A model generated the notes under the pieces. It did not search any database, had not been told where the DNA came from, and worked only from the letters and a program-made list of their open reading frames with translations. A stretch of DNA of 64,000 nt from Actinomycetaceae bacterium (GTDB lineage Bacteria; Actinomycetota; Actinomycetes; Actinomycetales; Actinomycetaceae). Within the stretch, counting starts at the first letter, position 1. Each line of letters opens with the position of its first letter. The stretch is taken from the NCBI GenBank assembly GCA_030527545.1, contig JAUNAP010000004.1:1-64000 (forward strand), in the 5' to 3' direction. A program made the translations under genes and the position numbers. This document shows, piece by piece, positions 1-64,000 of this stretch.

Positions 1-488
1 CATTACCCAGGCCCCACACCCGAGTCAAACCCAAAACACGTGACCCCCACCACACACCCCACAAGCCCCGAAAACACAACAAAAACCACCCTTTGCCGGC
101 GTATGTGGCTGGGGTCGTCTCATCGGGCCCTACTCCCGCCTCGTTACGGTTTGCTTCGCGTTGATTGGTCACGCGCCTGATCTGGATGCGACCGATTGGG
201 ATGCTTGCAAGACAATGGCGCGGGAGCGTCGTGCTCTTGCAGCGGCGCTCCCTCGCAGTATCCAGAGCTCTAGGACCCGCTCCACGTGGCGCATGTGGGC
301 CTTGCTCTGGCTGCACGTTGACGTCGCTACCTGATTGCGCCAGCAGGGCGCGAGGTTGCCAGCGACCGATATTGCAGACACTAGCTTCACCACACAGTTC
401 CTGTGACCGTGCTCCATTTCTGGGCCTCGCACGTGTAAACTTGGTTCCGTTGACGTCGATTGTCCGGCGAACATGCTGGTCAGCGACT
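1..488. other. Left-end region without a supported gene
   Basis: No open reading frame here resembles a known protein. The first ~95 bases are strongly biased on the plus strand to A and C, with very few G or T. The rest is ordinary GC-rich sequence. Because it borders the CRISPR repeats it may be degraded cas or leader sequence, but I see no cas1, cas2 or other cas motif in it. Short frames such as 165-503 run into the first repeat and look accidental. Confidence 0.5.
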
Positions 489-699
489 GTGCTCCCCGCA
501 TGAGCGGGGATGATCCCGGCTTGTCTCGACGCCGATCCACGCGGAGAGCGTGCTCCCTGCATGAGCGGGGATGATCCGCAGCCCTTCCATCCCCTCGGGC
601 GGGGCGAGTAGTGCTCCCCGCATACGCGTGGATGATCCGCGGCCAGGTGGCTCGTCCACGTGCACGCCTGGGTGTTCCCCGCATGAGCGGGGATGATCC
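489..699 (+). CRISPR. Short type I-E style CRISPR array, four repeats, partly degenerate
   Basis: Four 28-bp repeats start at 489, 550, 611 and 672, an exact 61-bp period with 33-bp spacers between them. Each begins GTGCTCC or GTGTTCC, has an inverted CCCCGC/GCGGGG core and ends GATGATCC, the type I-E pattern in actinobacteria. The repeat at 489 looks like consensus. The repeat at 550 has C to T in the left arm. The repeat at 611 has several changes in the right arm that break the hairpin. The repeat at 672 has T at the fourth base. No fifth repeat follows at 733. The only neighbouring cas sequence is a Cas3 fragment, so the array is probably a non-functional remnant. Confidence 0.88.
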
Positions 700-746
700 C
701 GCCCGAGAAACGGCAACAGAGCGGCTCCCCATAGCATCGACCGTGG

Positions 747-1118
747 TCAAGAGAGGATAATCAAGGCGCGGTACGTCGAAATCCTGCTTATGACGACGTC
801 TGCCTCTGCGCCTTGGACCCTACTGTGATTAACTGGCCCTTTCTCCTCTTCCGCGCTGGACGCCGCCGCTGACGTCACTCGTGCCGGGCCGTTAGTCAGC
901 TCGAACCCCTCTCGGTAGGCAGCAGCCAGACGATTGCGTAAGCTCGGCGTCAACGTGGCCGACAGTGCAACGACGGAAACCCCGCTGGCTGCTCGCCACT
1001 TGAGGGCACAGGTGAGGTACTCGTCCATATATGCGTCGAGCGCATGAACCTCGTCGAGCACGACGACCTTGCGAGTGAGCCCCAAATGCCGCAGCGCGAG
1101 ATGCCTGCTCCTGAGCTC
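747..1118 (-). pseudogene. cas3: Fragment of Cas3 helicase (CRISPR type I)
   Basis: The minus-strand frame ending at 747 contains KVVVLDEVHALDAYM, a Walker B/DEVH helicase motif with the extra residues typical of type I-E Cas3, and then VVALSATL, helicase motif III, followed by RNRLAAAYREG. This is only a short internal piece of a protein normally near 900 residues. The HD nuclease domain, Walker A and the C-terminal helicase half are missing. Its 5' end is joined in frame to an unrelated nucleotidase start near 1118, and the last ~45 residues before the stop do not look like Cas3. It is a relic of a lost CRISPR-Cas locus beside the surviving repeats. Confidence 0.8.
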
Positions 1119-1300
1119 AGTGAGCGTGCCATCCTTACCTGTTTGCTGTTCCAAATGACCGTGCAAATCGGTGATGGCAAATACCGAAATGTCCGTGCCA
1201 TCATCGGCAGCGACCGCAGGTACGATCGTGCCCAAGCCTACGCCGCCTATGGCAACGAGCCGACGCCGACAGCCATCGCAGCTTTCACAGTTGTCTTCAT
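1119..1300 (-). pseudogene. 5' end of a UshA-like 5'-nucleotidase, frameshifted and truncated
   Basis: On the minus strand an ATG at 1300 lies 6 bases after GGGAGGA, a good ribosome binding site. It starts a signal peptide (MKTTVKAAMAVGVGSL) that meets a stop after 16 codons. Shifting by one base restores the sequence through a Gly/Val-rich hydrophobic stretch, an AVAA cleavage-like site and ISVFAITDLHGHLEQ. This is the first metallophosphoesterase motif (DxH) of secreted 5'-nucleotidases. After about 40 residues the frame enters Cas3 sequence. So one deletion breaks the signal peptide and a larger deletion fused the gene to the cas3 remnant. The exact junction, near 1118, is inferred. Confidence 0.65.
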
Positions 1301-1380
1301 GGAGAGTCCTCCCGCTATGGAGTTAACTCCCCCGGCCTAGTCCTCTCGTCGGCCTCTTTTGCCTGGTCACACACGGACCG

Positions 1381-1408
1381 ATCCCCTCCGCCAAACGACG
1401 GAGGGGAT
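1381..1408 (-). terminator. Hairpin downstream of tyrS
   Basis: A perfect 10-bp inverted repeat (ATCCCCTCCG / CGGAGGGGAT) with an 8-base loop lies 24 bases past the tyrS stop. There is no clear U-tract on either side, so it would be an intrinsic terminator of the U-poor kind common in actinobacteria. Confidence 0.6.
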
Positions 1409-1431
1409 CACCTGTCCACGTGGACGCGACG

Positions 1432-2709
1432 CTACTTCGCCACGCGCGCAGCACCGAGGTTACGCTTGCCCCGCCTAAAGAGGATCCACCCACCCGCGAG
1501 CACATCGTCTTCGCAAAGCGGACGATCCTCGCCGACAACCTTCTCGTTCGTCACATAGGCGCCACCCGAAGCGAGCGTCTGGCGAGCCTCACGCCTAGAC
1601 GAAACGAGTCCGGCCCCCTGCAACACATCGATGATCGTCGTCTCGCCCAACACAACGGGCTCGTCGGGCTGTGGCAGATCGGAAACCGCCGCCGTCAATG
1701 TCTCTGCGTCGAGCGCGCGCAGATCGCCCTTTCCCCACAGAGCCTGCGTAGCCGCGAGCACTGCGTCTAGCGCCTCTTGCCCGTGCACCATCTTCGTCAC
1801 GTCAGCGGCAAGAGTCTTTTGGGCCTCACGTGCGAACGGGCGCTCGGCCACTTCCTTACTCAAACGCTCGATCTCCTCGCGATCACGGAACGTAAAGATC
1901 TTGAGCATACGCACAACGTCGGCGTCCTCAGTACCGAGCCAGAACTGGTAGAAAGCGTAGGGGCTCATCATCTCGGGGTTGAGCCAGATTGCTCCCCCCT
2001 CAGACTTACCAAACTTCGTACCGTCCGCCTTCGTGATGATCGGGGTCGTCATGCAGTGGACCTGCGCACCCTCAACCTTGTGCACGAGATCCATCCCGCC
2101 CACGAGATTGCCCCACTGGTCATTACCGCCAGTTTCCAAGACGCACCCGTAGCGTCGATGCAGCTCCAAGAAATCGTTGGCCTGCAAGATCTGGTACGAA
2201 AACTCCGTGTAGGAGATCCCCTCGTCAGACTTCAAGCGCCTGGCGACGGCATCCTTGGACAGCATCGTGCCCATCCGGAAGTTCTTTCCCAGGTCGCGCA
2301 GGAGGTCAATCGCCGAAAGCTCACGCGTCCAATCGAGGTTATTGACCATGACCGCGGCGTTGTCACCCGTAAAATCAAGGAGCTTCTCGATCTGGTCACG
2401 CAACTTATCGACCCAACCAGCGACAACCTCCTTCGAGTGCAGCTGACGCTCCCCGCTCATTCGGGGATCACCGATAAGGCCCGTCGCCCCGCCAACGAGG
2501 GCGAGAGGCTTGTGACCTGCGCGCTGCAAGTGCTTCATGAGCAAGAGCTGAACGAGATGCCCGTGGTGGAGAGAGGGCGCCGTCGGGTCGAATCCGCAAT
2601 AGAAGACAACCGGGCCCGCCGACAATGCCTGACGAATCGCGTCGAGGTCGGAGTACTGTTCGATGAGGCCGCGCCAACGCAGCTCGTCAATAATGTCGCT
2701 CATGCCCAC
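1432..2709 (-). CDS. tyrS: Tyrosyl-tRNA synthetase
   Basis: Charges tRNA-Tyr in the cytoplasm. The 425-residue length is normal for bacterial TyrS. The class I HIGH equivalent is LHHGH (residues 47-51), followed by GATGLIGDP. The substrate region ETGGNDQWGN lies at ~192-201 and the KMSKS equivalent is KFGKS (232-236). A C-terminal S4-type RNA-binding domain occupies about residues 355-420. The start is a GTG at 2709 with AGGAG six bases upstream. An ATG two codons later (2703) is also possible but sits 12 bases from the same site. It is a single gene with a hairpin after its stop. Confidence 0.97.
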   Translation of the reverse strand: MGMSDIIDELRWRGLIEQYSDLDAIRQALSAGPVVFYCGFDPTAPSLHHGHLVQLLLMKHLQRAGHKPLALVGGATGLIGDPRMSGERQLHSKEVVAGWVDKLRDQIEKLLDFTGDNAAVMVNNLDWTRELSAIDLLRDLGKNFRMGTMLSKDAVARRLKSDEGISYTEFSYQILQANDFLELHRRYGCVLETGGNDQWGNLVGGMDLVHKVEGAQVHCMTTPIITKADGTKFGKSEGGAIWLNPEMMSPYAFYQFWLGTEDADVVRMLKIFTFRDREEIERLSKEVAERPFAREAQKTLAADVTKMVHGQEALDAVLAATQALWGKGDLRALDAETLTAAVSDLPQPDEPVVLGETTIIDVLQGAGLVSSRREARQTLASGGAYVTNEKVVGEDRPLCEDDVLAGGWILFRRGKRNLGAARVAK

Positions 2710-2794
2710 TTCTTTCTCCTAGACGGGATAGAAACCGTCCGAAACTCTATCAAGTCTTTACCGCACGATCCTGCGGCACAGGTGCTGGAAGGCC

Positions 2795-5445
<2,651 letters not shown>

Positions 5446-5478
5446 GATCGTTAGCCTTTCTGAGATGTTGACCCACGC

Positions 5479-5970
5479 CTAGGGGGTATCAATGAAACCG
5501 AGGAGATACTCAGTGGCGCGCTTCGCCGCTTCCTCGCTCCTGCAGATCATGAAGATCGTGTCGTCCCCGCCGAGCGTACCCGCGACCCCCTCGAGGACCG
5601 CGCGGTCAATCGCCGAGGCGAGGAGCTGGGCGGCGCCCGCCGGAGTGCGCAAAATGACGTTACTGCCAACCCTGTCGCAGGAGACAAGTAACTCGTGGCA
5701 CCACCGCTGCAATCCGGCCACCGTTGCGTCTTCCGCGCGCCTGACACCTCCGTCGCTTGGAATCGCGTAGACCTGATGGCCCTCGCGGTCTCGGACCTTC
5801 GTCGCCTTAAGCTCCAGGAGGTCCCGCGACAGAGTCGCCTGCGTAACCTCGATCCCTTCGGCGACAAGGGCCTGCCGTAGTGCAGCCTGCGATCGAATCG
5901 GTTGGCGAGCGATGAGCTCACCAATCAACGCCTGACGCGCCGATTTCGTCACGGGGATAGACGTAGCCAC
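5479..5970 (-). CDS. argR: Arginine repressor ArgR
   Basis: Arginine-dependent transcriptional regulator of 163 residues. The N-terminal winged helix includes IRSQAALRQALVAEGIEVTQ and the recognition segment TQATLSRDLLELKA. The C-terminal oligomerisation and arginine-binding domain contains GTLGGDDTIFMICRS. I chose the GTG at 5970 because AAGGAG lies five bases upstream; a longer frame reaches 6045 but crosses a strong hairpin and has no family resemblance there. It is first in an argR-argG-argH operon, with the promoter and an ARG-box-like sequence just upstream, which suggests autoregulation. Confidence 0.95.
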   Translation of the reverse strand: MATSIPVTKSARQALIGELIARQPIRSQAALRQALVAEGIEVTQATLSRDLLELKATKVRDREGHQVYAIPSDGGVRRAEDATVAGLQRWCHELLVSCDRVGSNVILRTPAGAAQLLASAIDRAVLEGVAGTLGGDDTIFMICRSEEAAKRATEYLLGFIDTP

Positions 5971-5997
5971 TGTTCTCCTTGCCGATCTTTCACGAGC

Positions 5998-6040
5998 GTG
6001 GCGCCCGTGCCGGGTGATGATTCCCCGACACGGGCGCCAC
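5998..6040 (-). promoter_or_regulatory. Stable hairpin in the argR leader
   Basis: A perfect 12-bp inverted repeat (GTGGCGCCCGTG / CACGGGCGCCAC) surrounds a 19-base interior that can add a further CGGG/CCCG pairing. It lies between the predicted argR transcription start (~6049) and the argR ribosome binding site. It would form in the 5' untranslated RNA. It could be a protective or regulatory leader structure, or a premature terminator. It has no U-tract. Confidence 0.6.
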
Positions 6041-6055
6041 AACACTCACGCCATA

Positions 6056-6084
6056 ACCATACAAGCTAACGCATGATTATTCAA
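6056..6084 (-). promoter_or_regulatory. Probable argR promoter with ARG-box-like operator
   Basis: Reading the minus strand, -35 TTGAAT (6079-6084) and -10 TATGGT (6056-6061) are separated by exactly 17 bases. TGAATAATCATGCG (6070-6083) overlaps the -35 and resembles an ARG box, whose consensus halves are TGAAT and ATTCA or TGCAT-like. The second half matches poorly. The arrangement fits ArgR repression of its own operon. Confidence 0.55.
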
Positions 6085-6092
6085 CGCGAGAG

Positions 6093-6584
6093 TCAGAGCC
6101 TTCGTATCTCCGCGACGACATGCTTTGCCCAAGCCCGCTCGGCATCCTCCTCACGGAAGTCGCCCTCGACCGCACCACCGAGCTTCGCCACCGTGCGTTC
6201 GCGCCACGACAAGTCAGACGGATCGATCTTGCCCTTAAACGTTGTGTACCCTCGCGGATTAAGGGTCAAGAGAACCGGGCCCACCCGAGAGGGATCCTTG
6301 ACTCCGCCGGTAGCCACCCCCGACATTCCCACCGAGAACGCCCACAGCGGAATCTCCTCGAGTTGAGCGGAAAAACGCGAAGCAAACTCTCTTGCCTCGT
6401 CCATCCACTGGGTCATGTAGACCGCCGAGCCAATGACGACCGCGCCGTACCCCTCGAGCGAATGAACCTCAGCCGGCGCTATCTCATCAACCTCGAGCCC
6501 GCCTGCGCGCAGCTCATCGGCGATGATGGCCCCGACCTCACGGCTTGAACCGTGTTTTGACGCAACTGTGACCAAAACCTTCAT
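6093..6584 (-). CDS. Flavodoxin-domain protein, HemG-like
   Basis: A 163-residue single-domain flavoprotein. The N-terminal strand and phosphate loop VTVASKHGSSREVG is the FMN phosphate-binding site. The central VVIGSAVYMTQWMDEAREF resembles menaquinone-dependent protoporphyrinogen oxidase-type flavodoxins. LWAFSVGMSG follows, as in that group. The substrate cannot be told from sequence. It is followed by the argR promoter, which nearly touches its stop codon, and is separated from pheT by a hairpin. It may therefore be monocistronic. Confidence 0.8.
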   Translation of the reverse strand: MKVLVTVASKHGSSREVGAIIADELRAGGLEVDEIAPAEVHSLEGYGAVVIGSAVYMTQWMDEAREFASRFSAQLEEIPLWAFSVGMSGVATGGVKDPSRVGPVLLTLNPRGYTTFKGKIDPSDLSWRERTVAKLGGAVEGDFREEDAERAWAKHVVAEIRRL

Positions 6585-6622
6585 GAGGCCATGATAGGTC
6601 GTCGAAACGACTCACGCTGGCG

Positions 6623-6653
6623 CGTGGGGCGAGGAGCTCATCCCCGCCCCACG
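6623..6653 (-). terminator. Hairpin after pheT
   Basis: A 9-bp inverted repeat, CGTGGGGCG / CGCCCCACG, with a 13-base loop begins just past the pheT stop. It lies in the 75-base gap before the flavodoxin gene. No strong U-tract follows. Confidence 0.45.
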
Positions 6654-6659
6654 TTCAGC

Positions 6660-9251
6660 TCAGGCGCGCAGATTCGCGCCACTCGCCTTTCTTACCTTCT
6701 TGACGATCTTCTTGCGCGCCGCCGCAATTTCCTTGGTCGACAACGTTCGATCCGGGGCACGCAGACGCAAGGCAAAAGCCAGCGACTTCTTGCCGTCGCC
6801 GATCTGCTCGCCCCTAAAGACATCGAAGAGGCTGACCGACTCGACGAGCCCCGCACCGGCCTCGCGGATGCTCTGTTCAATAACGGCTGCGTCGACCGAC
6901 TCGTCGGCAACGAACGCCATATCCTCCTTGACCACCGGATACGTCGATACCGGCGCGACCTCAACGGGGGGCCGTTGCGACGAGGCCACAAGAGCCGGAT
7001 CAAGATCGATTTCAAGCCCGGACGCGCCCGGCGCAAGTCCGTATTCCTTGACGACACGCGGGTGGAGCTCGCCGGCCCAGCCAATTCGCTGCGAACCAAG
7101 CATGACGGCGCCAACACGCCCCGTATGGAACGGCAGACGCTCATGATCCGGACCGTGCGGGTTGACACACTCAAGGTCGAGACCCAGCGCGTGAGCGATG
7201 GCACGGACAGCGTCGAAGGCGTCGCGGTAGTCGAAGTGACGTTCACAGGACTCAAATCCGGCCGGCGCCACCCTGCCCGACAAAACGACACCGACGTGCC
7301 ACGGCTGGGCGGGCACGCCCGCCGCCAGCTGAGCACATTCCTCCTCGCTCGGTCTCCTGTCCACCCCCGGGATTTCGGCGGGCACGCACCCTTGTGGATC
7401 TGTGACGCGACCGATCTCGAAAAGCGCAAGATCATCCATTCCGCGGGCCACGTTGCGCTCAGCGACAACGAGAAGCGTGTCGAGGATCGACGTACGCAAC
7501 GCCGGTTGATCGTCCGCTAGCGGATTGGCGATCGTGACGACGCGTCGCCGGTCGTCGTGGTCGGCAAAGCCCTGCCGATCGTGCGCATCACCGATAAACG
7601 GATACGACAGGACCTGGGTGAGTCCCGCGCCAGCGAGGCCACCCGCGACGGCGCGCCGGGCTCGTTGGAGACCGGTTAGGCCGCGACCGGCAGGGGCGGG
7701 CGGACGGACGCTGGGGATCCGATCGTAACCGTCGAGACGGGCGATTTCCTCGACCAGGTGAGCCGGCCCAACGAGGTCGGGACGCCACGTTGGGGGCGTG
7801 ACGATGAAGTCATCGTTTTCACGCCGCACCAGGCAGCCGATAAGCGTCAGTATCTCTTCGATACGTTCGGGCGCGTAGTCGACACCAACAAGGCGCGAGG
7901 GTTCGCTCGCGCGCATGCGGATGGGTTCGATCGGTGTTGTCTCGTTGATGTCGGTGACTCGTGCGGAGATCTCTCCTCCGCCGTAGGTCACGAGCAGATG
8001 GGCAGCAACCTGGGCGGCAACGGGCGCCAACTCGGGATCGACACCACGCTCGTTTCGCTTGGCAGCCTCGGTGGGGAGCTTATGGCGCCTGGCCGTGCGT
8101 GCCACCGACACCGGATCGAAGTGCGCGGCCTCCAGCAGAATCGTCTGCGTCGTGTCGCTGATCTCGGTCTGGGCGCCACCCATGACGCCGGCGAGTCCGA
8201 GGACCCGTTTCCCTTCGCCGCCGAGCGAGTCGCAGATGCACAGGTCCTCCGGGTCGAGGTTGCGCTCGATGTCGTCGAGTGTTGTCAGCGTCTCGCCCGG
8301 GTTGGCCCGTCGTACGACGATAGGACCGTGGACCGTGTCGGCATCGTAGGCGTGAAGCGGCTGCCCGAGATCAAGCATGACGTAGTTCGTCACGTCGACC
8401 GCGAGCGAGATCGACCTCATGCCGGCGGCTTCGAGGCGTTTGACCATCCACGCGGGCGTTTGCGCGTGGGGATCGACTCCGGTGATAAGTCGGGCGACAA
8501 ATCTGTCGCAGCCTTGGCGCTGGCGGATGGGGGCGGTATCGGCCAGGTGGACGGGGAATCCGTCATCGCTGGGCGGGGCGACGTGGCCTCCTGGCAGGTT
8601 TTCGGCGAGTCCCGGATCGGTGAAGGTCGCGCCTGTTGAGTGGGAGTACTCGCGCGCGACACCGCGCATGGAGAAGCAGTATCCGCGATCGGGGGTGATG
8701 TTGATTTCGAGGTTTTCGCACGCTAGCCCGAGCAACTCCATGACGCTCTCGCCGGGCTGGGGGATTTGTTCAGGGGCGAACTTCTCGGTGAGAACAATGA
8801 TGCCGTCGTGTCCTTCGCCAATGCCTAGTTCGCGCTCGGAACAGATCATGCCATCGGAGATGTGGCCGTAGGTCTTTCGTGCCGAAATCTCGAAGCCTCC
8901 GGGCAGCACGGCACCCGGGAGCGAACAGACAACGAGGTCGCCTACATCGAAATTGTGGGCGCCGCAAATGATGCCACGGCTAGGCAGGTCCGATGGTTCT
9001 TTGCCTTCTCCTGGTTGATCGTTGTAGCGTCCGACGTCGACGCGACAGTAGTTGATGACCTTGCCGTTCTTTTGCTCGTTTGCTTCGCGGGTCAGCACCT
9101 TGCCGACGACGAGGGGCCCGGTGACGGCAGCCTCGACGACGCCTTCTTCTTCGAGTCCGACTTTGACAAGGTCGGCCGCCAGCTCCTCCGCTGTCGTTCC
9201 AGCGGGCACCTCGACGTGCTCGCTGAGCCACTCGACGGGTACGAATGCCAT
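6660..9251 (-). CDS. pheT: Phenylalanyl-tRNA synthetase beta subunit
   Basis: Beta subunit of the alpha2-beta2 enzyme that charges tRNA-Phe. The 863-residue length is full size. The N-terminal region includes the EMAP-type tRNA-binding fold (VVGKVLTREANEQKNGK, then VVCSLPGAVLPGGFEIS). The B3/B4 editing region and B5 domain follow. The C-terminal ferredoxin-like anticodon-binding domain begins near PPVEVAPVSTYPVVKEDMAF and ends with FRGEQIGDGKKSLAFAL. Its ATG directly abuts the pheS stop with no spacer, so the two are coupled. Confidence 0.97.
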   Translation of the reverse strand: MAFVPVEWLSEHVEVPAGTTAEELAADLVKVGLEEEGVVEAAVTGPLVVGKVLTREANEQKNGKVINYCRVDVGRYNDQPGEGKEPSDLPSRGIICGAHNFDVGDLVVCSLPGAVLPGGFEISARKTYGHISDGMICSERELGIGEGHDGIIVLTEKFAPEQIPQPGESVMELLGLACENLEINITPDRGYCFSMRGVAREYSHSTGATFTDPGLAENLPGGHVAPPSDDGFPVHLADTAPIRQRQGCDRFVARLITGVDPHAQTPAWMVKRLEAAGMRSISLAVDVTNYVMLDLGQPLHAYDADTVHGPIVVRRANPGETLTTLDDIERNLDPEDLCICDSLGGEGKRVLGLAGVMGGAQTEISDTTQTILLEAAHFDPVSVARTARRHKLPTEAAKRNERGVDPELAPVAAQVAAHLLVTYGGGEISARVTDINETTPIEPIRMRASEPSRLVGVDYAPERIEEILTLIGCLVRRENDDFIVTPPTWRPDLVGPAHLVEEIARLDGYDRIPSVRPPAPAGRGLTGLQRARRAVAGGLAGAGLTQVLSYPFIGDAHDRQGFADHDDRRRVVTIANPLADDQPALRTSILDTLLVVAERNVARGMDDLALFEIGRVTDPQGCVPAEIPGVDRRPSEEECAQLAAGVPAQPWHVGVVLSGRVAPAGFESCERHFDYRDAFDAVRAIAHALGLDLECVNPHGPDHERLPFHTGRVGAVMLGSQRIGWAGELHPRVVKEYGLAPGASGLEIDLDPALVASSQRPPVEVAPVSTYPVVKEDMAFVADESVDAAVIEQSIREAGAGLVESVSLFDVFRGEQIGDGKKSLAFALRLRAPDRTLSTKEIAAARKKIVKKVRKASGANLRA

Positions 9252-10334
9252 TTACTTGCCCTTCCCGCTCGTGCCGAAGGCCTGCGAGAAACGCTGATCG
9301 CCTTCAACGATGTCGTGCATGTCTGCTATTCCGTGACGCAGCATGAGTGTGCGTTCGATGCCCATGCCGAATGCGAAGCCCGTGTACACGTCGGGATCGA
9401 TACCGCACGCGCGCAAGACATTCGGGTTGACCATGCCGCAGCCGCCCCATTCGATCCAGCCGGGCCCGCCCTTCTTCTGGGGAAACCACAGGTCCATTTC
9501 CGCGCTGGGTTCGGTGAACGGGAAAAAGGAGGGACGCAGTCTGGTGCGCGCTTCCGCACCGAACATGGATTGGGCGAAGTGATCGAGAGTGCCCTTCAGG
9601 TGCGCCATCGTCAGACCCTTGTCGACTGCCAGCCCCTCAACCTGGTGGAAGACGGGGGTGTGGGTTTGGTCGAGTTCATCGGAACGGAAAACCTTACCGG
9701 GGCAGGCGATGTAGAGGGGCAGATCGCGTTCGAGGAGGACCCTTGCCTGTACTGGCGAGGTATGGGTGCGCATGACGAGGTGCGCATCGCCCTTTCCGTC
9801 GCCCACGCTTGTGGAGTCGACGTAGAAGGTGTCTTGCATCGCGCGGGCGGGGTGGTCGATGTCGAAGTTGAGAGCATCAAAGTTAAACCACTCGTGTTCG
9901 AGCTCGGGCCCCTCGGCGATCTCCCAGCCCATGGCGATGAAGAAATCCGAGATCTCGTCCATGACGAGTTCGAGCGGGTGACGCGCTCCCAGACGCAGGC
10001 GAGGGCCAACCGCGGTGACATCGATTTTCTCACGTTCGAGGCGGGCAGCCTCGGCGGCCGCGGCCACCTCGTTGCCTTTGGCCTCAAGAGCCTCGAGGAC
10101 GCGCGCACGAGCCGCCCCCATCGCTTTGCCCGCTTCCGCCTTCCTCGGACCCTCTACGTCGCGGATGGCCCGGTTGGCTGCAGCGAGTGGCGACTTGTCG
10201 CCGAGGTGATCGATCTTCGCCTGCTTGATCATCTCCGGAGTGGTCGCGGCGGCAATGGCGGCGAGCGCGTGGGAGACGGCGTCGTTAACGCCCTCGTGAT
10301 CAAGCGGCGACAGTGCGTGATCGGCACTTGTCAT
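9252..10334 (-). CDS. pheS: Phenylalanyl-tRNA synthetase alpha subunit
   Basis: Catalytic subunit of PheRS, 360 residues. An N-terminal coiled-coil arm (to ~90) precedes the class II core. Motif 2 region contains HTSPVQAR. Substrate-pocket sequences include PGKVFRSDELDQTHTPVFHQVEGL and a motif 3 ending GFAFGMGIERTLMLRHGI. I chose the ATG at 10334 (MTSADHALSP), which has AAAGGA about ten bases upstream. The frame stays open to 10457 but that extension is not family-like and runs toward the divergent map promoter. Confidence 0.96.
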   Translation of the reverse strand: MTSADHALSPLDHEGVNDAVSHALAAIAAATTPEMIKQAKIDHLGDKSPLAAANRAIRDVEGPRKAEAGKAMGAARARVLEALEAKGNEVAAAAEAARLEREKIDVTAVGPRLRLGARHPLELVMDEISDFFIAMGWEIAEGPELEHEWFNFDALNFDIDHPARAMQDTFYVDSTSVGDGKGDAHLVMRTHTSPVQARVLLERDLPLYIACPGKVFRSDELDQTHTPVFHQVEGLAVDKGLTMAHLKGTLDHFAQSMFGAEARTRLRPSFFPFTEPSAEMDLWFPQKKGGPGWIEWGGCGMVNPNVLRACGIDPDVYTGFAFGMGIERTLMLRHGIADMHDIVEGDQRFSQAFGTSGKGK

Positions 10335-10455
10335 GAGCGTAATGTCCTTTGCTGGTTGCGTTGTGCCCTCAGTCTTACTCCTCCAGTCTAGCGAGGCCGG
10401 TCTCGGCGACCTATCTGCGTCCACGTCGAGGCGCCTCGAGGCATAGGCTGGTGCC

Positions 10456-11349
10456 ATGACAGTTGAGACTCAGCTCCTCGCCGAACGCGCACCGCTCGGC
10501 AACGCCCGTCCGGGCCGCGTGTCTGCACAAAGGCCGGTTCCCAGTGACATCGATCGTCCCGAATACCTTTTTCATCCCGGGCCCGAAGTCGTCACGGCGT
10601 CGGACGTAAAATCGGAGGAGACAATCGAGAAGATCCGCCGCGCCGGACGCATTGCTGCCGATGCTCTCGCTCTCGTGGGCAAGCACGTGGCCCCCGGCGT
10701 GACCACGGACGAGCTCGATGCGATCGCGCACGATTACATCGTCTCCCAGGGCGCCTATCCCTCGTGTCTGGGCTACATGGGATTTCCCAAATCGGTCTGC
10801 ACCTCGGTCAACGAGATCATTTGCCATGGGATACCCGATGATATTCCTCTCGCCGACGGCGACATCCTCAACGTCGACATCACGGCTTATCTCGACGGGG
10901 TCCACGGCGACACGTGTGCCATGTTTTTCGTCGGCGACGTTGATACGGAATCTCGGCTACTCGTTGAGCGCACGAAGGCCGCTCTCATGCGTGGCATCAA
11001 GGCCGTCAAACCGGGGCGCTCGATCAATGTCATCGGCCGGGTCATCGAATCCTACGCCAAACGATTCTCCTATGGCGTCGTACGCGACTTCACGGGACAC
11101 GGGGTCGGTGAAGCCTTCCACTCAGGCCTCATCATTCCCCACTACGATGCCGCCGACGCGACAACGATCATGGAAGAGGGCATGGTCTTTACTATCGAAC
11201 CGATGCTCACGCTGGGAGACATCGCCTGGGATCAGTGGGACAACGGGTGGACGATCGCCACGCGAGATCGCTCCCGGTCGGCACAGTTCGAGCACACCAT
11301 TGCGGTAACTGCCAGTGGTGCGGACATTCTTACGCTACCCTCGAAGTGA
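10456..11349 (+). CDS. map: Methionine aminopeptidase, type I
   Basis: Removes initiator methionine from nascent proteins. The 297-residue protein has the five metal ligands of the pita-bread fold: D141 (NVDITAY), D152 (HGDTCAM), H215 ([10 protein letters not shown]), E248 (FTIEPM) and E279 (QFEHTI). His124 (ICHGIP) is the conserved substrate His. The ~45-residue N-terminal extension is of the kind seen in actinobacterial MetAP1c and includes a proline-rich SH3-binding-like stretch. It is divergent from pheST. Confidence 0.95.
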
Positions 11350-11388
11350 GTCCACAAAGCCCCGCATATCCATCTTCAAGGAGTCTCG

Positions 11389-12141
11389 ATGCGTACAGCC
11401 CTGGGTATTGATGTAGGCGGTTCTGGCGTCAAAGGCGCCCTCGTTGATCTTGACAAAGGCGAGTTCATCACCGAACGTCACCGCATTGACACCCCCAAAC
11501 CCGCCACGCCCGAGGCGGTTGCGGACGTGATCGGGCAGATCGTGACCCATTTCGATTGTGACAACGACACCCCCATTGGTGTCTGTTTCCCCGCGCCCCT
11601 GCCAGGCGGGACCATCCCCTTCATGGCCAACCTCGACCAGTCGTGGGTCGGCGTCAACGTCGCCGACTACATTGGTCAACACATTGGACGGAAGGTTTTC
11701 GCGCTCAACGACGCGGATTCTGCCGGACTGGCAGAAATGCGCCACGGCGTCGGCAAGGAACGCAACCGCGGCGTTACGATCTTCACGACGCTAGGGACCG
11801 GCATCGGATCAGCGATTTTCGTCGACGGAATCCTGGTTCCCAACTCCGAGCTAGGCCACCTCGAGATCGATGGCTACGACGCCGAGAAGCGTGCCGCCGC
11901 CTCTATCCGCAAGCTCGAAGACCTCTCGTGGAAGAAATACATCAAGCGGCTCCAGCGCTACTACAGCGAGGTAGCTAAGCTCTTCTCCCCTGACGTTATT
12001 GTTGTTGGTGGAGGAATCTCGCGTAAGCACGAAAAGTTCCTCCCCTACCTCGAGTTGCCCTGCGATATCGTTCCGGCACAGCTGCGCAATACGGCTGGGA
12101 TCGTCGGCGCCGCTACGTTCGCTGCCGAGGGCGGCCACTAG
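11389..12141 (+). CDS. ppgK: Polyphosphate glucokinase
   Basis: Phosphorylates glucose to glucose-6-phosphate using inorganic polyphosphate or ATP, an actinobacterial hallmark. The 250-residue ROK-family protein begins with the phosphate motif [15 protein letters not shown]. It has [21 protein letters not shown] and [12 protein letters not shown] in the expected places. The C-terminal [19 protein letters not shown] matches characterised PPGK enzymes. AAGGAG precedes the ATG. It follows map by 39 bases and ends at a strong hairpin. Confidence 0.93.
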
Positions 12142-12150
12142 CGCTCTCCC

Positions 12151-12181
12151 CCTGCCCCCGCCGGACCGCCGCGGGGGCAGG
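12151..12181. terminator. Bidirectional hairpin between ppgK and RNase P RNA
   Basis: An 11-bp inverted repeat (CCTGCCCCCGC / GCGGGGGCAGG) with a 9-base loop begins nine bases after the ppgK stop. It also touches the 3' end of the convergent RNase P RNA, so it could end both transcripts. No U-tract follows on either strand. Confidence 0.65.
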
Positions 12182-12532
12182 AACGAGCCGGCCTGTAAGC
12201 CGGGTTCTGTCGCCGCGAGCGGCTGGCGATCATCCATCTAGGAGCCCCATTGCTGAGGCCCTCGAGCAACCTACCCGCGTCCTCGGCGGACAACCTCAAC
12301 GGACGCTGCTTGGTCTTGCTCCCGGTGGGGTTTACCGTGCCGCTGCGATCACTCGCAGCGCGGTGGGCTCTTACCCCGCCTTTTCACCCTTACCCTTTCG
12401 GGCGGTTTGTTTTCTGTGGCACTGTCCCGCGGGTCACCCCGGGTGGCCGTTAGCCACCACCGTGTCCTGTGGAGCCCGGACTTTCCTCGGCGGGGTTTCC
12501 CCCGACGCGACCGCCCGGCCGACTCGTTCCGC
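12180..12532 (-). ncRNA. rnpB: RNase P RNA, bacterial class A
   Basis: Catalytic RNA that trims the 5' ends of tRNA precursors. On the minus strand the universally conserved GAGGAAAGTCCGGGCTCC appears (12471-12488 complement). Near the 3' end is the conserved ACAGAACCCGGCTTA segment (12192-12210 complement). The terminal P1 helix is visible: GGAACGAG at the 5' end (12523-12530) pairs with CTCGTTCC at the 3' end (12180-12187). The length, ~350 nt, is typical. End points are estimated from P1. The divergent yaaA start codon lies only ~25 bases from its 5' end. Confidence 0.95.
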
Positions 12533-12539
12533 GCCCACC

Positions 12540-12545
12540 TTACTA
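12540..12545 (-). promoter_or_regulatory. Possible -10 of the RNase P RNA promoter
   Basis: TAGTAA on the minus strand ends about eight bases before the predicted 5' end of the RNA. No good -35 is visible 17 bases further up. Any -35 would lie inside the beginning of yaaA. Confidence 0.3.
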
Positions 12546-12555
12546 TGCTGAGGGC

Positions 12556-13353
12556 ATGCGCGTCTTCCTACCCGAATCAGTCGGCCAGCTTCCTGGCGAC
12601 GGCAAGCCCATCGATTATTCCAGTCTCTATCTTCCCGAGCTCACCGAGCCCAGACGCGAACTCGCCCAACGCATCGAAGAAGCCGCTTTGAACCCGCAGG
12701 CCCTCGAGATCTTCCACGCCGGCCCGCGTAGCGTCAACGAGGTGGGCGCTATGAGCGAACTCAGGTCGCGCCCGTGTGGACAAGCCAGGAGGGTCTACAC
12801 CGGTGTTCTCTACGAGGCCGCCGGCTTCGACACCCTCATCGAAGACAGATGCCGCGAGATCGGCGATGCCCTCCTCATCATGACAGGCGCTTTTGGTCCT
12901 GTTCGTCTCACCGATGACGTCGCGGCGGCCCGTTGCGCCGCCACCTGCGACCTGCCCGGCGTGGGAGTCGTCGCCACGTGGTGGAAGAAGCACCTTGCCC
13001 CGCATATGGCCACGCCGCAGATTGTCCTCGACTGCTGTTCTGCCCCCTACCAGCGAATGTGGCGTCCGCCTGCCCGTGAAGCCGCCGCCTGCGGCCTGGA
13101 AGCCTACTCCCTCGGCGTCAAGGTAGTGACGAAGAACGGCCTCAAAACGGTGTCTCACTGGGCAAAGCACTACCGCGGGATCGTCGCCGGGGCACTGGCA
13201 CGCTCACCCAAGTGGCCAACGACACTCGACGAGCTCCTCTCCCACACCGCATTAGAGGAAGTTAACGATATGATCGATGCCGTCGTCGAGGGCGAGGGTC
13301 CCTACCGGACTCTCACCCTCATCATCTCCTCTTCCTCACGTCACGGAGACTAG
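12556..13353 (+). CDS. YaaA/DUF328 family peroxide-stress-type protein
   Basis: A 265-residue protein of the YaaA family, whose E. coli member limits intracellular iron damage during H2O2 stress. Family features are the start MRVFLPES, the TGVLYEAAGFDTL segment, GAFGPVRLTDD and ALEAYSLGVKVVTKNGLKTVSHWAKHYRG. I chose the ATG at 12556; the frame is open upstream to 12469 but that part would be antisense to RNase P RNA. It has only a weak ribosome binding site. The next gene starts three bases after its stop. Its role in this organism is inferred. Confidence 0.8.
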   Translation: MRVFLPESVGQLPGDGKPIDYSSLYLPELTEPRRELAQRIEEAALNPQALEIFHAGPRSVNEVGAMSELRSRPCGQARRVYTGVLYEAAGFDTLIEDRCREIGDALLIMTGAFGPVRLTDDVAAARCAATCDLPGVGVVATWWKKHLAPHMATPQIVLDCCSAPYQRMWRPPAREAAACGLEAYSLGVKVVTKNGLKTVSHWAKHYRGIVAGALARSPKWPTTLDELLSHTALEEVNDMIDAVVEGEGPYRTLTLIISSSSRHGD

Positions 13354-13356
13354 ATC

Positions 13357-14469
13357 GTGCCTCTGTTTGCCTCCCACGATGAGCGCGCGCCCCAACGGTT
13401 TCGCCAATCTTATGCGCTTCGCCTCGGTGTTGCGCAGGCATTAGCCGCTGTTGCGGCGGGATGGATCCTCGGTGCCGCATCTGGACTCATCGGCCTCGTT
13501 GACGGTGCCCACCCGTTCGTCTCCCACGCGGGAGCCTACCGGCTCGTCGTCCACGCCATGTCGGCGTCCTTCGGCGGCGGTGACTTCGGCGCCGGGCACA
13601 TGCGTGTCGGGGTGTTCTTGTGGGGGGCCCTCGCGGCCACGGTGGCCGCCTATCTGAGCGCCCGCGCCGCCCTTAAGCGCCGCCGCTTGCCCATGCTCAA
13701 GGACCTCGTGGTTTCGCAAGCTTCGGCAGCCCTAACAGCGGGATTCCTGGGTGCACTCGGGGCCGTCATTCCCTCGCTGGACGGTATCGGCCCATCCGGC
13801 TCTCGCACCTTCTTTATTGCCGCCACACTCACGTGCGTGGGTGGGGTGCTGGCATTCTTGCGCAGCTGCGACGACTACAACACGTTCTTTTGGCGCCGTG
13901 TCCGCCGCTGGTGGGCTTGGCTCGCTCCCCATCTCGGTGCGTGTGGGCGCTTCTTGCTTATCACCTCGGCCGGCTCCCTGGCCACTTTTCTCCTCACGCT
14001 CGCCCTCAACGGCACCCGATGGACACCGCTCGAGGGCGTCTCTCTCGCCCTCGCCGGCCCCAATGCGGCCGGTGCGGCCGCCCTGGCCGCTACTGGTGGA
14101 AGTCTCACCCTTGCCGGCCCGGACCTCACGCCCGTCGCCGTCTTCTCCTTCTCACCGTATCTGGACGGCCCGCTCGTCCAAGCAAGCGCCACCGGCGTCG
14201 TTGCCGCCATTGCGTTCGCGGTGGCAACTGCCCGCCTGCGTGGTAGGCATACTCACCTCGGCAGTGCCTGCCTCGCGACGGCGTTCGTGTGGCTCGTGTG
14301 CGCGGCAGTACTGGCCTCAGCGTGTGCGCTGGGCAACGATGGCGAATGGAGCATCCGCGCCGGTCACCTCGGCGTGTGGCTAACTGGCGTGGCGGGTGCC
14401 GCCGCGTGCGCGAGCGCTATCCTACTTGATCGGCGTGCTGCTAAGAGGGGTCAACCCGAACAAGGATGA
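13357..14469 (+). CDS. Multi-pass membrane protein of unknown function
   Basis: A 370-residue hydrophobic protein with roughly eight to ten predicted membrane segments. The clearest lie near residues 24-45, 85-105, 120-145, 150-168, 188-208, 262-285, 295-315 and 325-350. They are separated by short Arg-rich loops (RAALKRRRLP, WRRVRRWW). I do not recognise a transporter or enzyme signature. It starts with GTG three bases after yaaA, so the two are probably co-transcribed. Its last 29 bases overlap the end of the convergent gene at 14441. Confidence 0.6.
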   Translation: MPLFASHDERAPQRFRQSYALRLGVAQALAAVAAGWILGAASGLIGLVDGAHPFVSHAGAYRLVVHAMSASFGGGDFGAGHMRVGVFLWGALAATVAAYLSARAALKRRRLPMLKDLVVSQASAALTAGFLGALGAVIPSLDGIGPSGSRTFFIAATLTCVGGVLAFLRSCDDYNTFFWRRVRRWWAWLAPHLGACGRFLLITSAGSLATFLLTLALNGTRWTPLEGVSLALAGPNAAGAAALAATGGSLTLAGPDLTPVAVFSFSPYLDGPLVQASATGVVAAIAFAVATARLRGRHTHLGSACLATAFVWLVCAAVLASACALGNDGEWSIRAGHLGVWLTGVAGAAACASAILLDRRAAKRGQPEQG

Positions 14470-15175
14470 CGTCATAGTCGTCGGAGATGACGACGTCGTC
14501 AGGAGCCGCTGCGCGTAAAGCATCTGCCTCGAGGGGACTCAGCTCCATGGGCATGCCTTCGACTCTCCTACCGATAACAGCAACGGCCCCGATACCGCCG
14601 GTACGAGAACGCGCATCGTCGTAGGCATCGAGGAGGTCAGCCGGGACATTTTCGGCCAGCGCCTGCCGCTCCTGCTGAAGAACCCCGACACGCGCTGCAA
14701 TATCGCGTTCGCGATCGGCCTGTTTCGTGTCGGCACTCGCGAGCTCTGCATCGATCTCATCGCGGCGCATCTGCGTTTGTATCACGGCCTCGCGCGCGGC
14801 TTCCTCGACCTCCATGAGTTCGAGCTGGCGTTCCTCGAGAGTAGCGATTCGGCGGCGGATATGAACGAGCTCGTCCTCCAAGCCGATAAGTTCCTTTGCG
14901 GACCCCTCGCCCGCGTCGAGACGCCCCTGCTGGATTGTCTGCCGCTGGCGCACCTGAGCGAGATCGGATTCCACGCGTTCGATCTCGAGTTTCGTGTCCT
15001 CTGCCTCGGTCATCTTCTCAAGACGCTGCCTGTGAAGTCGACGGCGCTCCTCGTCGAGGTCTCGTCGACGCCGGCTGGCCTCAGCGTCGACGCCACCGTG
15101 TTTGACCTTCGCAATTTCGCGGTCGAGCTTTTGAATGTCGAGGAGGAGACGTTGAGCAGCCAACGATGCTTTCAT
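14441..15175 (-). CDS. C4-type zinc-ribbon family (DUF164-like) coiled-coil protein lacking all four cysteines
   Basis: A 244-residue protein with a long charged coiled-coil hairpin (residues ~10-180) followed by a C-terminal segment that aligns with the zinc ribbon of this family. The family pattern GRRCEGC...LSPVE...CEECGRILVR appears here as GRRVEGMPMELSPLE and VVISDDYDVILVR. The four zinc cysteines are therefore V205, M208, S231 and Y234. Fold-determining neighbours are kept. It probably cannot bind zinc. I chose the ATG at 15175 (MKASLAAQ), which overlaps the Nif3 gene stop by four bases. Function of the family is not established; nucleic-acid binding has been suggested. Confidence 0.8.
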   Translation of the reverse strand: MKASLAAQRLLLDIQKLDREIAKVKHGGVDAEASRRRRDLDEERRRLHRQRLEKMTEAEDTKLEIERVESDLAQVRQRQTIQQGRLDAGEGSAKELIGLEDELVHIRRRIATLEERQLELMEVEEAAREAVIQTQMRRDEIDAELASADTKQADRERDIAARVGVLQQERQALAENVPADLLDAYDDARSRTGGIGAVAVIGRRVEGMPMELSPLEADALRAAAPDDVVISDDYDVILVRVDPS

Positions 15176-16017
15176 GATTGTCCTTTGCTCGCCGGAATGA
15201 AGGTAGACCAGGGTTCGGTGCACGTTGTCGAATACGACACCTCGAGGTCCCAGCCGCGCTGGCGGCTAGCCTCGCCCAGTGTAGCGGCACACGCAGGCAC
15301 CCAGGGCCACTCGGTGGCGTAATGGCTAGCCGTGATGAGGGGGATCCCGCCCGCCTCCAAATGTTCCGAAGCGGGATGATGACGTAGATCCGCGGTGATG
15401 TAGGCATCTGCGCCGCTGCGCGAGGCATCTTCGAGAAGAGAATCGCCCGCACCCGGGCACACGGCAAGAACCTCGACGCGGCGTTCCGGATCCCCGCCGA
15501 TCCTGACCCCACTGGGGGTCGCGGGCACCGCGTCCGCGAGACGCTCGGCGAGCTCGCGCACCGTGGTCGGTTCTTGGAGGCGCCCGAGACGCCCTATCCC
15601 GATACGCGGATCCGACGAGGCCGGCTTCAGGGGGCGGCGTTCCTCGCTCATCCCGACGAGATCAGCGAGGACGTCGGCCACACCTCCAGCAACAGCATCG
15701 GCGTTCGTGTGCGCATTAAACAGCGCGCATCCCGAACGGATGAGTGTGTGAACGAGACGGCCCTTACCCGATGTCGCCGCGACGGTGGAAGTGCCCCGCA
15801 AAAAGAGAGGATGGTGGGTGATAACCAGATCCGCACCGGCCTCGAGGGCCTCAGCACCGATGCACTCGAGTGGATCGAGCGCAACGAGCACCCTGCGGAC
15901 GCTCTCGCGCGGGTCCCCGGCGATGAGACCGACCGAATCCCAATCTTCAGCCAGGTGGGGCGGATAAAGCTCGTCGAGAAGTTCGACGACGTCAGCGAGC
16001 GTGGGAAGATCCGTCAT
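15172..16017 (-). CDS. Nif3-like dinuclear metal-center protein
   Basis: An NIF3/YbgI-family protein of 281 residues. Family motifs are VVELLDELYPPHLAEDWDSVGL at the start, the metal-binding VITHHPLF and FNAHTNADAV, and the C-terminal AYITADLRHH and TASHYATEWP. Together they provide the His/Asp/Glu ligands of the two metals. Biochemical role is unresolved; a GTP cyclohydrolase-like fold is known for the family. The ATG at 16017 (MTDLP) follows a GTG two codons earlier at 16023. Its end overlaps the downstream zinc-ribbon-like gene by four bases, the usual actinobacterial pairing. Confidence 0.88.
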   Translation of the reverse strand: MTDLPTLADVVELLDELYPPHLAEDWDSVGLIAGDPRESVRRVLVALDPLECIGAEALEAGADLVITHHPLFLRGTSTVAATSGKGRLVHTLIRSGCALFNAHTNADAVAGGVADVLADLVGMSEERRPLKPASSDPRIGIGRLGRLQEPTTVRELAERLADAVPATPSGVRIGGDPERRVEVLAVCPGAGDSLLEDASRSGADAYITADLRHHPASEHLEAGGIPLITASHYATEWPWVPACAATLGEASRQRGWDLEVSYSTTCTEPWSTFIPASKGQS

Positions 16018-16054
16018 ACCCACAGACTACACGCGTCGTCGACGCCCATTGGTG

Positions 16055-16127
16055 TGGGCCCGGCCGGGATCGAACCGACGACAGCTGCGGTGTAAACGCA
16101 GTGCTCTACCAACTGAGCTACAGGCCC
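16055..16127 (-). tRNA. tRNA-Val (anticodon UAC)
   Basis: The minus-strand sequence folds as a complete 73-nt tRNA. The acceptor is GGGCCTG with CGGGCCC plus discriminator A, with one G-T pair. The D-arm contains AGCTCAGTTGGTAGAGC. The anticodon arm is CTGCG-TTTACAC-CGCAG, with anticodon TAC reading valine codons. The T-arm is GTCGG-TTCGATC-CCGGC. CCA is not encoded. Its first base directly follows the stop codon of the DUF3052 gene on the same strand. Confidence 0.97.
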
Positions 16128-16559
16128 TTAGCGTTTAGCTTTAGACACAATACGCGTTCCGGCCCACTCTACGCCAACTACCTTCGTCGAAGTGGGCTTG
16201 AGCCCAGAGGTGCGAGCTGCCTGTTCAATGATCCGAGACTCGACGTGATCTCCACGTGCCGCCTTGGGGGTAAGAACCCAGATCACGCCGCCGTCATCGA
16301 GATTTGCCATCGCGTCCATGAGGAGGTCCGATAGATCGTCGACGTCGCCGTCGTCACTACGCCACCACACGAGAGTGCCGTCTGCCACATTCGTGTAGTC
16401 CTCGTCTTCGAGCTCCTCGCCGGTGTCGTCCATAACGAGGTCACGAAGGTCCTCATCGACGTCACTGTCCCAACCGAACTCCTGGATGATCTGGCCGCGG
16501 GTGAACCCTAGGGGGTTGGCGCCGGGCTTGTCGCCTTGCCTTTCGATAGTCGAAGCCAC
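16128..16559 (-). CDS. DUF3052 family protein
   Basis: A 143-residue acidic protein typical of DUF3052, an actinobacterial family often found next to aceE, as here. Recognisable pieces are GFTRGQIIQEFGWDSDVDEDLRD, TLVWWRSDDGDVDDLSDLLMDAMANLDDGGVIWVLTPK and a C-terminal basic end. Function is unknown. It is divergent from aceE, and its stop codon is immediately followed by the tRNA-Val sequence, so one transcript probably carries both. Confidence 0.85.
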   Translation of the reverse strand: MASTIERQGDKPGANPLGFTRGQIIQEFGWDSDVDEDLRDLVMDDTGEELEDEDYTNVADGTLVWWRSDDGDVDDLSDLLMDAMANLDDGGVIWVLTPKAARGDHVESRIIEQAARTSGLKPTSTKVVGVEWAGTRIVSKAKR

Positions 16560-16747
16560 GGGCCCTACGCTACCCGAGATCGCGCGTGCGAGAAAGTGAC
16601 GCGCAAGCCACAGTGTGACTCGCCTCGTTGTAGTCGACAGTTCGCGGCAAGCATGACAAGATTTAATCGTTAAGGGTGACCTTCAGCCCATGTGTTGCGA
16701 GACAAATGACTGTATCGCGCGCAGTATTCAAAGGAGATGGACTTTCC

Positions 16748-19486
16748 GTGAGTGAAGACACGAACGATCGCAAGCTCGTCAACGGTCTCGTACAGACCGG
16801 CCCCGACGTCGATCCCGAAGAAACCCAAGAATGGCTTGACTCCCTCGGCCAGCTCATTGAAGAGCGTGGCGCCGATCGCGCGAGCCACGTCCTCGTGTCG
16901 ATGCTCAACTCGGCCGGACGCCAAAACGTCAAGGTTCCCACGAACCTCACGACGCCTTACACGAACACGATTTCCGCACAGCAAGAGCCTCACTTCCCCG
17001 GCGACGAAGCCATGGAGCGCCAGTATCGCCGCTGGATTCGCTGGAACGCCGCCGTCCAGGTGACGCGCGCCCAGCGCGAAGGCATCAAGGTTGGCGGGCA
17101 TATTTCGTCTTACGCCTCGGTGTCGACCCTGTACGAGGTCGGCTTCAACCACTTCTTTAAAGGCAAGTCGCACCCCTCCGGCGGCGACCACATCTTCTTC
17201 CAGGGCCACGCCTCCCCCGGAATCTACGCTCGCGCCTTCCTTGAAGGGCGTCTTAGCGAAGAGGACATGGACGGCTTCCGTCAGGAGGTCTCGACGAAGA
17301 ACGGCCTGCCCTCCTACCCGCACCCGCGCCGGATGCCGGAGTTTTGGGAATACCCGACGGTGTCCATGGGGCTCGGTCCCGCCGAAGCCATCTACCAGGC
17401 GTGGTTCGATAAGTACCTCGAGCTGCGCGGAATCAAGGACACCTCGGGCCAGCACACGTGGGCGTTCCTGGGCGACGGCGAGATGGACGAGCCCGAGTCT
17501 CGCGGCATGCTGCAACTCGCCGCGACGCAAAAGCTCGACAACCTGACTTTCGTCGTTAACTGTAACCTCCAGCGTCTTGACGGCCCGGTGCGCGGCAACG
17601 GGCAGATCATCCAGGAGCTCGAGGCCTTCTTCCGCGGCGCAGGCTGGAACGTCATCAAGGTCATTTGGGGTCGCGGTTGGGATCGCCTTCTCGCCCAGGA
17701 CCACGACCACGCTCTCGTCCAGCTCATGGGCGACACCCTCGACGGGGACTACCAGACGTTCAAGGCCAACGATGGCGCCTACGTTCGCGAACACTTCTTC
17801 GGTCGCGATCCGCGTACCGCCAAGATGGTCGAGGACTGGAGCGACGAGGAAATCTGGAACCTGCGCCGCGGCGGGCACGACTACCGCAAGGTCTACGCCG
17901 CCTACAAGGCCGCCACCGAACACAAGGGCCGCCCGACCGTCATCCTCGCCCACACGATCAAGGGCTACATGCTGGGCACCCATTTCGCCGGGCGCAACGC
18001 GACCCACCAGATGAAGAAGCTCACGCTCGAGGATCTCAAGGGGCTGCGTGACGCCCTCCAGATCCCGATCACGGACGAGCAACTCGAGGCCAACCCAAAG
18101 ATGCCTCCCTACTACCGTCCCGAGGCCGACAACCCGGCCATGCGCTACATGCTCGAAAAGCGCGAGAAGCTCGGTGGCTTCCTGCCGTCGCGACCGAAGG
18201 AGCGCGACCGCGCCCTCACGCTTCCCGGCGACAAGACCTACCGTGCTCTCGCCAAGGGTTCGGGCAAACAAAAGGTAGCGACGACGATGGCTCTCGTTCG
18301 TCAGCTCAAGGATCTCCTGCGCGACAAGGAGATCGGCAAGCGCATCGTCCCGATCGTTCCGGACGAGGCCCGTACCTTCGGTATGGATGCCATGTTCCCG
18401 ACGAACAAGATCTTCAACACGCAGGGCATGAACTACGTGGCCGTCGACCACGACCTCATGCTGTCGTACAAGGAATCCGAGAAGGGTCAGCTACTCCACA
18501 CCGGCATCAACGAGGCCGGCTCTGCAGCAGCCCTTCAGGTCGCCGGCACGTCCTACATGACGCACGACGAGCCGATGATCCCCTTCTACTTCTTCTACTC
18601 GATGTTCGGGTTCCAACGCACCGGCGACCAGTTCTGGGCAGCCGGCGACCAGTTGGCTCGCGGCTTCGTTATCGGCGCGACCGCCGGACGCACGACCCTC
18701 ACGGGTGAAGGCCTCCAGCACGCCGATGGCCACTCCCCGATCATCGCGGCGACGAACGACGCGTTCGTCCAGTATGACCCGGCCTACGGCTACGAGATCC
18801 GCCACATTATCCGCGACGGTCTCCAGCGGATGTACGGCGAGCCCGATGGGCGCGACCGTGACGTCATGTACTACCTGACGGTCTACAACGAGCCGATCCA
18901 CCAGCCGGCCGAACCGGAAGACGTTGACGTCGAGGGCATCCTCAAGGGTATGCACTGCATCGCCAAGCCCGAGGGTGCGAAGGATCGTCCGCTCGCCCAG
19001 CTCATGGCGTCCGGTGTCGCGGTACCGTGGGCGCTCGAGGCCAAGCGCATGCTGTGGGAGGACTGGGGCATCGACTCGCAGGTGTGGTCGGTCACCTCGT
19101 GGCACGAGCTGCGTCGCGACGGCCTCAAGGCCGACCGGCTCAACCTCATCAAGTCGGAGGAGGGCTACCACCCGTCCTACGTCCAGCAGCGCTTCCAGGG
19201 GCTGGAGGGGCCGTTCATCGCGACCTCGGACTACGATCACCTCGTTCCCGACATGATTCGCCAGTGGATCCCGGGCTACTACCTCACGCTCGGCGCCGAT
19301 GGCTTCGGCTTCTCCGACACGCGCGCGGCCGCGAGGCGACACTTCCTCATCGACTCGCATTCGATGGTCGTCAAGACGCTGCAGGCGTTGGCCGACATGG
19401 GGCGCATCGACCGCTCCTACGTCGGTAAGGCGGTTGAGAAGTACGACCTTCTCAACCCCAACGCGGGAGAATCCGGTGAGAACTAG
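16748..19486 (+). CDS. aceE: Pyruvate dehydrogenase E1 component, homodimeric type
   Basis: Thiamine-diphosphate E1 of the pyruvate dehydrogenase complex, converting pyruvate to the acetyl group passed to E2. About 912 residues, full length. The region [29 protein letters not shown], the [10 protein letters not shown]...NCNLQRLDG ThDP/Mg site and the glycine-rich C-terminal half match AceE. I chose the GTG at 16748, with AAGGAG 11 bases upstream; a longer frame to 16676 has no family resemblance. E2 and E3 are not in the window. The neighbouring DUF3052 gene is the usual partner in actinobacteria. A strong terminator follows. Confidence 0.97.
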
Positions 19487-19503
19487 TCGCACCGTTTAAC
19501 GGC

Positions 19504-19537
19504 ACGGGCCCGGCACCGCGAGGTGCCGGGCCCGTTT
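19504..19537 (+). terminator. Rho-independent terminator after aceE
   Basis: A perfect 14-bp stem (ACGGGCCCGGCACC / GGTGCCGGGCCCGT) with a GCGA loop is followed by TTTCAT. It begins 18 bases past the aceE stop. Confidence 0.85.
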
Positions 19538-19577
19538 CATGATTCTGTGTGCCGAACCGTTGCTTGTACCTTGCTTC

Positions 19578-19910
19578 TCAGGTTGACGCGGAGGCGGCGC
19601 GTGCGAGATCGGCGAGCGTGCCTGCCTCGTCGACCTTCGCGTCGGGAATACTCACGTGTGTTTCATGCTCGAGTGCCGTGACGACGGCGTAGCGTCGCAG
19701 CACGTCGAGATCGAGATCCTCGACGATCCGCATCTCTTCGGTGATCGTGTCGGGTGCGAGGCCGACCTCAGCGGCGACGATGTCGCGCAGGAGCGGCCAC
19801 GTGTCCTCACCGTCAGGCTGCGTCTGATCGCCAGGAGCATCCGTCGCCTCGACGAGACTATCGTCGCTGAGGGCAGCCAGCGCCGCGAGAGCTTGGGAGT
19901 CCAGAGCCAT
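19578..19910 (-). CDS. Acyl-carrier-protein-like protein without the attachment serine
   Basis: A 110-residue protein whose C-terminal ~75 residues follow the carrier-protein pattern: LLRDIVAAEVG, ITEEMRIVEDLDLDVL, VVTALEHETHVSIPDAKV and TLADLARAA. In a functional carrier the motif is DSL, with the Ser holding phosphopantetheine. Here it reads DVL, with Val at residue 70, so it should not be modified. An N-terminal acidic linker of ~35 residues is extra. Its start abuts the DUF3145 stop, so the two are co-expressed. No fatty-acid synthase genes lie nearby. It could be a scaffold or a decayed carrier. Confidence 0.65.
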   Translation of the reverse strand: MALDSQALAALAALSDDSLVEATDAPGDQTQPDGEDTWPLLRDIVAAEVGLAPDTITEEMRIVEDLDLDVLRRYAVVTALEHETHVSIPDAKVDEAGTLADLARAASAST

Positions 19911-20408
19911 CTAGCCCACCTTGTGGAGCCAGCGCACGGGCGCGCCGGCACCCGCGTAGCGGAAGGTTTCGAGTTCCTCATCCCAAGCGGCACCGCACGC
20001 GAGCGCGAGGATCCTGTGGATCTGCTCGACGTCGGTGGTCTCGAGGGCTTCGCGGACACGCTCTTCGGGGATGACGACGTTACCGAGGACGTCGGTTTGG
20101 GCGTGGAAGATCCCGAGCTCGGGTGTGTAGGACCAGCGACCACCATCGGTGATAGCGGTAGCGTCTTCGGTGATCTCGTAACGCAGGTGTTCCCAGCCGC
20201 GAAGCGCCGACGCGAGCCGAGCACCCGTTCCGACGGGAGCGGCCCAGCTGAGCTCGGCGCGAAATGTCTCGGCCTGTGCGGGCTGGGGCGTCCACTCCAT
20301 GGTGACGGGGTGGTCGAGGACGGTTTGCGCCGCCCATTCGATATGCGGGCAGAGCGCACGCGGGCATGAGTGCACGAAAAGAACACCGCGGGTGATGTCC
20401 CTAGTCAT
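19911..20408 (-). CDS. DUF3145 family protein
   Basis: A 165-residue protein matching the actinobacterial DUF3145 family. It starts MTRDITRGVLFVHSCPRALCPHIEWA, contains GWEHLRYEITEDATAITDGGRWSYTPELGIFHAQTD and ends with CGAAWDEELETFRYAGAG...VRWLHKVG. Function is unknown. In other actinobacteria the family often sits beside fatty-acid synthase carrier genes, which agrees with the carrier-like gene immediately downstream. GGAGACACG precedes the start codon. Confidence 0.85.
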   Translation of the reverse strand: MTRDITRGVLFVHSCPRALCPHIEWAAQTVLDHPVTMEWTPQPAQAETFRAELSWAAPVGTGARLASALRGWEHLRYEITEDATAITDGGRWSYTPELGIFHAQTDVLGNVVIPEERVREALETTDVEQIHRILALACGAAWDEELETFRYAGAGAPVRWLHKVG

Positions 20409-20504
20409 CGTGTCTCCCTTCGACGAGGATCGTCTTCCCCTACGTCCTCGAACCGGCGGACACGGCGCTCAACGGTGTGTGGACAGTATAGACAATTTTC
20501 ACCC

Positions 20505-20533
20505 TTGACTGGGAGAGAGATATGTCATACTCT
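20505..20533 (+). promoter_or_regulatory. Probable promoter for the 20594-21447 transcript
   Basis: -35 TTGACT (20505-20510) and -10 TACTCT (20528-20533) are separated by 17 bases. This predicts a start near 20540 and a ~50-base leader before the mini-cistron. Confidence 0.5.
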
Positions 20534-20593
20534 CAGCACTACAGATAAATATTGCACCCCCGCCGCCAGACATCTACCGCAAGGATTCCCCTC

Positions 20594-20644
20594 ATGACAC
20601 GACGAATCACTATCACCCTCTTCGCTGTTTTCTTCCGCTCCTAG
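20594..20644 (+). CDS. 16-residue mini-cistron (possible leader peptide)
   Basis: ATG at 20594 follows AAGGA by eight bases and starts the peptide MTRRITITLFAVFFRS, which stops at 20644. The next gene's ATG lies eight bases after the stop and has no good ribosome binding site of its own. The well-placed promoter and binding site suggest it is translated. It has two arginines and then a hydrophobic run, like a truncated signal sequence. Either it is a leader that couples translation, or a one-base frameshift has separated a signal peptide from the following protein. Confidence 0.4.
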   Translation: MTRRITITLFAVFFRS

Positions 20645-20652
20645 CACGAGCG

Positions 20653-21447
20653 ATGTTGACCAGCTACGTGAGCATTGACGCCGCCGTCGGTCCCTCGGGA
20701 AATTGGCAGGTGAGCGTACCCACCTACGGCCCGTCCCTCATCGGCATGATCGCCACAATGCGTACTTGGCCCCGCATAGCTGCCTCTTCTCGGCCTGCAG
20801 GTGACGGCGAGGTCGAGCTGGATTGGGTGACGCCCCTCGAGGGCGGGGTCGAGTTTGCTCTCGTCGCAACCGATACGGGGTTGGCCGTGGACGTGCGCGA
20901 ATCCTGGATGAGCGGAGGGGTGCAACCGCACACGCGCGTGCGAGTCTCCCTCACCGACCTCGACCGTTTCGTTCACCATCTCTCGAAGGCGAGCGAGGGA
21001 CGGGGGCTCGGCGCTAGCCTCGGTACTCGCCCAAGCCACGACGAGTACGCCCACTCCTCCCACCCGCTCATTGCGATCGAGCCGGATCTCCTCACCAACC
21101 TGGCTGACCCATACCTGCCGCCCATAGCCTGCCCGATCACAAGTGAGGACATCGCCTGGGTACGCACCCTCCTCACCGAGCTCGTGCCTTGTCTCGGCCC
21201 ACTTCCGTCATGGCGTGCCCAAGAAAAGTCATTGAAGACGAGTCCGAGCGGAGAGCTCACGGTGGCACTCACCTGCTATTGCGATGAGGACAATACGCGC
21301 CTCGCGCAGGTTACGGTTGGGACCCATGCGCTCGGCCCTCTGTGGAGCATGAGGCTTGGGCGCGACGAGGCGCGCGCCAGTGCTGCCCACGCGACGGTCT
21401 CGCGAGCGATCCTCATCGGCGACGTCAGTACGCGCCCGCCTCTTTAG
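20653..21447 (+). CDS. Hypothetical protein
   Basis: A 264-residue protein that I do not recognise. It has no membrane segment and no obvious catalytic motif. The composition is mixed, with recurring VRVSLTDLDRFVHHLSKASEGRG- and LTVALTCYCDEDNTRLAQVTVG-type segments that suggest alternating strands. The frame remains open upstream through the mini-cistron region (past 20593) without a start codon, so a frameshifted longer gene is possible. It is convergent with def, ending three bases before the def stop. Confidence 0.55.
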   Translation: MLTSYVSIDAAVGPSGNWQVSVPTYGPSLIGMIATMRTWPRIAASSRPAGDGEVELDWVTPLEGGVEFALVATDTGLAVDVRESWMSGGVQPHTRVRVSLTDLDRFVHHLSKASEGRGLGASLGTRPSHDEYAHSSHPLIAIEPDLLTNLADPYLPPIACPITSEDIAWVRTLLTELVPCLGPLPSWRAQEKSLKTSPSGELTVALTCYCDEDNTRLAQVTVGTHALGPLWSMRLGRDEARASAAHATVSRAILIGDVSTRPPL

Positions 21448-21450
21448 CCG

Positions 21451-21942
21451 CTACAGCCCCTGCTTGCGCAATTCCGCCATGGCCTTGCGGCGATACCGCT
21501 TACTCAACCGATCGAGGTAGAGATGACCATCGAGGTGATCCACCTCGTGCTGGATGCAACGGGCCATCAGCTCCTCGCCCTCGACGATCTTCTTCTTCCC
21601 GTCGAGGTCGATACCCTCGGCGCGCGCGTACCAGGCACGCTCGGTCGGATAGAACAGCCCCGGCACGGACAGGCAGCCCTCATCGCCGTCTTGATACTCG
21701 TCCTCGCTCAGCTCGACGATAACCGGGTTGAGGATGTAGTCGATCTCCCCATCGATGTTCCACGAAAAAGCGCGCCTCGACACCCCGATCTGGTTCGCCG
21801 CCAGACCGGCGCGGCCGTCGTCGTCCACCGTCTCGAGCAGATCCTCAACCAGCTGCTTGATGGCAGTATCGATCGTCGTGATCGGATCGCACGGCGTCCG
21901 CAGCACGGGATCGCCAATAATACGGATATCTCGCCACGCCAT
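21451..21942 (-). CDS. def: Peptide deformylase
   Basis: Metalloenzyme removing the N-formyl group from new proteins; Map then removes methionine. The 163-residue protein carries all three PDF motifs: GLAANQ (46-51), EGCLS (88-92, with the Cys metal ligand) and HEVDH (132-136, with two His ligands and the catalytic Glu). It lies three bases after the proS gene on the same strand. Confidence 0.96.
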
Positions 21943-21944
21943 CG

Positions 21945-23753
21945 TTAGACCTCCTGAGAACGCGCTAGATCGTCGGCAACCCGCTTCGACACGTGCGCCA
22001 CCACGTCGTCGACGCCCACCTCAATCGAGGTGCCCTCGCGACGCTCGCGCACCTCGACGACGCCGTTCGACAAGCCACGCCCGACCACGATCGTATAGGG
22101 CATACCGAGCAGCTCGGCATCGGCGAACTTCACACCGGCCGAAACCTTCTTGCGGTCATCAACGAGGACGTCAACACCTTCGCGCTCGAGGGCACGCCCG
22201 ATCTCGCACGCCTTGTCCACGAGCTCCTCAGACTTACCTACCGCAACGATCGCGACGTGGAAAGGCGCCACATTCGTCGGCCACGCGAGTCCCTTCTCGT
22301 CGTGATTGGCCTCGGCGAGCGCGGCCAACACCCGCGACACCCCGATGCCGTAGGAGCCCATCGTGACGATCTGGGTCTTTCCGTTGGCATCGAGGACCTT
22401 GAGATCGAGCGCCTTCGCGTACTTGCGGCCCAGCTGGAAAATGTGGCCAATCTCGATGCCGCGCGCCGTCTCCAGGGGGCCCGACCCATCGGGTGCAGGG
22501 TCGCCGGGGCGAATCTCAGCTGCCTCGACAGTCCCGTCCGCATGAAAATCACGACCGGCAACGAGATGGTAGAGGTGATACCCCTCTTCGCCAGCACCGG
22601 CGATCCACTCGGTCCCATCAACAACCCGCGGATCGACGAGGAGACGAGGTGACCCCGAGATCTCCCCCTCCTCGCTGACGACGCGGTCTGGATGGTCGGG
22701 TCCCGCGCACGTCGGACCCGTAAAACCGGGAACGATTGAGGGGTAGGGCGCGAGGTCCTCCGGCGAAGCCAGATCGACCGTGTCAGCCCCCAGCGACGCC
22801 TCCAGCCGCTTCATGTCGATATCGCGGTCGCCCGGCACGCACACGAGAACGACCTCGCGGCGACCATCCCCGTACGCGGCCGTCACCATAAGGGCCTTGA
22901 GGGTGTCGGCGGCACTCCATGGCCGACCGTCCTCACGCGGATAAGCCTCGTTCGAATAGTCGACCACCGCCTCGATCGTGTGCGCCCCCGGGGTCTCGCG
23001 CTTGACCGACTGAGGGACCGACTCCCATCCGCGAGGCTCGGGCGCGACCGTCGTCACCGCTTCCGCGTTCGCCGCATACCCGCCCGCGGAGCGTACGAAC
23101 GTGTCCTCCCCGATCTCGCAGGGGAAAAGGAACTCTTCCGAACGCGAACCGCCCATGGGCCCCGACATTGCCTGGCAAATGACGTGGGGCAGACCCAGAC
23201 GCTTGAAAATACGCTGATAAGCGCCGCGCTGCGCCTCGTAAGATCGATCGAGCCCCTCGTCGTCGATGTCGAAGGAATAGGCGTCTTTCATGACGAATTC
23301 GCGCCCGCGGATTACCCCGGCGCGCGGACGTGCCTCGTCGCGATACTTCGTTTGGATCTGGTACAGCATGCACGGCAGATCCTTATACGACGAATACATG
23401 TCCTTGACGAGGAGGGTAAACATCTCCTCGTGCGTCGGCGCGAGCAGATAGTCGCCCCCACGCCGATCCTTGAGCCGGAAAAGATTGTCGCCGTACTCGC
23501 TCCACCGGCCCGTCGCCTCGTAGGGGCCCGACGGCAACAAGGCGGGGAACTCGACCTCATCGCATCCGATGGCCTCCATCTCCTCGCGGACCACGGCCGA
23601 GACCTTGCCCAACATGCGCAGGCCCAGCGGCATCCACGTGTAGATACCCGGAGCTGCCCGGCGGATATATCCGGCGCGCACGAGCAGCTTGTGGCTCGCC
23701 ACCTCCGCGTCCGCGGGATCCTCGCGCAGCGTACGAACAAAATACGTCGACAT
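21945..23753 (-). CDS. proS: Prolyl-tRNA synthetase, bacterial type
   Basis: Class II synthetase for tRNA-Pro, 602 residues from the ATG at 23753. The start [32 protein letters not shown] and [40 protein letters not shown] are motif 1/2 landmarks. A ~200-residue insertion (YbaK-type editing) sits between motifs 2 and 3. Motif 3 contains [15 protein letters not shown]. The anticodon domain is C-terminal. A GTG seven codons earlier (23774) is an alternative start. Neither has a strong ribosome binding site. Confidence 0.96.
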
Positions 23754-23798
23754 CGTCTTTAGCACGGTGTCCACTGTAGTGCACGAGGAGCGCTCACC

Positions 23799-24968
<1,170 letters not shown>

Positions 24969-25008
24969 GCGTCTAGTATGTTCCTTTCCTCATCGCGATG
25001 CATCCTCC

Positions 25009-26313
25009 TTAGAGCAGGTGGAGCGGATTGATGATGTCAGCGAGGATGAGGATGACCGTCATAATGGCCAACAACCCCCACACGACAACCACAAGAGGCA
25101 TCATCCTTGCCGTATCCGCTGGTCCCGGATCGGGAAGACCCCGCATCCGCGCGATGGCGCGACGACCCCCCTCAAACAGCGCCGAAACGATGTGCCCGCC
25201 GTCAAGAGGCAAGAGCGGGATGAGGTTAAAGATAAACAGCGCCATGTTCAGCGAAGCGACGAGCGAAAGCAGGGAACCCGCACGATCCGCCAGGCTCACG
25301 CTCGGGGCATCACTCGAGGTGATCTCACCAGAGACGCGAGCGATCCCAACAACACTCATGACGGAGTTCGCGTCGCGTGGCGTCCCAGTCACCATGTCGG
25401 TGACCGTCTGCCACAATGTCTGTGGCAGGCGCACGATTATTCCCGCCGTACCCGATGCCGTTTGCCACAGCGCCTCACCTAATTCCTGCACGCCACCGCG
25501 ATGGTGAGCCAGCTTCGCGCTCACCCCGGCGACCGGGACTCCATTGACGAGGACCGGCTGGACCATGACGCTTCTCTCCACGCCGTTGCGCACGTAGCCG
25601 ACCTCGGCTGCTTTATCGCCTCCGGCGGCGATCGCCGCCTTCACCTCGTTCCACGTCTCCACGCGTGTGCCGCCCCAAGAGGTGATGGTGTCGCCTGCAC
25701 GCAGGCCCGCGGCTCCCGCCGGTCCCGGCGAATCTCCCGGACGGCACTGCTCCGCCGTCGTCACGCACGGTGACACCGATGCGAGCGTGGTCGTCGGCGC
25801 CTGATAGCCGATAGCGCACAGGGCTATCGCCATGAAGACGACGGCAAGAACGAGGTTCATGACCGGCCCGCCCAGCATGACAACGATCTTTTGCCAGGCC
25901 GGAAGTTCATAAAATGGCTTGCCGGCCCCCTCCCACCGCTCAAGCTCCTCACGCGAAGCCTCGCGCGCCTCCTGGGCCATCGTCGGCTTGAGCGCCTCGC
26001 GCTCCTCCGGTTCCATGGCATCGGCTGCGGCCAACGTCAGCCTGCGCCTGCCTAGGCGATATCCGCGATCGGTCGGACAGCCTGGACGATACATGCCGAG
26101 AATGGAGACGTAGCCGCCAAGCAAGACGGCCTTAATCCCATACTCGGTACCTTTTCTCATCGTCGACCACAGCGTCGGGCCAAACCCAACAAAATAACGT
26201 GACACGATCGCCCCGAATTTCTTCGCGGGCACGAGGTGACCGACCTCGTGGAGAGCAACGGAGACCAACAGCCCCACGATCATGAGGATCACGCCGAATG
26301 CGTAAGAGACCAT
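25009..26313 (-). CDS. rseP: Site-2 protease, RseP/Rip1 family
   Basis: Intramembrane zinc metalloprotease that cuts anti-sigma factors or other membrane proteins. 434 residues. HEVGH at 22-26 in the first membrane segment gives the zinc ligands and catalytic Glu. A PDZ-like domain is seen around GPAGAAGLRAGDTITSWGGTRVETWNEVK. The C-terminal FNLIPLLPLDGGHI supplies the third ligand. A ~90-residue insertion after the first helix is unusual in being rich in Glu and Arg. I chose the ATG at 26313 because AAGGAG lies seven bases upstream. It overlaps the dxr stop by one base. Confidence 0.93.
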   Translation of the reverse strand: MVSYAFGVILMIVGLLVSVALHEVGHLVPAKKFGAIVSRYFVGFGPTLWSTMRKGTEYGIKAVLLGGYVSILGMYRPGCPTDRGYRLGRRRLTLAAADAMEPEEREALKPTMAQEAREASREELERWEGAGKPFYELPAWQKIVVMLGGPVMNLVLAVVFMAIALCAIGYQAPTTTLASVSPCVTTAEQCRPGDSPGPAGAAGLRAGDTITSWGGTRVETWNEVKAAIAAGGDKAAEVGYVRNGVERSVMVQPVLVNGVPVAGVSAKLAHHRGGVQELGEALWQTASGTAGIIVRLPQTLWQTVTDMVTGTPRDANSVMSVVGIARVSGEITSSDAPSVSLADRAGSLLSLVASLNMALFIFNLIPLLPLDGGHIVSALFEGGRRAIARMRGLPDPGPADTARMMPLVVVVWGLLAIMTVILILADIINPLHLL

Positions 26314-27512
26314 TAGCACTCCTTAGCCATCCATTCGCCTGCGCGCCGTTTCGCCCACTTTTGCACCTCGGCGACGTCGTCGAGGGACGGCGAAGAGATT
26401 CCTTCGTGCTCGGTCAAGACCCGCTCGACCGTGTCAACGATCGACAGGTAGCTCGTGCGCCCTGCCAAGAAAGCATCGACCATCGCTTCGTTGGCGGCAT
26501 TAAACACAGCCGGGTGCGTGTCCGAACTCGCCACCGCGTAGCGAGCCAGCACGATCGCCGGGAAAGTCTTGTCGTCGACAGGTTCGAACGTCCAGCTCGA
26601 GGCGGAGAGGAAATCGCACGGTGTCGCGACGTCACCCAGCCGCTCGGGCCAAGTCAACCCCAGCGCGATCGGCAGACGCATATCGGGGGGAGAAGCTTGG
26701 AGCACCGTTGCGCCGTCGCGCCAGGTCACTCCTGAATGCACGATCGACTGCGGATGGACGACAGGAACGATAGAACGCGGATCGACATCGAAAAGGAGCG
26801 ATGCTTCGATAAGCTCGAGTCCCTTGTTGACCAGCGTCGACGAGTTGATCGTCACCACCGGGCCCATATTCCACGTGGGATGGGCCAGCGCCTGTTCGAC
26901 CGTCACGTCGCGCAGCTGTGCCCGCGTGCGTCCTCTAAAGGGCCCGCCCGAGGCCGTCAACATGATCTCGTGCACCTGGGTGCGACCGGTCACGCGTTCC
27001 GCGCACATGCCGCGTTCGTGGACCCCGCTCGCCAACGCCTGTGCAATAGCCGAATGCTCAGAATCTACGGGCACGACCTGACCCGGATAACGTTGCGCCT
27101 GCTTGACCAGGGCGCCCCCGACGACAAGCGACTCCTTGTTAGCCAAGGCTAACCGAGCACCACAGCGCAGCGCGGCGAGCGTCGCATCCAAACCGAGGCC
27201 ACCGTTGACGCCGTTGAGAACGACCGCCCCACTCCACTCGCCAGCGATGAGGGCTAAGGACGATTCGCCGCCGACAACGCGAGTCGACAGGCCGCGATCC
27301 TTAAGTAGCTTCTCCATCTCCAAGGCCGCGGCAGGGTCGCTCACCGCCAGCGCCTCGGGGCTGAAGCGTTCGACCTGAGACAGGAGGAGATCCAGACGAG
27401 ACCCATAGGCCGACAAAGCCCGCACCCGCAGCTCGTCACGGTGACGCGCGACGACATCGAGAGCCTGCGTACCGATCGACCCTGTCGATCCGAGGATAAC
27501 GACGTCGCGCAT
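26313..27512 (-). CDS. dxr: 1-deoxy-D-xylulose-5-phosphate reductoisomerase
   Basis: Second MEP-pathway enzyme, NADPH-dependent formation of MEP. 399 residues. The N-terminal GSTGSIGTQALDVV is the NADPH motif. LANKESLVVGG, PVDSEHSAIAQAL and TASGGPFRG are the conserved active-site blocks. MRLPIALGLTWPERL follows. It overlaps the DivIVA-domain gene stop by one base (TAATG) and continues into rseP and ispG. Confidence 0.97.
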   Translation of the reverse strand: MRDVVILGSTGSIGTQALDVVARHRDELRVRALSAYGSRLDLLLSQVERFSPEALAVSDPAAALEMEKLLKDRGLSTRVVGGESSLALIAGEWSGAVVLNGVNGGLGLDATLAALRCGARLALANKESLVVGGALVKQAQRYPGQVVPVDSEHSAIAQALASGVHERGMCAERVTGRTQVHEIMLTASGGPFRGRTRAQLRDVTVEQALAHPTWNMGPVVTINSSTLVNKGLELIEASLLFDVDPRSIVPVVHPQSIVHSGVTWRDGATVLQASPPDMRLPIALGLTWPERLGDVATPCDFLSASSWTFEPVDDKTFPAIVLARYAVASSDTHPAVFNAANEAMVDAFLAGRTSYLSIVDTVERVLTEHEGISSPSLDDVAEVQKWAKRRAGEWMAKEC

Positions 27513-28066
27513 TATTCGACGGCCGTGAGGACTTCGACGGCACGCGACAAGAAGGCGTCGACAACGCCCTCCTCGTAGGCTTCGCGACCGCGGGCCGGCG
27601 AGAATGTCACGTAGCGGACCTCGTCCGCGGTCATCTCCCCGCCGTCTTCGAAGAATGCCGAGAGCCGATCGAGGAACGCATCGACCTCGCTCGCGCGATA
27701 TCCCCTGCCGTCCGGGTGCCTAAACCGCTCCCCCGGTTGCCTGACGAGGCGGCCATACAGCGTCGTCGCGCGGTCCGCGACCATGGCAAGCCACTGGTCT
27801 TGGCCCTTAGCGGCGACGTTCTCAGCCCGCTCCTGGCGGACAAACGCCGTCTCGAGACGATCAAGAGCCAAATCGACCTCACTCGTCGAATAACCCCCAC
27901 GCACCTGATGGAACGCCGCCTCGCGAACGTCGGAGGCTTTGAATTTCCGCGCCCCCGGTTCGCGCTCGTATGCGGCCCGGGCTGCGTCGAAGAACGCGTC
28001 AACCTCAGCTGGTTCGTATCCGCGCGACAGTCGACCGACCCGCGAAAAGGTCCTCGTCGTTGTCAT
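27512..28066 (-). CDS. DivIVA-domain protein with repeated domains
   Basis: A 184-residue soluble protein built from three related modules. The pattern (R/G)GY..(A/S)EVDAF(F/L)D(A/R) recurs as [15 protein letters not shown] near residue 15, [15 protein letters not shown] near 57 and [15 protein letters not shown] near 125. A fourth, degraded copy ([15 protein letters not shown]) is at the end. It resembles the short actinobacterial DivIVA-domain proteins rather than Wag31, because the long coiled coil is missing. It overlaps rlmN by four bases. A role in the cell envelope or polar localisation is inference. Confidence 0.75.
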
Positions 28067-29253
28067 TGAGCAGCCTCCTCCTCTTGTCCAGCCTGGGACG
28101 CGGCCGTCGCCAACTGCCCGCAGGCGCCGTCAATGTCTGATCCACGAGTGTCACGCAGGGTCGTGGCGATACCCGCATCAATAAGGGTAGCGATAAAGCG
28201 TTCCTGTGCCCGCTGAGAACTCGCCGTCCAGATCGAACCCGGCGTGGGGTTGAGCGGAATCGGGTTGACATGCACCCAACCGCGACCTCGCGCTAACAGC
28301 TTGTCGGCGAGCAACTGAGCGCGCCATTCGTGATCGTTCATGTCTCGAATGAGGGCGTATTCGATAGACACCCGCCTGCCGGTCGCCTCGAAGTAGGCCC
28401 TGCCGGCATCGAGAAGCTCATCGACCTTCCATCGCGAATTGATGGGGATGAGTTCGTCCCGCAGATCGTCGTCCGGGGCGTGCAACGAAATCGCTAGGCG
28501 TAGGGGCAGTCCCTCGCGGGCGAGCTTGCCAATCGCGGGCACAAGACCAACCGTGGACACGGTGATGTTACGTGCCGACATTCCAAACCCCTGCGGCGTC
28601 GCATCGACGCAACGGTGAATGGCATCGACGACAGCCCGATAGTTCGCCAGCGGCTCCCCCATCCCCATGAAAACAATGTTCGACAGGCGCGTGGGTCCGC
28701 CCGTGAGATCTCCTTCGGCGGCGCTTCGAGCCGCACGGCGGACCTGCTTGACGATCTCTGCCGTGGAGAGGTTACGGGTCAGCCCCATCTGCCCTGTCGC
28801 GCAAAAGGGGCACGCCATTCCGCATCCTGCTTCGCTCGACACGCACAGCGTCGTACGTTCGGGATAGCGCATAAGGACCGATTCGACACGCGCCCCGTCG
28901 AAGAGTTCCCACAGCGTCTTGATCGTCGTGCCGCGATCGGCCGTCTGTTTGGTGACCTCGCGCAAGAGCTGAGGGAGCAACCCCTGGGCCACCTCGCGCT
29001 GAGGCGCCGACAAGTCGCTCATCTGCTGGGGATCGGCCTCGTGACGGGCGAAATAGTGGCGCGACAACTGATCTGCGCGGAAAGGCTGTAGCCCGACCTC
29101 GCGAGCCCAGTCTTTGCGCGATTGCGCATCGAGATCGGCCAAGTGCCTAGGCGGCTTACCGCGCCGCTTCGCCACGAAACGGACGACGGGCTTCGCATCG
29201 GGCGTGAGTGCCCCCTGAGGCGGCTCGTCAGTCGGCCTAACCTGCCTGTTCAT
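28063..29253 (-). CDS. rlmN: Dual-specificity RNA methyltransferase RlmN
   Basis: Radical SAM enzyme that methylates C2 of A2503 in 23S rRNA and A37 in some tRNAs. 396 residues from the ATG at 29253. The radical SAM cysteines are C144, C148 and C151 (CGMACPFC). The N-terminal [11 protein letters not shown] segment and the C-terminal [13 protein letters not shown] are family marks. ACGQL near the C-terminus holds the methyl-carrying Cys. A GTG six codons upstream (29271) is an alternative start. It begins five bases after the cdsA stop. Confidence 0.95.
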
Positions 29254-29258
29254 CGTGC

Positions 29259-30152
29259 TCACCACCCACACACAAGAGAAAAGACGACATAGTACAGAGG
29301 CGCCGTCACGAGCAGCGAATCGAGTCGATCCATCAGCCCACCGTGGCCGGGAAGCAAAGATCCCATGTCCTTCAGCCCGACGTCTCGTTTAATGAGCGAC
29401 TCGCCGAGATCTCCCAGCGTAGCGAGCAGCGCAGAGGCCGCACCAAGGAGCGGACCTACCCAAACGGGAGCGCCCAGCAGCCACAGACACACAGTGACGA
29501 CGATCATCGACATCGTCACCGAGCCGCACAGTCCCTCCCACGATTTCGACGGCGACACGCTCGGAGCAAGTTTGTGCTTACCAAAGAGAACGCCTGTGGC
29601 GTAGCCACCGATGTCATTGGACACCGTTCCCAATACGAACGTCACAATCGGCCAAGGTCCGCCGTGAACATAGGTAAGGACCACGAAGGACGCGAGGAAT
29701 GGCACGTACATGGCAAGGAGCGTCGATGCCAATACGTCACGCAATGCGTGTAGGCCCCCGCCGTCGAGGAGACGCCACAGGCCCAGGGCGCCAACAGTGA
29801 GAAAGAGGGCCATCCACGTGGCCTCCGTGCCAAGCTGCCAGGCACACACGACCATGCCGACCGTGCCCATCCATAGCGGCGGCAAGGACACGTGGATATC
29901 TGCCCTGCCGCACGCACGAGCCAGCTCCCAACATCCCACGCAGGCTGCTACCGCGACGAGGCCGACAAACACGGGCTGGGCGAGCACGAGCGAGACACCG
30001 ACCAACGCCAGTAGACCGATACCGATCGCAAAAGCCCAGGGCAGGTTTCGGCCCGCCCGCCCCGTTGCGGGCCGGGCGGGCTTATCGTTCATCGGAGGCG
30101 GAGAAACGATCCCTTTAGCTCGTCTCCCCAGCTCCCGCGAAACGCGTGACAC
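29259..30152 (-). CDS. cdsA: Phosphatidate cytidylyltransferase
   Basis: Integral membrane enzyme making CDP-diacylglycerol for phospholipid synthesis. 297 residues with about eight membrane segments from residue ~38 onward. The family signature is clear near the C-terminus: [10 protein letters not shown], then [32 protein letters not shown]. The GTG start at 30152 is five bases after frr. An ATG at 30092 is possible but lacks a ribosome binding site. Gene order frr-cdsA-rlmN is conserved in actinobacteria. Confidence 0.94.
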
Positions 30153-30157
30153 GAACG

Positions 30158-30715
30158 CTACATCTCCAAAAGCTCGGATTCCTTCGCCGCCAAGATCTTA
30201 TCGATCTCGTCGACGTGCGAGCGCGTGAGAGATTCGACGTCCTTGTGGGCGCGCTCGACCTCGTCCTCGCCGGCCTCGCCGTCCTTCTTGATGCGGTCGA
30301 GTTCCTCCATGCCCTTGCGGCGAATGCCACGCACGGCGATGCGCGCCTCCTCCGCCTTCTGCCCAGCAAGCTTGACGTAGTCGCGACGTCGCTCCTCGGT
30401 GAGGGCGGGCAGCGAGATCCGAATGACGTGGCCATCGTCTGTGGGATTAACCCCGAGATCGGACTCTTGGATGGCACGAATGATGTCATTCGTCGCCGTC
30501 TTGTCGTAGGGGCTCACGAGCACCGTGCGTGCCTCAGGAATCGTGATGGAAGCGAGTTGTTGCAGCGGCGTCGGCGCGCCGTAGTAGTCGACCGAGATCG
30601 AGTTGAACAGCTGAGGATTTGCTCGGCCCGTACGGATCGCTCCAAACTCGTCGCGGCAAAACGCCACGGCCTTGTCCATCTTTTCTTCGGTTTCGAGCAG
30701 AACGTCGTCGATCAC
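30158..30715 (-). CDS. frr: Ribosome recycling factor
   Basis: Splits the post-termination ribosome with EF-G. The 185-residue length is standard. Signature stretches are TGRANPQLFNSISVDYYGAPTPLQQLASI and IRISLPALTEERRRDYVKLA, in the triple-helix bundle, with the conserved RGIRRKGMEELD helix after. It starts three bases after the pyrH stop. Confidence 0.97.
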   Translation of the reverse strand: MIDDVLLETEEKMDKAVAFCRDEFGAIRTGRANPQLFNSISVDYYGAPTPLQQLASITIPEARTVLVSPYDKTATNDIIRAIQESDLGVNPTDDGHVIRISLPALTEERRRDYVKLAGQKAEEARIAVRGIRRKGMEELDRIKKDGEAGEDEVERAHKDVESLTRSHVDEIDKILAAKESELLEM

Positions 30716-30718
30716 TGA

Positions 30719-31453
30719 TTACTCCTTCGTTGTCGTGGTCACGAGGGTTCCAATTGTCGCACCTTCAAGTGCAGCTGTAACGTTGCCCGGCTCGGACATC
30801 CCGAAAACGCGCATCGTCAAGTTGTTGTCCATAGCGAGACTGAACGCGGTCGAATCGACGACCTTCAACCCCTTCGCGAGCGCGTCAGCATAGGTAAGGC
30901 TCGTGTATCGCGTCGCGTTCGGGTCCTTCTTGGGATCAGCCGTGTAGACCCCGTCGACCCCATTCTTGCCCACAAGCAGTTCGTCACAGTGAGTCTCGAG
31001 CGCACGCTGCGCAGAGACTGTGTCCGTGGAGAAGAAAGGCAGGCCAGCGCCGGCGCCGAAGACGACGACCCGTCCCTTTTCCATATGACGGATCGCTTTG
31101 AGTGGAATGTAGGGTTCAGCAACCTGACCCATGTCAATAGCCGTTTGTACACGTGCCGTCACGCCCGCTTGCTCGAGGAGGTCCTGCAAAGCGAGGCAGT
31201 TCATCACCGTCCCCAGCATTCCCATGTAGTCCGCGCGGGCGCGATCGAGACCAGCTTCTTGCAGCTCGACCCCGCGGAAAAAGTTACCTCCGCCAACGAC
31301 GATCGCGACTTGAATTCCCTTCTTCACAGCTTCGGCGATCTGGGCGGCGACATCGCCGATCACGTCGAGGTCGAGTCCGACGGATCCGCCACCGAACACT
31401 TCCCCCGAAAGCTTGAGCATGACGCGCCGTGGGCGCGAGGCTGAATCTGACAT
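30719..31453 (-). CDS. pyrH: Uridylate kinase
   Basis: Phosphorylates UMP to UDP in pyrimidine nucleotide synthesis. 244 residues, amino-acid-kinase fold. [11 protein letters not shown] is the phosphate loop. [22 protein letters not shown] and [14 protein letters not shown] are family landmarks. It is separated from tsf by a strong hairpin and is followed immediately by frr. Confidence 0.97.
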
Positions 31454-31492
31454 GGTCCTTCCTTCAGTTGACAGTGACGATGGCTATAGGTT

Positions 31493-31520
31493 GCGGCCCC
31501 GGGTATATACCCGGGGCCGC
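31493..31520 (-). terminator. Long hairpin between tsf and pyrH
   Basis: A near-perfect palindrome with 13-base arms (GCGGCCCCGGGTA / TACCCGGGGCCGC) lies nine bases past the tsf stop. No U-tract follows on the minus strand. It likely ends or attenuates the rpsB-tsf transcript before pyrH. Confidence 0.65.
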
Positions 31521-31529
31521 ACCTCGTCA

Positions 31530-32372
31530 TTAGGCACCGACGTGGAAGCGGGCGAAGCCCGTCACCTTACCGCCGGTAGCGGAAACGACCTTACCCACGG
31601 TCGTGGAGGGATCGCGCGCAAAGTCCTGATCGACCAGGCAGATCTCCTTGTAGAAGGCGCCGAGGCGACCCTCAACGATCTTGCCGATGATCTTTTCGGG
31701 CTTGCCCTCCGAGCGCGTGAGATCCTCGAGGGTCGCACGTTCCTTCTCGACGACCTCGGCGGGAACCTCGTCACGATCGAGATAGGCAGGCTGGTAGGCA
31801 GCAATGTGAAGGGCCACGTCGTGCGCAACCTCGGCGGCCGCCTTGTCGGTGGCAACGAGGACGCCAACCTGAGCCGGCAGATCCTTGTTCGAGTAGTGCA
31901 GGTAGGACGAAACCGCCTCGCCCTCGACGCGAGCGACCCGGTTGACGACGACCTTCTCGCCCACGAGCGCGGCCATGGCGTCCTGGGCCTCCTTGACCGT
32001 GCGCCCCTCGGGCGTCGAAGCGGCGAGGAGCTCCTCGATCGTCGAGGCCTTCGCGTCGATGGCGGCCTGGAGGACCTCGTCGGCGAAGGCGACGAACTTC
32101 TCGTTCTTCGCCACGAAGTCGGTCTCGGAGTTGACCTCGACCATGATGCCGACCTGGCCGGCCTCGCAGTCCTCGACCTTGGCGGCCACGAGACCCGCGG
32201 CAGCCGAGCGGTCTTCGCGCTTGGCCAGCGACTTCTGGCCGGCCAAACGGATGATCTTGATCGCTTCGTCGCGGTCGCCGTTGGCCTCGTCAAGAGCCTT
32301 CTTGACATCCATCATGCCGGCGCCGGTGAGCTCGCGGAGCTCCTTAATGTCCTTGGTCGTGTAGTTAGCCAT
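31530..32372 (-). CDS. tsf: Elongation factor Ts
   Basis: Nucleotide exchange factor for EF-Tu. 280 residues. The N-terminal UBA-type domain (IKELRELTGAGMMDVKKALDEANGD) is followed by the TDFVAKNEKFVAFA core contact motif and the second dimerisation core (VALHIAAYQPAYLDRDEVPAEVV). It lies 23 bases after rpsB, the usual pairing. Confidence 0.97.
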   Translation of the reverse strand: MANYTTKDIKELRELTGAGMMDVKKALDEANGDRDEAIKIIRLAGQKSLAKREDRSAAAGLVAAKVEDCEAGQVGIMVEVNSETDFVAKNEKFVAFADEVLQAAIDAKASTIEELLAASTPEGRTVKEAQDAMAALVGEKVVVNRVARVEGEAVSSYLHYSNKDLPAQVGVLVATDKAAAEVAHDVALHIAAYQPAYLDRDEVPAEVVEKERATLEDLTRSEGKPEKIIGKIVEGRLGAFYKEICLVDQDFARDPSTTVGKVVSATGGKVTGFARFHVGA

Positions 32373-32395
32373 GAAACGCTCCTTGTCGTTTTGGA

Positions 32396-33211
32396 CTACT
32401 TGTCCTGCTCGGACGTTGCTTCACCGTTGTCGCCTTCGCCGGCGAGCAGCTCGCGCTCCCAATCGGCAAGGGGGGCCTCGTCGTTGCCCTCGGCTTCGTC
32501 GGTGTCCTTTTGGGCCTTCTGCGAACGGGCGATGAGGCCGTCGGCGCAGGCGTCGGCGATGATGCGGGTGAGAAGCTCGACGGAGCGAATCGCGTCATCA
32601 TTGCCCGGGATCGCGTAGTCGACCTGCTCAGGATCGCAGTTCGTGTCGAGGATCGCGATGACGGGGATGTTGAGCTTGCGCGCCTCGGCAACGGCGAGCT
32701 GCTCCTTCGTCGTGTCGACGACCCACACGGCCGAGGGGATCTTGGCCATGTCGCGGATACCACCGAGCGTGCGGTCGAGCTTGTCCTTCTCACGACGCAT
32801 CATGAGCAGCTCCTTCTTCGTGTGGCCCGAACCGGCCACATCGTCGAAGTCGATCTGCTCGAGCTCCTTGAGACGCTGGAGACGCTTGGCAACCGTGTTG
32901 AAGTTCGTGAGCATGCCGCCCAGCCAACGGTGAGACACGAAGGGCATGCCAACGCGCTGTGCCTGGTTCTCGACGACGTCTTGAGCCTGCTTCTTGGTGC
33001 CGACGAAGAGGATGGAGCCACCACGCTGGACCGTCTGCTTGACGAAATCGTAAGCGCGATCGATGCCCTCCAGGGACTGCTGGAGGTCGATGATGTAGAT
33101 GCCGTTGCGATCGGCAAGAATGTAGGGCTTCATCTTCGGGTTCCAGCGCCGCGTCTGGTGACCAAAGTGGACACCATTTTGCAGCAGCTGCGACATGGTA
33201 ACGACTGCCAT
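32396..33211 (-). CDS. rpsB: Small ribosomal subunit protein uS2
   Basis: 30S subunit protein of 271 residues. [22 protein letters not shown], the start of all S2 proteins, fixes the N-terminus at the ATG 33211 with AAGGAAAG just upstream. [11 protein letters not shown] and [22 protein letters not shown] are further family blocks. A ~50-residue acidic tail follows the core. The upstream open frame to 33358 is leader sequence. Confidence 0.97.
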
Positions 33212-33511
33212 GAATCTTCCTTTCCGCGTCATGCGCGTGGGCCTGTGGCCCTGTTTCGGTTGTGTCAATGTCCTGGTGCGGCGTCGAGGAACACCCCGTA
33301 GGGACCGCTGCTCCTCAACCCGGCGGGGCCGGTGACCGCACGCGAAGTCGCCGGCCAAGGCATCTCGACCGACGCTGATTCACGATCATAGCCGATCTTG
33401 AGACGCTTCCCCACCTCGGCCGGGGTGCCCCATTGACCGATAACGACGTGGCCTCCCCTGCGAGAAGGATTCCGGATGAGGCAACCCCACGCCGGCAGTG
33501 ACGCTTAACCC
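33212..33511. other. Intergenic region: rpsB leader and divergent M23 gene upstream
   Basis: No supported gene. It should contain a ~165-base rpsB 5' leader on the minus strand; short inverted repeats such as GGGC-CTGT-GGCCC near 33240 are visible. Leader autoregulation of rpsB-tsf is known in other bacteria, but I see no recognisable conserved motif here. The plus-strand start for the M23-family gene has no clear promoter. Confidence 0.4.
33385..33390 (-). promoter_or_regulatory. Possible -10 of the rpsB-tsf promoter
   Basis: TATGAT on the minus strand is a good -10. The sequence at the -35 position, TGGGGA with 17-base spacing, is weak. Confidence 0.3.
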
Positions 33512-34030
33512 ATGTGGAGCAGATATCTCATCGCCGCCTTTTCGTTGACGACCGCCGGTCTCGCCGCAGCCTCCCCCGCGCTGACCCCGCAGGTCCCCGA
33601 TGTGCCCACGTCTGTGCCATGCACGCAGCCGGCTTCCGGGCGTGCATGGCCCACGGGGTCTCCGACCGCAGTTCTGCGCGGATTCGATCCGCCACGTAAG
33701 CGTTGGCTCGCCGGTCATCGAGGCGTCGACCTCGCGGCCACCCCCAGAGCAGCCATATACTCCCCCGCCGATGGGATCGTGAGCTTCTCGGGTGTGGTCG
33801 CCAACAAGCCGGTCGTAAGCGTCGCGGATCGATCAGGTCTGCGCTTAACGTTCGAACCGGTAACCGGATCACTTCCCCCAGGCACACCCGTTGCGGCCGG
33901 CACGATCATCGGCTATCTCGAGGCGGGCCATGAGAACGATGCCGTTCACTGGGGAGTTCGTCTGGGAGAGGACCGCTACCTCAATCCCCTCACCTACCTG
34001 TGTGGGCGGGTTCGTCTTCTTCCCTGGTGA
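33512..34030 (+). CDS. Secreted M23-family (LytM domain) protein
   Basis: A 172-residue protein with a signal peptide (residues 1-~22, cleavage near AAASPA). A single compact M23 domain follows. The zinc motif HxxxD is present as H69-RGV-D73, and the last zinc His is H146 (VHWGVR). The His two residues before it, catalytic in LytM, is Ala144, and no equivalent of the other catalytic His is seen (LTFEPV region). Related actinobacterial proteins have Cys at the 144 position. It may bind peptidoglycan or act as a regulator rather than cut. It stands alone between the rpsB and xerC runs. Confidence 0.75.
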   Translation: MWSRYLIAAFSLTTAGLAAASPALTPQVPDVPTSVPCTQPASGRAWPTGSPTAVLRGFDPPRKRWLAGHRGVDLAATPRAAIYSPADGIVSFSGVVANKPVVSVADRSGLRLTFEPVTGSLPPGTPVAAGTIIGYLEAGHENDAVHWGVRLGEDRYLNPLTYLCGRVRLLPW

Positions 34031-34031
34031 T

Positions 34032-34931
34032 TTACGCGCGCGGGTGCGCTTGAGCGAGGGCTCCGTACAGGCGATTCGCATCAACGTGGGTGTAACGCTG
34101 AGTCGTCATCAAAGCCGCGTGTCCAAGCAGCTCCTGGACGATCCTCACGTCAGCTCCCCCAGAGACCATATGTGTTGCCATGGAGTGCCTGAGGGCGTGC
34201 GGCGAGATGTCGGGGACACCCGCGCGTGCACACAGCTGGTGTAGCATCTGGCGGACGATCTTGGTGGCCAAGCGTCCGCCGCGGGCACCGAGAAAGAGGT
34301 AATCCCCAGATTGGGCGGTCGCGACGAAGGGACGACCGTGGGACATCCAGTCCTCAACGGCTTGACGACACCCGGGGTGGGTGGGGACGACGCGCTCCTT
34401 GTCACCCTTGCCCCGCACGAGGTAGGCGCGGCCGTCATCGCGCACGTGCTCGAGAGTGAGATCGACGAGCTCAGCGACACGGATGCCGGTCCCGTAGAGG
34501 ACTTCGACGATGGCATAGTTGCGCAGGCTCATGGGGTCCCTGCGGTCGACCTCTCGGCGAGCCTGGTCGAGGAGGACACTCACGTGTTCTTCGCTGAGGA
34601 CGCGCGGAAGACGTTTCTCAGCCTTGGGATTACGCAGATGCGAAGCGATATCCTCCTCGATGAGCCCGCGCGCGTGCGCCCATCGAGCAAAGGTGCGCAC
34701 ACTCGCCATTTTTCGGCTGATCGACGAGGCGGCCAGGCCACCGCGACGCTCGTTTGCGAGCCACTGTTTAGCCCGCGCCGCACTGAGCTCATCCTCACCG
34801 AGATAGCCCGCGAGCGCCTCGAGATCCGACATATAGGCGCGCACGGTGTGGGCACTAAGACCACGCACGTCCCTGACGTGAGTGTGGAAGCGGTCGAGAA
34901 TGTGCTTGGTGAGTTTCACGGTGTTCCTCAT
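34032..34931 (-). CDS. xerC: Tyrosine recombinase XerC
   Basis: Resolves chromosome dimers at dif together with XerD. 299 residues. The N-terminal SAM-like core-binding domain is followed by the catalytic domain with R151, K175, H245, R248 (HALRH), H271 (LGHA) and nucleophile Y280 (TTQRYTHV). I chose the ATG at 34931, overlapping the dprA end; upstream sequence to 35081 is dprA antisense-frame noise. Position after dprA in the rpsP-comM-dprA cluster is typical for xerC rather than a phage integrase. Confidence 0.93.
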   Translation of the reverse strand: MRNTVKLTKHILDRFHTHVRDVRGLSAHTVRAYMSDLEALAGYLGEDELSAARAKQWLANERRGGLAASSISRKMASVRTFARWAHARGLIEEDIASHLRNPKAEKRLPRVLSEEHVSVLLDQARREVDRRDPMSLRNYAIVEVLYGTGIRVAELVDLTLEHVRDDGRAYLVRGKGDKERVVPTHPGCRQAVEDWMSHGRPFVATAQSGDYLFLGARGGRLATKIVRQMLHQLCARAGVPDISPHALRHSMATHMVSGGADVRIVQELLGHAALMTTQRYTHVDANRLYGALAQAHPRA

Positions 34932-34932
34932 G

Positions 34933-36099
34933 TTAGCGCGCCCGCCTCCACTTGGCGCCGTCGCGCGCAACGGCGCCACTGAGCTCGAGGCTTCCCAGGG
35001 CCGCGAGGGTTTCTGTTGTCGAGAGCCCGGCGGCGCGTGTAAGCGAATCGAGGCTCGAGCTTTGCCTTGCTGGCAGCGCATCGAAAACGCGCGCGTCGTT
35101 TCCGGTGAGGCCGTCGAGCGTTCCGCCGCGTACGGGTTGAGCCTGTGGATGAGTCGTCCCCAAAGGGGACACCATCTCGACGATGTCGTTAGCGCCGGCT
35201 ACAAGCGTCGCACCTTCGCGGATGAGGCGGTGGCATCCCTGCGACGTGAGAGAATTGACGGGCCCTGGAACGGCGCCTAGGTGTCGGCCGAGATCGCGTG
35301 CGTAGCGCGCCGTGTTGAGCGCTCCCGATCGCGTCGCGGCTTCGACGACAATCGTCGCCGAGCTCAATGCCGCGATCGTTCGATTGCGTTCGAGGAATCG
35401 CCACCTTGTGGGCCGAGCGCCCGGCGGATAGTGCGACACGAGGGCGCCCTCAGCCATGATGGCACGGAATAAGCCGGCGTTTTGAGCCGGATAAAAGCGA
35501 TCGAGACCGCCGGCAAGAACAGCGACAACGGGAACACCCGTGCCCAGTGCGCCACGCAACGCGGCGGTATCTATCCCGTAAGCTCCACCGGAAATAACGG
35601 CAACTCCTTGGGCACTCGCACCGGCTGCGAGGTCGAAGGCGGTATCCATGCCGTACCGGGATGCGCTGCGAGCTCCGACAAGCCCCGCGCATGCCCGCGT
35701 CAAACGGGCCAGCGTGTCGTCTCGCCCGCGCAGCCACACGCACCACGGCCGCGGGTGGTCCACATTGTCGAGGGCCTCGGGCCATTCGGGGTCACCGGGG
35801 ATGAGGAGCCTACCGCCGAGGGCGCTTATCGTATCGAGGTCGCGTTGCGGTTGCGCATCGCGCACGCGGGGTATCCACCGCAGTCTGGCGCGACGAAGCT
35901 GCTCTTTAGCTGCCGGTTCAATCTCGTTGGGAGCAGAGAAGACCGCATCAACGTCATCACCGCTCGTGAGCCATTCCCACGATTCCTCTACACCCATGTG
36001 CGCGATGAGGGCACTGGCGGCAACGTCTGCTGCCTCGGCGACCCTCGACCATCCGGCGGCCGCTACACGCGCGCGATCGCTGACGTCACCACACGTCAT
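34933..36099 (-). CDS. dprA: DNA-processing protein DprA
   Basis: Loads RecA onto incoming single-stranded DNA during transformation. 388 residues. The Rossmann-like domain contains LVGARSASRYGMDTAFDLA, SGGAYGIDTAALRGAL and VAVLAGGLDRFYPAQNAGLF. EGALVSHYPPGARPTRWRFLERNR follows. A winged-helix end (VFDALPARQSSSLDSLTRAAGL) closes it. The ATG at 36099 has GGAG eight bases upstream and lies 14 bases inside the end of comM. Confidence 0.95.
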   Translation of the reverse strand: MTCGDVSDRARVAAAGWSRVAEAADVAASALIAHMGVEESWEWLTSGDDVDAVFSAPNEIEPAAKEQLRRARLRWIPRVRDAQPQRDLDTISALGGRLLIPGDPEWPEALDNVDHPRPWCVWLRGRDDTLARLTRACAGLVGARSASRYGMDTAFDLAAGASAQGVAVISGGAYGIDTAALRGALGTGVPVVAVLAGGLDRFYPAQNAGLFRAIMAEGALVSHYPPGARPTRWRFLERNRTIAALSSATIVVEAATRSGALNTARYARDLGRHLGAVPGPVNSLTSQGCHRLIREGATLVAGANDIVEMVSPLGTTHPQAQPVRGGTLDGLTGNDARVFDALPARQSSSLDSLTRAAGLSTTETLAALGSLELSGAVARDGAKWRRAR

Positions 36100-37627
36100 G
36101 GTGGGACTCCGTCGTTCGTAACGTGTAGGCACGAGCGAGGTGCTCCTCACTCACACGCTCATCCCCTGCAAGATCGGCGATGCTCAAGGCAACCCGCAGC
36201 ATCCGGTCAATCCCCCTCATAGAGATTCTTCCTTGCGTAAGCAATGAGATGATCCTCCTGCGTAGATGCGGCGGGACCAGCGACGATCGATGCAAGTAGG
36301 AGCCCGGGACCTGGCTATTGAGGTTCCACGATTCGTCTTTCCACCTATGGGCTGCCCGCCGACGTGCCTCTTCGACACGCTCACGCACGCATTGTGAAGA
36401 TTCCGCCGGCTCGTCGCTGCTGAGCTCACGCGCTGAGGGACGCTCCACCAGGCAGGTGATATCAATACGGTCCATGAGCGGCCCCGATAGGCGCTGGAGA
36501 TAGCGCTGTCGCTGGTAGGGGGTGCATCGACACTCAGCCGAGTGGGTGGCTGCGCCGCATGGACACGGATTGGCTGCCATGACCAGCTGGAAACGCGCCG
36601 GGTAGTCGGTGACGGCCCTGGCCCGCTGAATCTGGATCCTCCCGCTTTCGAGGGGCTGACGCAACGCGTCGAGGACGCTCGGAGCAAACTCGGGCGCCTC
36701 GTCGAGAAAGAGGACGCCCGCGTGTGCCAGCGAGACAGCACCGGGCCGCACGAGCCCACTGCCCCCACCGACCATAGCGGGCATCGTCGCCGAGTGGTGC
36801 GGGGCGACCCACGGTGGCGTGCGGATGAGCTCGTCGAGGCCGTGATGGGCGATGAGAGAGTGAATGGACGTTACCGTCACAGCGTCGTCGTCGGTGAGAA
36901 GGGGAAGTATCGTGGGGAGCCGCTGAGCGAGCATGGTTTTTCCCGTTCCCGGCTCGCCGAGGAAGAAAACGTGGTGTCCCCCGGCCGCCGCCACCTCCAG
37001 GCCGTATCGCGCCTCGCTTTGTCCCCTCACGTCGGCGAGGTCGGGAGCAGAGGTACTTGGTGTTTCCACGGGTCTGCTTGGTGGCGCGTAGGGTGGCGAG
37101 GATCTGCCTTCACCTAGGGCGTAGAGGGCCGCCAGTTCGGCAAGATCCGCCACTGCGATGACCTTGATACCGCCGACGAGAGCGGCTTCCTTGACGCACC
37201 TGGCGGGAACAACGACCTCGGTGATACCCGCGTCACGTGCGGCCGCCACCATGGGCAAGATCCCGCGCACGGGCCGTGCGGATCCGTCGAGCCCAAGCTC
37301 ACCGATGTGGACGCGCCGGTCCATCTCTTCTATCTCACGTCCCGACTGCGAGGCGAGGAGGGCGGCCGCGATCGCCAAGTCGAATCCCGATCCTGACTTT
37401 GGCAGATCCGCCGGCGAGAGGTTGACGGTGTAACGCTGTTCGGCCCAGGGTAGTCCCGCCGAGGATATCGCTGCACGGACCCGTTGCTTGGACTCCCGCA
37501 GGGCCGCGTCTGGTAGGCCAACGACCTGGAAGGAGGGAAGACCCGACGACCGATGGGCTTCGACGCGCACAAGCTCGCCGCCAATGCCGACCGGGGCGAC
37601 GGTTAACGTGGTGCCGACGCCGCTCAT
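36086..37627 (-). CDS. comM: YifB/ComM family Mg-chelatase-like AAA+ ATPase
   Basis: Hexameric helicase that promotes branch migration when transformed DNA integrates. 513 residues. The N-terminal ChlI-like domain (SSGLPSFQVVGLPDAALRESKQRV) is followed by Walker A GEPGTGKTML, Walker B FLDEAPEF and the C-terminal Mg-chelatase domain. The zinc-like cluster CPCG...CRC is also present (NPCPCG). The ATG at 37627 overlaps yraN by four bases. comM and dprA together suggest DNA-uptake capacity, though the uptake machine is not in this window. Confidence 0.94.
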   Translation of the reverse strand: MSGVGTTLTVAPVGIGGELVRVEAHRSSGLPSFQVVGLPDAALRESKQRVRAAISSAGLPWAEQRYTVNLSPADLPKSGSGFDLAIAAALLASQSGREIEEMDRRVHIGELGLDGSARPVRGILPMVAAARDAGITEVVVPARCVKEAALVGGIKVIAVADLAELAALYALGEGRSSPPYAPPSRPVETPSTSAPDLADVRGQSEARYGLEVAAAGGHHVFFLGEPGTGKTMLAQRLPTILPLLTDDDAVTVTSIHSLIAHHGLDELIRTPPWVAPHHSATMPAMVGGGSGLVRPGAVSLAHAGVLFLDEAPEFAPSVLDALRQPLESGRIQIQRARAVTDYPARFQLVMAANPCPCGAATHSAECRCTPYQRQRYLQRLSGPLMDRIDITCLVERPSARELSSDEPAESSQCVRERVEEARRRAAHRWKDESWNLNSQVPGSYLHRSSLVPPHLRRRIISLLTQGRISMRGIDRMLRVALSIADLAGDERVSEEHLARAYTLRTTESHHDVW

Positions 37628-38007
37628 CCGATTGCCTCGAGGTGGGTGAGGGAGAGGGTCCTGCCTTTCGCCTCGATGGCGGCCAGATCGATTCGCAGCG
37701 CCCCACGAGCGTTCGGGTGCTCGGCCAGCCACAGGCCCGCGAGTCTACGGAGCCGACGAAGCTTCACCGGGGTGAGCGCTTCGAGTGGAGAGGCAGCGTG
37801 GAGTGATCGTCGGGTCTTCACTTCCACGAAGACGAGCGCATCTGGCGTCTGCGCCACGATGTCGATCTCGCCATAGCGACAGCGCCAATTGCGTTCGACG
37901 ATACGGTAGCCCGATTCGAGGAGGTAGCGCGCGGTGGCATCTTCGCCGAGGTCTCCAAGCTGTTTCGTTGTCAGCTCCTCGACCGAGGTGTGTAGGTCAA
38001 TGTTCAT
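37624..38007 (-). CDS. UPF0102 (YraN) family nuclease-fold protein
   Basis: A 127-residue protein with the Holliday-junction resolvase-like fold. It has LGDLGEDATARYLLESGYRIVERNWRCRYGEIDIVAQ then VFVEVKTRRS, in which E, D and ExK form the metal site. Function is not firmly known. It is part of the conserved rnhB-DUF2469-yraN-comM order and overlaps comM by four bases. Confidence 0.9.
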   Translation of the reverse strand: MNIDLHTSVEELTTKQLGDLGEDATARYLLESGYRIVERNWRCRYGEIDIVAQTPDALVFVEVKTRRSLHAASPLEALTPVKLRRLRRLAGLWLAEHPNARGALRIDLAAIEAKGRTLSLTHLEAIG

Positions 38008-38101
38008 GCCGATAGGTCATCACGGCACAGGGCTCGTCCTCACCCCTCCACACGCGCACATGCCCAAAGCGCTGCGTTATCGCCCCTAGGGAATGTGTCG
38101 A

Positions 38102-38398
38102 TTACACGGTGAGGTCGCTCGAGGTGAGCTCTTCAACGTTGAGATCCTTGAAGGAGATGACCCGAACTCGCTTGAGGATACGCGAGGGCCTGAAGGCGTC
38201 CCACACCCACGCATCGGTCATCGTCACCTCAAAAAACACGTCGCCGCCGGCCGTGTGGACCTGCACGTCGACGTGATTAGCTAGGTAGAATCGACGATCG
38301 GTCTCGACGGCGTAACGAAACAACGAGAAGACGTCGCGGTACTCGCGCACGACCTCCATCTCCAGATCGCTCTCGTAACGCTCGAGATCCTCACCCAT
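38102..38398 (-). CDS. DUF2469 family protein
   Basis: A 98-residue actinobacterial protein. The sequence is strongly family-like: EDLERYESDLEMEVVREYRDVFSLF, RRFYLANHV and FFEVTMTDAWVWDAFRPSR, then ISFKDLNVEEL. Function unknown. It overlaps the rnhB end by eight bases and is followed by a 94-base gap before yraN. Confidence 0.9.
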   Translation of the reverse strand: MGEDLERYESDLEMEVVREYRDVFSLFRYAVETDRRFYLANHVDVQVHTAGGDVFFEVTMTDAWVWDAFRPSRILKRVRVISFKDLNVEELTSSDLTV

Positions 38399-39083
38399 GT
38401 GTCTTCATCCTCTTTCCGGGAATCTTCCAACTGTGTCGATGCCACGGACTGGGCCCGAGGGCCTCGAGTCCGGCGCGGTGTGCCGGCGATAGGTAACCTT
38501 TGTTGGAGGCCCAACCATACCCGGGATCGTCAAGGTCCGCCATCAACGCATCGCGTTCGACCTTGGCTACGACCGACGCTGCAGCGCAAACGGCAACGTG
38601 ACGGTCGGCCTTCACCTGCGTCATTGTCCTCGGCACACACGGAAGAGTCGAATCGAGATCCGGATGGTCGGGAGGACACAGCAGATCCGGCGGGGGCACA
38701 GTCAGCCAGTCGTGGGAACCGTCGAGGATAATGATGTCCGGGACATGCCCGGCTTTGCGGGCGTGGTCAAGCGCCCGTCTTCCCGCTAACCTCAATGCCG
38801 CGATGATCCCCCACCTGTCAATTTCCGCGGGGCTCGCCTGCCCCAAGGTCAAAGAGATAGTCCACGCGCGGCACGGTTCGACGAGCCGATTGCGACCGAT
38901 AGGCGTGAGCAGCTTCGAGTCGGCAAGGCCAGCTGGCGCCTCGCCGCAGCTCGCGTCCACCAGGGCAAGACCAACAACGACGGGGCCGGCGATCGCCCCA
39001 CGCCCGACCTCATCCATGCCGCCCACGCACGCATGGGTGGCAAGCAGGGACGTCTCGAGCTCTCGTGTGGCAGCGACGATCAT
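38391..39083 (-). CDS. rnhB: Ribonuclease HII
   Basis: Removes ribonucleotides from DNA duplexes. 230 residues. The GMDEVGRGAIAGPVV motif carries the first Asp-Glu pair. IILDGSHDWL and KADRHVAVCAAASVVAKVERD hold the other acidic residues. The ATG at 39083 overlaps the lepB stop by one base. A separate RNase HI gene is at 54822, so both types are present. Confidence 0.93.
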   Translation of the reverse strand: MIVAATRELETSLLATHACVGGMDEVGRGAIAGPVVVGLALVDASCGEAPAGLADSKLLTPIGRNRLVEPCRAWTISLTLGQASPAEIDRWGIIAALRLAGRRALDHARKAGHVPDIIILDGSHDWLTVPPPDLLCPPDHPDLDSTLPCVPRTMTQVKADRHVAVCAAASVVAKVERDALMADLDDPGYGWASNKGYLSPAHRAGLEALGPSPWHRHSWKIPGKRMKTHG

Positions 39084-39826
39084 TAGCGCGTAGCGGGGGG
39101 AACCGACGTAAAGGCGTCGGTGTTTGACAGCGGCGCCCATCGCGTAACCGGCCACATGATGACGAAAGCACGACCGACGACGTCGTCGATAGGAACGAAT
39201 CCCCGCCCTGGGGTATCACGGTGGGCGCGTGAGTCGACAGAGTTCGACCGGTTGTCTCCCATGACCCATAGGTGGCCCGGGGGAACCGAGACGGAAAACT
39301 CCACTTCGGAAGGGACAACCCCTGGTTTGAGGTAGGGCTCGTCGATGGGAGTTCCATTCACGCTCAAACGCCCTTGCGCATCGCAACACGCCACAGAGTC
39401 GCCGGGCAGGCCGATCGCTCGTTTGACGAGGTAGTTCGACGAGTCGTCGGCCCGCAACCCCACCGCGGTGAAAAACCGTGCGAGAGGAGACGTAGAGGGC
39501 TCCTGGCGCTCACTTGGAGGCAGCCAGTCTTGCGAGTCCCGAAAGACGATGACGTCGCCGCGGTTAATCTGGCGCGGGCTAGGCACCAGCTTAGACACGA
39601 GGATGCGGTCGGAGACCTCGAGCGTGTCGCGCATGGACTCGGAGGGGATAACGAAACTTTGGATGAGGAACGTCTTGATGAGCGCGGAGATCGCGATCGC
39701 GACGACGACGATCATCACCGTTTCACGCACGACGACCAGGGGTGTCATCGCCGCACCGGATTGGCTCGATCGGCGTTTGGCACGCGTGTGGCGTGGCGGC
39801 ATCGGCATCGTCGTCTTCCTCGTCAT
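39083..39826 (-). CDS. lepB: Signal peptidase I
   Basis: Membrane serine protease that removes Sec and Tat signal peptides. 247 residues. One membrane segment lies at ~35-58, then the catalytic Ser64 in PSESM, RGDVIVFRD and the catalytic Lys135 in YLVKRAIGLPGD. GHLWVMGDNRSNSVDSR is box E. A strong hairpin separates it from rplS upstream. rnhB follows with a one-base overlap. Confidence 0.95.
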   Translation of the reverse strand: MTRKTTMPMPPRHTRAKRRSSQSGAAMTPLVVVRETVMIVVVAIAISALIKTFLIQSFVIPSESMRDTLEVSDRILVSKLVPSPRQINRGDVIVFRDSQDWLPPSERQEPSTSPLARFFTAVGLRADDSSNYLVKRAIGLPGDSVACCDAQGRLSVNGTPIDEPYLKPGVVPSEVEFSVSVPPGHLWVMGDNRSNSVDSRAHRDTPGRGFVPIDDVVGRAFVIMWPVTRWAPLSNTDAFTSVPPATR

Positions 39827-39850
39827 CTTCGCTCGTTCCTCAACGTGGCA

Positions 39851-39876
39851 GCAGGGGCCCGGTACCGGGCCCCTGC
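39851..39876 (-). terminator. Palindromic hairpin after rplS
   Basis: A 26-bp perfect palindrome (13-base arms starting GCAGGGGCCCGG) lies nine bases past the rplS stop. No U-tract. It could partly terminate the ribosomal-protein transcript before lepB. Confidence 0.6.
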
Positions 39877-39885
39877 CTATTCACG

Positions 39886-40239
39886 CTACTTGGCGTCGCG
39901 CTTTTCCTTGATCTTCGCGGCCTTGCCGTGACGATCGCGCAAGTAGTACAGCTTGGCGCGACGAACGTCACCGCGGGTGACGACCTCGATGTGATCGATG
40001 GAGGGGGTGTGGAGCGGGAAGGTACGTTCCACGCCCACGCCGAACGACACCTTGCGCACGGTGAAGGTCGCATTGACGCCCTTGCCACCGTTGCGGGCGA
40101 TGACGACGCCCTGGAACACCTGGATGCGCGAGCGGTTGCCTTCGACGACCTTGACGTGGACGCGGACAGTGTCGCCCGGACGGAACGTCGGGACGTCGTC
40201 GCGCAGCGAGCGCTCATTGATGAAATCAAGCGTGTTCAT
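39886..40239 (-). CDS. rplS: Large ribosomal subunit protein bL19
   Basis: 50S protein at the 30S-50S interface, 117 residues. [34 protein letters not shown] and [14 protein letters not shown], then [12 protein letters not shown] and [16 protein letters not shown] are unambiguous. The ATG at 40239 has GGAG eight bases upstream; the longer open frame is inside the trmD fusion gap and end. Confidence 0.97.
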
Positions 40240-40273
40240 AGTGTTCTCCAGTTGGCCGCGCCACAGGTCACGG

Positions 40274-41737
40274 TCAACGATCGGCCGGCCCTGGTCCGGC
40301 AGCTGAATATTCACCGAGGTCGCCCTTGCGCTCCCCCTGTGGCAGGTCACGCGGCTCCTCGGCGCTCGGCCCATTATTCCACGCGGCGGGAACATCCGAG
40401 AGGTCGGGACGGGGCGGATGGACTGTGAGATCACGCACGAGGACGACGTCTTCACAAGCGATCCCGCCTACGTCGAAGCGTCTCCTCCCCGCCTTCGTCC
40501 AGCCCTGACGTCGGTAGAATGCGATGGCACGCGCGTTGGTGTAATGGGTGCCAAGCCCAACCCAACGCATGTGTGGCCACACGCCGACGCCGCGGCGAAG
40601 TGCCGCCTCGACCAGGGCACTCGCCAGCCCGCTGCCCTGGTAATCCTCGGCGACGTAGAGTTTCTCCAGATACGCCAACCGGTCCCGATCCACGGAGGCC
40701 TTACGCACCGGCACGGGCGCTGGAGGGGCACTCACCCACGCGTAGCCGAGGAGCCCACTAGCGCCCTGGGCGACGAAGATGACGTTGTTGTCGCTAGCTA
40801 GCGCATCACGCATGTGCGTTTCGTCGAGGTGGGTGGCGATGTAGGCCTCGCAGGCTTGTCTTGGCACAGTGGCGGGGCAAGCCAGAGGGAAAAGACGACC
40901 GGCAAGTTCTGCAAGAGCGCCCGCCTGCGCCACCGACGCCTGCTGGAGCGAAACCGTCTCGACACTATCGTTTCGCAAAAGGACGCCGGCGCGAGCCAGA
41001 GCGTCGTAGTCATCGCTCGTGCGCAGCGCGCACGTGGACACGAGGTCGGGTCGCCGCCGAGCCGTCGTCGCGATGGCACGGTCTCGCCTCCACCGGGCGA
41101 TCCGCTCGTGATCGCCCGTGCGCAAAATGGCGGGCACGTCCAGGTCGCGCCACGACGGGGGCTTGGTATACACCGGGTATTCGAGGAAGCCCTCTTCGCT
41201 GTGAGACTCCTCGATGAGCGAGTCGGGGTTGCCGACGACGCCCGCCTCGAGACGCCCCACCGCTTCGATGAGCGCCAAAGCCGCAACTTCCCCGCCATTG
41301 AGCACGTAGTCGCCGAGCGAAAACTCGCACACACTCACACCCGGGCGGGCCCCGTAATGGTCGAGCACGCGCCGATCGATCCCCTCATAACGCCCGCAGG
41401 CGATGACGATTCGTTCGGGCCGGGAGGCGAGCTGCTCGACGTCGCGTTGGGTGAGTCGGCGACCTGAGGGTGTGGGGACGGCCACAATAACGTGCGGATC
41501 CTCGCCGATGATGTCATCGAGTGCGCGCCCCCACACGTCAGCACGCATGACCATTCCGGCACCGCCCCCGTAGGGCGTATCGTCGACGCTACGGTGGGGC
41601 CCCTCGGCCCAGCGGCGCAGGTCATGCACTCCGACGTCGAGCAGTGAGCGTTCGCGTGCCTTGCCTACAAGGGAGAGGTCGAGGACAGAAAAGTAGTCGG
41701 GGAAGATTGTCACTACGTCGAAGCGTCGCACGCTCAC
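40274..41737 (-). CDS. trmD: tRNA (guanine37-N1)-methyltransferase fused to a GNAT acetyltransferase
   Basis: 487 residues, about twice the usual ~240-250. Residues 1-~235 are Trm[23 protein letters not shown] (53-65), [10 protein letters not shown] (114-123), [12 protein letters not shown] (139-150) and [10 protein letters not shown]...EYPVYTKP (169-194). They form the knotted SAM site that methylates G37 of tRNA. Residues ~265-440 are a GNAT domain, with motif [18 protein letters not shown] (359-375) and [13 protein letters not shown] (401-413). A ~45-residue polar tail ends it. The reading frame is continuous with no stop or internal start of note between domains. It overlaps rimM by four bases. 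Confidence 0.92.
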
Positions 41738-42225
41738 TCCTCGTCGAACAGCCCGGGCACCTGGTGGACGGTGACGACACCGGCTTCGGTGTCGATATGA
41801 GGAACGAGCTCGGTGACGAAGGGAACGAGCACCTCGCGGCCGTGTGCATCAACAACGAGCAGATCCTGAGCCGCCCCCGGTATGAGCGTGACGACGGTTC
41901 CCAGTCTTGTTCCCTCCTCATCGACGACCGCAAGCCCGGCTACATCGTGAGGGTAGTACTCGTCTTCTCCGGCGCACGCGTCGACCCACAAGGTGACGCC
42001 GCGCATGGACTCGGCCTGTTCGCGAGTCGTCACTCCGGCGAAGGTCACACACAGGCGGCCAGACACGACCCTGACCCGCTCGATCTCCATGTCGGCCTTA
42101 TCGTCGGCCCACACGCTCGCACCCGGATAGAAACGGTTCTCGGGCTCGTCAGTGCGGGGTTTGACGAAGACCTCTCCGCGCAGCCCTCTGGCCGGGCCTA
42201 TCTCTCCGGCAATGACCCGCGTCAT
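41734..42225 (-). CDS. rimM: 16S rRNA processing protein RimM
   Basis: 30S assembly factor that binds uS19. 163 residues. The N-terminal IGPARGLRGEVFVKPRTDEPENRF and the PRC-barrel half (DEEGTRLGTVVTLIPGAAQDLLVV, VLVPFVTELVPHID) are typical. The ATG at 42225 has AAGGAGG directly upstream, better than an upstream frame start at 42240. It overlaps both neighbours by four bases. Confidence 0.95.
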   Translation of the reverse strand: MTRVIAGEIGPARGLRGEVFVKPRTDEPENRFYPGASVWADDKADMEIERVRVVSGRLCVTFAGVTTREQAESMRGVTLWVDACAGEDEYYPHDVAGLAVVDEEGTRLGTVVTLIPGAAQDLLVVDAHGREVLVPFVTELVPHIDTEAGVVTVHQVPGLFDEE

Positions 42226-42890
42226 CTCGCCTCCTTGCAAATGATGTCAGCCGCCTCGGCGGGGGTTTCGGCGAGCCGCCACGCCAGGGCCTGCTCGGAG
42301 GGATCTGCGAGTCTCGCCCACAAAGCGAGGATGGTGCGCACGCCCCAGGCTCCGGCTCCCTCGACGTCGTAGCGGCGATCCCCAATCATGAGGGCCCGCT
42401 CGGGGTTTTCCTTCAAACCCAGTTCTGAAAGCGCCCGTCCGACAACAGCCGACTTCTCCGAGCCTGGACCGTCGTCAGGTGGGGCGCCGCAAACGACCTC
42501 AAAATGGGGTTCAAGTCCCAGATGGCGCAGCAGCTCGAGCGCCCGATCCTCCGGCTTTGAAGTCGCCAGCGCGAGTGTGACACCCGCCTGGCGAACGCGT
42601 TCGAGCATCTCCTCAACGCCCTCGAACGCCTCGATCTCGAGGTGGTGGAGCATGTAGCGACGCCGATACTCCTCGATGAGGGCACGGGCGCGCTCCTCTC
42701 CCCCATCCCCGGCGAGTTCGCGCATAGTATCGAGGAGCGGCGGACCGATGTAGGTACGGGCGCGCTCCTCGGGCAGCTCGTAGCCCAACAGAGTTTTCGT
42801 CGTCTCGGCAAGCACGCGGCACACCACTGGAGCAGTGTCGATGAGTGTACCGTCCATGTCGACAAGCAGGGCGGATACCTGAGCGGTCAT
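42222..42890 (-). CDS. HAD-superfamily phosphatase, Gph/PhnX-like
   Basis: 222 residues. Motif I is LVDMDGTLID (nucleophile Asp11, Asp13), motif II is the TSK in LALATSKPEDRALE, and motif III/IV is MIGDRRYDVEGAGAWGVRT. The cap domain of ~70 residues sits between motifs I and II. It resembles phosphoglycolate-phosphatase-like HADs; the substrate cannot be told. The ATG at 42890 has GGAGG upstream. It lies between khpA and rimM, inside an otherwise standard ribosomal operon, and overlaps rimM by four bases. Confidence 0.88.
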   Translation of the reverse strand: MTAQVSALLVDMDGTLIDTAPVVCRVLAETTKTLLGYELPEERARTYIGPPLLDTMRELAGDGGEERARALIEEYRRRYMLHHLEIEAFEGVEEMLERVRQAGVTLALATSKPEDRALELLRHLGLEPHFEVVCGAPPDDGPGSEKSAVVGRALSELGLKENPERALMIGDRRYDVEGAGAWGVRTILALWARLADPSEQALAWRLAETPAEAADIICKEAR

Positions 42891-42959
42891 AAGTCCTCCA
42901 CATGTAAACATCGGGGCCGAGCAGCGCTCGGCCCCGACTTCAGTATCGCGTCGGATCAA

Positions 42960-43202
42960 TCAGCGACGGCGGTCGGTGTCGACGACGTCTACCCGCACAG
43001 GGCCACGCGTCGACAGGGCCGACATGACCGTGCGCAAAGCACGCGCCGTCCGACCCGAACGACCAATAACGCGTCCGAGGTCCTCGGGATTCACGCGAAC
43101 CTCGAGGAGCTTGCCGCGCCGAAGCGACCGCTCGTTGACCCGGACGTCCTCGGGGTGATCAACGATCCCGGCGACGAGGTGTTCCAGCGCGTCGGCAAGC
43201 AT
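42960..43202 (-). CDS. khpA: KH-domain RNA-binding protein KhpA
   Basis: An 80-residue single KH domain with the GxxG loop in RVIGRSGRTARALR. It is known in other Gram-positives as an RNA-binding partner of KhpB/Jag. Its position right after rpsP, abutting with no spacer, is conserved. Confidence 0.92.
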   Translation of the reverse strand: MLADALEHLVAGIVDHPEDVRVNERSLRRGKLLEVRVNPEDLGRVIGRSGRTARALRTVMSALSTRGPVRVDVVDTDRRR

Positions 43203-43664
43203 TTACGCCTCCTCGGTCTCAGCCTCGGTCGCGGAAGCCTCTTCGGCTGCGGCCTCGGCCTCGGCGGCCTTACGGGCCTCTTCCTTAGCGGCCGACGCCT
43301 CGGCCTTGCGCTTCTCGGCGTCCGCCGCAGCAGCCTTCACTGCCTCAGCCTTCGCCGCCGCTTCGGTCTCGGCGTCCCTGTACTTGATGCGCGGGGTCTG
43401 GTCCTTCGCGCCCTTGAACTTCGCCCAGTCACCCGAGAGGACGAGGAGGCGGTGAACCGCATCGGAAGGCTGGGCGCCCACGCCGAGCCAGTACTGCACG
43501 CGATCCGACTTCACCTTGATGAAGGACGGCTGCTCGTTAGGGTTGTACTGGCCGACCTCTTCGATGACGCGCCCGTCGCGCTTCTTGCGGGAGTCGACGA
43601 CGACGAGGCGGTAGACCGGGTAGTGGATCTTGCCAATGCGCTTCAAACGAATGCGAACTGCCAC
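43203..43664 (-). CDS. rpsP: Small ribosomal subunit protein bS16, with long charged tail
   Basis: 153 residues. Residues 1-~85 are S16 (MAVRIRLKRIGKIHYPVYRLVVVDSRKKRDGRVIEEVGQYNP). Residues ~100-153 are an Ala/Glu/Lys-rich low-complexity helix, which many actinobacterial S16 proteins carry. The start is GTG at 43664 with AGGAG 11 bases before. It is the first gene of the rpsP-khpA-HAD-rimM-trmD-rplS operon. Confidence 0.96.
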   Translation of the reverse strand: MAVRIRLKRIGKIHYPVYRLVVVDSRKKRDGRVIEEVGQYNPNEQPSFIKVKSDRVQYWLGVGAQPSDAVHRLLVLSGDWAKFKGAKDQTPRIKYRDAETEAAAKAEAVKAAAADAEKRKAEASAAKEEARKAAEAEAAAEEASATEAETEEA

Positions 43665-43869
43665 TGTTGTGGATTCTCCTGTTTCTTGTCGGTGCGGGGT
43701 CCGTCAGCACCGGTGGGTTACGGCTCCGATCAGGCCCCAAAACCGGAGTCGACTGCAGAGAGGGGGCAGCCGACTCACGTACGTCGACCCATTGTGCCAG
43801 GTTCGGCGAAAAATCGCCACTTGCCTCGGCCTTGAGGCAGCTCACATCTTGACCTGAGACACTAGCATC

Positions 43870-44733
43870 ATGAAGTCACCCAGCGATCCTTCCCATGTGT
43901 GTGGCGTCGCGGCCGAGATCGCCACCGAGGCCGGCGCCATGATAGCTGCCGCTTTCAGGCAGACTATGCGTGTCGAACACAAACTCGACGCTCATGACCC
44001 CGTCACCGAGCACGACCGCCTCATCGAAGCCCATATCCGCACGCGCCTGCTAGAGGCCGTACCGGGCTCGTCCTTCCTTGGTGAGGAAAGCGGATCCACC
44101 GACGCCGAGGGGCGGTGGCGGTGGATCGTCGACCCCATCGACGGGACAGCCAATTTCGCCGCCGGCATGCCCTACGTATGCTGTTCGATCGGCGTCGCCC
44201 GCGATAGGCGCATGGTCGGCGGTATCGTCAACGCGCCCCTGCTCGAAGAGCACTTCGAAGCCTGGCCCGGCCACTTTGTCTTCATCGATCGGCGCGGACG
44301 CCACACCCGCGCTGACCCTGGGCCCTCCCGGGAATCCGAGGCACTCGCGACCGGGTATTTCCCCTTCCGCACGTGCCCCGAGAATCACCGCCAAGCGCTC
44401 ATGCGCGACGTGGCCGAACTGTCGCAGGTCTTTGCTGCCCTACGTACGCCCGGCGCATGCGCGCTCGACCTCGCCCACACGGCATGCGGACACGTCGGGG
44501 TGTCCATGGCGACGTGGGTCAAGCCGTGGGACGTCGCCGCCGGAATTTATCTCGTCGAAGCCGCCGGAGGCACGGTCACGACGTGGGACAGGGGCACCGG
44601 CCTCCCCCACGGTCTGAGGCCAGCCTTCGTCGCTCAAGCACCCTCGCTCGCCCACACCCGCGCCGTGGAGGTATTCGACGCCGCAACCAAGACGTGGCTC
44701 CACGACGCTAACGTAGTCGACGACCCCCGATGA
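43870..44733 (+). CDS. Inositol monophosphatase family protein
   Basis: 287 residues. Metal-binding motifs are present: GEESG (71-75), WIVDPIDGTANF (85-96) and KPWDVAAG (218-225). These mark Li-sensitive Mg phosphatases that may act on inositol phosphate, histidinol phosphate, PAP or fructose bisphosphate. The exact substrate is not clear. There is no ribosome binding site before the ATG, so a leaderless message is possible. Its last 26 bases overlap the convergent amidohydrolase gene. Confidence 0.88.
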   Translation: MKSPSDPSHVCGVAAEIATEAGAMIAAAFRQTMRVEHKLDAHDPVTEHDRLIEAHIRTRLLEAVPGSSFLGEESGSTDAEGRWRWIVDPIDGTANFAAGMPYVCCSIGVARDRRMVGGIVNAPLLEEHFEAWPGHFVFIDRRGRHTRADPGPSRESEALATGYFPFRTCPENHRQALMRDVAELSQVFAALRTPGACALDLAHTACGHVGVSMATWVKPWDVAAGIYLVEAAGGTVTTWDRGTGLPHGLRPAFVAQAPSLAHTRAVEVFDAATKTWLHDANVVDDPR

Positions 44734-45811
44734 CGACCCATGCGGGGCGAGCGAAGACCCCCGCGTCTAGCGTTGGATCGCTCGAATAGACGACGTAGTC
44801 GGCACCCCGCCCCTCCGCAAGCACGTCTAGCCCAAGGAATTGCCTCACGCCCCACGTCGCTGCTTCGACGATGCGCTCGGGCGGGCAGCCCCACTCGGCC
44901 CACCGCGCCAGCTCGTCGGCGAGGCTACCGAAACGCTGGTATCCGCCGGAGTCCGTACCGGGAAGGAGGGTGACACAAGAGTCGACGAGTTCTTCGAAAT
45001 GGGCCCGCGCCGAGGCGTGCATCGCCGCCATCTCGTCGCGATAGCGCGGATATTTCTCCCCGGCCTGGGCTGCAAAGTCGGCAAAAAGTCCCACTTGGAG
45101 GAGCGTGGGCGTGACGGCGATTCCCGCCCGCTTTGCCTCGTCCATGTGCTCGCGCGACATTCCCGTTCCGTGTTCGATGCTGTCGACACCTGCGGTCAAG
45201 AGCGCATCAATCGTGCGGTGGCTAAACGTGTGGACGGCCACGCGCGCGCCCGCCTCGTGCGCCGCTGCGACCGCGTCGCACAAGACCGCATCTTCCCACA
45301 GGGGGCGAAGTACCGCCTCCCTGCCGCCGCTGCGATCAATCCAATCGCCAACGATCTTGACCCACCCATCGCTTGCGCGCGCCTGCTCGGCTACGGCCGC
45401 CGGCAGGTCCGCAGGGTCGTCGAGATCGAGCCCGAGACCGCGTATGTAGCGTTTGGGCCGGGCCAGGTGCTGACCGCAGCGAATGATCCGGGGCAGGCCG
45501 GGCATCGTGGTCAACGCGTCATTCGCCCGCGCTGGCACACCGCAGTCGCGCACGTCAAGGATTCCCACCGAGACACAGGACCGCCCATCAAGAACAGCCG
45601 TCTCGACAGGGGTGATCCCGCGAGGCCCGTAACCCAGGTGTGCGTGGACATCAACGAGACCGGGTGTTACCCACCCCTCGACGATCTCGTCGACGCGAGA
45701 TGGGCGTGCACGGGTCAGGCGCCCCTCGACGTCGTAAACGTCGCGGACCCAAGTGGTCACGCCCTCCTCGTTCGTCCACGCGCACGGTCCGACAAGATGG
45801 CGGATGGTCAC
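44708..45811 (-). CDS. Amidohydrolase family metal-dependent hydrolase
   Basis: A 367-residue protein of the imidazolonepropionase/prolidase-like amidohydrolase group. VTPGLVDVHAHLG holds the HxH metal ligands. WVKIVGDW supplies a conserved Lys. RVAVHTFSHRTIDALLTAGVDSIEHG and LLPGTDSGG hold the further His and the Asp. ADYVVYSSDPTLD is the usual C-terminal beta-sandwich. The start is GTG at 45811, overlapping the ffh stop (GTGA). Substrate unknown. Confidence 0.88.
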   Translation of the reverse strand: MTIRHLVGPCAWTNEEGVTTWVRDVYDVEGRLTRARPSRVDEIVEGWVTPGLVDVHAHLGYGPRGITPVETAVLDGRSCVSVGILDVRDCGVPARANDALTTMPGLPRIIRCGQHLARPKRYIRGLGLDLDDPADLPAAVAEQARASDGWVKIVGDWIDRSGGREAVLRPLWEDAVLCDAVAAAHEAGARVAVHTFSHRTIDALLTAGVDSIEHGTGMSREHMDEAKRAGIAVTPTLLQVGLFADFAAQAGEKYPRYRDEMAAMHASARAHFEELVDSCVTLLPGTDSGGYQRFGSLADELARWAEWGCPPERIVEAATWGVRQFLGLDVLAEGRGADYVVYSSDPTLDAGVFARPAWVVIGGRRLR

Positions 45812-47376
45812 GACAAGCGCCCGAGCATCCGCTTGAGATCGTCGGGGAGGTCGTCCATCGTCTTGGGCGTCTGCTGTCCCAGGCCGAAAGCTGATCCGGG
45901 CTCGCCCGAGGGCTTCGCACCCGCAGACTTTTGCGCCTCCCACGCCTTCTGCTTAGCGGGATTGCCAAACTTGCGCTTCTTCTTGCCCTTACGCTTGGCC
46001 TGCCGAGCCCCCGAGTGCTTCGACGAACCGGGCAGGCCACCGGCGAGATTGCCCATACCGGGCATTTGACCGCCCCCTCGAGACATTGCCTGCATCATGC
46101 GCCGCGCTTCCTCGAAACGCTTAACGAGGGCGTTGATCTCAGTGATCGTTGTTCCCGAACCAGCAGCGATACGGGCTCGCCGCGACCCATTGAGGATCGA
46201 CGGGTCCTGTCGTTCGGCAGGGGTCATCGAGTGGACAATTGCCTCGATCCGGTTGATCTGCGACTCGTCGAAGTTATCGAGGGCCTCACGCATCTGACCG
46301 GCGCCGGGCAACATCCCGAGTAGCTTCTTCATCGACCCCATCTTGCGGATCTGGTTAAGCTGGGTGAGGAAGTCCTCGAGAGTAAAGGCGCCCTTGGAGA
46401 TCTTCGCCTGCAGATCAAGCGCCTCTTCTTGCGTGTAAGCCTTCTCCGCCGTCTCGATGAGCGTGAGCACATCGCCCATATCGAGAATCCGCGAGGCCAT
46501 GCGATCTGGATGGAAGCGCTCAAAATCATCGAGGCCTTCGCCCGTCGAAGCGAAGAGAACAGGTGCGCCGGTGACCCCACGAACTGACAACGCGGCACCA
46601 CCGCGGGCGTCGCCGTCGAGTTTCGACAACACGACACCGGTGAAGCCCACGCCATCGCGGAAGGCCAGCGAGGTCTGTACGGCGTCCTGGCCCACCATCG
46701 CGTCGAGCACGAAGATGACCTCGTGGGGCTCGATGGCGTCGCGGATCCGGCGCGCCTGGTCCATCATCTCCTCGTCAACGCCGAGGCGACCGGCCGTATC
46801 GACGATGACGAAGTCGTAGCCCTTAGTGATCGCCTCGTCGACACCCGAACGAGCCACGGCAACGGGATCGCCCACACCGTTACCAGGCTCGGGCGCCCAC
46901 ACGTCCACACCTGCACGCCCGGCAACGACCTCGAGCTGAGTGACGGCGTTAGGGCGTTGAAGATCGGCGGCAACGAGCAGGAGGCGTGCGTCCTTATCGC
47001 TCGAGAGCCATTTGCCCAGCTTGCCCGCGAGCGTCGTCTTCCCGGCACCCTGGAGACCGGCCAGCATCATGATCGTCGGGCCCTTGGGGGCGACGTGGAG
47101 CTCGCGCGCCTGGCCACCCAGGATGCCAACGAGCTCGTCGTTGACGATCTTGACGACCTGCTGCCCCGGATTAAGGGCCTTCGAGCGGGCTGCGCCGTAG
47201 GCCTTCTCGCGTACCTGCTTCGTGAAGGAGCGCACAACAGGTAGGGCGACGTCTGCATCGAGAAGCGCCCGCCGGATCTCCTTGACCGTCGCGTCAACAT
47301 CAGCTTCGGTGAGGACTCCCTTGCCGCGAAGCTGATTAAACGACGAGGTGAGGCGATCGGAAAGGGTCGAAAACAT
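45808..47376 (-). CDS. ffh: Signal recognition particle protein Ffh
   Basis: SRP54 GTPase that binds signal sequences with 4.5S RNA. 522 residues. The N domain (~1-85) is followed by the G domain with Walker A GLQGAGKTTLAGKLG, DTAGRLGVDEEMM and TKLDGDARGGAALS. The C-terminal Met-rich M domain ends in a basic KRKGKKKRKFGNPAKQ. A further ~40-residue tail with a Gly-Leu-Gly end is normal. It lies upstream of the amidohydrolase and 27 bases after ftsY. Confidence 0.97.
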   Translation of the reverse strand: MFSTLSDRLTSSFNQLRGKGVLTEADVDATVKEIRRALLDADVALPVVRSFTKQVREKAYGAARSKALNPGQQVVKIVNDELVGILGGQARELHVAPKGPTIMMLAGLQGAGKTTLAGKLGKWLSSDKDARLLLVAADLQRPNAVTQLEVVAGRAGVDVWAPEPGNGVGDPVAVARSGVDEAITKGYDFVIVDTAGRLGVDEEMMDQARRIRDAIEPHEVIFVLDAMVGQDAVQTSLAFRDGVGFTGVVLSKLDGDARGGAALSVRGVTGAPVLFASTGEGLDDFERFHPDRMASRILDMGDVLTLIETAEKAYTQEEALDLQAKISKGAFTLEDFLTQLNQIRKMGSMKKLLGMLPGAGQMREALDNFDESQINRIEAIVHSMTPAERQDPSILNGSRRARIAAGSGTTITEINALVKRFEEARRMMQAMSRGGGQMPGMGNLAGGLPGSSKHSGARQAKRKGKKKRKFGNPAKQKAWEAQKSAGAKPSGEPGSAFGLGQQTPKTMDDLPDDLKRMLGRLS

Positions 47377-47403
47377 ACGGTTCTTCCTTGGCTGCGTTGC
47401 TGA

Positions 47404-48615
47404 CTAGGACAGGAGCGAATCGACGAAGGAGGCCGGATCGAAGGGAGCGAGATCGTCAGGACCTTCGCCGAGGCCGACAAGCTTGACGGGCACGCCGAGC
47501 TCACGCTGAACAGAGATGACGATACCGCCCTTGGCAGACCCGTCGAGTTTGGTCAACACGATGCCCGTGATGTCGACAACCTCGGCGAAGAGGCGGGCCT
47601 GACTCATCCCGTTTTGCCCCGTCGTGGCATCCATGACGAGGAGCGTTTCGGTAACGGGGGCCGTCTTCTCCATGACCCTCTTGACCTTGCCCAGCTCATC
47701 CATGAGGTCGCGCTTGTTTTGTAGGCGTCCGGCCGTGTCGACGAGGACGACGTCGACCTCTTCACTGTCGCCCCGCTTGACGGCGTCAAAAGCCACAGAG
47801 GCAGGATCGGCGCCCTGTCGATCGGAACGAACGACGTCGACGCCCACGCGCTCGCCCCAGGTCGCAAGCTGGTCAGCAGCGGCGGCGCGGAACGTGTCGG
47901 CGGCACCGAGGAGAACTTTCTTGTCTTCGGCGACGAAGATGCGCGCGAGCTTGCCGACCGTCGTCGTCTTGCCCGTACCGTTGACGCCCACCATGAGGAC
48001 AACACCGGGATGGTCGTCGTGACGCGACGCGGCGAGAGACCGATCCATCGTCGGATCGACGAGCTCGAGCAGCTTCGTCCTCAGGACCGTCTTGATCGTG
48101 GCGGGATCCGAAGTGCCGATGATGCGCGCCTGCGTGCGCAGCTCCTCCATGATCTCGTCGGTGGCCTCCACGCCGACGTCTGCCATGAGGAGGGTATCTT
48201 CGATCTCTTCCCAGTCTTCTTCGTCGAGATCTCCGCGCGAGAGGACTCTAACGAGCGTCGAACCGAAGGATCCCGAGCGGGCGAGGCGGGAACGCAACCG
48301 CTGCATTCGCGTCGGCACAGATTCGGGAACATCGAGGCTGGGGGCCTCGTCGACGACCTCTTCGGGTGCTTCTTCGCTGACCTCGGCCGGTTCAACGTCG
48401 GATAGGGCGTCTTCCTCCGGGTGTTCCTCCGGGGTAGCGATCGGCTCGATACCTGGTCCGGCTGGGGTTTGCGTCTGAGTGGGAGCGACGGTCTCGTCGT
48501 CTCCGCCACGACGCCCAACGAGGGCCGCCACAACACCGCCGATGACTGTGGCAACACCACCGACGACGATGGCAAAGGTTTCCGGTCCACCGAGTTGAGT
48601 AATGAGGTCGTTCAT
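47404..48615 (-). CDS. ftsY: SRP receptor FtsY
   Basis: Membrane-associated GTPase that receives SRP-ribosome complexes. 403 residues. An N-terminal membrane segment (~12-32) is followed by an acidic A-domain linker (~45-100). The N and G domains include GVNGTGKTTTVGKLA, DTFRAAAADQL, DTAGRLQNKRDLMDEL and TKLDGSAKGGIVIS. The membrane anchor is the form found in actinobacteria. The ATG at 48615 was chosen over the longer frame to 48645. Confidence 0.96.
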   Translation of the reverse strand: MNDLITQLGGPETFAIVVGGVATVIGGVVAALVGRRGGDDETVAPTQTQTPAGPGIEPIATPEEHPEEDALSDVEPAEVSEEAPEEVVDEAPSLDVPESVPTRMQRLRSRLARSGSFGSTLVRVLSRGDLDEEDWEEIEDTLLMADVGVEATDEIMEELRTQARIIGTSDPATIKTVLRTKLLELVDPTMDRSLAASRHDDHPGVVLMVGVNGTGKTTTVGKLARIFVAEDKKVLLGAADTFRAAAADQLATWGERVGVDVVRSDRQGADPASVAFDAVKRGDSEEVDVVLVDTAGRLQNKRDLMDELGKVKRVMEKTAPVTETLLVMDATTGQNGMSQARLFAEVVDITGIVLTKLDGSAKGGIVISVQRELGVPVKLVGLGEGPDDLAPFDPASFVDSLLS

Positions 48616-48672
48616 GCTCGCGATTCTACAGGGTGCCCCGCGCACCTCTCCCGGCGGAAGACGGCTAAAGCA

Positions 48673-49335
48673 TCACCTGTCGCAGGCCCGCCCCTGGCCT
48701 GGGGCCTCGACCGATTCGTCGTCCTCGCCTCGCTTTGATGCGAGGGAGCGATTCTCCTGCACATCGTGGGATTCAACGGCCTCAGTCTCCTCGCCATCGC
48801 GCGGCTCATCCGATTCCTCCGCGGATTCCTCCGCGCATTCATCGGCCGAGACACCTGTTTCGACGGACCCGTCACCCTCGTGTTCCTCAGCAGCCAGATC
48901 GGCAACTAATTCCTCAACATCGGTCCCGCTCTCGGTGGGGGTCGCGGCCTTCTCTTCACCCGTCGCCCCCTCGCGTGAACCCTCACCCTGGGTGATCTGC
49001 GCCCTCGTCGGGCGGCGGCGACGCCCACTCGGTTCAAACGAAGGCAAAATCGGTGCTTCGGCCTCGCGAGCGGCCCGCGCCTCGGTCTCGCCCGAGTCTT
49101 CCTCGCCACGCTCGGCAGGCTGCGCCTCATCCATGAGATCGTCGATCGACACGTCACGACTGCCCGATGTCAGGTCACCGAGCTCATCGCGCTTCCATGC
49201 GTCGGTGGCATCACGCACCCATTCACGTACACCCTCGCGGGGAGAACGCGCCCGGATGAAGGAATAAACGATGCCCAAAGCCGCCGCCACGGTGATGGCC
49301 AGGGCGACGAAGAGGACGACGAGCGATTGAGTCAC
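48673..49335 (-). CDS. Membrane-anchored acidic protein of unknown function
   Basis: A 220-residue protein with one N-terminal membrane segment (residues ~5-27) followed by a positively charged patch (SFIRARSPREG). A highly acidic, low-complexity cytoplasmic tail follows (Glu/Asp/Ser/Ala, ~60-200). A short basic stretch (SGRRRRPTRAQ) sits in the middle. No known domain. It lies between smc and ftsY on the same strand. The acidic tail resembles the FtsY linker in composition only. Confidence 0.55.
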   Translation of the reverse strand: MTQSLVVLFVALAITVAAALGIVYSFIRARSPREGVREWVRDATDAWKRDELGDLTSGSRDVSIDDLMDEAQPAERGEEDSGETEARAAREAEAPILPSFEPSGRRRRPTRAQITQGEGSREGATGEEKAATPTESGTDVEELVADLAAEEHEGDGSVETGVSADECAEESAEESDEPRDGEETEAVESHDVQENRSLASKRGEDDESVEAPGQGRACDR

Positions 49336-49410
49336 AGTCTTAGTGTTCCATGAAAACGCGAGCGAGCTAAACCCGTTCCCCGTGTCGTAATCGAATCGTT
49401 ACGTTTGAGC

Positions 49411-52400
49411 TCACCGCGACTTGGTCTCGCCCATACGTTGCCCCACGACAGTGGTCACACCGTCCTTCATCGTCACCCCGTAGAGCGAATCGGCGATCTC
49501 CATCGTGCGCTTGTGGTGGGTGATGACGATCAGCTGAGAGACCTCTCGCAGCTGATCAAAGACCGCAAGCATCCGCGTGAGATTGGCGTCATCAAGAGCC
49601 GCCTCGACCTCGTCGAGGATGTAGAAGGGAGAGGGACGGGCCTTAAAGATGGCAAAGAGAAAAGCCAAAGCAGCGAGCGAACGCTCCCCGCCCGACAAAA
49701 GGCTCATCCGAGAGATCTTCTTGCCCGCCGGACGCACTCGGATATCGACCCCGCTTTCGCGCATGTCTTCGGGATCGGTGAGCTCTATGTGACCCTGCCC
49801 GCCGGGAAACAGCGTCGCGAAAACCTCGCTGAAAGCACGCGACGTGTCGGCGAATGCCTCGGCAAAGGCGGACTCGACGCGCGCATCAACCTCCCGAATA
49901 ACGCGAATAAGATCGGCCCTTGAACGCTTAATGTCGGCAAGCTGGTCGGTCATGAAGGTGTAGCGTTCCTCAAGCGCCTTGTGCTCTTCCAAGGCGAGTG
50001 GATTGACCTTCCCGAGCGCTTTGAGATCGCGTTGAGCCCGAGCGAGCCGCCGAGCCACGGCACGCCGATCAAAGGCGACGTGGCGGACCGGTTCATCGGG
50101 GTCCTCAGATGGGAGGGCAACGAGAAGATGCGGACCGTAACTCCCGCACAGTTCATCGATGCCGATCCCGAACTTGTCGTGGGCCTGTTCGCGTAGATGA
50201 TCGAGCTCAAGCGATTCCTTCGCGGCGGCCACCTCGAGGCGCTGAAGCTCATCGCGCACCCTCGCGTGTGCCTCGCGACGTTTATCAAGGACGGTGTCGA
50301 TCTCGCTCAACCGTGTACTCGAAGACTGACGCTCTTCCTCGGCGGTTCGCCGCTGCTCCTCAGCCAGGTCACGCCCCCATCGGGCAGCCTGCCGTGCCCG
50401 GCCGGCCCGCGCGGCAATCTCACGCGCCAATGTCGCTTTTGTCCCGTTAGTCTTCTCGCGTTGTCGCGCCTGTTCGAGTGCAGCTAGATAGGCGGTGAGC
50501 TCGCGCCTGCAAGAATGCAGGCGCGAGCGGGTACGGTCGAGGCGCTCGCGGGCGGCACTGGCCTCAAGCTGGCTGGACGCGAGGCTCTCTTGCGCGAAAC
50601 GAGCAGCGTCTCTCGCCTCTAGGGCCCGCTTCTCGAGATCAGCAAGATCCACGCCGGGACCGGCAGCCTCCTCGGCGGTAGCGAGACGCTTACGTGCAGC
50701 TTGAGCTTCTTCCTCGCGTTGGGCAAGAAGCTGACGAGCCTCCTCCTCGGCGACGCAAGACCGCTGCTCTTCCTCGATGGCGGCTTGGAGCTGCGCGAGG
50801 CGGCGGGCACGATCGGCCTCATGCTCGGCTCGCTGCCGGTCGGCCTCACGCACCCTTGTCAGAGCCGAGGCTTCACGTTCTCGCGCCCGGGCAAGGTCGT
50901 CGTGCGCCTGCTCGGCATCGCGTGTGGCCTTGCGCGTGGATTCTGCTGCGACCTGTGCCCTGGCCTCGGCTTCGTCGCGTTCGTGTGCGAGAGACAGGCT
51001 CGTCGTAGCCGCCTGCGAGCCGGCACTCACGAGGCCGGGGGCAAAGAGATGACCACCGCTCGTGTAGACGCGCGCGACACCCTCGCACGTGATCGCTGCG
51101 CGAGCGGCGTCGGCGTCGGCGGCGAGGACCACTCCCGTCAGATAGGCCCCCACGACGCGGCGCACTGCTTCATCGTCGGTGTGCCACGCGTGCGCCGCCC
51201 AGCAGCAGCGCGGGGGCAGGGGGGTGCGTGGGAGCTCGGGGGTCGGGCAGTCGGTGACGACGCTGACGAGCGCGTCGTCGCTGCGTTGAGCGAGGGTGAC
51301 CAGTTCTTTCGCCGCGGTGGCCGTCTTCGCGACCCGTGCCTTGAGAACGGGCGAGAGGGCGTGGGCGAGCGCGTCGGCCCAGGCGCCCTCAACATTCAAG
51401 ATGTCTTCTACGCGTCCGGCCAGCCCGCAGATCGCTTCTTCGCCGGCAAGATCGGGATCGGAAAATGTGGCGAGCATGTCGGACAGTGCGCGGGCCCTTG
51501 CCTGCCACGCCGCCTGTTCGCGGGCGCATTCTTCGACTGATTGTCTCGCACTGCGAGCGCGTTCCTCACACGCGCGAGCGGCCTCTCGCGCATCCTCGTA
51601 GTCACCGTGAGCCCCATCGTCGACCAGCAGTACCTCTCCTGCCGGAGCTTCCGCGCGCGCACTCGCCACCCTAGCGGCACTTTCCTCACGTCGCGCTACC
51701 GCTGTTTGTAGGGCCTCTCGCGCGGCTGCACTCGCTGCGTCCGCCTGCGACGCGGCAAGACGGGCCTGCGCCAAGGTACGTTCGCGTTCGCGCTCGTCAC
51801 GGCGGGCAATGCCGAGGGCCTCGTCAGCTTCGCTCTCACGCTCACGCGCCCAGGCGAGGCCACGTCGGCGTTCTTCTAGGGCAAGTTCTGCCCTCTCAAG
51901 GGCCTCACTGAGGGTGTCGACTTCGGCACGGGTGCGCTCGAGGAGGGCTTCGCGCTCGTCTTCGCTAGGCCCAGCGGGAAACGCAACGGGCGCGGAAAGA
52001 ACCCGCACACGCTCGTTCGCTATCTCCTCCAACGAAGCCAAACGGTCGTGCAGCGTCGACAGGCGCGACCAAGATCGAGTGGCCTCGGTGATAGGGGCAT
52101 CGTCGGCGAGACTCTCGCGCAGGCCACGAGCGGAGTCACCGAGACTCGCGATCTCCTCGGCAAGGCCGCGGGCCTGCGTGAGGGCCTCACCACGTTCAGC
52201 CTCGAAACGGGCTAGTCGCTCGGTGACGTCCGTCGCGTCGGCGGCGAGGAGCCGCGCTTCGAGGTCTCGAACAAGAGCCTGAATGCGTTCGGCTTGGCTC
52301 GCGATGCGGGCCTGTTTTGCTAAGGGACCCAGCTGTTTACCAATCTCGCGCGTGAGATCTTCGACACGGGCAAGTTTGTCGGCGAGCCCAGCGAGCTTGC

Positions 52401-52935
52401 GTTCAGCGCGTTCCTTGCGGCGCCGATGCTTGAGGACACCGGCGGCCTCTTCAATGAAGGATCGACGCTGGATCGGGTCGGCACGCAAAATATCGTCAAG
52501 GTGCCCCTGGCCGACGATGACGTGCATCGATCGACCCATCCCCGTATCCGACAAGAGCTCTTGAATGTCGAGCAGGCGCACGGGCGTGCCGTTGATCGCG
52601 TATTCCGATCCCCCCTCGCGAAAAAGGGTGCGCGAGATCGTCACCTCCGAGTAGTCGATCGGCAACTCCCCTGCAGAGTTGTCGATCGTGAGCTTGACCT
52701 CGGCGCGCCCGAGTGCCGGCCTCGAGGAGGTTCCAGCGAAAATCACGTCGCTCATGTTGCCGCCGCGCAGGGTCTTCGCGCCCTGTTCCCCCATGACCCA
52801 AGCGAGCGCGTCGACGATGTTCGACTTGCCCGATCCGTTGGGCCCCACGACGCACATGATGCCCGGATCGAGGGCGAGCGTCGTGGCCTGAGCGAAGGAC
52901 TTGAAGCCGCGTAGCGACAGCGACGTGAGGTGCAT
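49411..52935 (-). CDS. smc: Chromosome segregation protein SMC
   Basis: 1174 residues, the large ATPase of the condensin-like complex. The N-terminal head has Walker A GPNGSGKSNIVDAL (31-44). Two long coiled coils (~170-490 and ~660-1000) flank a hinge of about residues 500-640. The C-terminal head has the signature LLSGGERSLAALAFLFA and Walker B FYILDEVEAALDDANL. Partner genes scpA and scpB are not in the window. Adjacency to ftsY is usual. Confidence 0.97.
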   Translation of the reverse strand: MHLTSLSLRGFKSFAQATTLALDPGIMCVVGPNGSGKSNIVDALAWVMGEQGAKTLRGGNMSDVIFAGTSSRPALGRAEVKLTIDNSAGELPIDYSEVTISRTLFREGGSEYAINGTPVRLLDIQELLSDTGMGRSMHVIVGQGHLDDILRADPIQRRSFIEEAAGVLKHRRRKERAERKLAGLADKLARVEDLTREIGKQLGPLAKQARIASQAERIQALVRDLEARLLAADATDVTERLARFEAERGEALTQARGLAEEIASLGDSARGLRESLADDAPITEATRSWSRLSTLHDRLASLEEIANERVRVLSAPVAFPAGPSEDEREALLERTRAEVDTLSEALERAELALEERRRGLAWARERESEADEALGIARRDERERERTLAQARLAASQADAASAAAREALQTAVARREESAARVASARAEAPAGEVLLVDDGAHGDYEDAREAARACEERARSARQSVEECAREQAAWQARARALSDMLATFSDPDLAGEEAICGLAGRVEDILNVEGAWADALAHALSPVLKARVAKTATAAKELVTLAQRSDDALVSVVTDCPTPELPRTPLPPRCCWAAHAWHTDDEAVRRVVGAYLTGVVLAADADAARAAITCEGVARVYTSGGHLFAPGLVSAGSQAATTSLSLAHERDEAEARAQVAAESTRKATRDAEQAHDDLARAREREASALTRVREADRQRAEHEADRARRLAQLQAAIEEEQRSCVAEEEARQLLAQREEEAQAARKRLATAEEAAGPGVDLADLEKRALEARDAARFAQESLASSQLEASAARERLDRTRSRLHSCRRELTAYLAALEQARQREKTNGTKATLAREIAARAGRARQAARWGRDLAEEQRRTAEEERQSSSTRLSEIDTVLDKRREAHARVRDELQRLEVAAAKESLELDHLREQAHDKFGIGIDELCGSYGPHLLVALPSEDPDEPVRHVAFDRRAVARRLARAQRDLKALGKVNPLALEEHKALEERYTFMTDQLADIKRSRADLIRVIREVDARVESAFAEAFADTSRAFSEVFATLFPGGQGHIELTDPEDMRESGVDIRVRPAGKKISRMSLLSGGERSLAALAFLFAIFKARPSPFYILDEVEAALDDANLTRMLAVFDQLREVSQLIVITHHKRTMEIADSLYGVTMKDGVTTVVGQRMGETKSR

Positions 52936-52947
52936 CGAGGGCGGGGC

Positions 52948-53391
52948 CTACGCGAGCTCAGGGAACCAGATGGCAAGTTCGCGCTCTGCCGCGGCGCGTG
53001 AGTCCGAAGCGTGAATGACGTTTTCCACGCACCCGCTACCCCAGTCGCGGCCGAAATCACCGCGAATCGTCCCCGGATCGGCCGTCGTCGGCTGCGTGGC
53101 GCCCACGAGTGTGCGAGCCCCGGCGACAACCTGCTCACCGGCCAACGCAGCCACAACCATCGGTGCGGAGGCCATGTAGGAGGCTAATTCGGTAAAGAAA
53201 TGCTTCGAAGCGTGTTCGGCGTAGTGCTCACGCAGCGTCTGCTCGTCGGCGACGACGACCTTGAGTGCCGCGAGGCGATAGCCCTTACGCTCGAAACGCG
53301 CGAGGATCTCGCCGGTGAGTCCACGGCGATAGGCATCGGGCTTGATGAGGATAAGCGTGTGTTCGACGTTGGGGTCCAGTGCCTGAATCAT
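52948..53391 (-). CDS. ndk: Nucleoside diphosphate kinase
   Basis: Balances NTP pools by a ping-pong phosphotransfer. 147 residues. LILIKPDAYRRGLTGEIL at the start and the phospho-His127 in ENVIHASDS are clear. The ATG at 53391 has AAGGAG eight bases upstream. It lies 12 bases before smc on the same strand. Confidence 0.97.
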   Translation of the reverse strand: MIQALDPNVEHTLILIKPDAYRRGLTGEILARFERKGYRLAALKVVVADEQTLREHYAEHASKHFFTELASYMASAPMVVAALAGEQVVAGARTLVGATQPTTADPGTIRGDFGRDWGSGCVENVIHASDSRAAAERELAIWFPELA

Positions 53392-53412
53392 GGGGTTTCT
53401 CCTTCGAGACAT

Positions 53413-54102
53413 CTATTCGAGGCCGTTAGCGCAAGCATCGGCGATCGCAGCCAATGCCATCGAGGCTTCAACGCCCTCGGCTTCGACGAGCATGTTGTCG
53501 CCCGGTGCCAGTTTAAGTCCCATGAGAGCAAGCACGCTCGTCGCGTCCACGCCGTTGACCGTGACGCGCGCGTCGTAGTCGGAGGCCATACGGGCCAGCC
53601 GCGCCGCGGGTCTGGGGCCCAACAACTCGCTGCCGCCCCAGGCGACGTGTCGCGGCGCATAGGGATCATCGCGTTCGGGCTCTGGCGGCAGCGCGAGGAC
53701 GTCAACATCGAAGAACTGGACAGCCCCGGCAATCGCGCGCATGACAGCCTCGAGATTATCGCCCTGTTGGGCCGCTACTGCTCCGGCGATCGCGCCTTCC
53801 ACGAGAGGCCCGTGCCCCAAAGCGACATTCCCCTCGCCCCACTGATTGAGGAGCTGGTGCGCGGCAAGTTTCGCCGGCCCCATGTCGGCAAGAATGACAA
53901 TGCGTGCGTCCTGGCCGATGCGATGTGCCGCCTCGCTGCACGCGTCGGCGAGGTGGTCGAGCGCTCGCGAAAGCCCCTCGTCATGGCATCCACACGCCAC
54001 CAGGCAGACGTCGGGCGCCATGGGTGCCGCAACCTCGCATACTCCGCGCGCGAGTGTGTCGGATTGCGAGGCGATAACGAAGCCGATCGGCGCTAGTGCC
54101 AC
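53413..54102 (-). CDS. DhaM-like PTS EIIA domain joined to an HPr-like domain, both without the active His
   Basis: 229 residues from the GTG at 54102, chosen because AAGGGG lies six bases upstream. Residues ~6-125 resemble the DhaM EIIA domain (GFVIASQSDTLARG, DARIVILADMG, VEGAIAGAVAAQQG). The phosphoryl-accepting His of the SHS motif is Gln13 (SQS). Residues ~158-229 resemble HPr (PRPAARLARMASDYDARV, ATSVLALMGLKLAPGDNMLVEAEG). The His of LHARPA is Gly162 (LGPRPA). The fold signature is kept but neither phosphorylation site is. No dhaK, dhaL or ptsI genes are in the window. A regulatory or substrate-sensing role is possible; function unknown. Confidence 0.75.
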   Translation of the reverse strand: MALAPIGFVIASQSDTLARGVCEVAAPMAPDVCLVACGCHDEGLSRALDHLADACSEAAHRIGQDARIVILADMGPAKLAAHQLLNQWGEGNVALGHGPLVEGAIAGAVAAQQGDNLEAVMRAIAGAVQFFDVDVLALPPEPERDDPYAPRHVAWGGSELLGPRPAARLARMASDYDARVTVNGVDATSVLALMGLKLAPGDNMLVEAEGVEASMALAAIADACANGLE

Positions 54103-54137
54103 CCGTTTCCCCTTCCATGTCACGCGCGCATAAGACT

Positions 54138-54169
54138 ACCAGGCGAACGCCTCATGACGTTCGCCTGGT
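54138..54169 (-). terminator. Hairpin after the DUF1540 gene
   Basis: A 12-bp perfect inverted repeat (ACCAGGCGAACG / CGTTCGCCTGGT) with an 8-base loop lies 17 bases past the DUF1540 stop. AGTCTTAT follows on the minus strand. It also sits before the DhaM-like gene. Confidence 0.7.
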
Positions 54170-54186
54170 GTCTGGGCGTTTTCGAG

Positions 54187-54456
54187 TTACTTGGCCTTCG
54201 TGTAGGTCAAGCAGGCTTCGTTGGCGTCGACTCGAACCGCGGGGGCCGAGCACACGAGCTGATGGTTGAACGTGCAGTCACCGCGTTGGCACGCACCGAC
54301 CTGCGCGTCGACCGTGGGCAGCCCTCCGAGGGTATCGAGGGCGATGAAGGTCGTGCAGCCGCCTTCACCCATCGTCATAGCAAAAGCCTGGCATCCGTCG
54401 TGGTTGAAAGCGCACGTCGTCGCTTGGCACTCGCTGACCTGAGGCATCGTCGTCAT
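54187..54456 (-). CDS. DUF1540 family cysteine-rich protein
   Basis: 89 residues with two copies of the DUF1540 module. Cysteines are at 10, 15, 22 and 34, and again at 56, 61, 69 and 82. Each copy has the C-x4-CxFNHxxxC core (CQATTCAFNHDGC and CQRGDCTFNHQLVC). Such proteins are small, probably metal-binding, and of unknown function. AAGGAGACAATC precedes the ATG. A hairpin follows the stop. It appears to be monocistronic. Confidence 0.85.
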   Translation of the reverse strand: MTTMPQVSECQATTCAFNHDGCQAFAMTMGEGGCTTFIALDTLGGLPTVDAQVGACQRGDCTFNHQLVCSAPAVRVDANEACLTYTKAK

Positions 54457-54821
54457 GATTGTCTCCTTGTGAATTCGTTGTGACGTGACGGGTGAACCGT
54501 CGTGATGACAACGACGCTAGGGCAGATTGCGCCTCGCCAGAAGAGGCACCGAGGCCCGACTCAATAAAGCAAATCGAGTTAAGCGAATATCGTCGTTTTT
54601 GATGAGGGAGACGATACGTTATCCCACGATCACGTCTCGACAATGTGGCTCATTTTCGCGGTTTTCCGTTGCCTCCCAGAGCGCAACGCTCCACCCCTCA
54701 TAGGCCGCCCTTACTTTTATGATGTGCTTCCCATCACACGCGAATGTGTGCGGGTGATACCGCTTTTTCGCGTCGCTGACGCCACTTTAGGCAATGGCCG
54801 TCTTTCCTTACTCGTCTTTCC
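54457..54821. other. Gene-free gap between DUF1540 and rnhA
   Basis: 365 bases with no supported gene. It includes the DUF1540 ribosome binding site and a relatively A+T-rich stretch near 54555-54625 that may hold its promoter. I could not identify clear -35 and -10 elements. A plus-strand frame from 54643 is probably accidental, because it overlaps the 3' end of rnhA and has no domain. Confidence 0.4.
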
Positions 54822-55316
54822 TCAAAAGAGGGTGTCATCGCCGATGTCACAGGCAACCTGGCCCGGCCATCCCGGTCCGCGCCGCGTCGCACAATCGGCT
54901 ACGGCTCGCGCCTGAGCTTGCGCTAGCGCATCGACTTTCTCATTGAGGGGATGGCCCGCATGGCCCCTCACCCATTCGAAAGTCACCTCGCGGCCTTGCA
55001 TAAGCGCGTCGATGCGGCGCATGAGGTCGACGTTCTTCACCGGCTTGCCGTCGGCCTTCTTCCACCCTCGACGCTTCCAGCCCGGCATCCACGAGGTCAC
55101 GGAGTCAATGACGTAGCGAGAATCGGCGACAATGTGGAGGGCCTGCCCCACGTGCGCCGTCGCCTCAAGCAGCTCGGCCACAGCGGTCAACTCGCCAATG
55201 TTGTTCGTACCGGTGGGGAAGGCCCCGGCCGCCCAATGCTCCTCGTCTACGTACCAGGCCCATCCCGTGGGCCCCGGATTCCCTATGGCCGACCCGTCGG
55301 CAGCGGCGATAATCAT
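54822..55316 (-). CDS. rnhA: Ribonuclease HI
   Basis: Cuts the RNA strand of RNA-DNA hybrids. 164 residues. The DEDD catalytic set is visible: Asp7 (ADGSAIGNPG), Glu42 (NNIGEL), Asp65 (ADSRYVIDS) and Asp129 (NEKVDALAQ). The WMPGWKRRGWKKADGKPVKN handle region is present. The ATG at 55316 has AAAGGA upstream and overlaps the folC stop by four bases. Confidence 0.95.
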   Translation of the reverse strand: MIIAAADGSAIGNPGPTGWAWYVDEEHWAAGAFPTGTNNIGELTAVAELLEATAHVGQALHIVADSRYVIDSVTSWMPGWKRRGWKKADGKPVKNVDLMRRIDALMQGREVTFEWVRGHAGHPLNEKVDALAQAQARAVADCATRRGPGWPGQVACDIGDDTLF

Positions 55317-56905
55317 GGCATTGTCCTTTCTGATCCCGGAATCTTGCCAAGAAGCGCGAGAACGTCGCCAGCGAAGTGGACCGAACCGAAACAAACAATG
55401 CCGCTGGAAGCCGTCGGATCGGGTGTTGACTCGGCCTGGGAGACCGCCTCGTCGATAGCTTCCTCGAGCGTATCCGCGCTTGAAACACGGTCTGAGCCAA
55501 AGACCTCCTCGGCGATACGCACGACCTCATCGAGGTCGGCGGCTCGCTCGCTGTCCATCGACGTGACCACCACCGCGTCGAGAACGGGCTCCATCTCACC
55601 GAGGACCGCCTCGATGTTCTTGTCTGCCATCGCCGCGAACACGCCGACAATATGACTGAGGGTGAACGATTCGTTGAGCGTCAACCTCAGCGCCTCGGCT
55701 CCGGCAGGATTGTGGGCCGCATCGACGATGATCGTCGGAGACGAGCGCACGACCTCCGCGCGTCCCGGCGAAGTCGCGCCCATGAGACCACGCTCGACAA
55801 GGTCGCCGGCAAGAGCACTTCCGCCACACACGACCTCGTAGGCCGCCAGCGCACACGCCGCGTTGTCCGCCTGGTGAGCACCGAGCAGTGGGACGTAGAC
55901 GTCGTCGTATCGCGCCGCCGGGGTACGGATGGAAACGAGCGATCCGCCAACCGCCTTCTCCAGGGCGCAGACGTCAAAATCGCGACCCAACACCCGCAGT
56001 GTCGCGCGCTTTGCGCGAGCCTCCTCCTCGATAATGGCGAGAGCCTGTGGAGCTTGCCGTCCGCAGATGACCACGCCGCCTTCGGGAATAATCCCGGCCT
56101 TCTCGCGGGCAATGTCTTCGAGAGTCGTCCCCAGCCACCTTTCGTGGTCGTAGCCTATGGGTGTAATGACCGCGACTGCCGGAGTAATGACGTTGGTGGC
56201 GTCCCACCGTCCCCCCATTCCGACCTCCACGACGGCGAGATCGACCGGGGCATCGGCGAAGGCCTGGTAGGCCATGACGGTGAAGCATTCAAAAAATGAC
56301 AATCTCGGCCGGCCCTCTTCCGCATTCTTGCGGTCGACGAGTTCGATGAAGGGCGCGACGTCATCCCAAGCGGCGCAAAACTGCTCGGGACTCACGGGAT
56401 CGCCGTCGAGACAGATCCTCTCGGTGGGGCTGACGAGATGGGGTGAGGTGAAGCGCCCGAGGCGCAAACCGCCCTCGCGAGCGAGGGAATCGACGATGCG
56501 CGCGGTCGAGGTCTTACCGTTCGTTCCCGCGATATGGACGCTACGGTAAGTCCGCTCGGGATGCCCCATCCACTCCAGCACCGCCTCCACGCGCTCGAGC
56601 GAGGGCTGCACGCGGTGCTCGGGGGCTCGGGCGATGATGGATCGATAGATCTGGTCCATGCGCGCGCGTGCCACGACCTGCGTGGCGGCGGCATCGAGCG
56701 GGTCGACGCTTTCCTCGGGGTCGTCGACGATCGCCTCTGCCAAAGGCCCTTGAAGAAGGGAGGAAGAAACGACGTGAGCGAGCGCCTCGGCCAGGTCGGG
56801 ATCGGTGTCGGTGACGTCGGTGAGGGCGAGCGGATCGTCATCGGCCTCGAGATAGGCAAGCAGGTCGGGATCGATACCCGCGCCCTCGTCGGGCTGTGTC
56901 GTCAT
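55313..56905 (-). CDS. folC: Bifunctional folylpolyglutamate/dihydrofolate synthase with N-terminal extension
   Basis: Adds glutamate to (dihydro)folate, so makes and retains folate cofactors. 530 residues. The FolC core starts near residue 83 (MDQIYRSIIARAPEHRVQPSLERVEAVLEWMG). It has the P-loop GTNGKTSTAR (127-136) and the FTSPHLVSPTERI block, then GMGGRWDATNV and IPIGYDHERWLG. AAHNPAGAE is the C-terminal motif. The first ~80 residues are acidic and not part of the usual enzyme. Its stop overlaps rnhA. Confidence 0.93.
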   Translation of the reverse strand: MTTQPDEGAGIDPDLLAYLEADDDPLALTDVTDTDPDLAEALAHVVSSSLLQGPLAEAIVDDPEESVDPLDAAATQVVARARMDQIYRSIIARAPEHRVQPSLERVEAVLEWMGHPERTYRSVHIAGTNGKTSTARIVDSLAREGGLRLGRFTSPHLVSPTERICLDGDPVSPEQFCAAWDDVAPFIELVDRKNAEEGRPRLSFFECFTVMAYQAFADAPVDLAVVEVGMGGRWDATNVITPAVAVITPIGYDHERWLGTTLEDIAREKAGIIPEGGVVICGRQAPQALAIIEEEARAKRATLRVLGRDFDVCALEKAVGGSLVSIRTPAARYDDVYVPLLGAHQADNAACALAAYEVVCGGSALAGDLVERGLMGATSPGRAEVVRSSPTIIVDAAHNPAGAEALRLTLNESFTLSHIVGVFAAMADKNIEAVLGEMEPVLDAVVVTSMDSERAADLDEVVRIAEEVFGSDRVSSADTLEEAIDEAVSQAESTPDPTASSGIVCFGSVHFAGDVLALLGKIPGSERTMP

Positions 56906-56981
56906 AGTGTTCCTTTCTTGTTGCGCCCAGTTTAGGTGCCATCGCCGGGCGGGGGCGAGCGCGATCGCCTAGGGTGGATTT

Positions 56982-57479
56982 ATGACACAGGTGACATGCC
57001 AAGGTAATCCCGTCCATACCCACGCGGCCCTACCCGAGGTCGGTTCCACCGCTCCGTCGGTGCACGTCACGACGACCGAGCTCGACGACATCTCGCTGGC
57101 GGATTTCTCCGGCAAGCGCGTTGTCGTCTCGCTATTCCCCTCGGTCGACACCGACGTGTGCGCGGCCTCCGTGCGCCGCTTCAACGCCGCCGCGGCCGAA
57201 CTCGACGACACGGTCGTCGTGTGTGTCTCGCGTGACCTGCCCTTCGCGCTAGCGCGCTTTTGCGGGGCCGAGGGGCTCGATAACGTCCACGCGTGCTCAG
57301 CGTTCCGCTCAAGCATCGGCACGGATTGGGGCGTCGAACTGGTCGACGGACCGTTCGCGGGGCTGCTCTCGCGCGCCGTCGTTATTCTCAACGCCGAGGG
57401 AGAGGTGATCTACACGGAGCAGGTTCCCGAGATCACCGACGAGCCCGATTACGACGCCGCGCTGGCCGCGCTCAAGTAA
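56982..57479 (+). CDS. tpx: Thiol peroxidase
   Basis: Thioredoxin-dependent atypical 2-Cys peroxiredoxin. 165 residues. The peroxidatic cysteine is Cys60 (SVDTDVCA). The resolving cysteine is Cys94 (RFCGAEGL). VVVSLFPSVDT and the C-terminal LLSRAVVILNAEGEVIYTE match Tpx. It is divergent from folC and ends at a clear terminator. Confidence 0.96.
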   Translation: MTQVTCQGNPVHTHAALPEVGSTAPSVHVTTTELDDISLADFSGKRVVVSLFPSVDTDVCAASVRRFNAAAAELDDTVVVCVSRDLPFALARFCGAEGLDNVHACSAFRSSIGTDWGVELVDGPFAGLLSRAVVILNAEGEVIYTEQVPEITDEPDYDAALAALK

Positions 57480-57494
57480 CGGACGATCCTCCAC

Positions 57495-57525
57495 AACCCG
57501 CGGCTACGAAGCCGCGGGTTTCGTT
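57495..57525 (+). terminator. Rho-independent terminator after tpx
   Basis: An 11-bp stem (AACCCGCGGCT / AGCCGCGGGTT) with an ACGA loop is followed by TCGTTTCC, starting 16 bases after the tpx stop. Confidence 0.8.
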
Positions 57526-57562
57526 TCCCCAAGCCCAGCCATTGTGGTCAACGACACCAAAC

Positions 57563-57586
57563 GGCAAACGTTTACCTTGCTAGACT
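57563..57586 (+). promoter_or_regulatory. LacI-family operator with an extended -10 promoter
   Basis: GGCAAACGTTTACC (57563-57576) is a 14-bp imperfect palindrome centred on AAACGTTT, the CpG-centred form bound by LacI-family regulators. TGCTAGACT (57578-57586) directly after it is an extended -10. No good -35 is seen. The operator would cover the promoter, so the LacI gene at 61728 is the obvious candidate repressor. Confidence 0.6.
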
Positions 57587-57624
57587 GATCTCGGTTTCAC
57601 GGCCTATACCGACGGGGGTATTCC

Positions 57625-59232
57625 ATGTATTCGACCGCTAGGCGCATCCTCATGCGAGCAGCTTGCGCACTTGCGGCGCTGAGCACCCTTGCGTGCACGG
57701 CCTGCAGCAACGCATCAACCCCTACAGTCGCCGACGACAATCGCCCCATCGTCACCATCAAAGTCCGCCGCAACGCCATCGACGTCCCCATGGCCAAGAC
57801 GACGTACTCCCAGGCCCTTGAGAAAGCCTGCGACTGCCATATTTCGTGGCAAGAAGTCCTCGACACCGCCTGGGGACAGCAGAAGGCTGCGTCGATGGCG
57901 GCCGGCGACTTCCCTGACATTGGGCTCGCTCTCTACGACCCCGCCGACGTCTCTCGCTATTTTTCCCGCTTCGCCGATCTCAGCAACGACATCGACAAGA
58001 TGCCCAATGTCAAACGCTTCCTCCAGGAGCGACCGGTCGCAGCCCATATGGCAGAACAAGACGGCGTCATCAGGTTGCTCCCCTCTGACCGAGGTAAGGG
58101 ATACCGCGTGTCGGCAAGCCATATGTTCATCAACAAGGTCTGGCTCGACAAGCTCAACCTCGAGATCCCCACTACCTGGGACGAGCTCGAGGATGTCCTC
58201 ATCGCTTTCAAGACCCGCGATCCCAACGGCAACGGCAAAGCCGACGAGATCCCCATGAACATTCGCAATGTCGGATTCGGCCTGTGGTCTCCCCTCGTGC
58301 TACTCAACTCAACTGGCATCACAACGTCGTATATGGGACCGTCCGCCTCCAGCCAAGGCATGTATGTCGAGAATGGCAAAGTCAAGTCATACCTCACTAG
58401 CAACCAGCTCCGTGACGTCATCACCTACCTGCATCGACTCCTCGACCAGGGCCTCATCCCCAAGGACACGTTCACGCGTGACGGATCGCAGTACGACGCG
58501 CAAACGATCGGTGACGGCAAGCTCGCACGTACAGGTGTCTCGATTGGCTGGTCCACCAACTCCGAATACGGCAACTTGGGCGACCAATACATCTCACTGC
58601 CGCCTCTCAAACAGCACGCCGACGATCCTGATTCCAAGGTCACTTGGGATTACTCTCAAGATGCCACTGAGTTCGCCTACGCGTTGACTGTCAAAGAAGA
58701 TACTCCACACAGGGACGCCGTACTTAAGATCGTTGACGCGATGTATACACCGGAGCTTTCTGTGGCAGGCTACTTTGGTTCTATCCCTACATACGTCACC
58801 AAAGCAGACAACAACACTTACGTCATCAACAAAGAGAAGGCTTACGAGAAGTACACCGACACGCGATCGATCGCTCTGCAGGACAGGTTCGCCGGCTATA
58901 TTCCCGACGAATTAACCATCACGAACGACACAAATGCAGACTACGTGACAGAATCCAATGAAGCGTACGCCGCAGCACTCGCTCGCGTCGATCCAGTCCG
59001 CGATATTATACCAATTTATGTTCGCCCCAGCTCAGACCAGACCGATCAGCTGTCTAACAACAACACGGCGATCTTCAACTATGTTGACAACATGCTTGCA
59101 ACCTGGGTGCAAACAGGGGGCATTGATGAGGGGTGGGACACCTATGTTAAGAAGGTTTCAGAACCCACCCTGGGCCTCAAGACGAATATCGCTATCTGGC
59201 AAGATCTCTACGACAAGATGGAAAACGACTAA
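57625..59232 (+). CDS. Carbohydrate ABC transporter substrate-binding lipoprotein
   Basis: 535 residues with an N-terminal export signal and lipobox-like Cys near residues 24-27 (STLACTACSN). It belongs to the large substrate-binding group used with LplB/YtcP-type permeases: VVLNSTGI, QYISLPPLKQHADDPDSKVTWDYSQDATEFAYAL and the C-terminal DTYVKKVSEPTLGLKTNIAIW. GGGGG precedes the ATG by six bases. It is first in the operon downstream of the operator. The sugar is inferred from the GH32 gene. Confidence 0.88.
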   Translation: MYSTARRILMRAACALAALSTLACTACSNASTPTVADDNRPIVTIKVRRNAIDVPMAKTTYSQALEKACDCHISWQEVLDTAWGQQKAASMAAGDFPDIGLALYDPADVSRYFSRFADLSNDIDKMPNVKRFLQERPVAAHMAEQDGVIRLLPSDRGKGYRVSASHMFINKVWLDKLNLEIPTTWDELEDVLIAFKTRDPNGNGKADEIPMNIRNVGFGLWSPLVLLNSTGITTSYMGPSASSQGMYVENGKVKSYLTSNQLRDVITYLHRLLDQGLIPKDTFTRDGSQYDAQTIGDGKLARTGVSIGWSTNSEYGNLGDQYISLPPLKQHADDPDSKVTWDYSQDATEFAYALTVKEDTPHRDAVLKIVDAMYTPELSVAGYFGSIPTYVTKADNNTYVINKEKAYEKYTDTRSIALQDRFAGYIPDELTITNDTNADYVTESNEAYAAALARVDPVRDIIPIYVRPSSDQTDQLSNNNTAIFNYVDNMLATWVQTGGIDEGWDTYVKKVSEPTLGLKTNIAIWQDLYDKMEND

Positions 59233-60164
59233 TGTCAACTCACATCATTACTCCTCCCCGAACAAAGGCACGCTCCGCACGGCGATTCAGCGGCAATCGT
59301 AGTAACTGGCGACTGTGGGTACTTGTGACCCCGGCCCTCATATTCGTGGCACTCTTCGCATATGTGCCAATGTGGGGCATCCAATTAGCCTTCCGCAAAT
59401 TTGACCCGGTCAAGGGCCTCACGGGCGGCGAGTGGATGGGCTTCAAGTACTTCACCAACTTCTTTTCATCGCCGCTGTTCAGCGACATTATGATCAACAC
59501 CGTCCGCATCAGCCTCTGGACGCTCGTTACGGGGTTTTTCTTTCCCATCGTTTTGGCACTCCTTATCAACCAAGTGGCGTCCAAACGCATCAAAGGCTTC
59601 ATACAGACAGTTACATACATGCCACACTTCATCTCGGTGGTTGTCATCGTCTCGATGCTCAACATTTTTCTAGCACCGGGTTCAGGACTCCTGGGTTTCC
59701 TTGGCGGCGAAACCTCCCTCATGGGCTCTCCGACCGCAATTACACACATCTATTGGGCAAGCGAAGTGTGGCAACACGTAGGTTGGAACGCTATTATTTA
59801 CCTGGCGGCGTTGTCCTCCGTCGACGTCTCACTCTACGAGGCGGCACGGATTGACGGCGCTGGCCGGCTCTCAATCATCCGTCACGTCGACATCCCGGCA
59901 ATCGCACCCACTTGCGTCATCCTACTTATCCTGACAATGGGATCCGTGCTGGCAGTCGGCTTCGACAAAATCTACCTCATGCAAAACGCGCTGAACCTGC
60001 CGGCTACCGAGGTCATCTCTACATACACCTATAAGATAGGTATCCTTGGTTCACAGTTCTCTTACTCGACAGCCATTGGGCTATTCAACACGATCGTCAA
60101 CTTCTGCTTCCTCGTAGCAGCAAACGCCCTCTCTAAGCGGGTCTCGGGATCCTCAATCTTCTAG
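59232..60164 (+). CDS. Carbohydrate ABC transporter permease, LplB-type
   Basis: 310 residues, about six membrane segments. FVALFAYVPMWGIQLAFRKFDP, the start of LplB/YteP-type permeases, is present. The EAA loop that contacts the ATPase reads EAARIDGAGRLSIIRHVDIP. It begins one base within the binding-protein stop and is followed by the second permease eight bases later. Confidence 0.9.
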   Translation: MSTHIITPPRTKARSARRFSGNRSNWRLWVLVTPALIFVALFAYVPMWGIQLAFRKFDPVKGLTGGEWMGFKYFTNFFSSPLFSDIMINTVRISLWTLVTGFFFPIVLALLINQVASKRIKGFIQTVTYMPHFISVVVIVSMLNIFLAPGSGLLGFLGGETSLMGSPTAITHIYWASEVWQHVGWNAIIYLAALSSVDVSLYEAARIDGAGRLSIIRHVDIPAIAPTCVILLILTMGSVLAVGFDKIYLMQNALNLPATEVISTYTYKIGILGSQFSYSTAIGLFNTIVNFCFLVAANALSKRVSGSSIF

Positions 60165-60172
60165 GACACACA

Positions 60173-61078
60173 ATGAACCGTCTGCGTACTTTCACCACAC
60201 AGATCAAGCAGCAACGCGGCGCCGACCTTGCCATTACATTATCGATTGGCATCATCCTCACCCTCGTTGTAATCGCGATTATCTATCCACTTTGGTTCAT
60301 CATTATTTCGTCATTTTCTGATCCGACGGCCGTCGCATCTGGAAACGTACGCCTACTCCCCAAGGCGCCAACCCTCGAGGGCTATCGCCGCATCTTCGAC
60401 GAGCCTCGCATTTGGCAAGGATATAGAAACACGATCTTGTATTCATGTCTCGGCACCGCCGTCAACATGATAGTAACGATCCCTGCCGCCTTCGCACTTT
60501 CGCGCGCAGAATTCAAAGCTCGCCGCATAATCCTCTTCCTCTTTTCCTTCACTATGTTCTTCTCTGGAGGACTCATCCCCTCCTATCTCCTCTACTCTCA
60601 ACTCGGCCTGCTTAACTCTATGTGGGTCTTCATCCTTCCCGGAGCCGTTTCGGTGTATAATGTCATCGTTGCGCGTTCCTTCTTTGAGACGTCGATACCT
60701 CAAGAGCTGTTCGACGCCGCACGTATTGACGGACTATCATATTTTGGATTCTTCTTTAAGATAGTTCTTCCGCTATCGTCAGCGATTTTGGCGGTTATCG
60801 GGCTCTATTATTTCGTCGGCCACTGGAATGACTTCATGACCGGCCTCATCTTCATTACCGATGACAGCAAGCTTCCTCTGCAAAACATCCTCCAACAGCT
60901 ATTGCTGGTCAACCAAAACACCTCAACGACATCAATTGGCGTGGCAGATGCACAAAGGGCCGCAGATCAAATGAAGTTTGGTATCATCATTGTATCAACG
61001 GTTCCCCTACTCATCGCCTATCCATTCCTTCAACGCTACTTCGATAAAGGCGTGATGTTGGGGGCCGTCAAGGGATGA
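60173..61078 (+). CDS. Carbohydrate ABC transporter permease, YtcP-type
   Basis: 301 residues with about six membrane segments. It has SFSDPTAV and the EAA loop DAARIDGLSYFGFFFKIVLP, then the C-terminal YPFLQRYFDKGVMLGAVKG typical of YtcP/LplC partners. It overlaps the DUF624 gene by four bases. No ATPase gene accompanies the permeases, as is common when a shared MsmK-type ATPase is used. Confidence 0.9.
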   Translation: MNRLRTFTTQIKQQRGADLAITLSIGIILTLVVIAIIYPLWFIIISSFSDPTAVASGNVRLLPKAPTLEGYRRIFDEPRIWQGYRNTILYSCLGTAVNMIVTIPAAFALSRAEFKARRIILFLFSFTMFFSGGLIPSYLLYSQLGLLNSMWVFILPGAVSVYNVIVARSFFETSIPQELFDAARIDGLSYFGFFFKIVLPLSSAILAVIGLYYFVGHWNDFMTGLIFITDDSKLPLQNILQQLLLVNQNTSTTSIGVADAQRAADQMKFGIIIVSTVPLLIAYPFLQRYFDKGVMLGAVKG

Positions 61079-61764
61079 CTCTTCATCGCTTTGCTCTGAG
61101 TTATGAAAGGTTCTGCAGGCTTGTCTGCCGACTCGTAGTCATCCACGCGCTCGCCGTGACCTATAGCCTCGCGGGATTCGTCATCTTCGGAATCTTCCCC
61201 GCTATGGAGGCAGTCGTCCGACTTCAACGGCGCGAGCGTATGCAGGAAGAACCGTTGCTGCTGCGTCAATTGCCCACCGTTTTGTGGGCGGAATGGCGAC
61301 GGTGCGCTGTGGGAGCCAATCTGCGCGGATGGTCGATAGGCGGAATAGGCTTGATGCTCGCCTGGGAGTATCAGGCGATGAATGTCCTTGGCGTGGGCGT
61401 TGCTGGCTACCTCTGTGCAGGACTTCTCCTCATGCTCATGGTCTTCCTGTACCTCACCTGGGCCAATGCTGCTTTCTTGACCTCGCACCTCACGCTGTCT
61501 CCTTCTCAGGTGGTGCTCATGAGCGGGAGTATGGTGATCGCGAGACCGCTCGTCTCGCTGCTGAGCATCGTTGTCTCGGTGGCTTGGGCGGCTCTGGCCT
61601 ACACTCTGCCTGCGCTCCTTATCGTCCTCGGCGGCGCCCCGGTACTCTATTGTCTATCCTACGTGCGATGGACCTTAGGTAAGGTGCCTGGAACGCATTC
61701 GCACGCATATGAGATCAAGGAGGACACATGCGGGTTACCCTACGCGATATCGCCTACGAGGTAG
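61075..61764 (+). CDS. DUF624 (YesL-like) membrane protein
   Basis: 229 residues with about five membrane segments. The DUF624 pattern is seen in GIFPAMEAVVRLQRRERMQEE and the following segments. Members accompany sugar ABC transporter genes, as here; their role is unknown. Its last 37 bases overlap the start of the LacI regulator in another frame, an unusually long overlap. Confidence 0.8.
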   Translation: MTLHRFALSYERFCRLVCRLVVIHALAVTYSLAGFVIFGIFPAMEAVVRLQRRERMQEEPLLLRQLPTVLWAEWRRCAVGANLRGWSIGGIGLMLAWEYQAMNVLGVGVAGYLCAGLLLMLMVFLYLTWANAAFLTSHLTLSPSQVVLMSGSMVIARPLVSLLSIVVSVAWAALAYTLPALLIVLGGAPVLYCLSYVRWTLGKVPGTHSHAYEIKEDTCGLPYAISPTR

Positions 61765-62780
61765 GCGTCTCTATCGCGACAGTCTCACGCGTCCTCACGA
61801 ACAAGGATTCCGGTCGCGTACGTCCAGAGGTTGCTGCCGAAATTCGCCGAGCTGCGACACGCATGGGTTATCGTTCAAGCGCCCTTGCACGGGGGCTACG
61901 GACGCAGCATACGCGAATTTTGGGTTTTGTTTCCGACGTCATCGCTACGAGTCCTTACGCGGGGCGAATCCTCCTTGGTTCACAGGAGGCTGCACGTAGA
62001 TATGGCTACACGCTCCTTACGGTTAACACAGAAGATGACGAAGAGGTGGAGGACCAGCATCTCGAGGCCCTATCCTCCTATCATGTCGACGGATACATTT
62101 ACGCCTCGATGTTTAACCGCTCGCTTACGGTTCCAAAACGCTTGACGTCAGCGCCAACAGTCATTGTCGATGCGTCAAGCTCGGAAATCGCTATTCCGAG
62201 CGTCACGCCCGACGAGGTTAAGATCGGCACTCAAGCTGCTCAAGCACTTATTGAAGCTGGCGTGACTCGCATACTCTACGTCGACACATCGGCAGACATT
62301 GTCGCTCGACAGGGGCGCCATCACGGGTTCTTCACCACAATCGACAATCTTGCACCCCAGGTCGACGTGTCACTGCTCGCCGTTGATGACCGCATTGAGC
62401 GCGCATGGGAGCCCCTCGTATCCGCCTTGGGAACGGATGTCGATGGTGTCTTTTGCTTCAACGATGTGCGTGCTGCAATGGTGTATCAGGCCTGCGCAGC
62501 TGCTTCTCGAATTATCGGACATGACCTTGCGGTAGTCTCTGTCGATAAAAGCGAGATTACGCAGCATAGCCTCCACCCACCCCCATCATCGATCGCCCTA
62601 CCTCATTTTGAAATGGGGTATTGGGGATGCGCGAAACTTATCTCCTCAATTGCCGGTGACTCCGCGCTCACCGATGACCCGATTCTCGCGACGCTCCCCG
62701 GCCTTAAACACGATCATGTATCCCTCTACTCCAACGAAGTTATCGGTGGCCAGAGCTGCATGCTTCACACGAATGGATAA
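61728..62780 (+). CDS. LacI-family transcriptional regulator
   Basis: 350 residues. The N-terminal LacI helix-turn-helix is MRVTLRDIAYEVGVSIATVSRVLTNKD, with the hinge helix near SSALARGLR. A periplasmic-binding-like effector domain follows. AAGGAGGACAC precedes the ATG. Expected to bind the AAACGTTT-centred site at 57563 and to be relieved by the transported sugar or its product. Inferred, not shown. Confidence 0.93.
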   Translation: MRVTLRDIAYEVGVSIATVSRVLTNKDSGRVRPEVAAEIRRAATRMGYRSSALARGLRTQHTRILGFVSDVIATSPYAGRILLGSQEAARRYGYTLLTVNTEDDEEVEDQHLEALSSYHVDGYIYASMFNRSLTVPKRLTSAPTVIVDASSSEIAIPSVTPDEVKIGTQAAQALIEAGVTRILYVDTSADIVARQGRHHGFFTTIDNLAPQVDVSLLAVDDRIERAWEPLVSALGTDVDGVFCFNDVRAAMVYQACAAASRIIGHDLAVVSVDKSEITQHSLHPPPSSIALPHFEMGYWGCAKLISSIAGDSALTDDPILATLPGLKHDHVSLYSNEVIGGQSCMLHTNG

Positions 62781-62784
62781 ACTC

Positions 62785-64000
62785 ATGTATTTTGATTACG
62801 ACCTTTCCTCTCACTCGTTTTTTGATCGCGTTGACCTCTGCGTCGAACGCGTCGGTGACGAGGATGTCACTGCCACTTTATTCCGTGACGGCGATACGGT
62901 CACTTCTACCCTTCTCACCCCACCAGCGCGGCGGGGTCTGCTCCGTTTGACCTGTGACCTCGGCGCTGACCGGGTTAAGGTCTCGGGTGCGCGCGTGGCG
63001 CTTGCCTATTCATGGAACTCGAGAAGAGTGATCGACGACGGTGTGACAACTTTTGCCCCGCAGTCTCCTTCGGGCCGAGCGCGGGCGCATATCACGCCAC
63101 CCACGGGTTGGCTCAATGATCCGAACGGATTGTGCTTCTTCCGTGGCGTCTACCATGTCTTTTATCAGTTTACTCCCTATTCCCCGCATTGGGACGTTAT
63201 GCACTGGGGTCATGCCGTCTCATCGGACCTCATCCATTGGCGCAACCTACCGATTTTTCTTGTCCCGCAAGCCGATCTCATGGAAGACTCCCCGCTCACC
63301 GGAGGCGCATTCTCTGGATCGGCGCTCCCACTAGATACTTACGGACGTCCATGTGACGGTCACGACGCTGAACGTCTCCTTATCGCCCTCACTCGACATA
63401 GGGAGAGCGCTAACGAGCCCGAATCAGTTATCGAGACACAAACCATTCTCGAGACAAGCGACGGCGTTCTTCCGGGCGCCGAAACCACTGTGCTCGTCGG
63501 GGGTGATGATGTAGGACGTGACTGGAGGGATCCAAAACTCGTTGTCGATGATGACGGGGTTCATATGGTGCTTGCTACCACTATCGATCGGGCCTGTGCG
63601 CGCGCTAGGACCGCGCTCGATCCCGGTGACGGCGAGTTCACACTCTCTGCTACATCTAGTGATTCTCAGCCCGAGCCCCCCTCTGTCGAGCGCCTTCCAG
63701 CCATCGTGTCTTATCTTCACGCGACCGGTGAACCATGGACGAGCGGGTGGAGTAACGAAGGAGCACTCGTCGCCGATGTGGGCCTTGCTGTCTCAACAAC
63801 GCTCGAGTGCCCCGACGTCGTGACCGTAGATGGACGGCGCTATGCTCTCGCCGGGATCATGCACTACCGGCGTGCAGGTGGCGCATTCCAACCGGTTCGA
63901 TGGTACGACCTCGATTCCAACCCCACCGTGACCGGCTGGTTTGACGAGGGTGACAGCTTCTACGCCTCACAAACCCTCGTCGAATCGGACCGCATCCTTG
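62785..64000 (+). CDS. GH32 beta-fructosidase (sucrase/levanase/inulinase type), 3' end outside window
   Basis: Partial, 405 codons to the window edge. The catalytic set is complete: nucleophile Asp112 in WLNDPNG (109-115), transition-state stabiliser Asp249 in WRDPK (247-251) and acid/base Glu341 in LECPD. The YHVFYQFTP and HWGHAVSSDLIHW segments are typical of the five-bladed propeller. A ~100-residue N-terminal extension of unknown role precedes the catalytic domain. No signal peptide is visible, so it probably acts on imported oligosaccharide in the cytoplasm. It begins four bases after the LacI gene. Confidence 0.93.
   Translation, partial: MYFDYDLSSHSFFDRVDLCVERVGDEDVTATLFRDGDTVTSTLLTPPARRGLLRLTCDLGADRVKVSGARVALAYSWNSRRVIDDGVTTFAPQSPSGRARAHITPPTGWLNDPNGLCFFRGVYHVFYQFTPYSPHWDVMHWGHAVSSDLIHWRNLPIFLVPQADLMEDSPLTGGAFSGSALPLDTYGRPCDGHDAERLLIALTRHRESANEPESVIETQTILETSDGVLPGAETTVLVGGDDVGRDWRDPKLVVDDDGVHMVLATTIDRACARARTALDPGDGEFTLSATSSDSQPEPPSVERLPAIVSYLHATGEPWTSGWSNEGALVADVGLAVSTTLECPDVVTVDGRRYALAGIMHYRRAGGAFQPVRWYDLDSNPTVTGWFDEGDSFYASQTLVESDRIL

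Follow-up and report, generated by a model that had tools for sequence, protein, structure and literature searches.

The active centre of EIIA(Man) lies at the C-terminal ends of strands, and an Asp and a Ser beside the His have a role in its catalysis; EIIB domains use Cys as phosphoacceptor. DhaM is the phosphodonor of the PTS-dependent dihydroxyacetone kinase, and in one of its forms (TIGR02364; L. lactis 3cr3 and 3ct6) an EIIA domain is followed by an HPr domain. In Crh, the catabolite repression HPr of Bacillaceae, His15 is replaced by Gln; Crh acts through CcpA binding and, when unphosphorylated, inhibits MgsA (PMC9631020).

Here we describe a DhaM-derived gene, gene X, located in a 64,000-nucleotide stretch of contig JAUNAP010000004.1 from an Actinomycetaceae bacterium (hereafter, the window). 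A first-pass annotation of the window had proposed that X encodes an EIIA domain and an HPr domain, both still folded, with Gln13 and Gly162 in place of the active His residues. Our literature searches, whose coverage of subscription journals was poor, turned up no publication describing a DhaM that lacks its His residues.

Results

Gene X encodes an EIIA-HPr protein with neither phospho-histidine

The proposed domain assignment was confirmed at several levels. Pfam EIIA-man matched residues 7–120 of X (E 9e-7) and PTS-HPr (PF00381) residues 164–224 (E 2e-13). An AlphaFold model built from nine orthologues (mean pLDDT 80, pTM 0.56) matched DhaM 3cr3_C over 115 residues with an rmsd of 2.3, and also E. 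coli HPr 1poh (Z scores in Table 1), as expected if both folds are retained. A wrong domain assignment is ruled out by the Pfam, profile and fold matches. The NCBIfam DhaM model TIGR02364 gave X 53.6 bits, under the cut-off of 98.25 bits. The reading frame starts with GTG, with AAGGGG ahead of the start.

Table 1. Gene X, its domains and key residues, and the adjacent ndk gene, in window coordinates
Feature	Position	Strand	Basis
Gene X, two-domain EIIA(Man/DhaM)-HPr protein without either phospho-His, 229 aa	53413..54102	(-)	
EIIA(Man/DhaM)-like domain, residues 6–130	53713..54087	(-)	PF03610, model match 3cr3_C Z 15.6
Low-confidence interdomain linker, residues 131–148	53659..53712	(-)	pLDDT <50 at 131–144
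HPr-like domain, residues 149–228	53419..53658	(-)	PF00381, 1poh Z 11.1
Gln13 at the EIIA phospho-His position (His in 34/34 other rows)	54064..54066	(-)	alignment
C37-G-C39-H40, where catalytic DhaM has A-G-G-T; all clade members share C-x-C-H	53983..53994	(-)	
Pro76, replacing the invariant Ser of the DhaM D-L-G-S motif (A/P/S in the clade)	53875..53877	(-)	
Gly162 at the HPr His15 position	53617..53619	(-)	alignment
Ser189, HPr Ser46 equivalent, kept in 43/43 rows	53536..53538	(-)	
ndk, nucleoside diphosphate kinase, 21 bp downstream of X	52948..53391	(-)	PF00334

Both histidines are missing throughout one clade

Orthologues of X were searched for among 119 relatives and then in 213 genomes of the family Actinomycetaceae. 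The two substitutions first noticed in X stood up in a 43-row alignment: both His residues are missing in all nine rows of one clade and present in all 34 other DhaM rows, a joint pattern beyond coincidence. An order-wide search agreed, with both His residues in 17 of the 17 non-X places that could be parsed (18 were read, some overlapping the earlier set). The nine His-less genomes represent three genera and comprise the window's genome, N. anserum, six Varibaculum genomes and one Actinomycetaceae metagenome-assembled genome (MAG). Within the clade the EIIA site (end of strand 1, S-H-S in DhaM) is Q or V and the HPr His15 site is G/K/S/D; the HPr motif G-L-H-A-R-P reads L-L-G-P-R-P in X itself.

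In the X tree a branch with support 100/98 separates the nine His-less proteins from all others, and an SMC protein tree, which includes partial rows and long branches, also groups the nine genomes (SH-aLRT 96). Since both trees group them, a single event followed by vertical descent is the simplest reading of the His co-loss. Counted among the six Varibaculum genomes is contig FQLW01000005.1, deposited under a Firmicutes name (Tissierella sp. Marseille-P2918); it bears an actinobacterial X and clusters with Varibaculum in the trees, and the record name looks wrong.

Gene X is under purifying selection, as judged from pairwise Nei-Gojobori dN/dS ratios of 0.04–0.26 (0.04–0.12 within Varibaculum, 0.26 between the two Nanchangia sequences); these are rough, as some dS values are high and the Nanchangia pair, with dS 1.2, is near saturation at synonymous sites. 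Pairs of catalytic DhaM gave 0.06–0.26. Such ratios are unlike those of neutral decay. Loss of partners and catalytic residues, together with a variable HPr site, is what a non-functional dhaM remnant would show after loss of dhaK and dhaL. We give this account almost no credence, however, given an open frame in nine of nine genomes from three genera, the predominance of synonymous substitutions, and new invariant residues in X (see below). The idea that X is a single decayed copy is ruled out by the nine intact orthologues and the low dN/dS. Thus, the suspected co-loss of the two His residues proved to be a conserved property of one clade, maintained under purifying selection.

The kinase genes are gone from the X locus

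In His-bearing relatives the gene order is folC-dhaK-dhaL-dhaM-ndk-smc; the two genes between folC and dhaM were confirmed as Dak1 (dhaK) and Dak2 (dhaL) in one genome, G006. In all 13 His-bearing genomes checked, about 2 kb at most separates Dak1 from dhaM; in none of the nine His-less genomes is Dak1 so close. All six clade loci examined preserve the order X-ndk-smc; apart from ndk-smc the neighbours of X vary among genera and so point to no particular partner. Tree and synteny together identify X as the orthologue of the ancestral Actinomycetaceae DhaM from a dhaK-dhaL-dhaM-ndk-smc cluster. In the clade (Nanchangia, Varibaculum and the related MAG lineage) dhaK and dhaL are gone from this locus, while the dhaM-derived gene has been retained.

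The absence of dhaK near X, already noted in the first-pass annotation, was verified for the window's genome: Dak1 was not found in this assembly (1.75 Mb, 81% complete), and Dak2 gave a sub-cut-off match only. N. anserum, the MAG and two Varibaculum genomes carry Dak1 elsewhere, adjoining a separate DhaM with the EIIA His. As His-bearing DhaM proteins coexist with X in several clade genomes, X is not needed as a phosphodonor there.

In the second dha locus of N. anserum (L141, ~3115–4024; G001:C1:1698114–1699023) dhaK is split by a frame change and a TGA codon; given this split, dihydroxyacetone kinase may be lost in N. anserum too. Two Varibaculum genomes, G012 (L143, 2708–5152) and G256 (L144, 2966–5419), encode a fused DhaM-EI protein in which the EIIA SHS is kept. 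With no Dak1 in either genome and no adjoining dhaL, this fused gene is a second, separate orphan DhaM.

Between rnhA and X in the window lies a small ORF (54187–54456, minus strand) for a Cys-rich protein of 89 aa with a repeated C-x-F-N-H motif; its match to DUF1540 is sub-threshold (16.9 bits, cut-off 22.1). A conserved pairing of X with this ORF was considered and rejected: the ORF is missing at that place in N. anserum, where the rnhA-X gap is about 90 bp.

The EIIA pocket has been rebuilt

The AGGTDDG segment of DhaM has become C37-G/S-C39-H40-D-E-G in the clade. Eight of the nine clade rows lack the D-L-G-S Ser that every catalytic row has; the clade has also lost Gln27 and Ser47. Residues gained and invariant in the clade include C37, C39, H40, E42, T16 and R19, among others; of these, H40, C37 and C39 occupy the end of strand 2 and the loop after it, the expected place of the old active site. 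In six representative rows, the loops after EIIA strands 1–4, which should surround the former active centre, are 68% invariant, compared with 27% elsewhere in the domain. Of 125 shifts of the loop set along EIIA, only the true register reached such a value; this test was not blind, since the Cys motif was already known when the loops were defined from the model's DSSP.

These data show that the EIIA pocket has been rebuilt, not eroded, and that no other part of the clade's EIIA domain is as well conserved. The HPr His site, unlike the EIIA pocket, is relaxed in the clade. On the HPr face, R164, P165, A166, A167 and S189 do not vary.

A tentative reading of this pattern, and a specific form of the one proposed in the Discussion, is that a PTS phosphocarrier, once its kinase partners had gone, lost both phospho-histidines and was turned into a metal- or thiol-based sensor, with the old phospho-His pocket converted to a Cys-x-Cys-His site that strong selection conserves in three genera. 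C37-x-C39-H40, with D41, E42 or D73, could bind zinc or iron or form a disulfide, and could in this way control partner binding. The joint appearance of two Cys and one His, invariant in the three genera and set where constraint on the EIIA domain is highest, points in this direction; fewer than four classical ligands are certain, however, and two close Cys and a His may serve another purpose.

PTS genes in the clade

The genome of the window encodes EI and a canonical HPr (G-L-H-A-R-P-A) on another contig (C8), outside the window, as a genome check for ptsI and ptsH confirmed. The first-pass annotation had also stated that no other PTS gene lies near X. This is true of the window's genome and fails for Varibaculum, where ptsH lies directly upstream of X and where, in one tested genome, a 695-aa protein with EIIA_2 and PTS_IIB domains (fructose-type) is also encoded upstream. 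No PTS gene was seen beside X in Nanchangia or the MAG. Inspected by eye, the EI-HPr region of N. anserum (L147, 6129–9153) has 1-phosphofructokinase and fructose PTS genes between the EI and HPr genes; in the corresponding region of the window's genome (L146, 4665–6809) EI and HPr stand side by side, without them.

The presence of EI and a normal HPr in the same genome, and of ptsH next to X in Varibaculum, raises the question of whether the phosphoacceptor has moved. Ordinary HPr would then phosphorylate His40 or Cys37/Cys39, which are clade-specific, invariant and located at the expected former active site, making X a one-step phosphorylation sensor. We regard this as improbable: the D-L-G-S Ser is lost in all but one of the clade rows, the HPr His is lost without replacement, and X is not accompanied by an EIIB, DhaK or DhaL acceptor.

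The gene order in Varibaculum would also fit a protein that uses its retained DhaM and HPr surfaces to dock on EI, HPr or a transporter and that damps PTS flux, the Cys/His cluster being incidental. The invariant HPr face is in keeping with such docking, yet those residues may be structural, the strongest constraint falls on the EIIA pocket, and the PTS neighbours are confined to Varibaculum among the loci described above; we therefore consider the proposal unlikely. Regulation through Ser189 is unlikely too, because HprK (PF07475) was not found in any of twelve genomes searched, with control genomes positive.

Discussion

We propose that X is probably a DhaM descendant that has given up phosphotransfer and now serves, with its rebuilt EIIA pocket, in binding or regulation rather than catalysis. 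A DhaM orthologue would have outlived the loss of its kinase partners dhaK and dhaL and, to judge from the missing residues, would no longer pass phosphate on. The rebuilt pocket (C37, C39, H40, D73) probably holds a ligand or a metal, or acts as a thiol switch, and the HPr domain may provide a docking surface. Binding of a partner, ligand or metal through this pocket is the most likely activity that we infer for X. Recycling of the DhaM-derived protein into a binding or sensing role is suggested because selection maintains X, with its new Cys/His cluster, despite the loss of both His residues and of the kinase.

Gene X offers a clean syntenic case of a component of an enzyme system outliving its pathway. 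At the same locus one clade has lost both active sites and a sister set has kept both, and comparing these matched orthologues offers a way to test how a phosphocarrier turns into a non-catalytic protein. Naming by similarity would label the X proteins DhaM phosphodonors, which is probably wrong.

The comparison with known systems is as follows. X is like the EIIA-HPr form of DhaM in domain order, fold and place before ndk-smc, and is orthologous to it by tree and synteny; it differs in having no phospho-His in either domain, in the loss of the D-L-G-S Ser, in the CxCH of its pocket and in the lack of dhaK and dhaL at its locus. The fused EIIA-HPr-EI forms of DhaM (~815–877 aa), found at other loci of Varibaculum and MAG genomes, share the EIIA and HPr domains with X; unlike X, they keep the EIIA SHS, carry EI and stand beside dhaK-dhaL in three of five genomes where this was read. 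With Crh, X shares the HPr fold, a replaced catalytic His (Gly162) and a kept Ser46 equivalent (Ser189); X differs in having two domains and G/K/S/D at the His site, and a search of its genomes for HprK found none. Given its other architecture and the failure to find HprK, X is not itself a Crh, and regulation of the Ser46 type is unlikely. The role proposed for X would be analogous to that of Crh, with a different pocket and without HprK, and Crh may be regarded as its nearest functional parallel.
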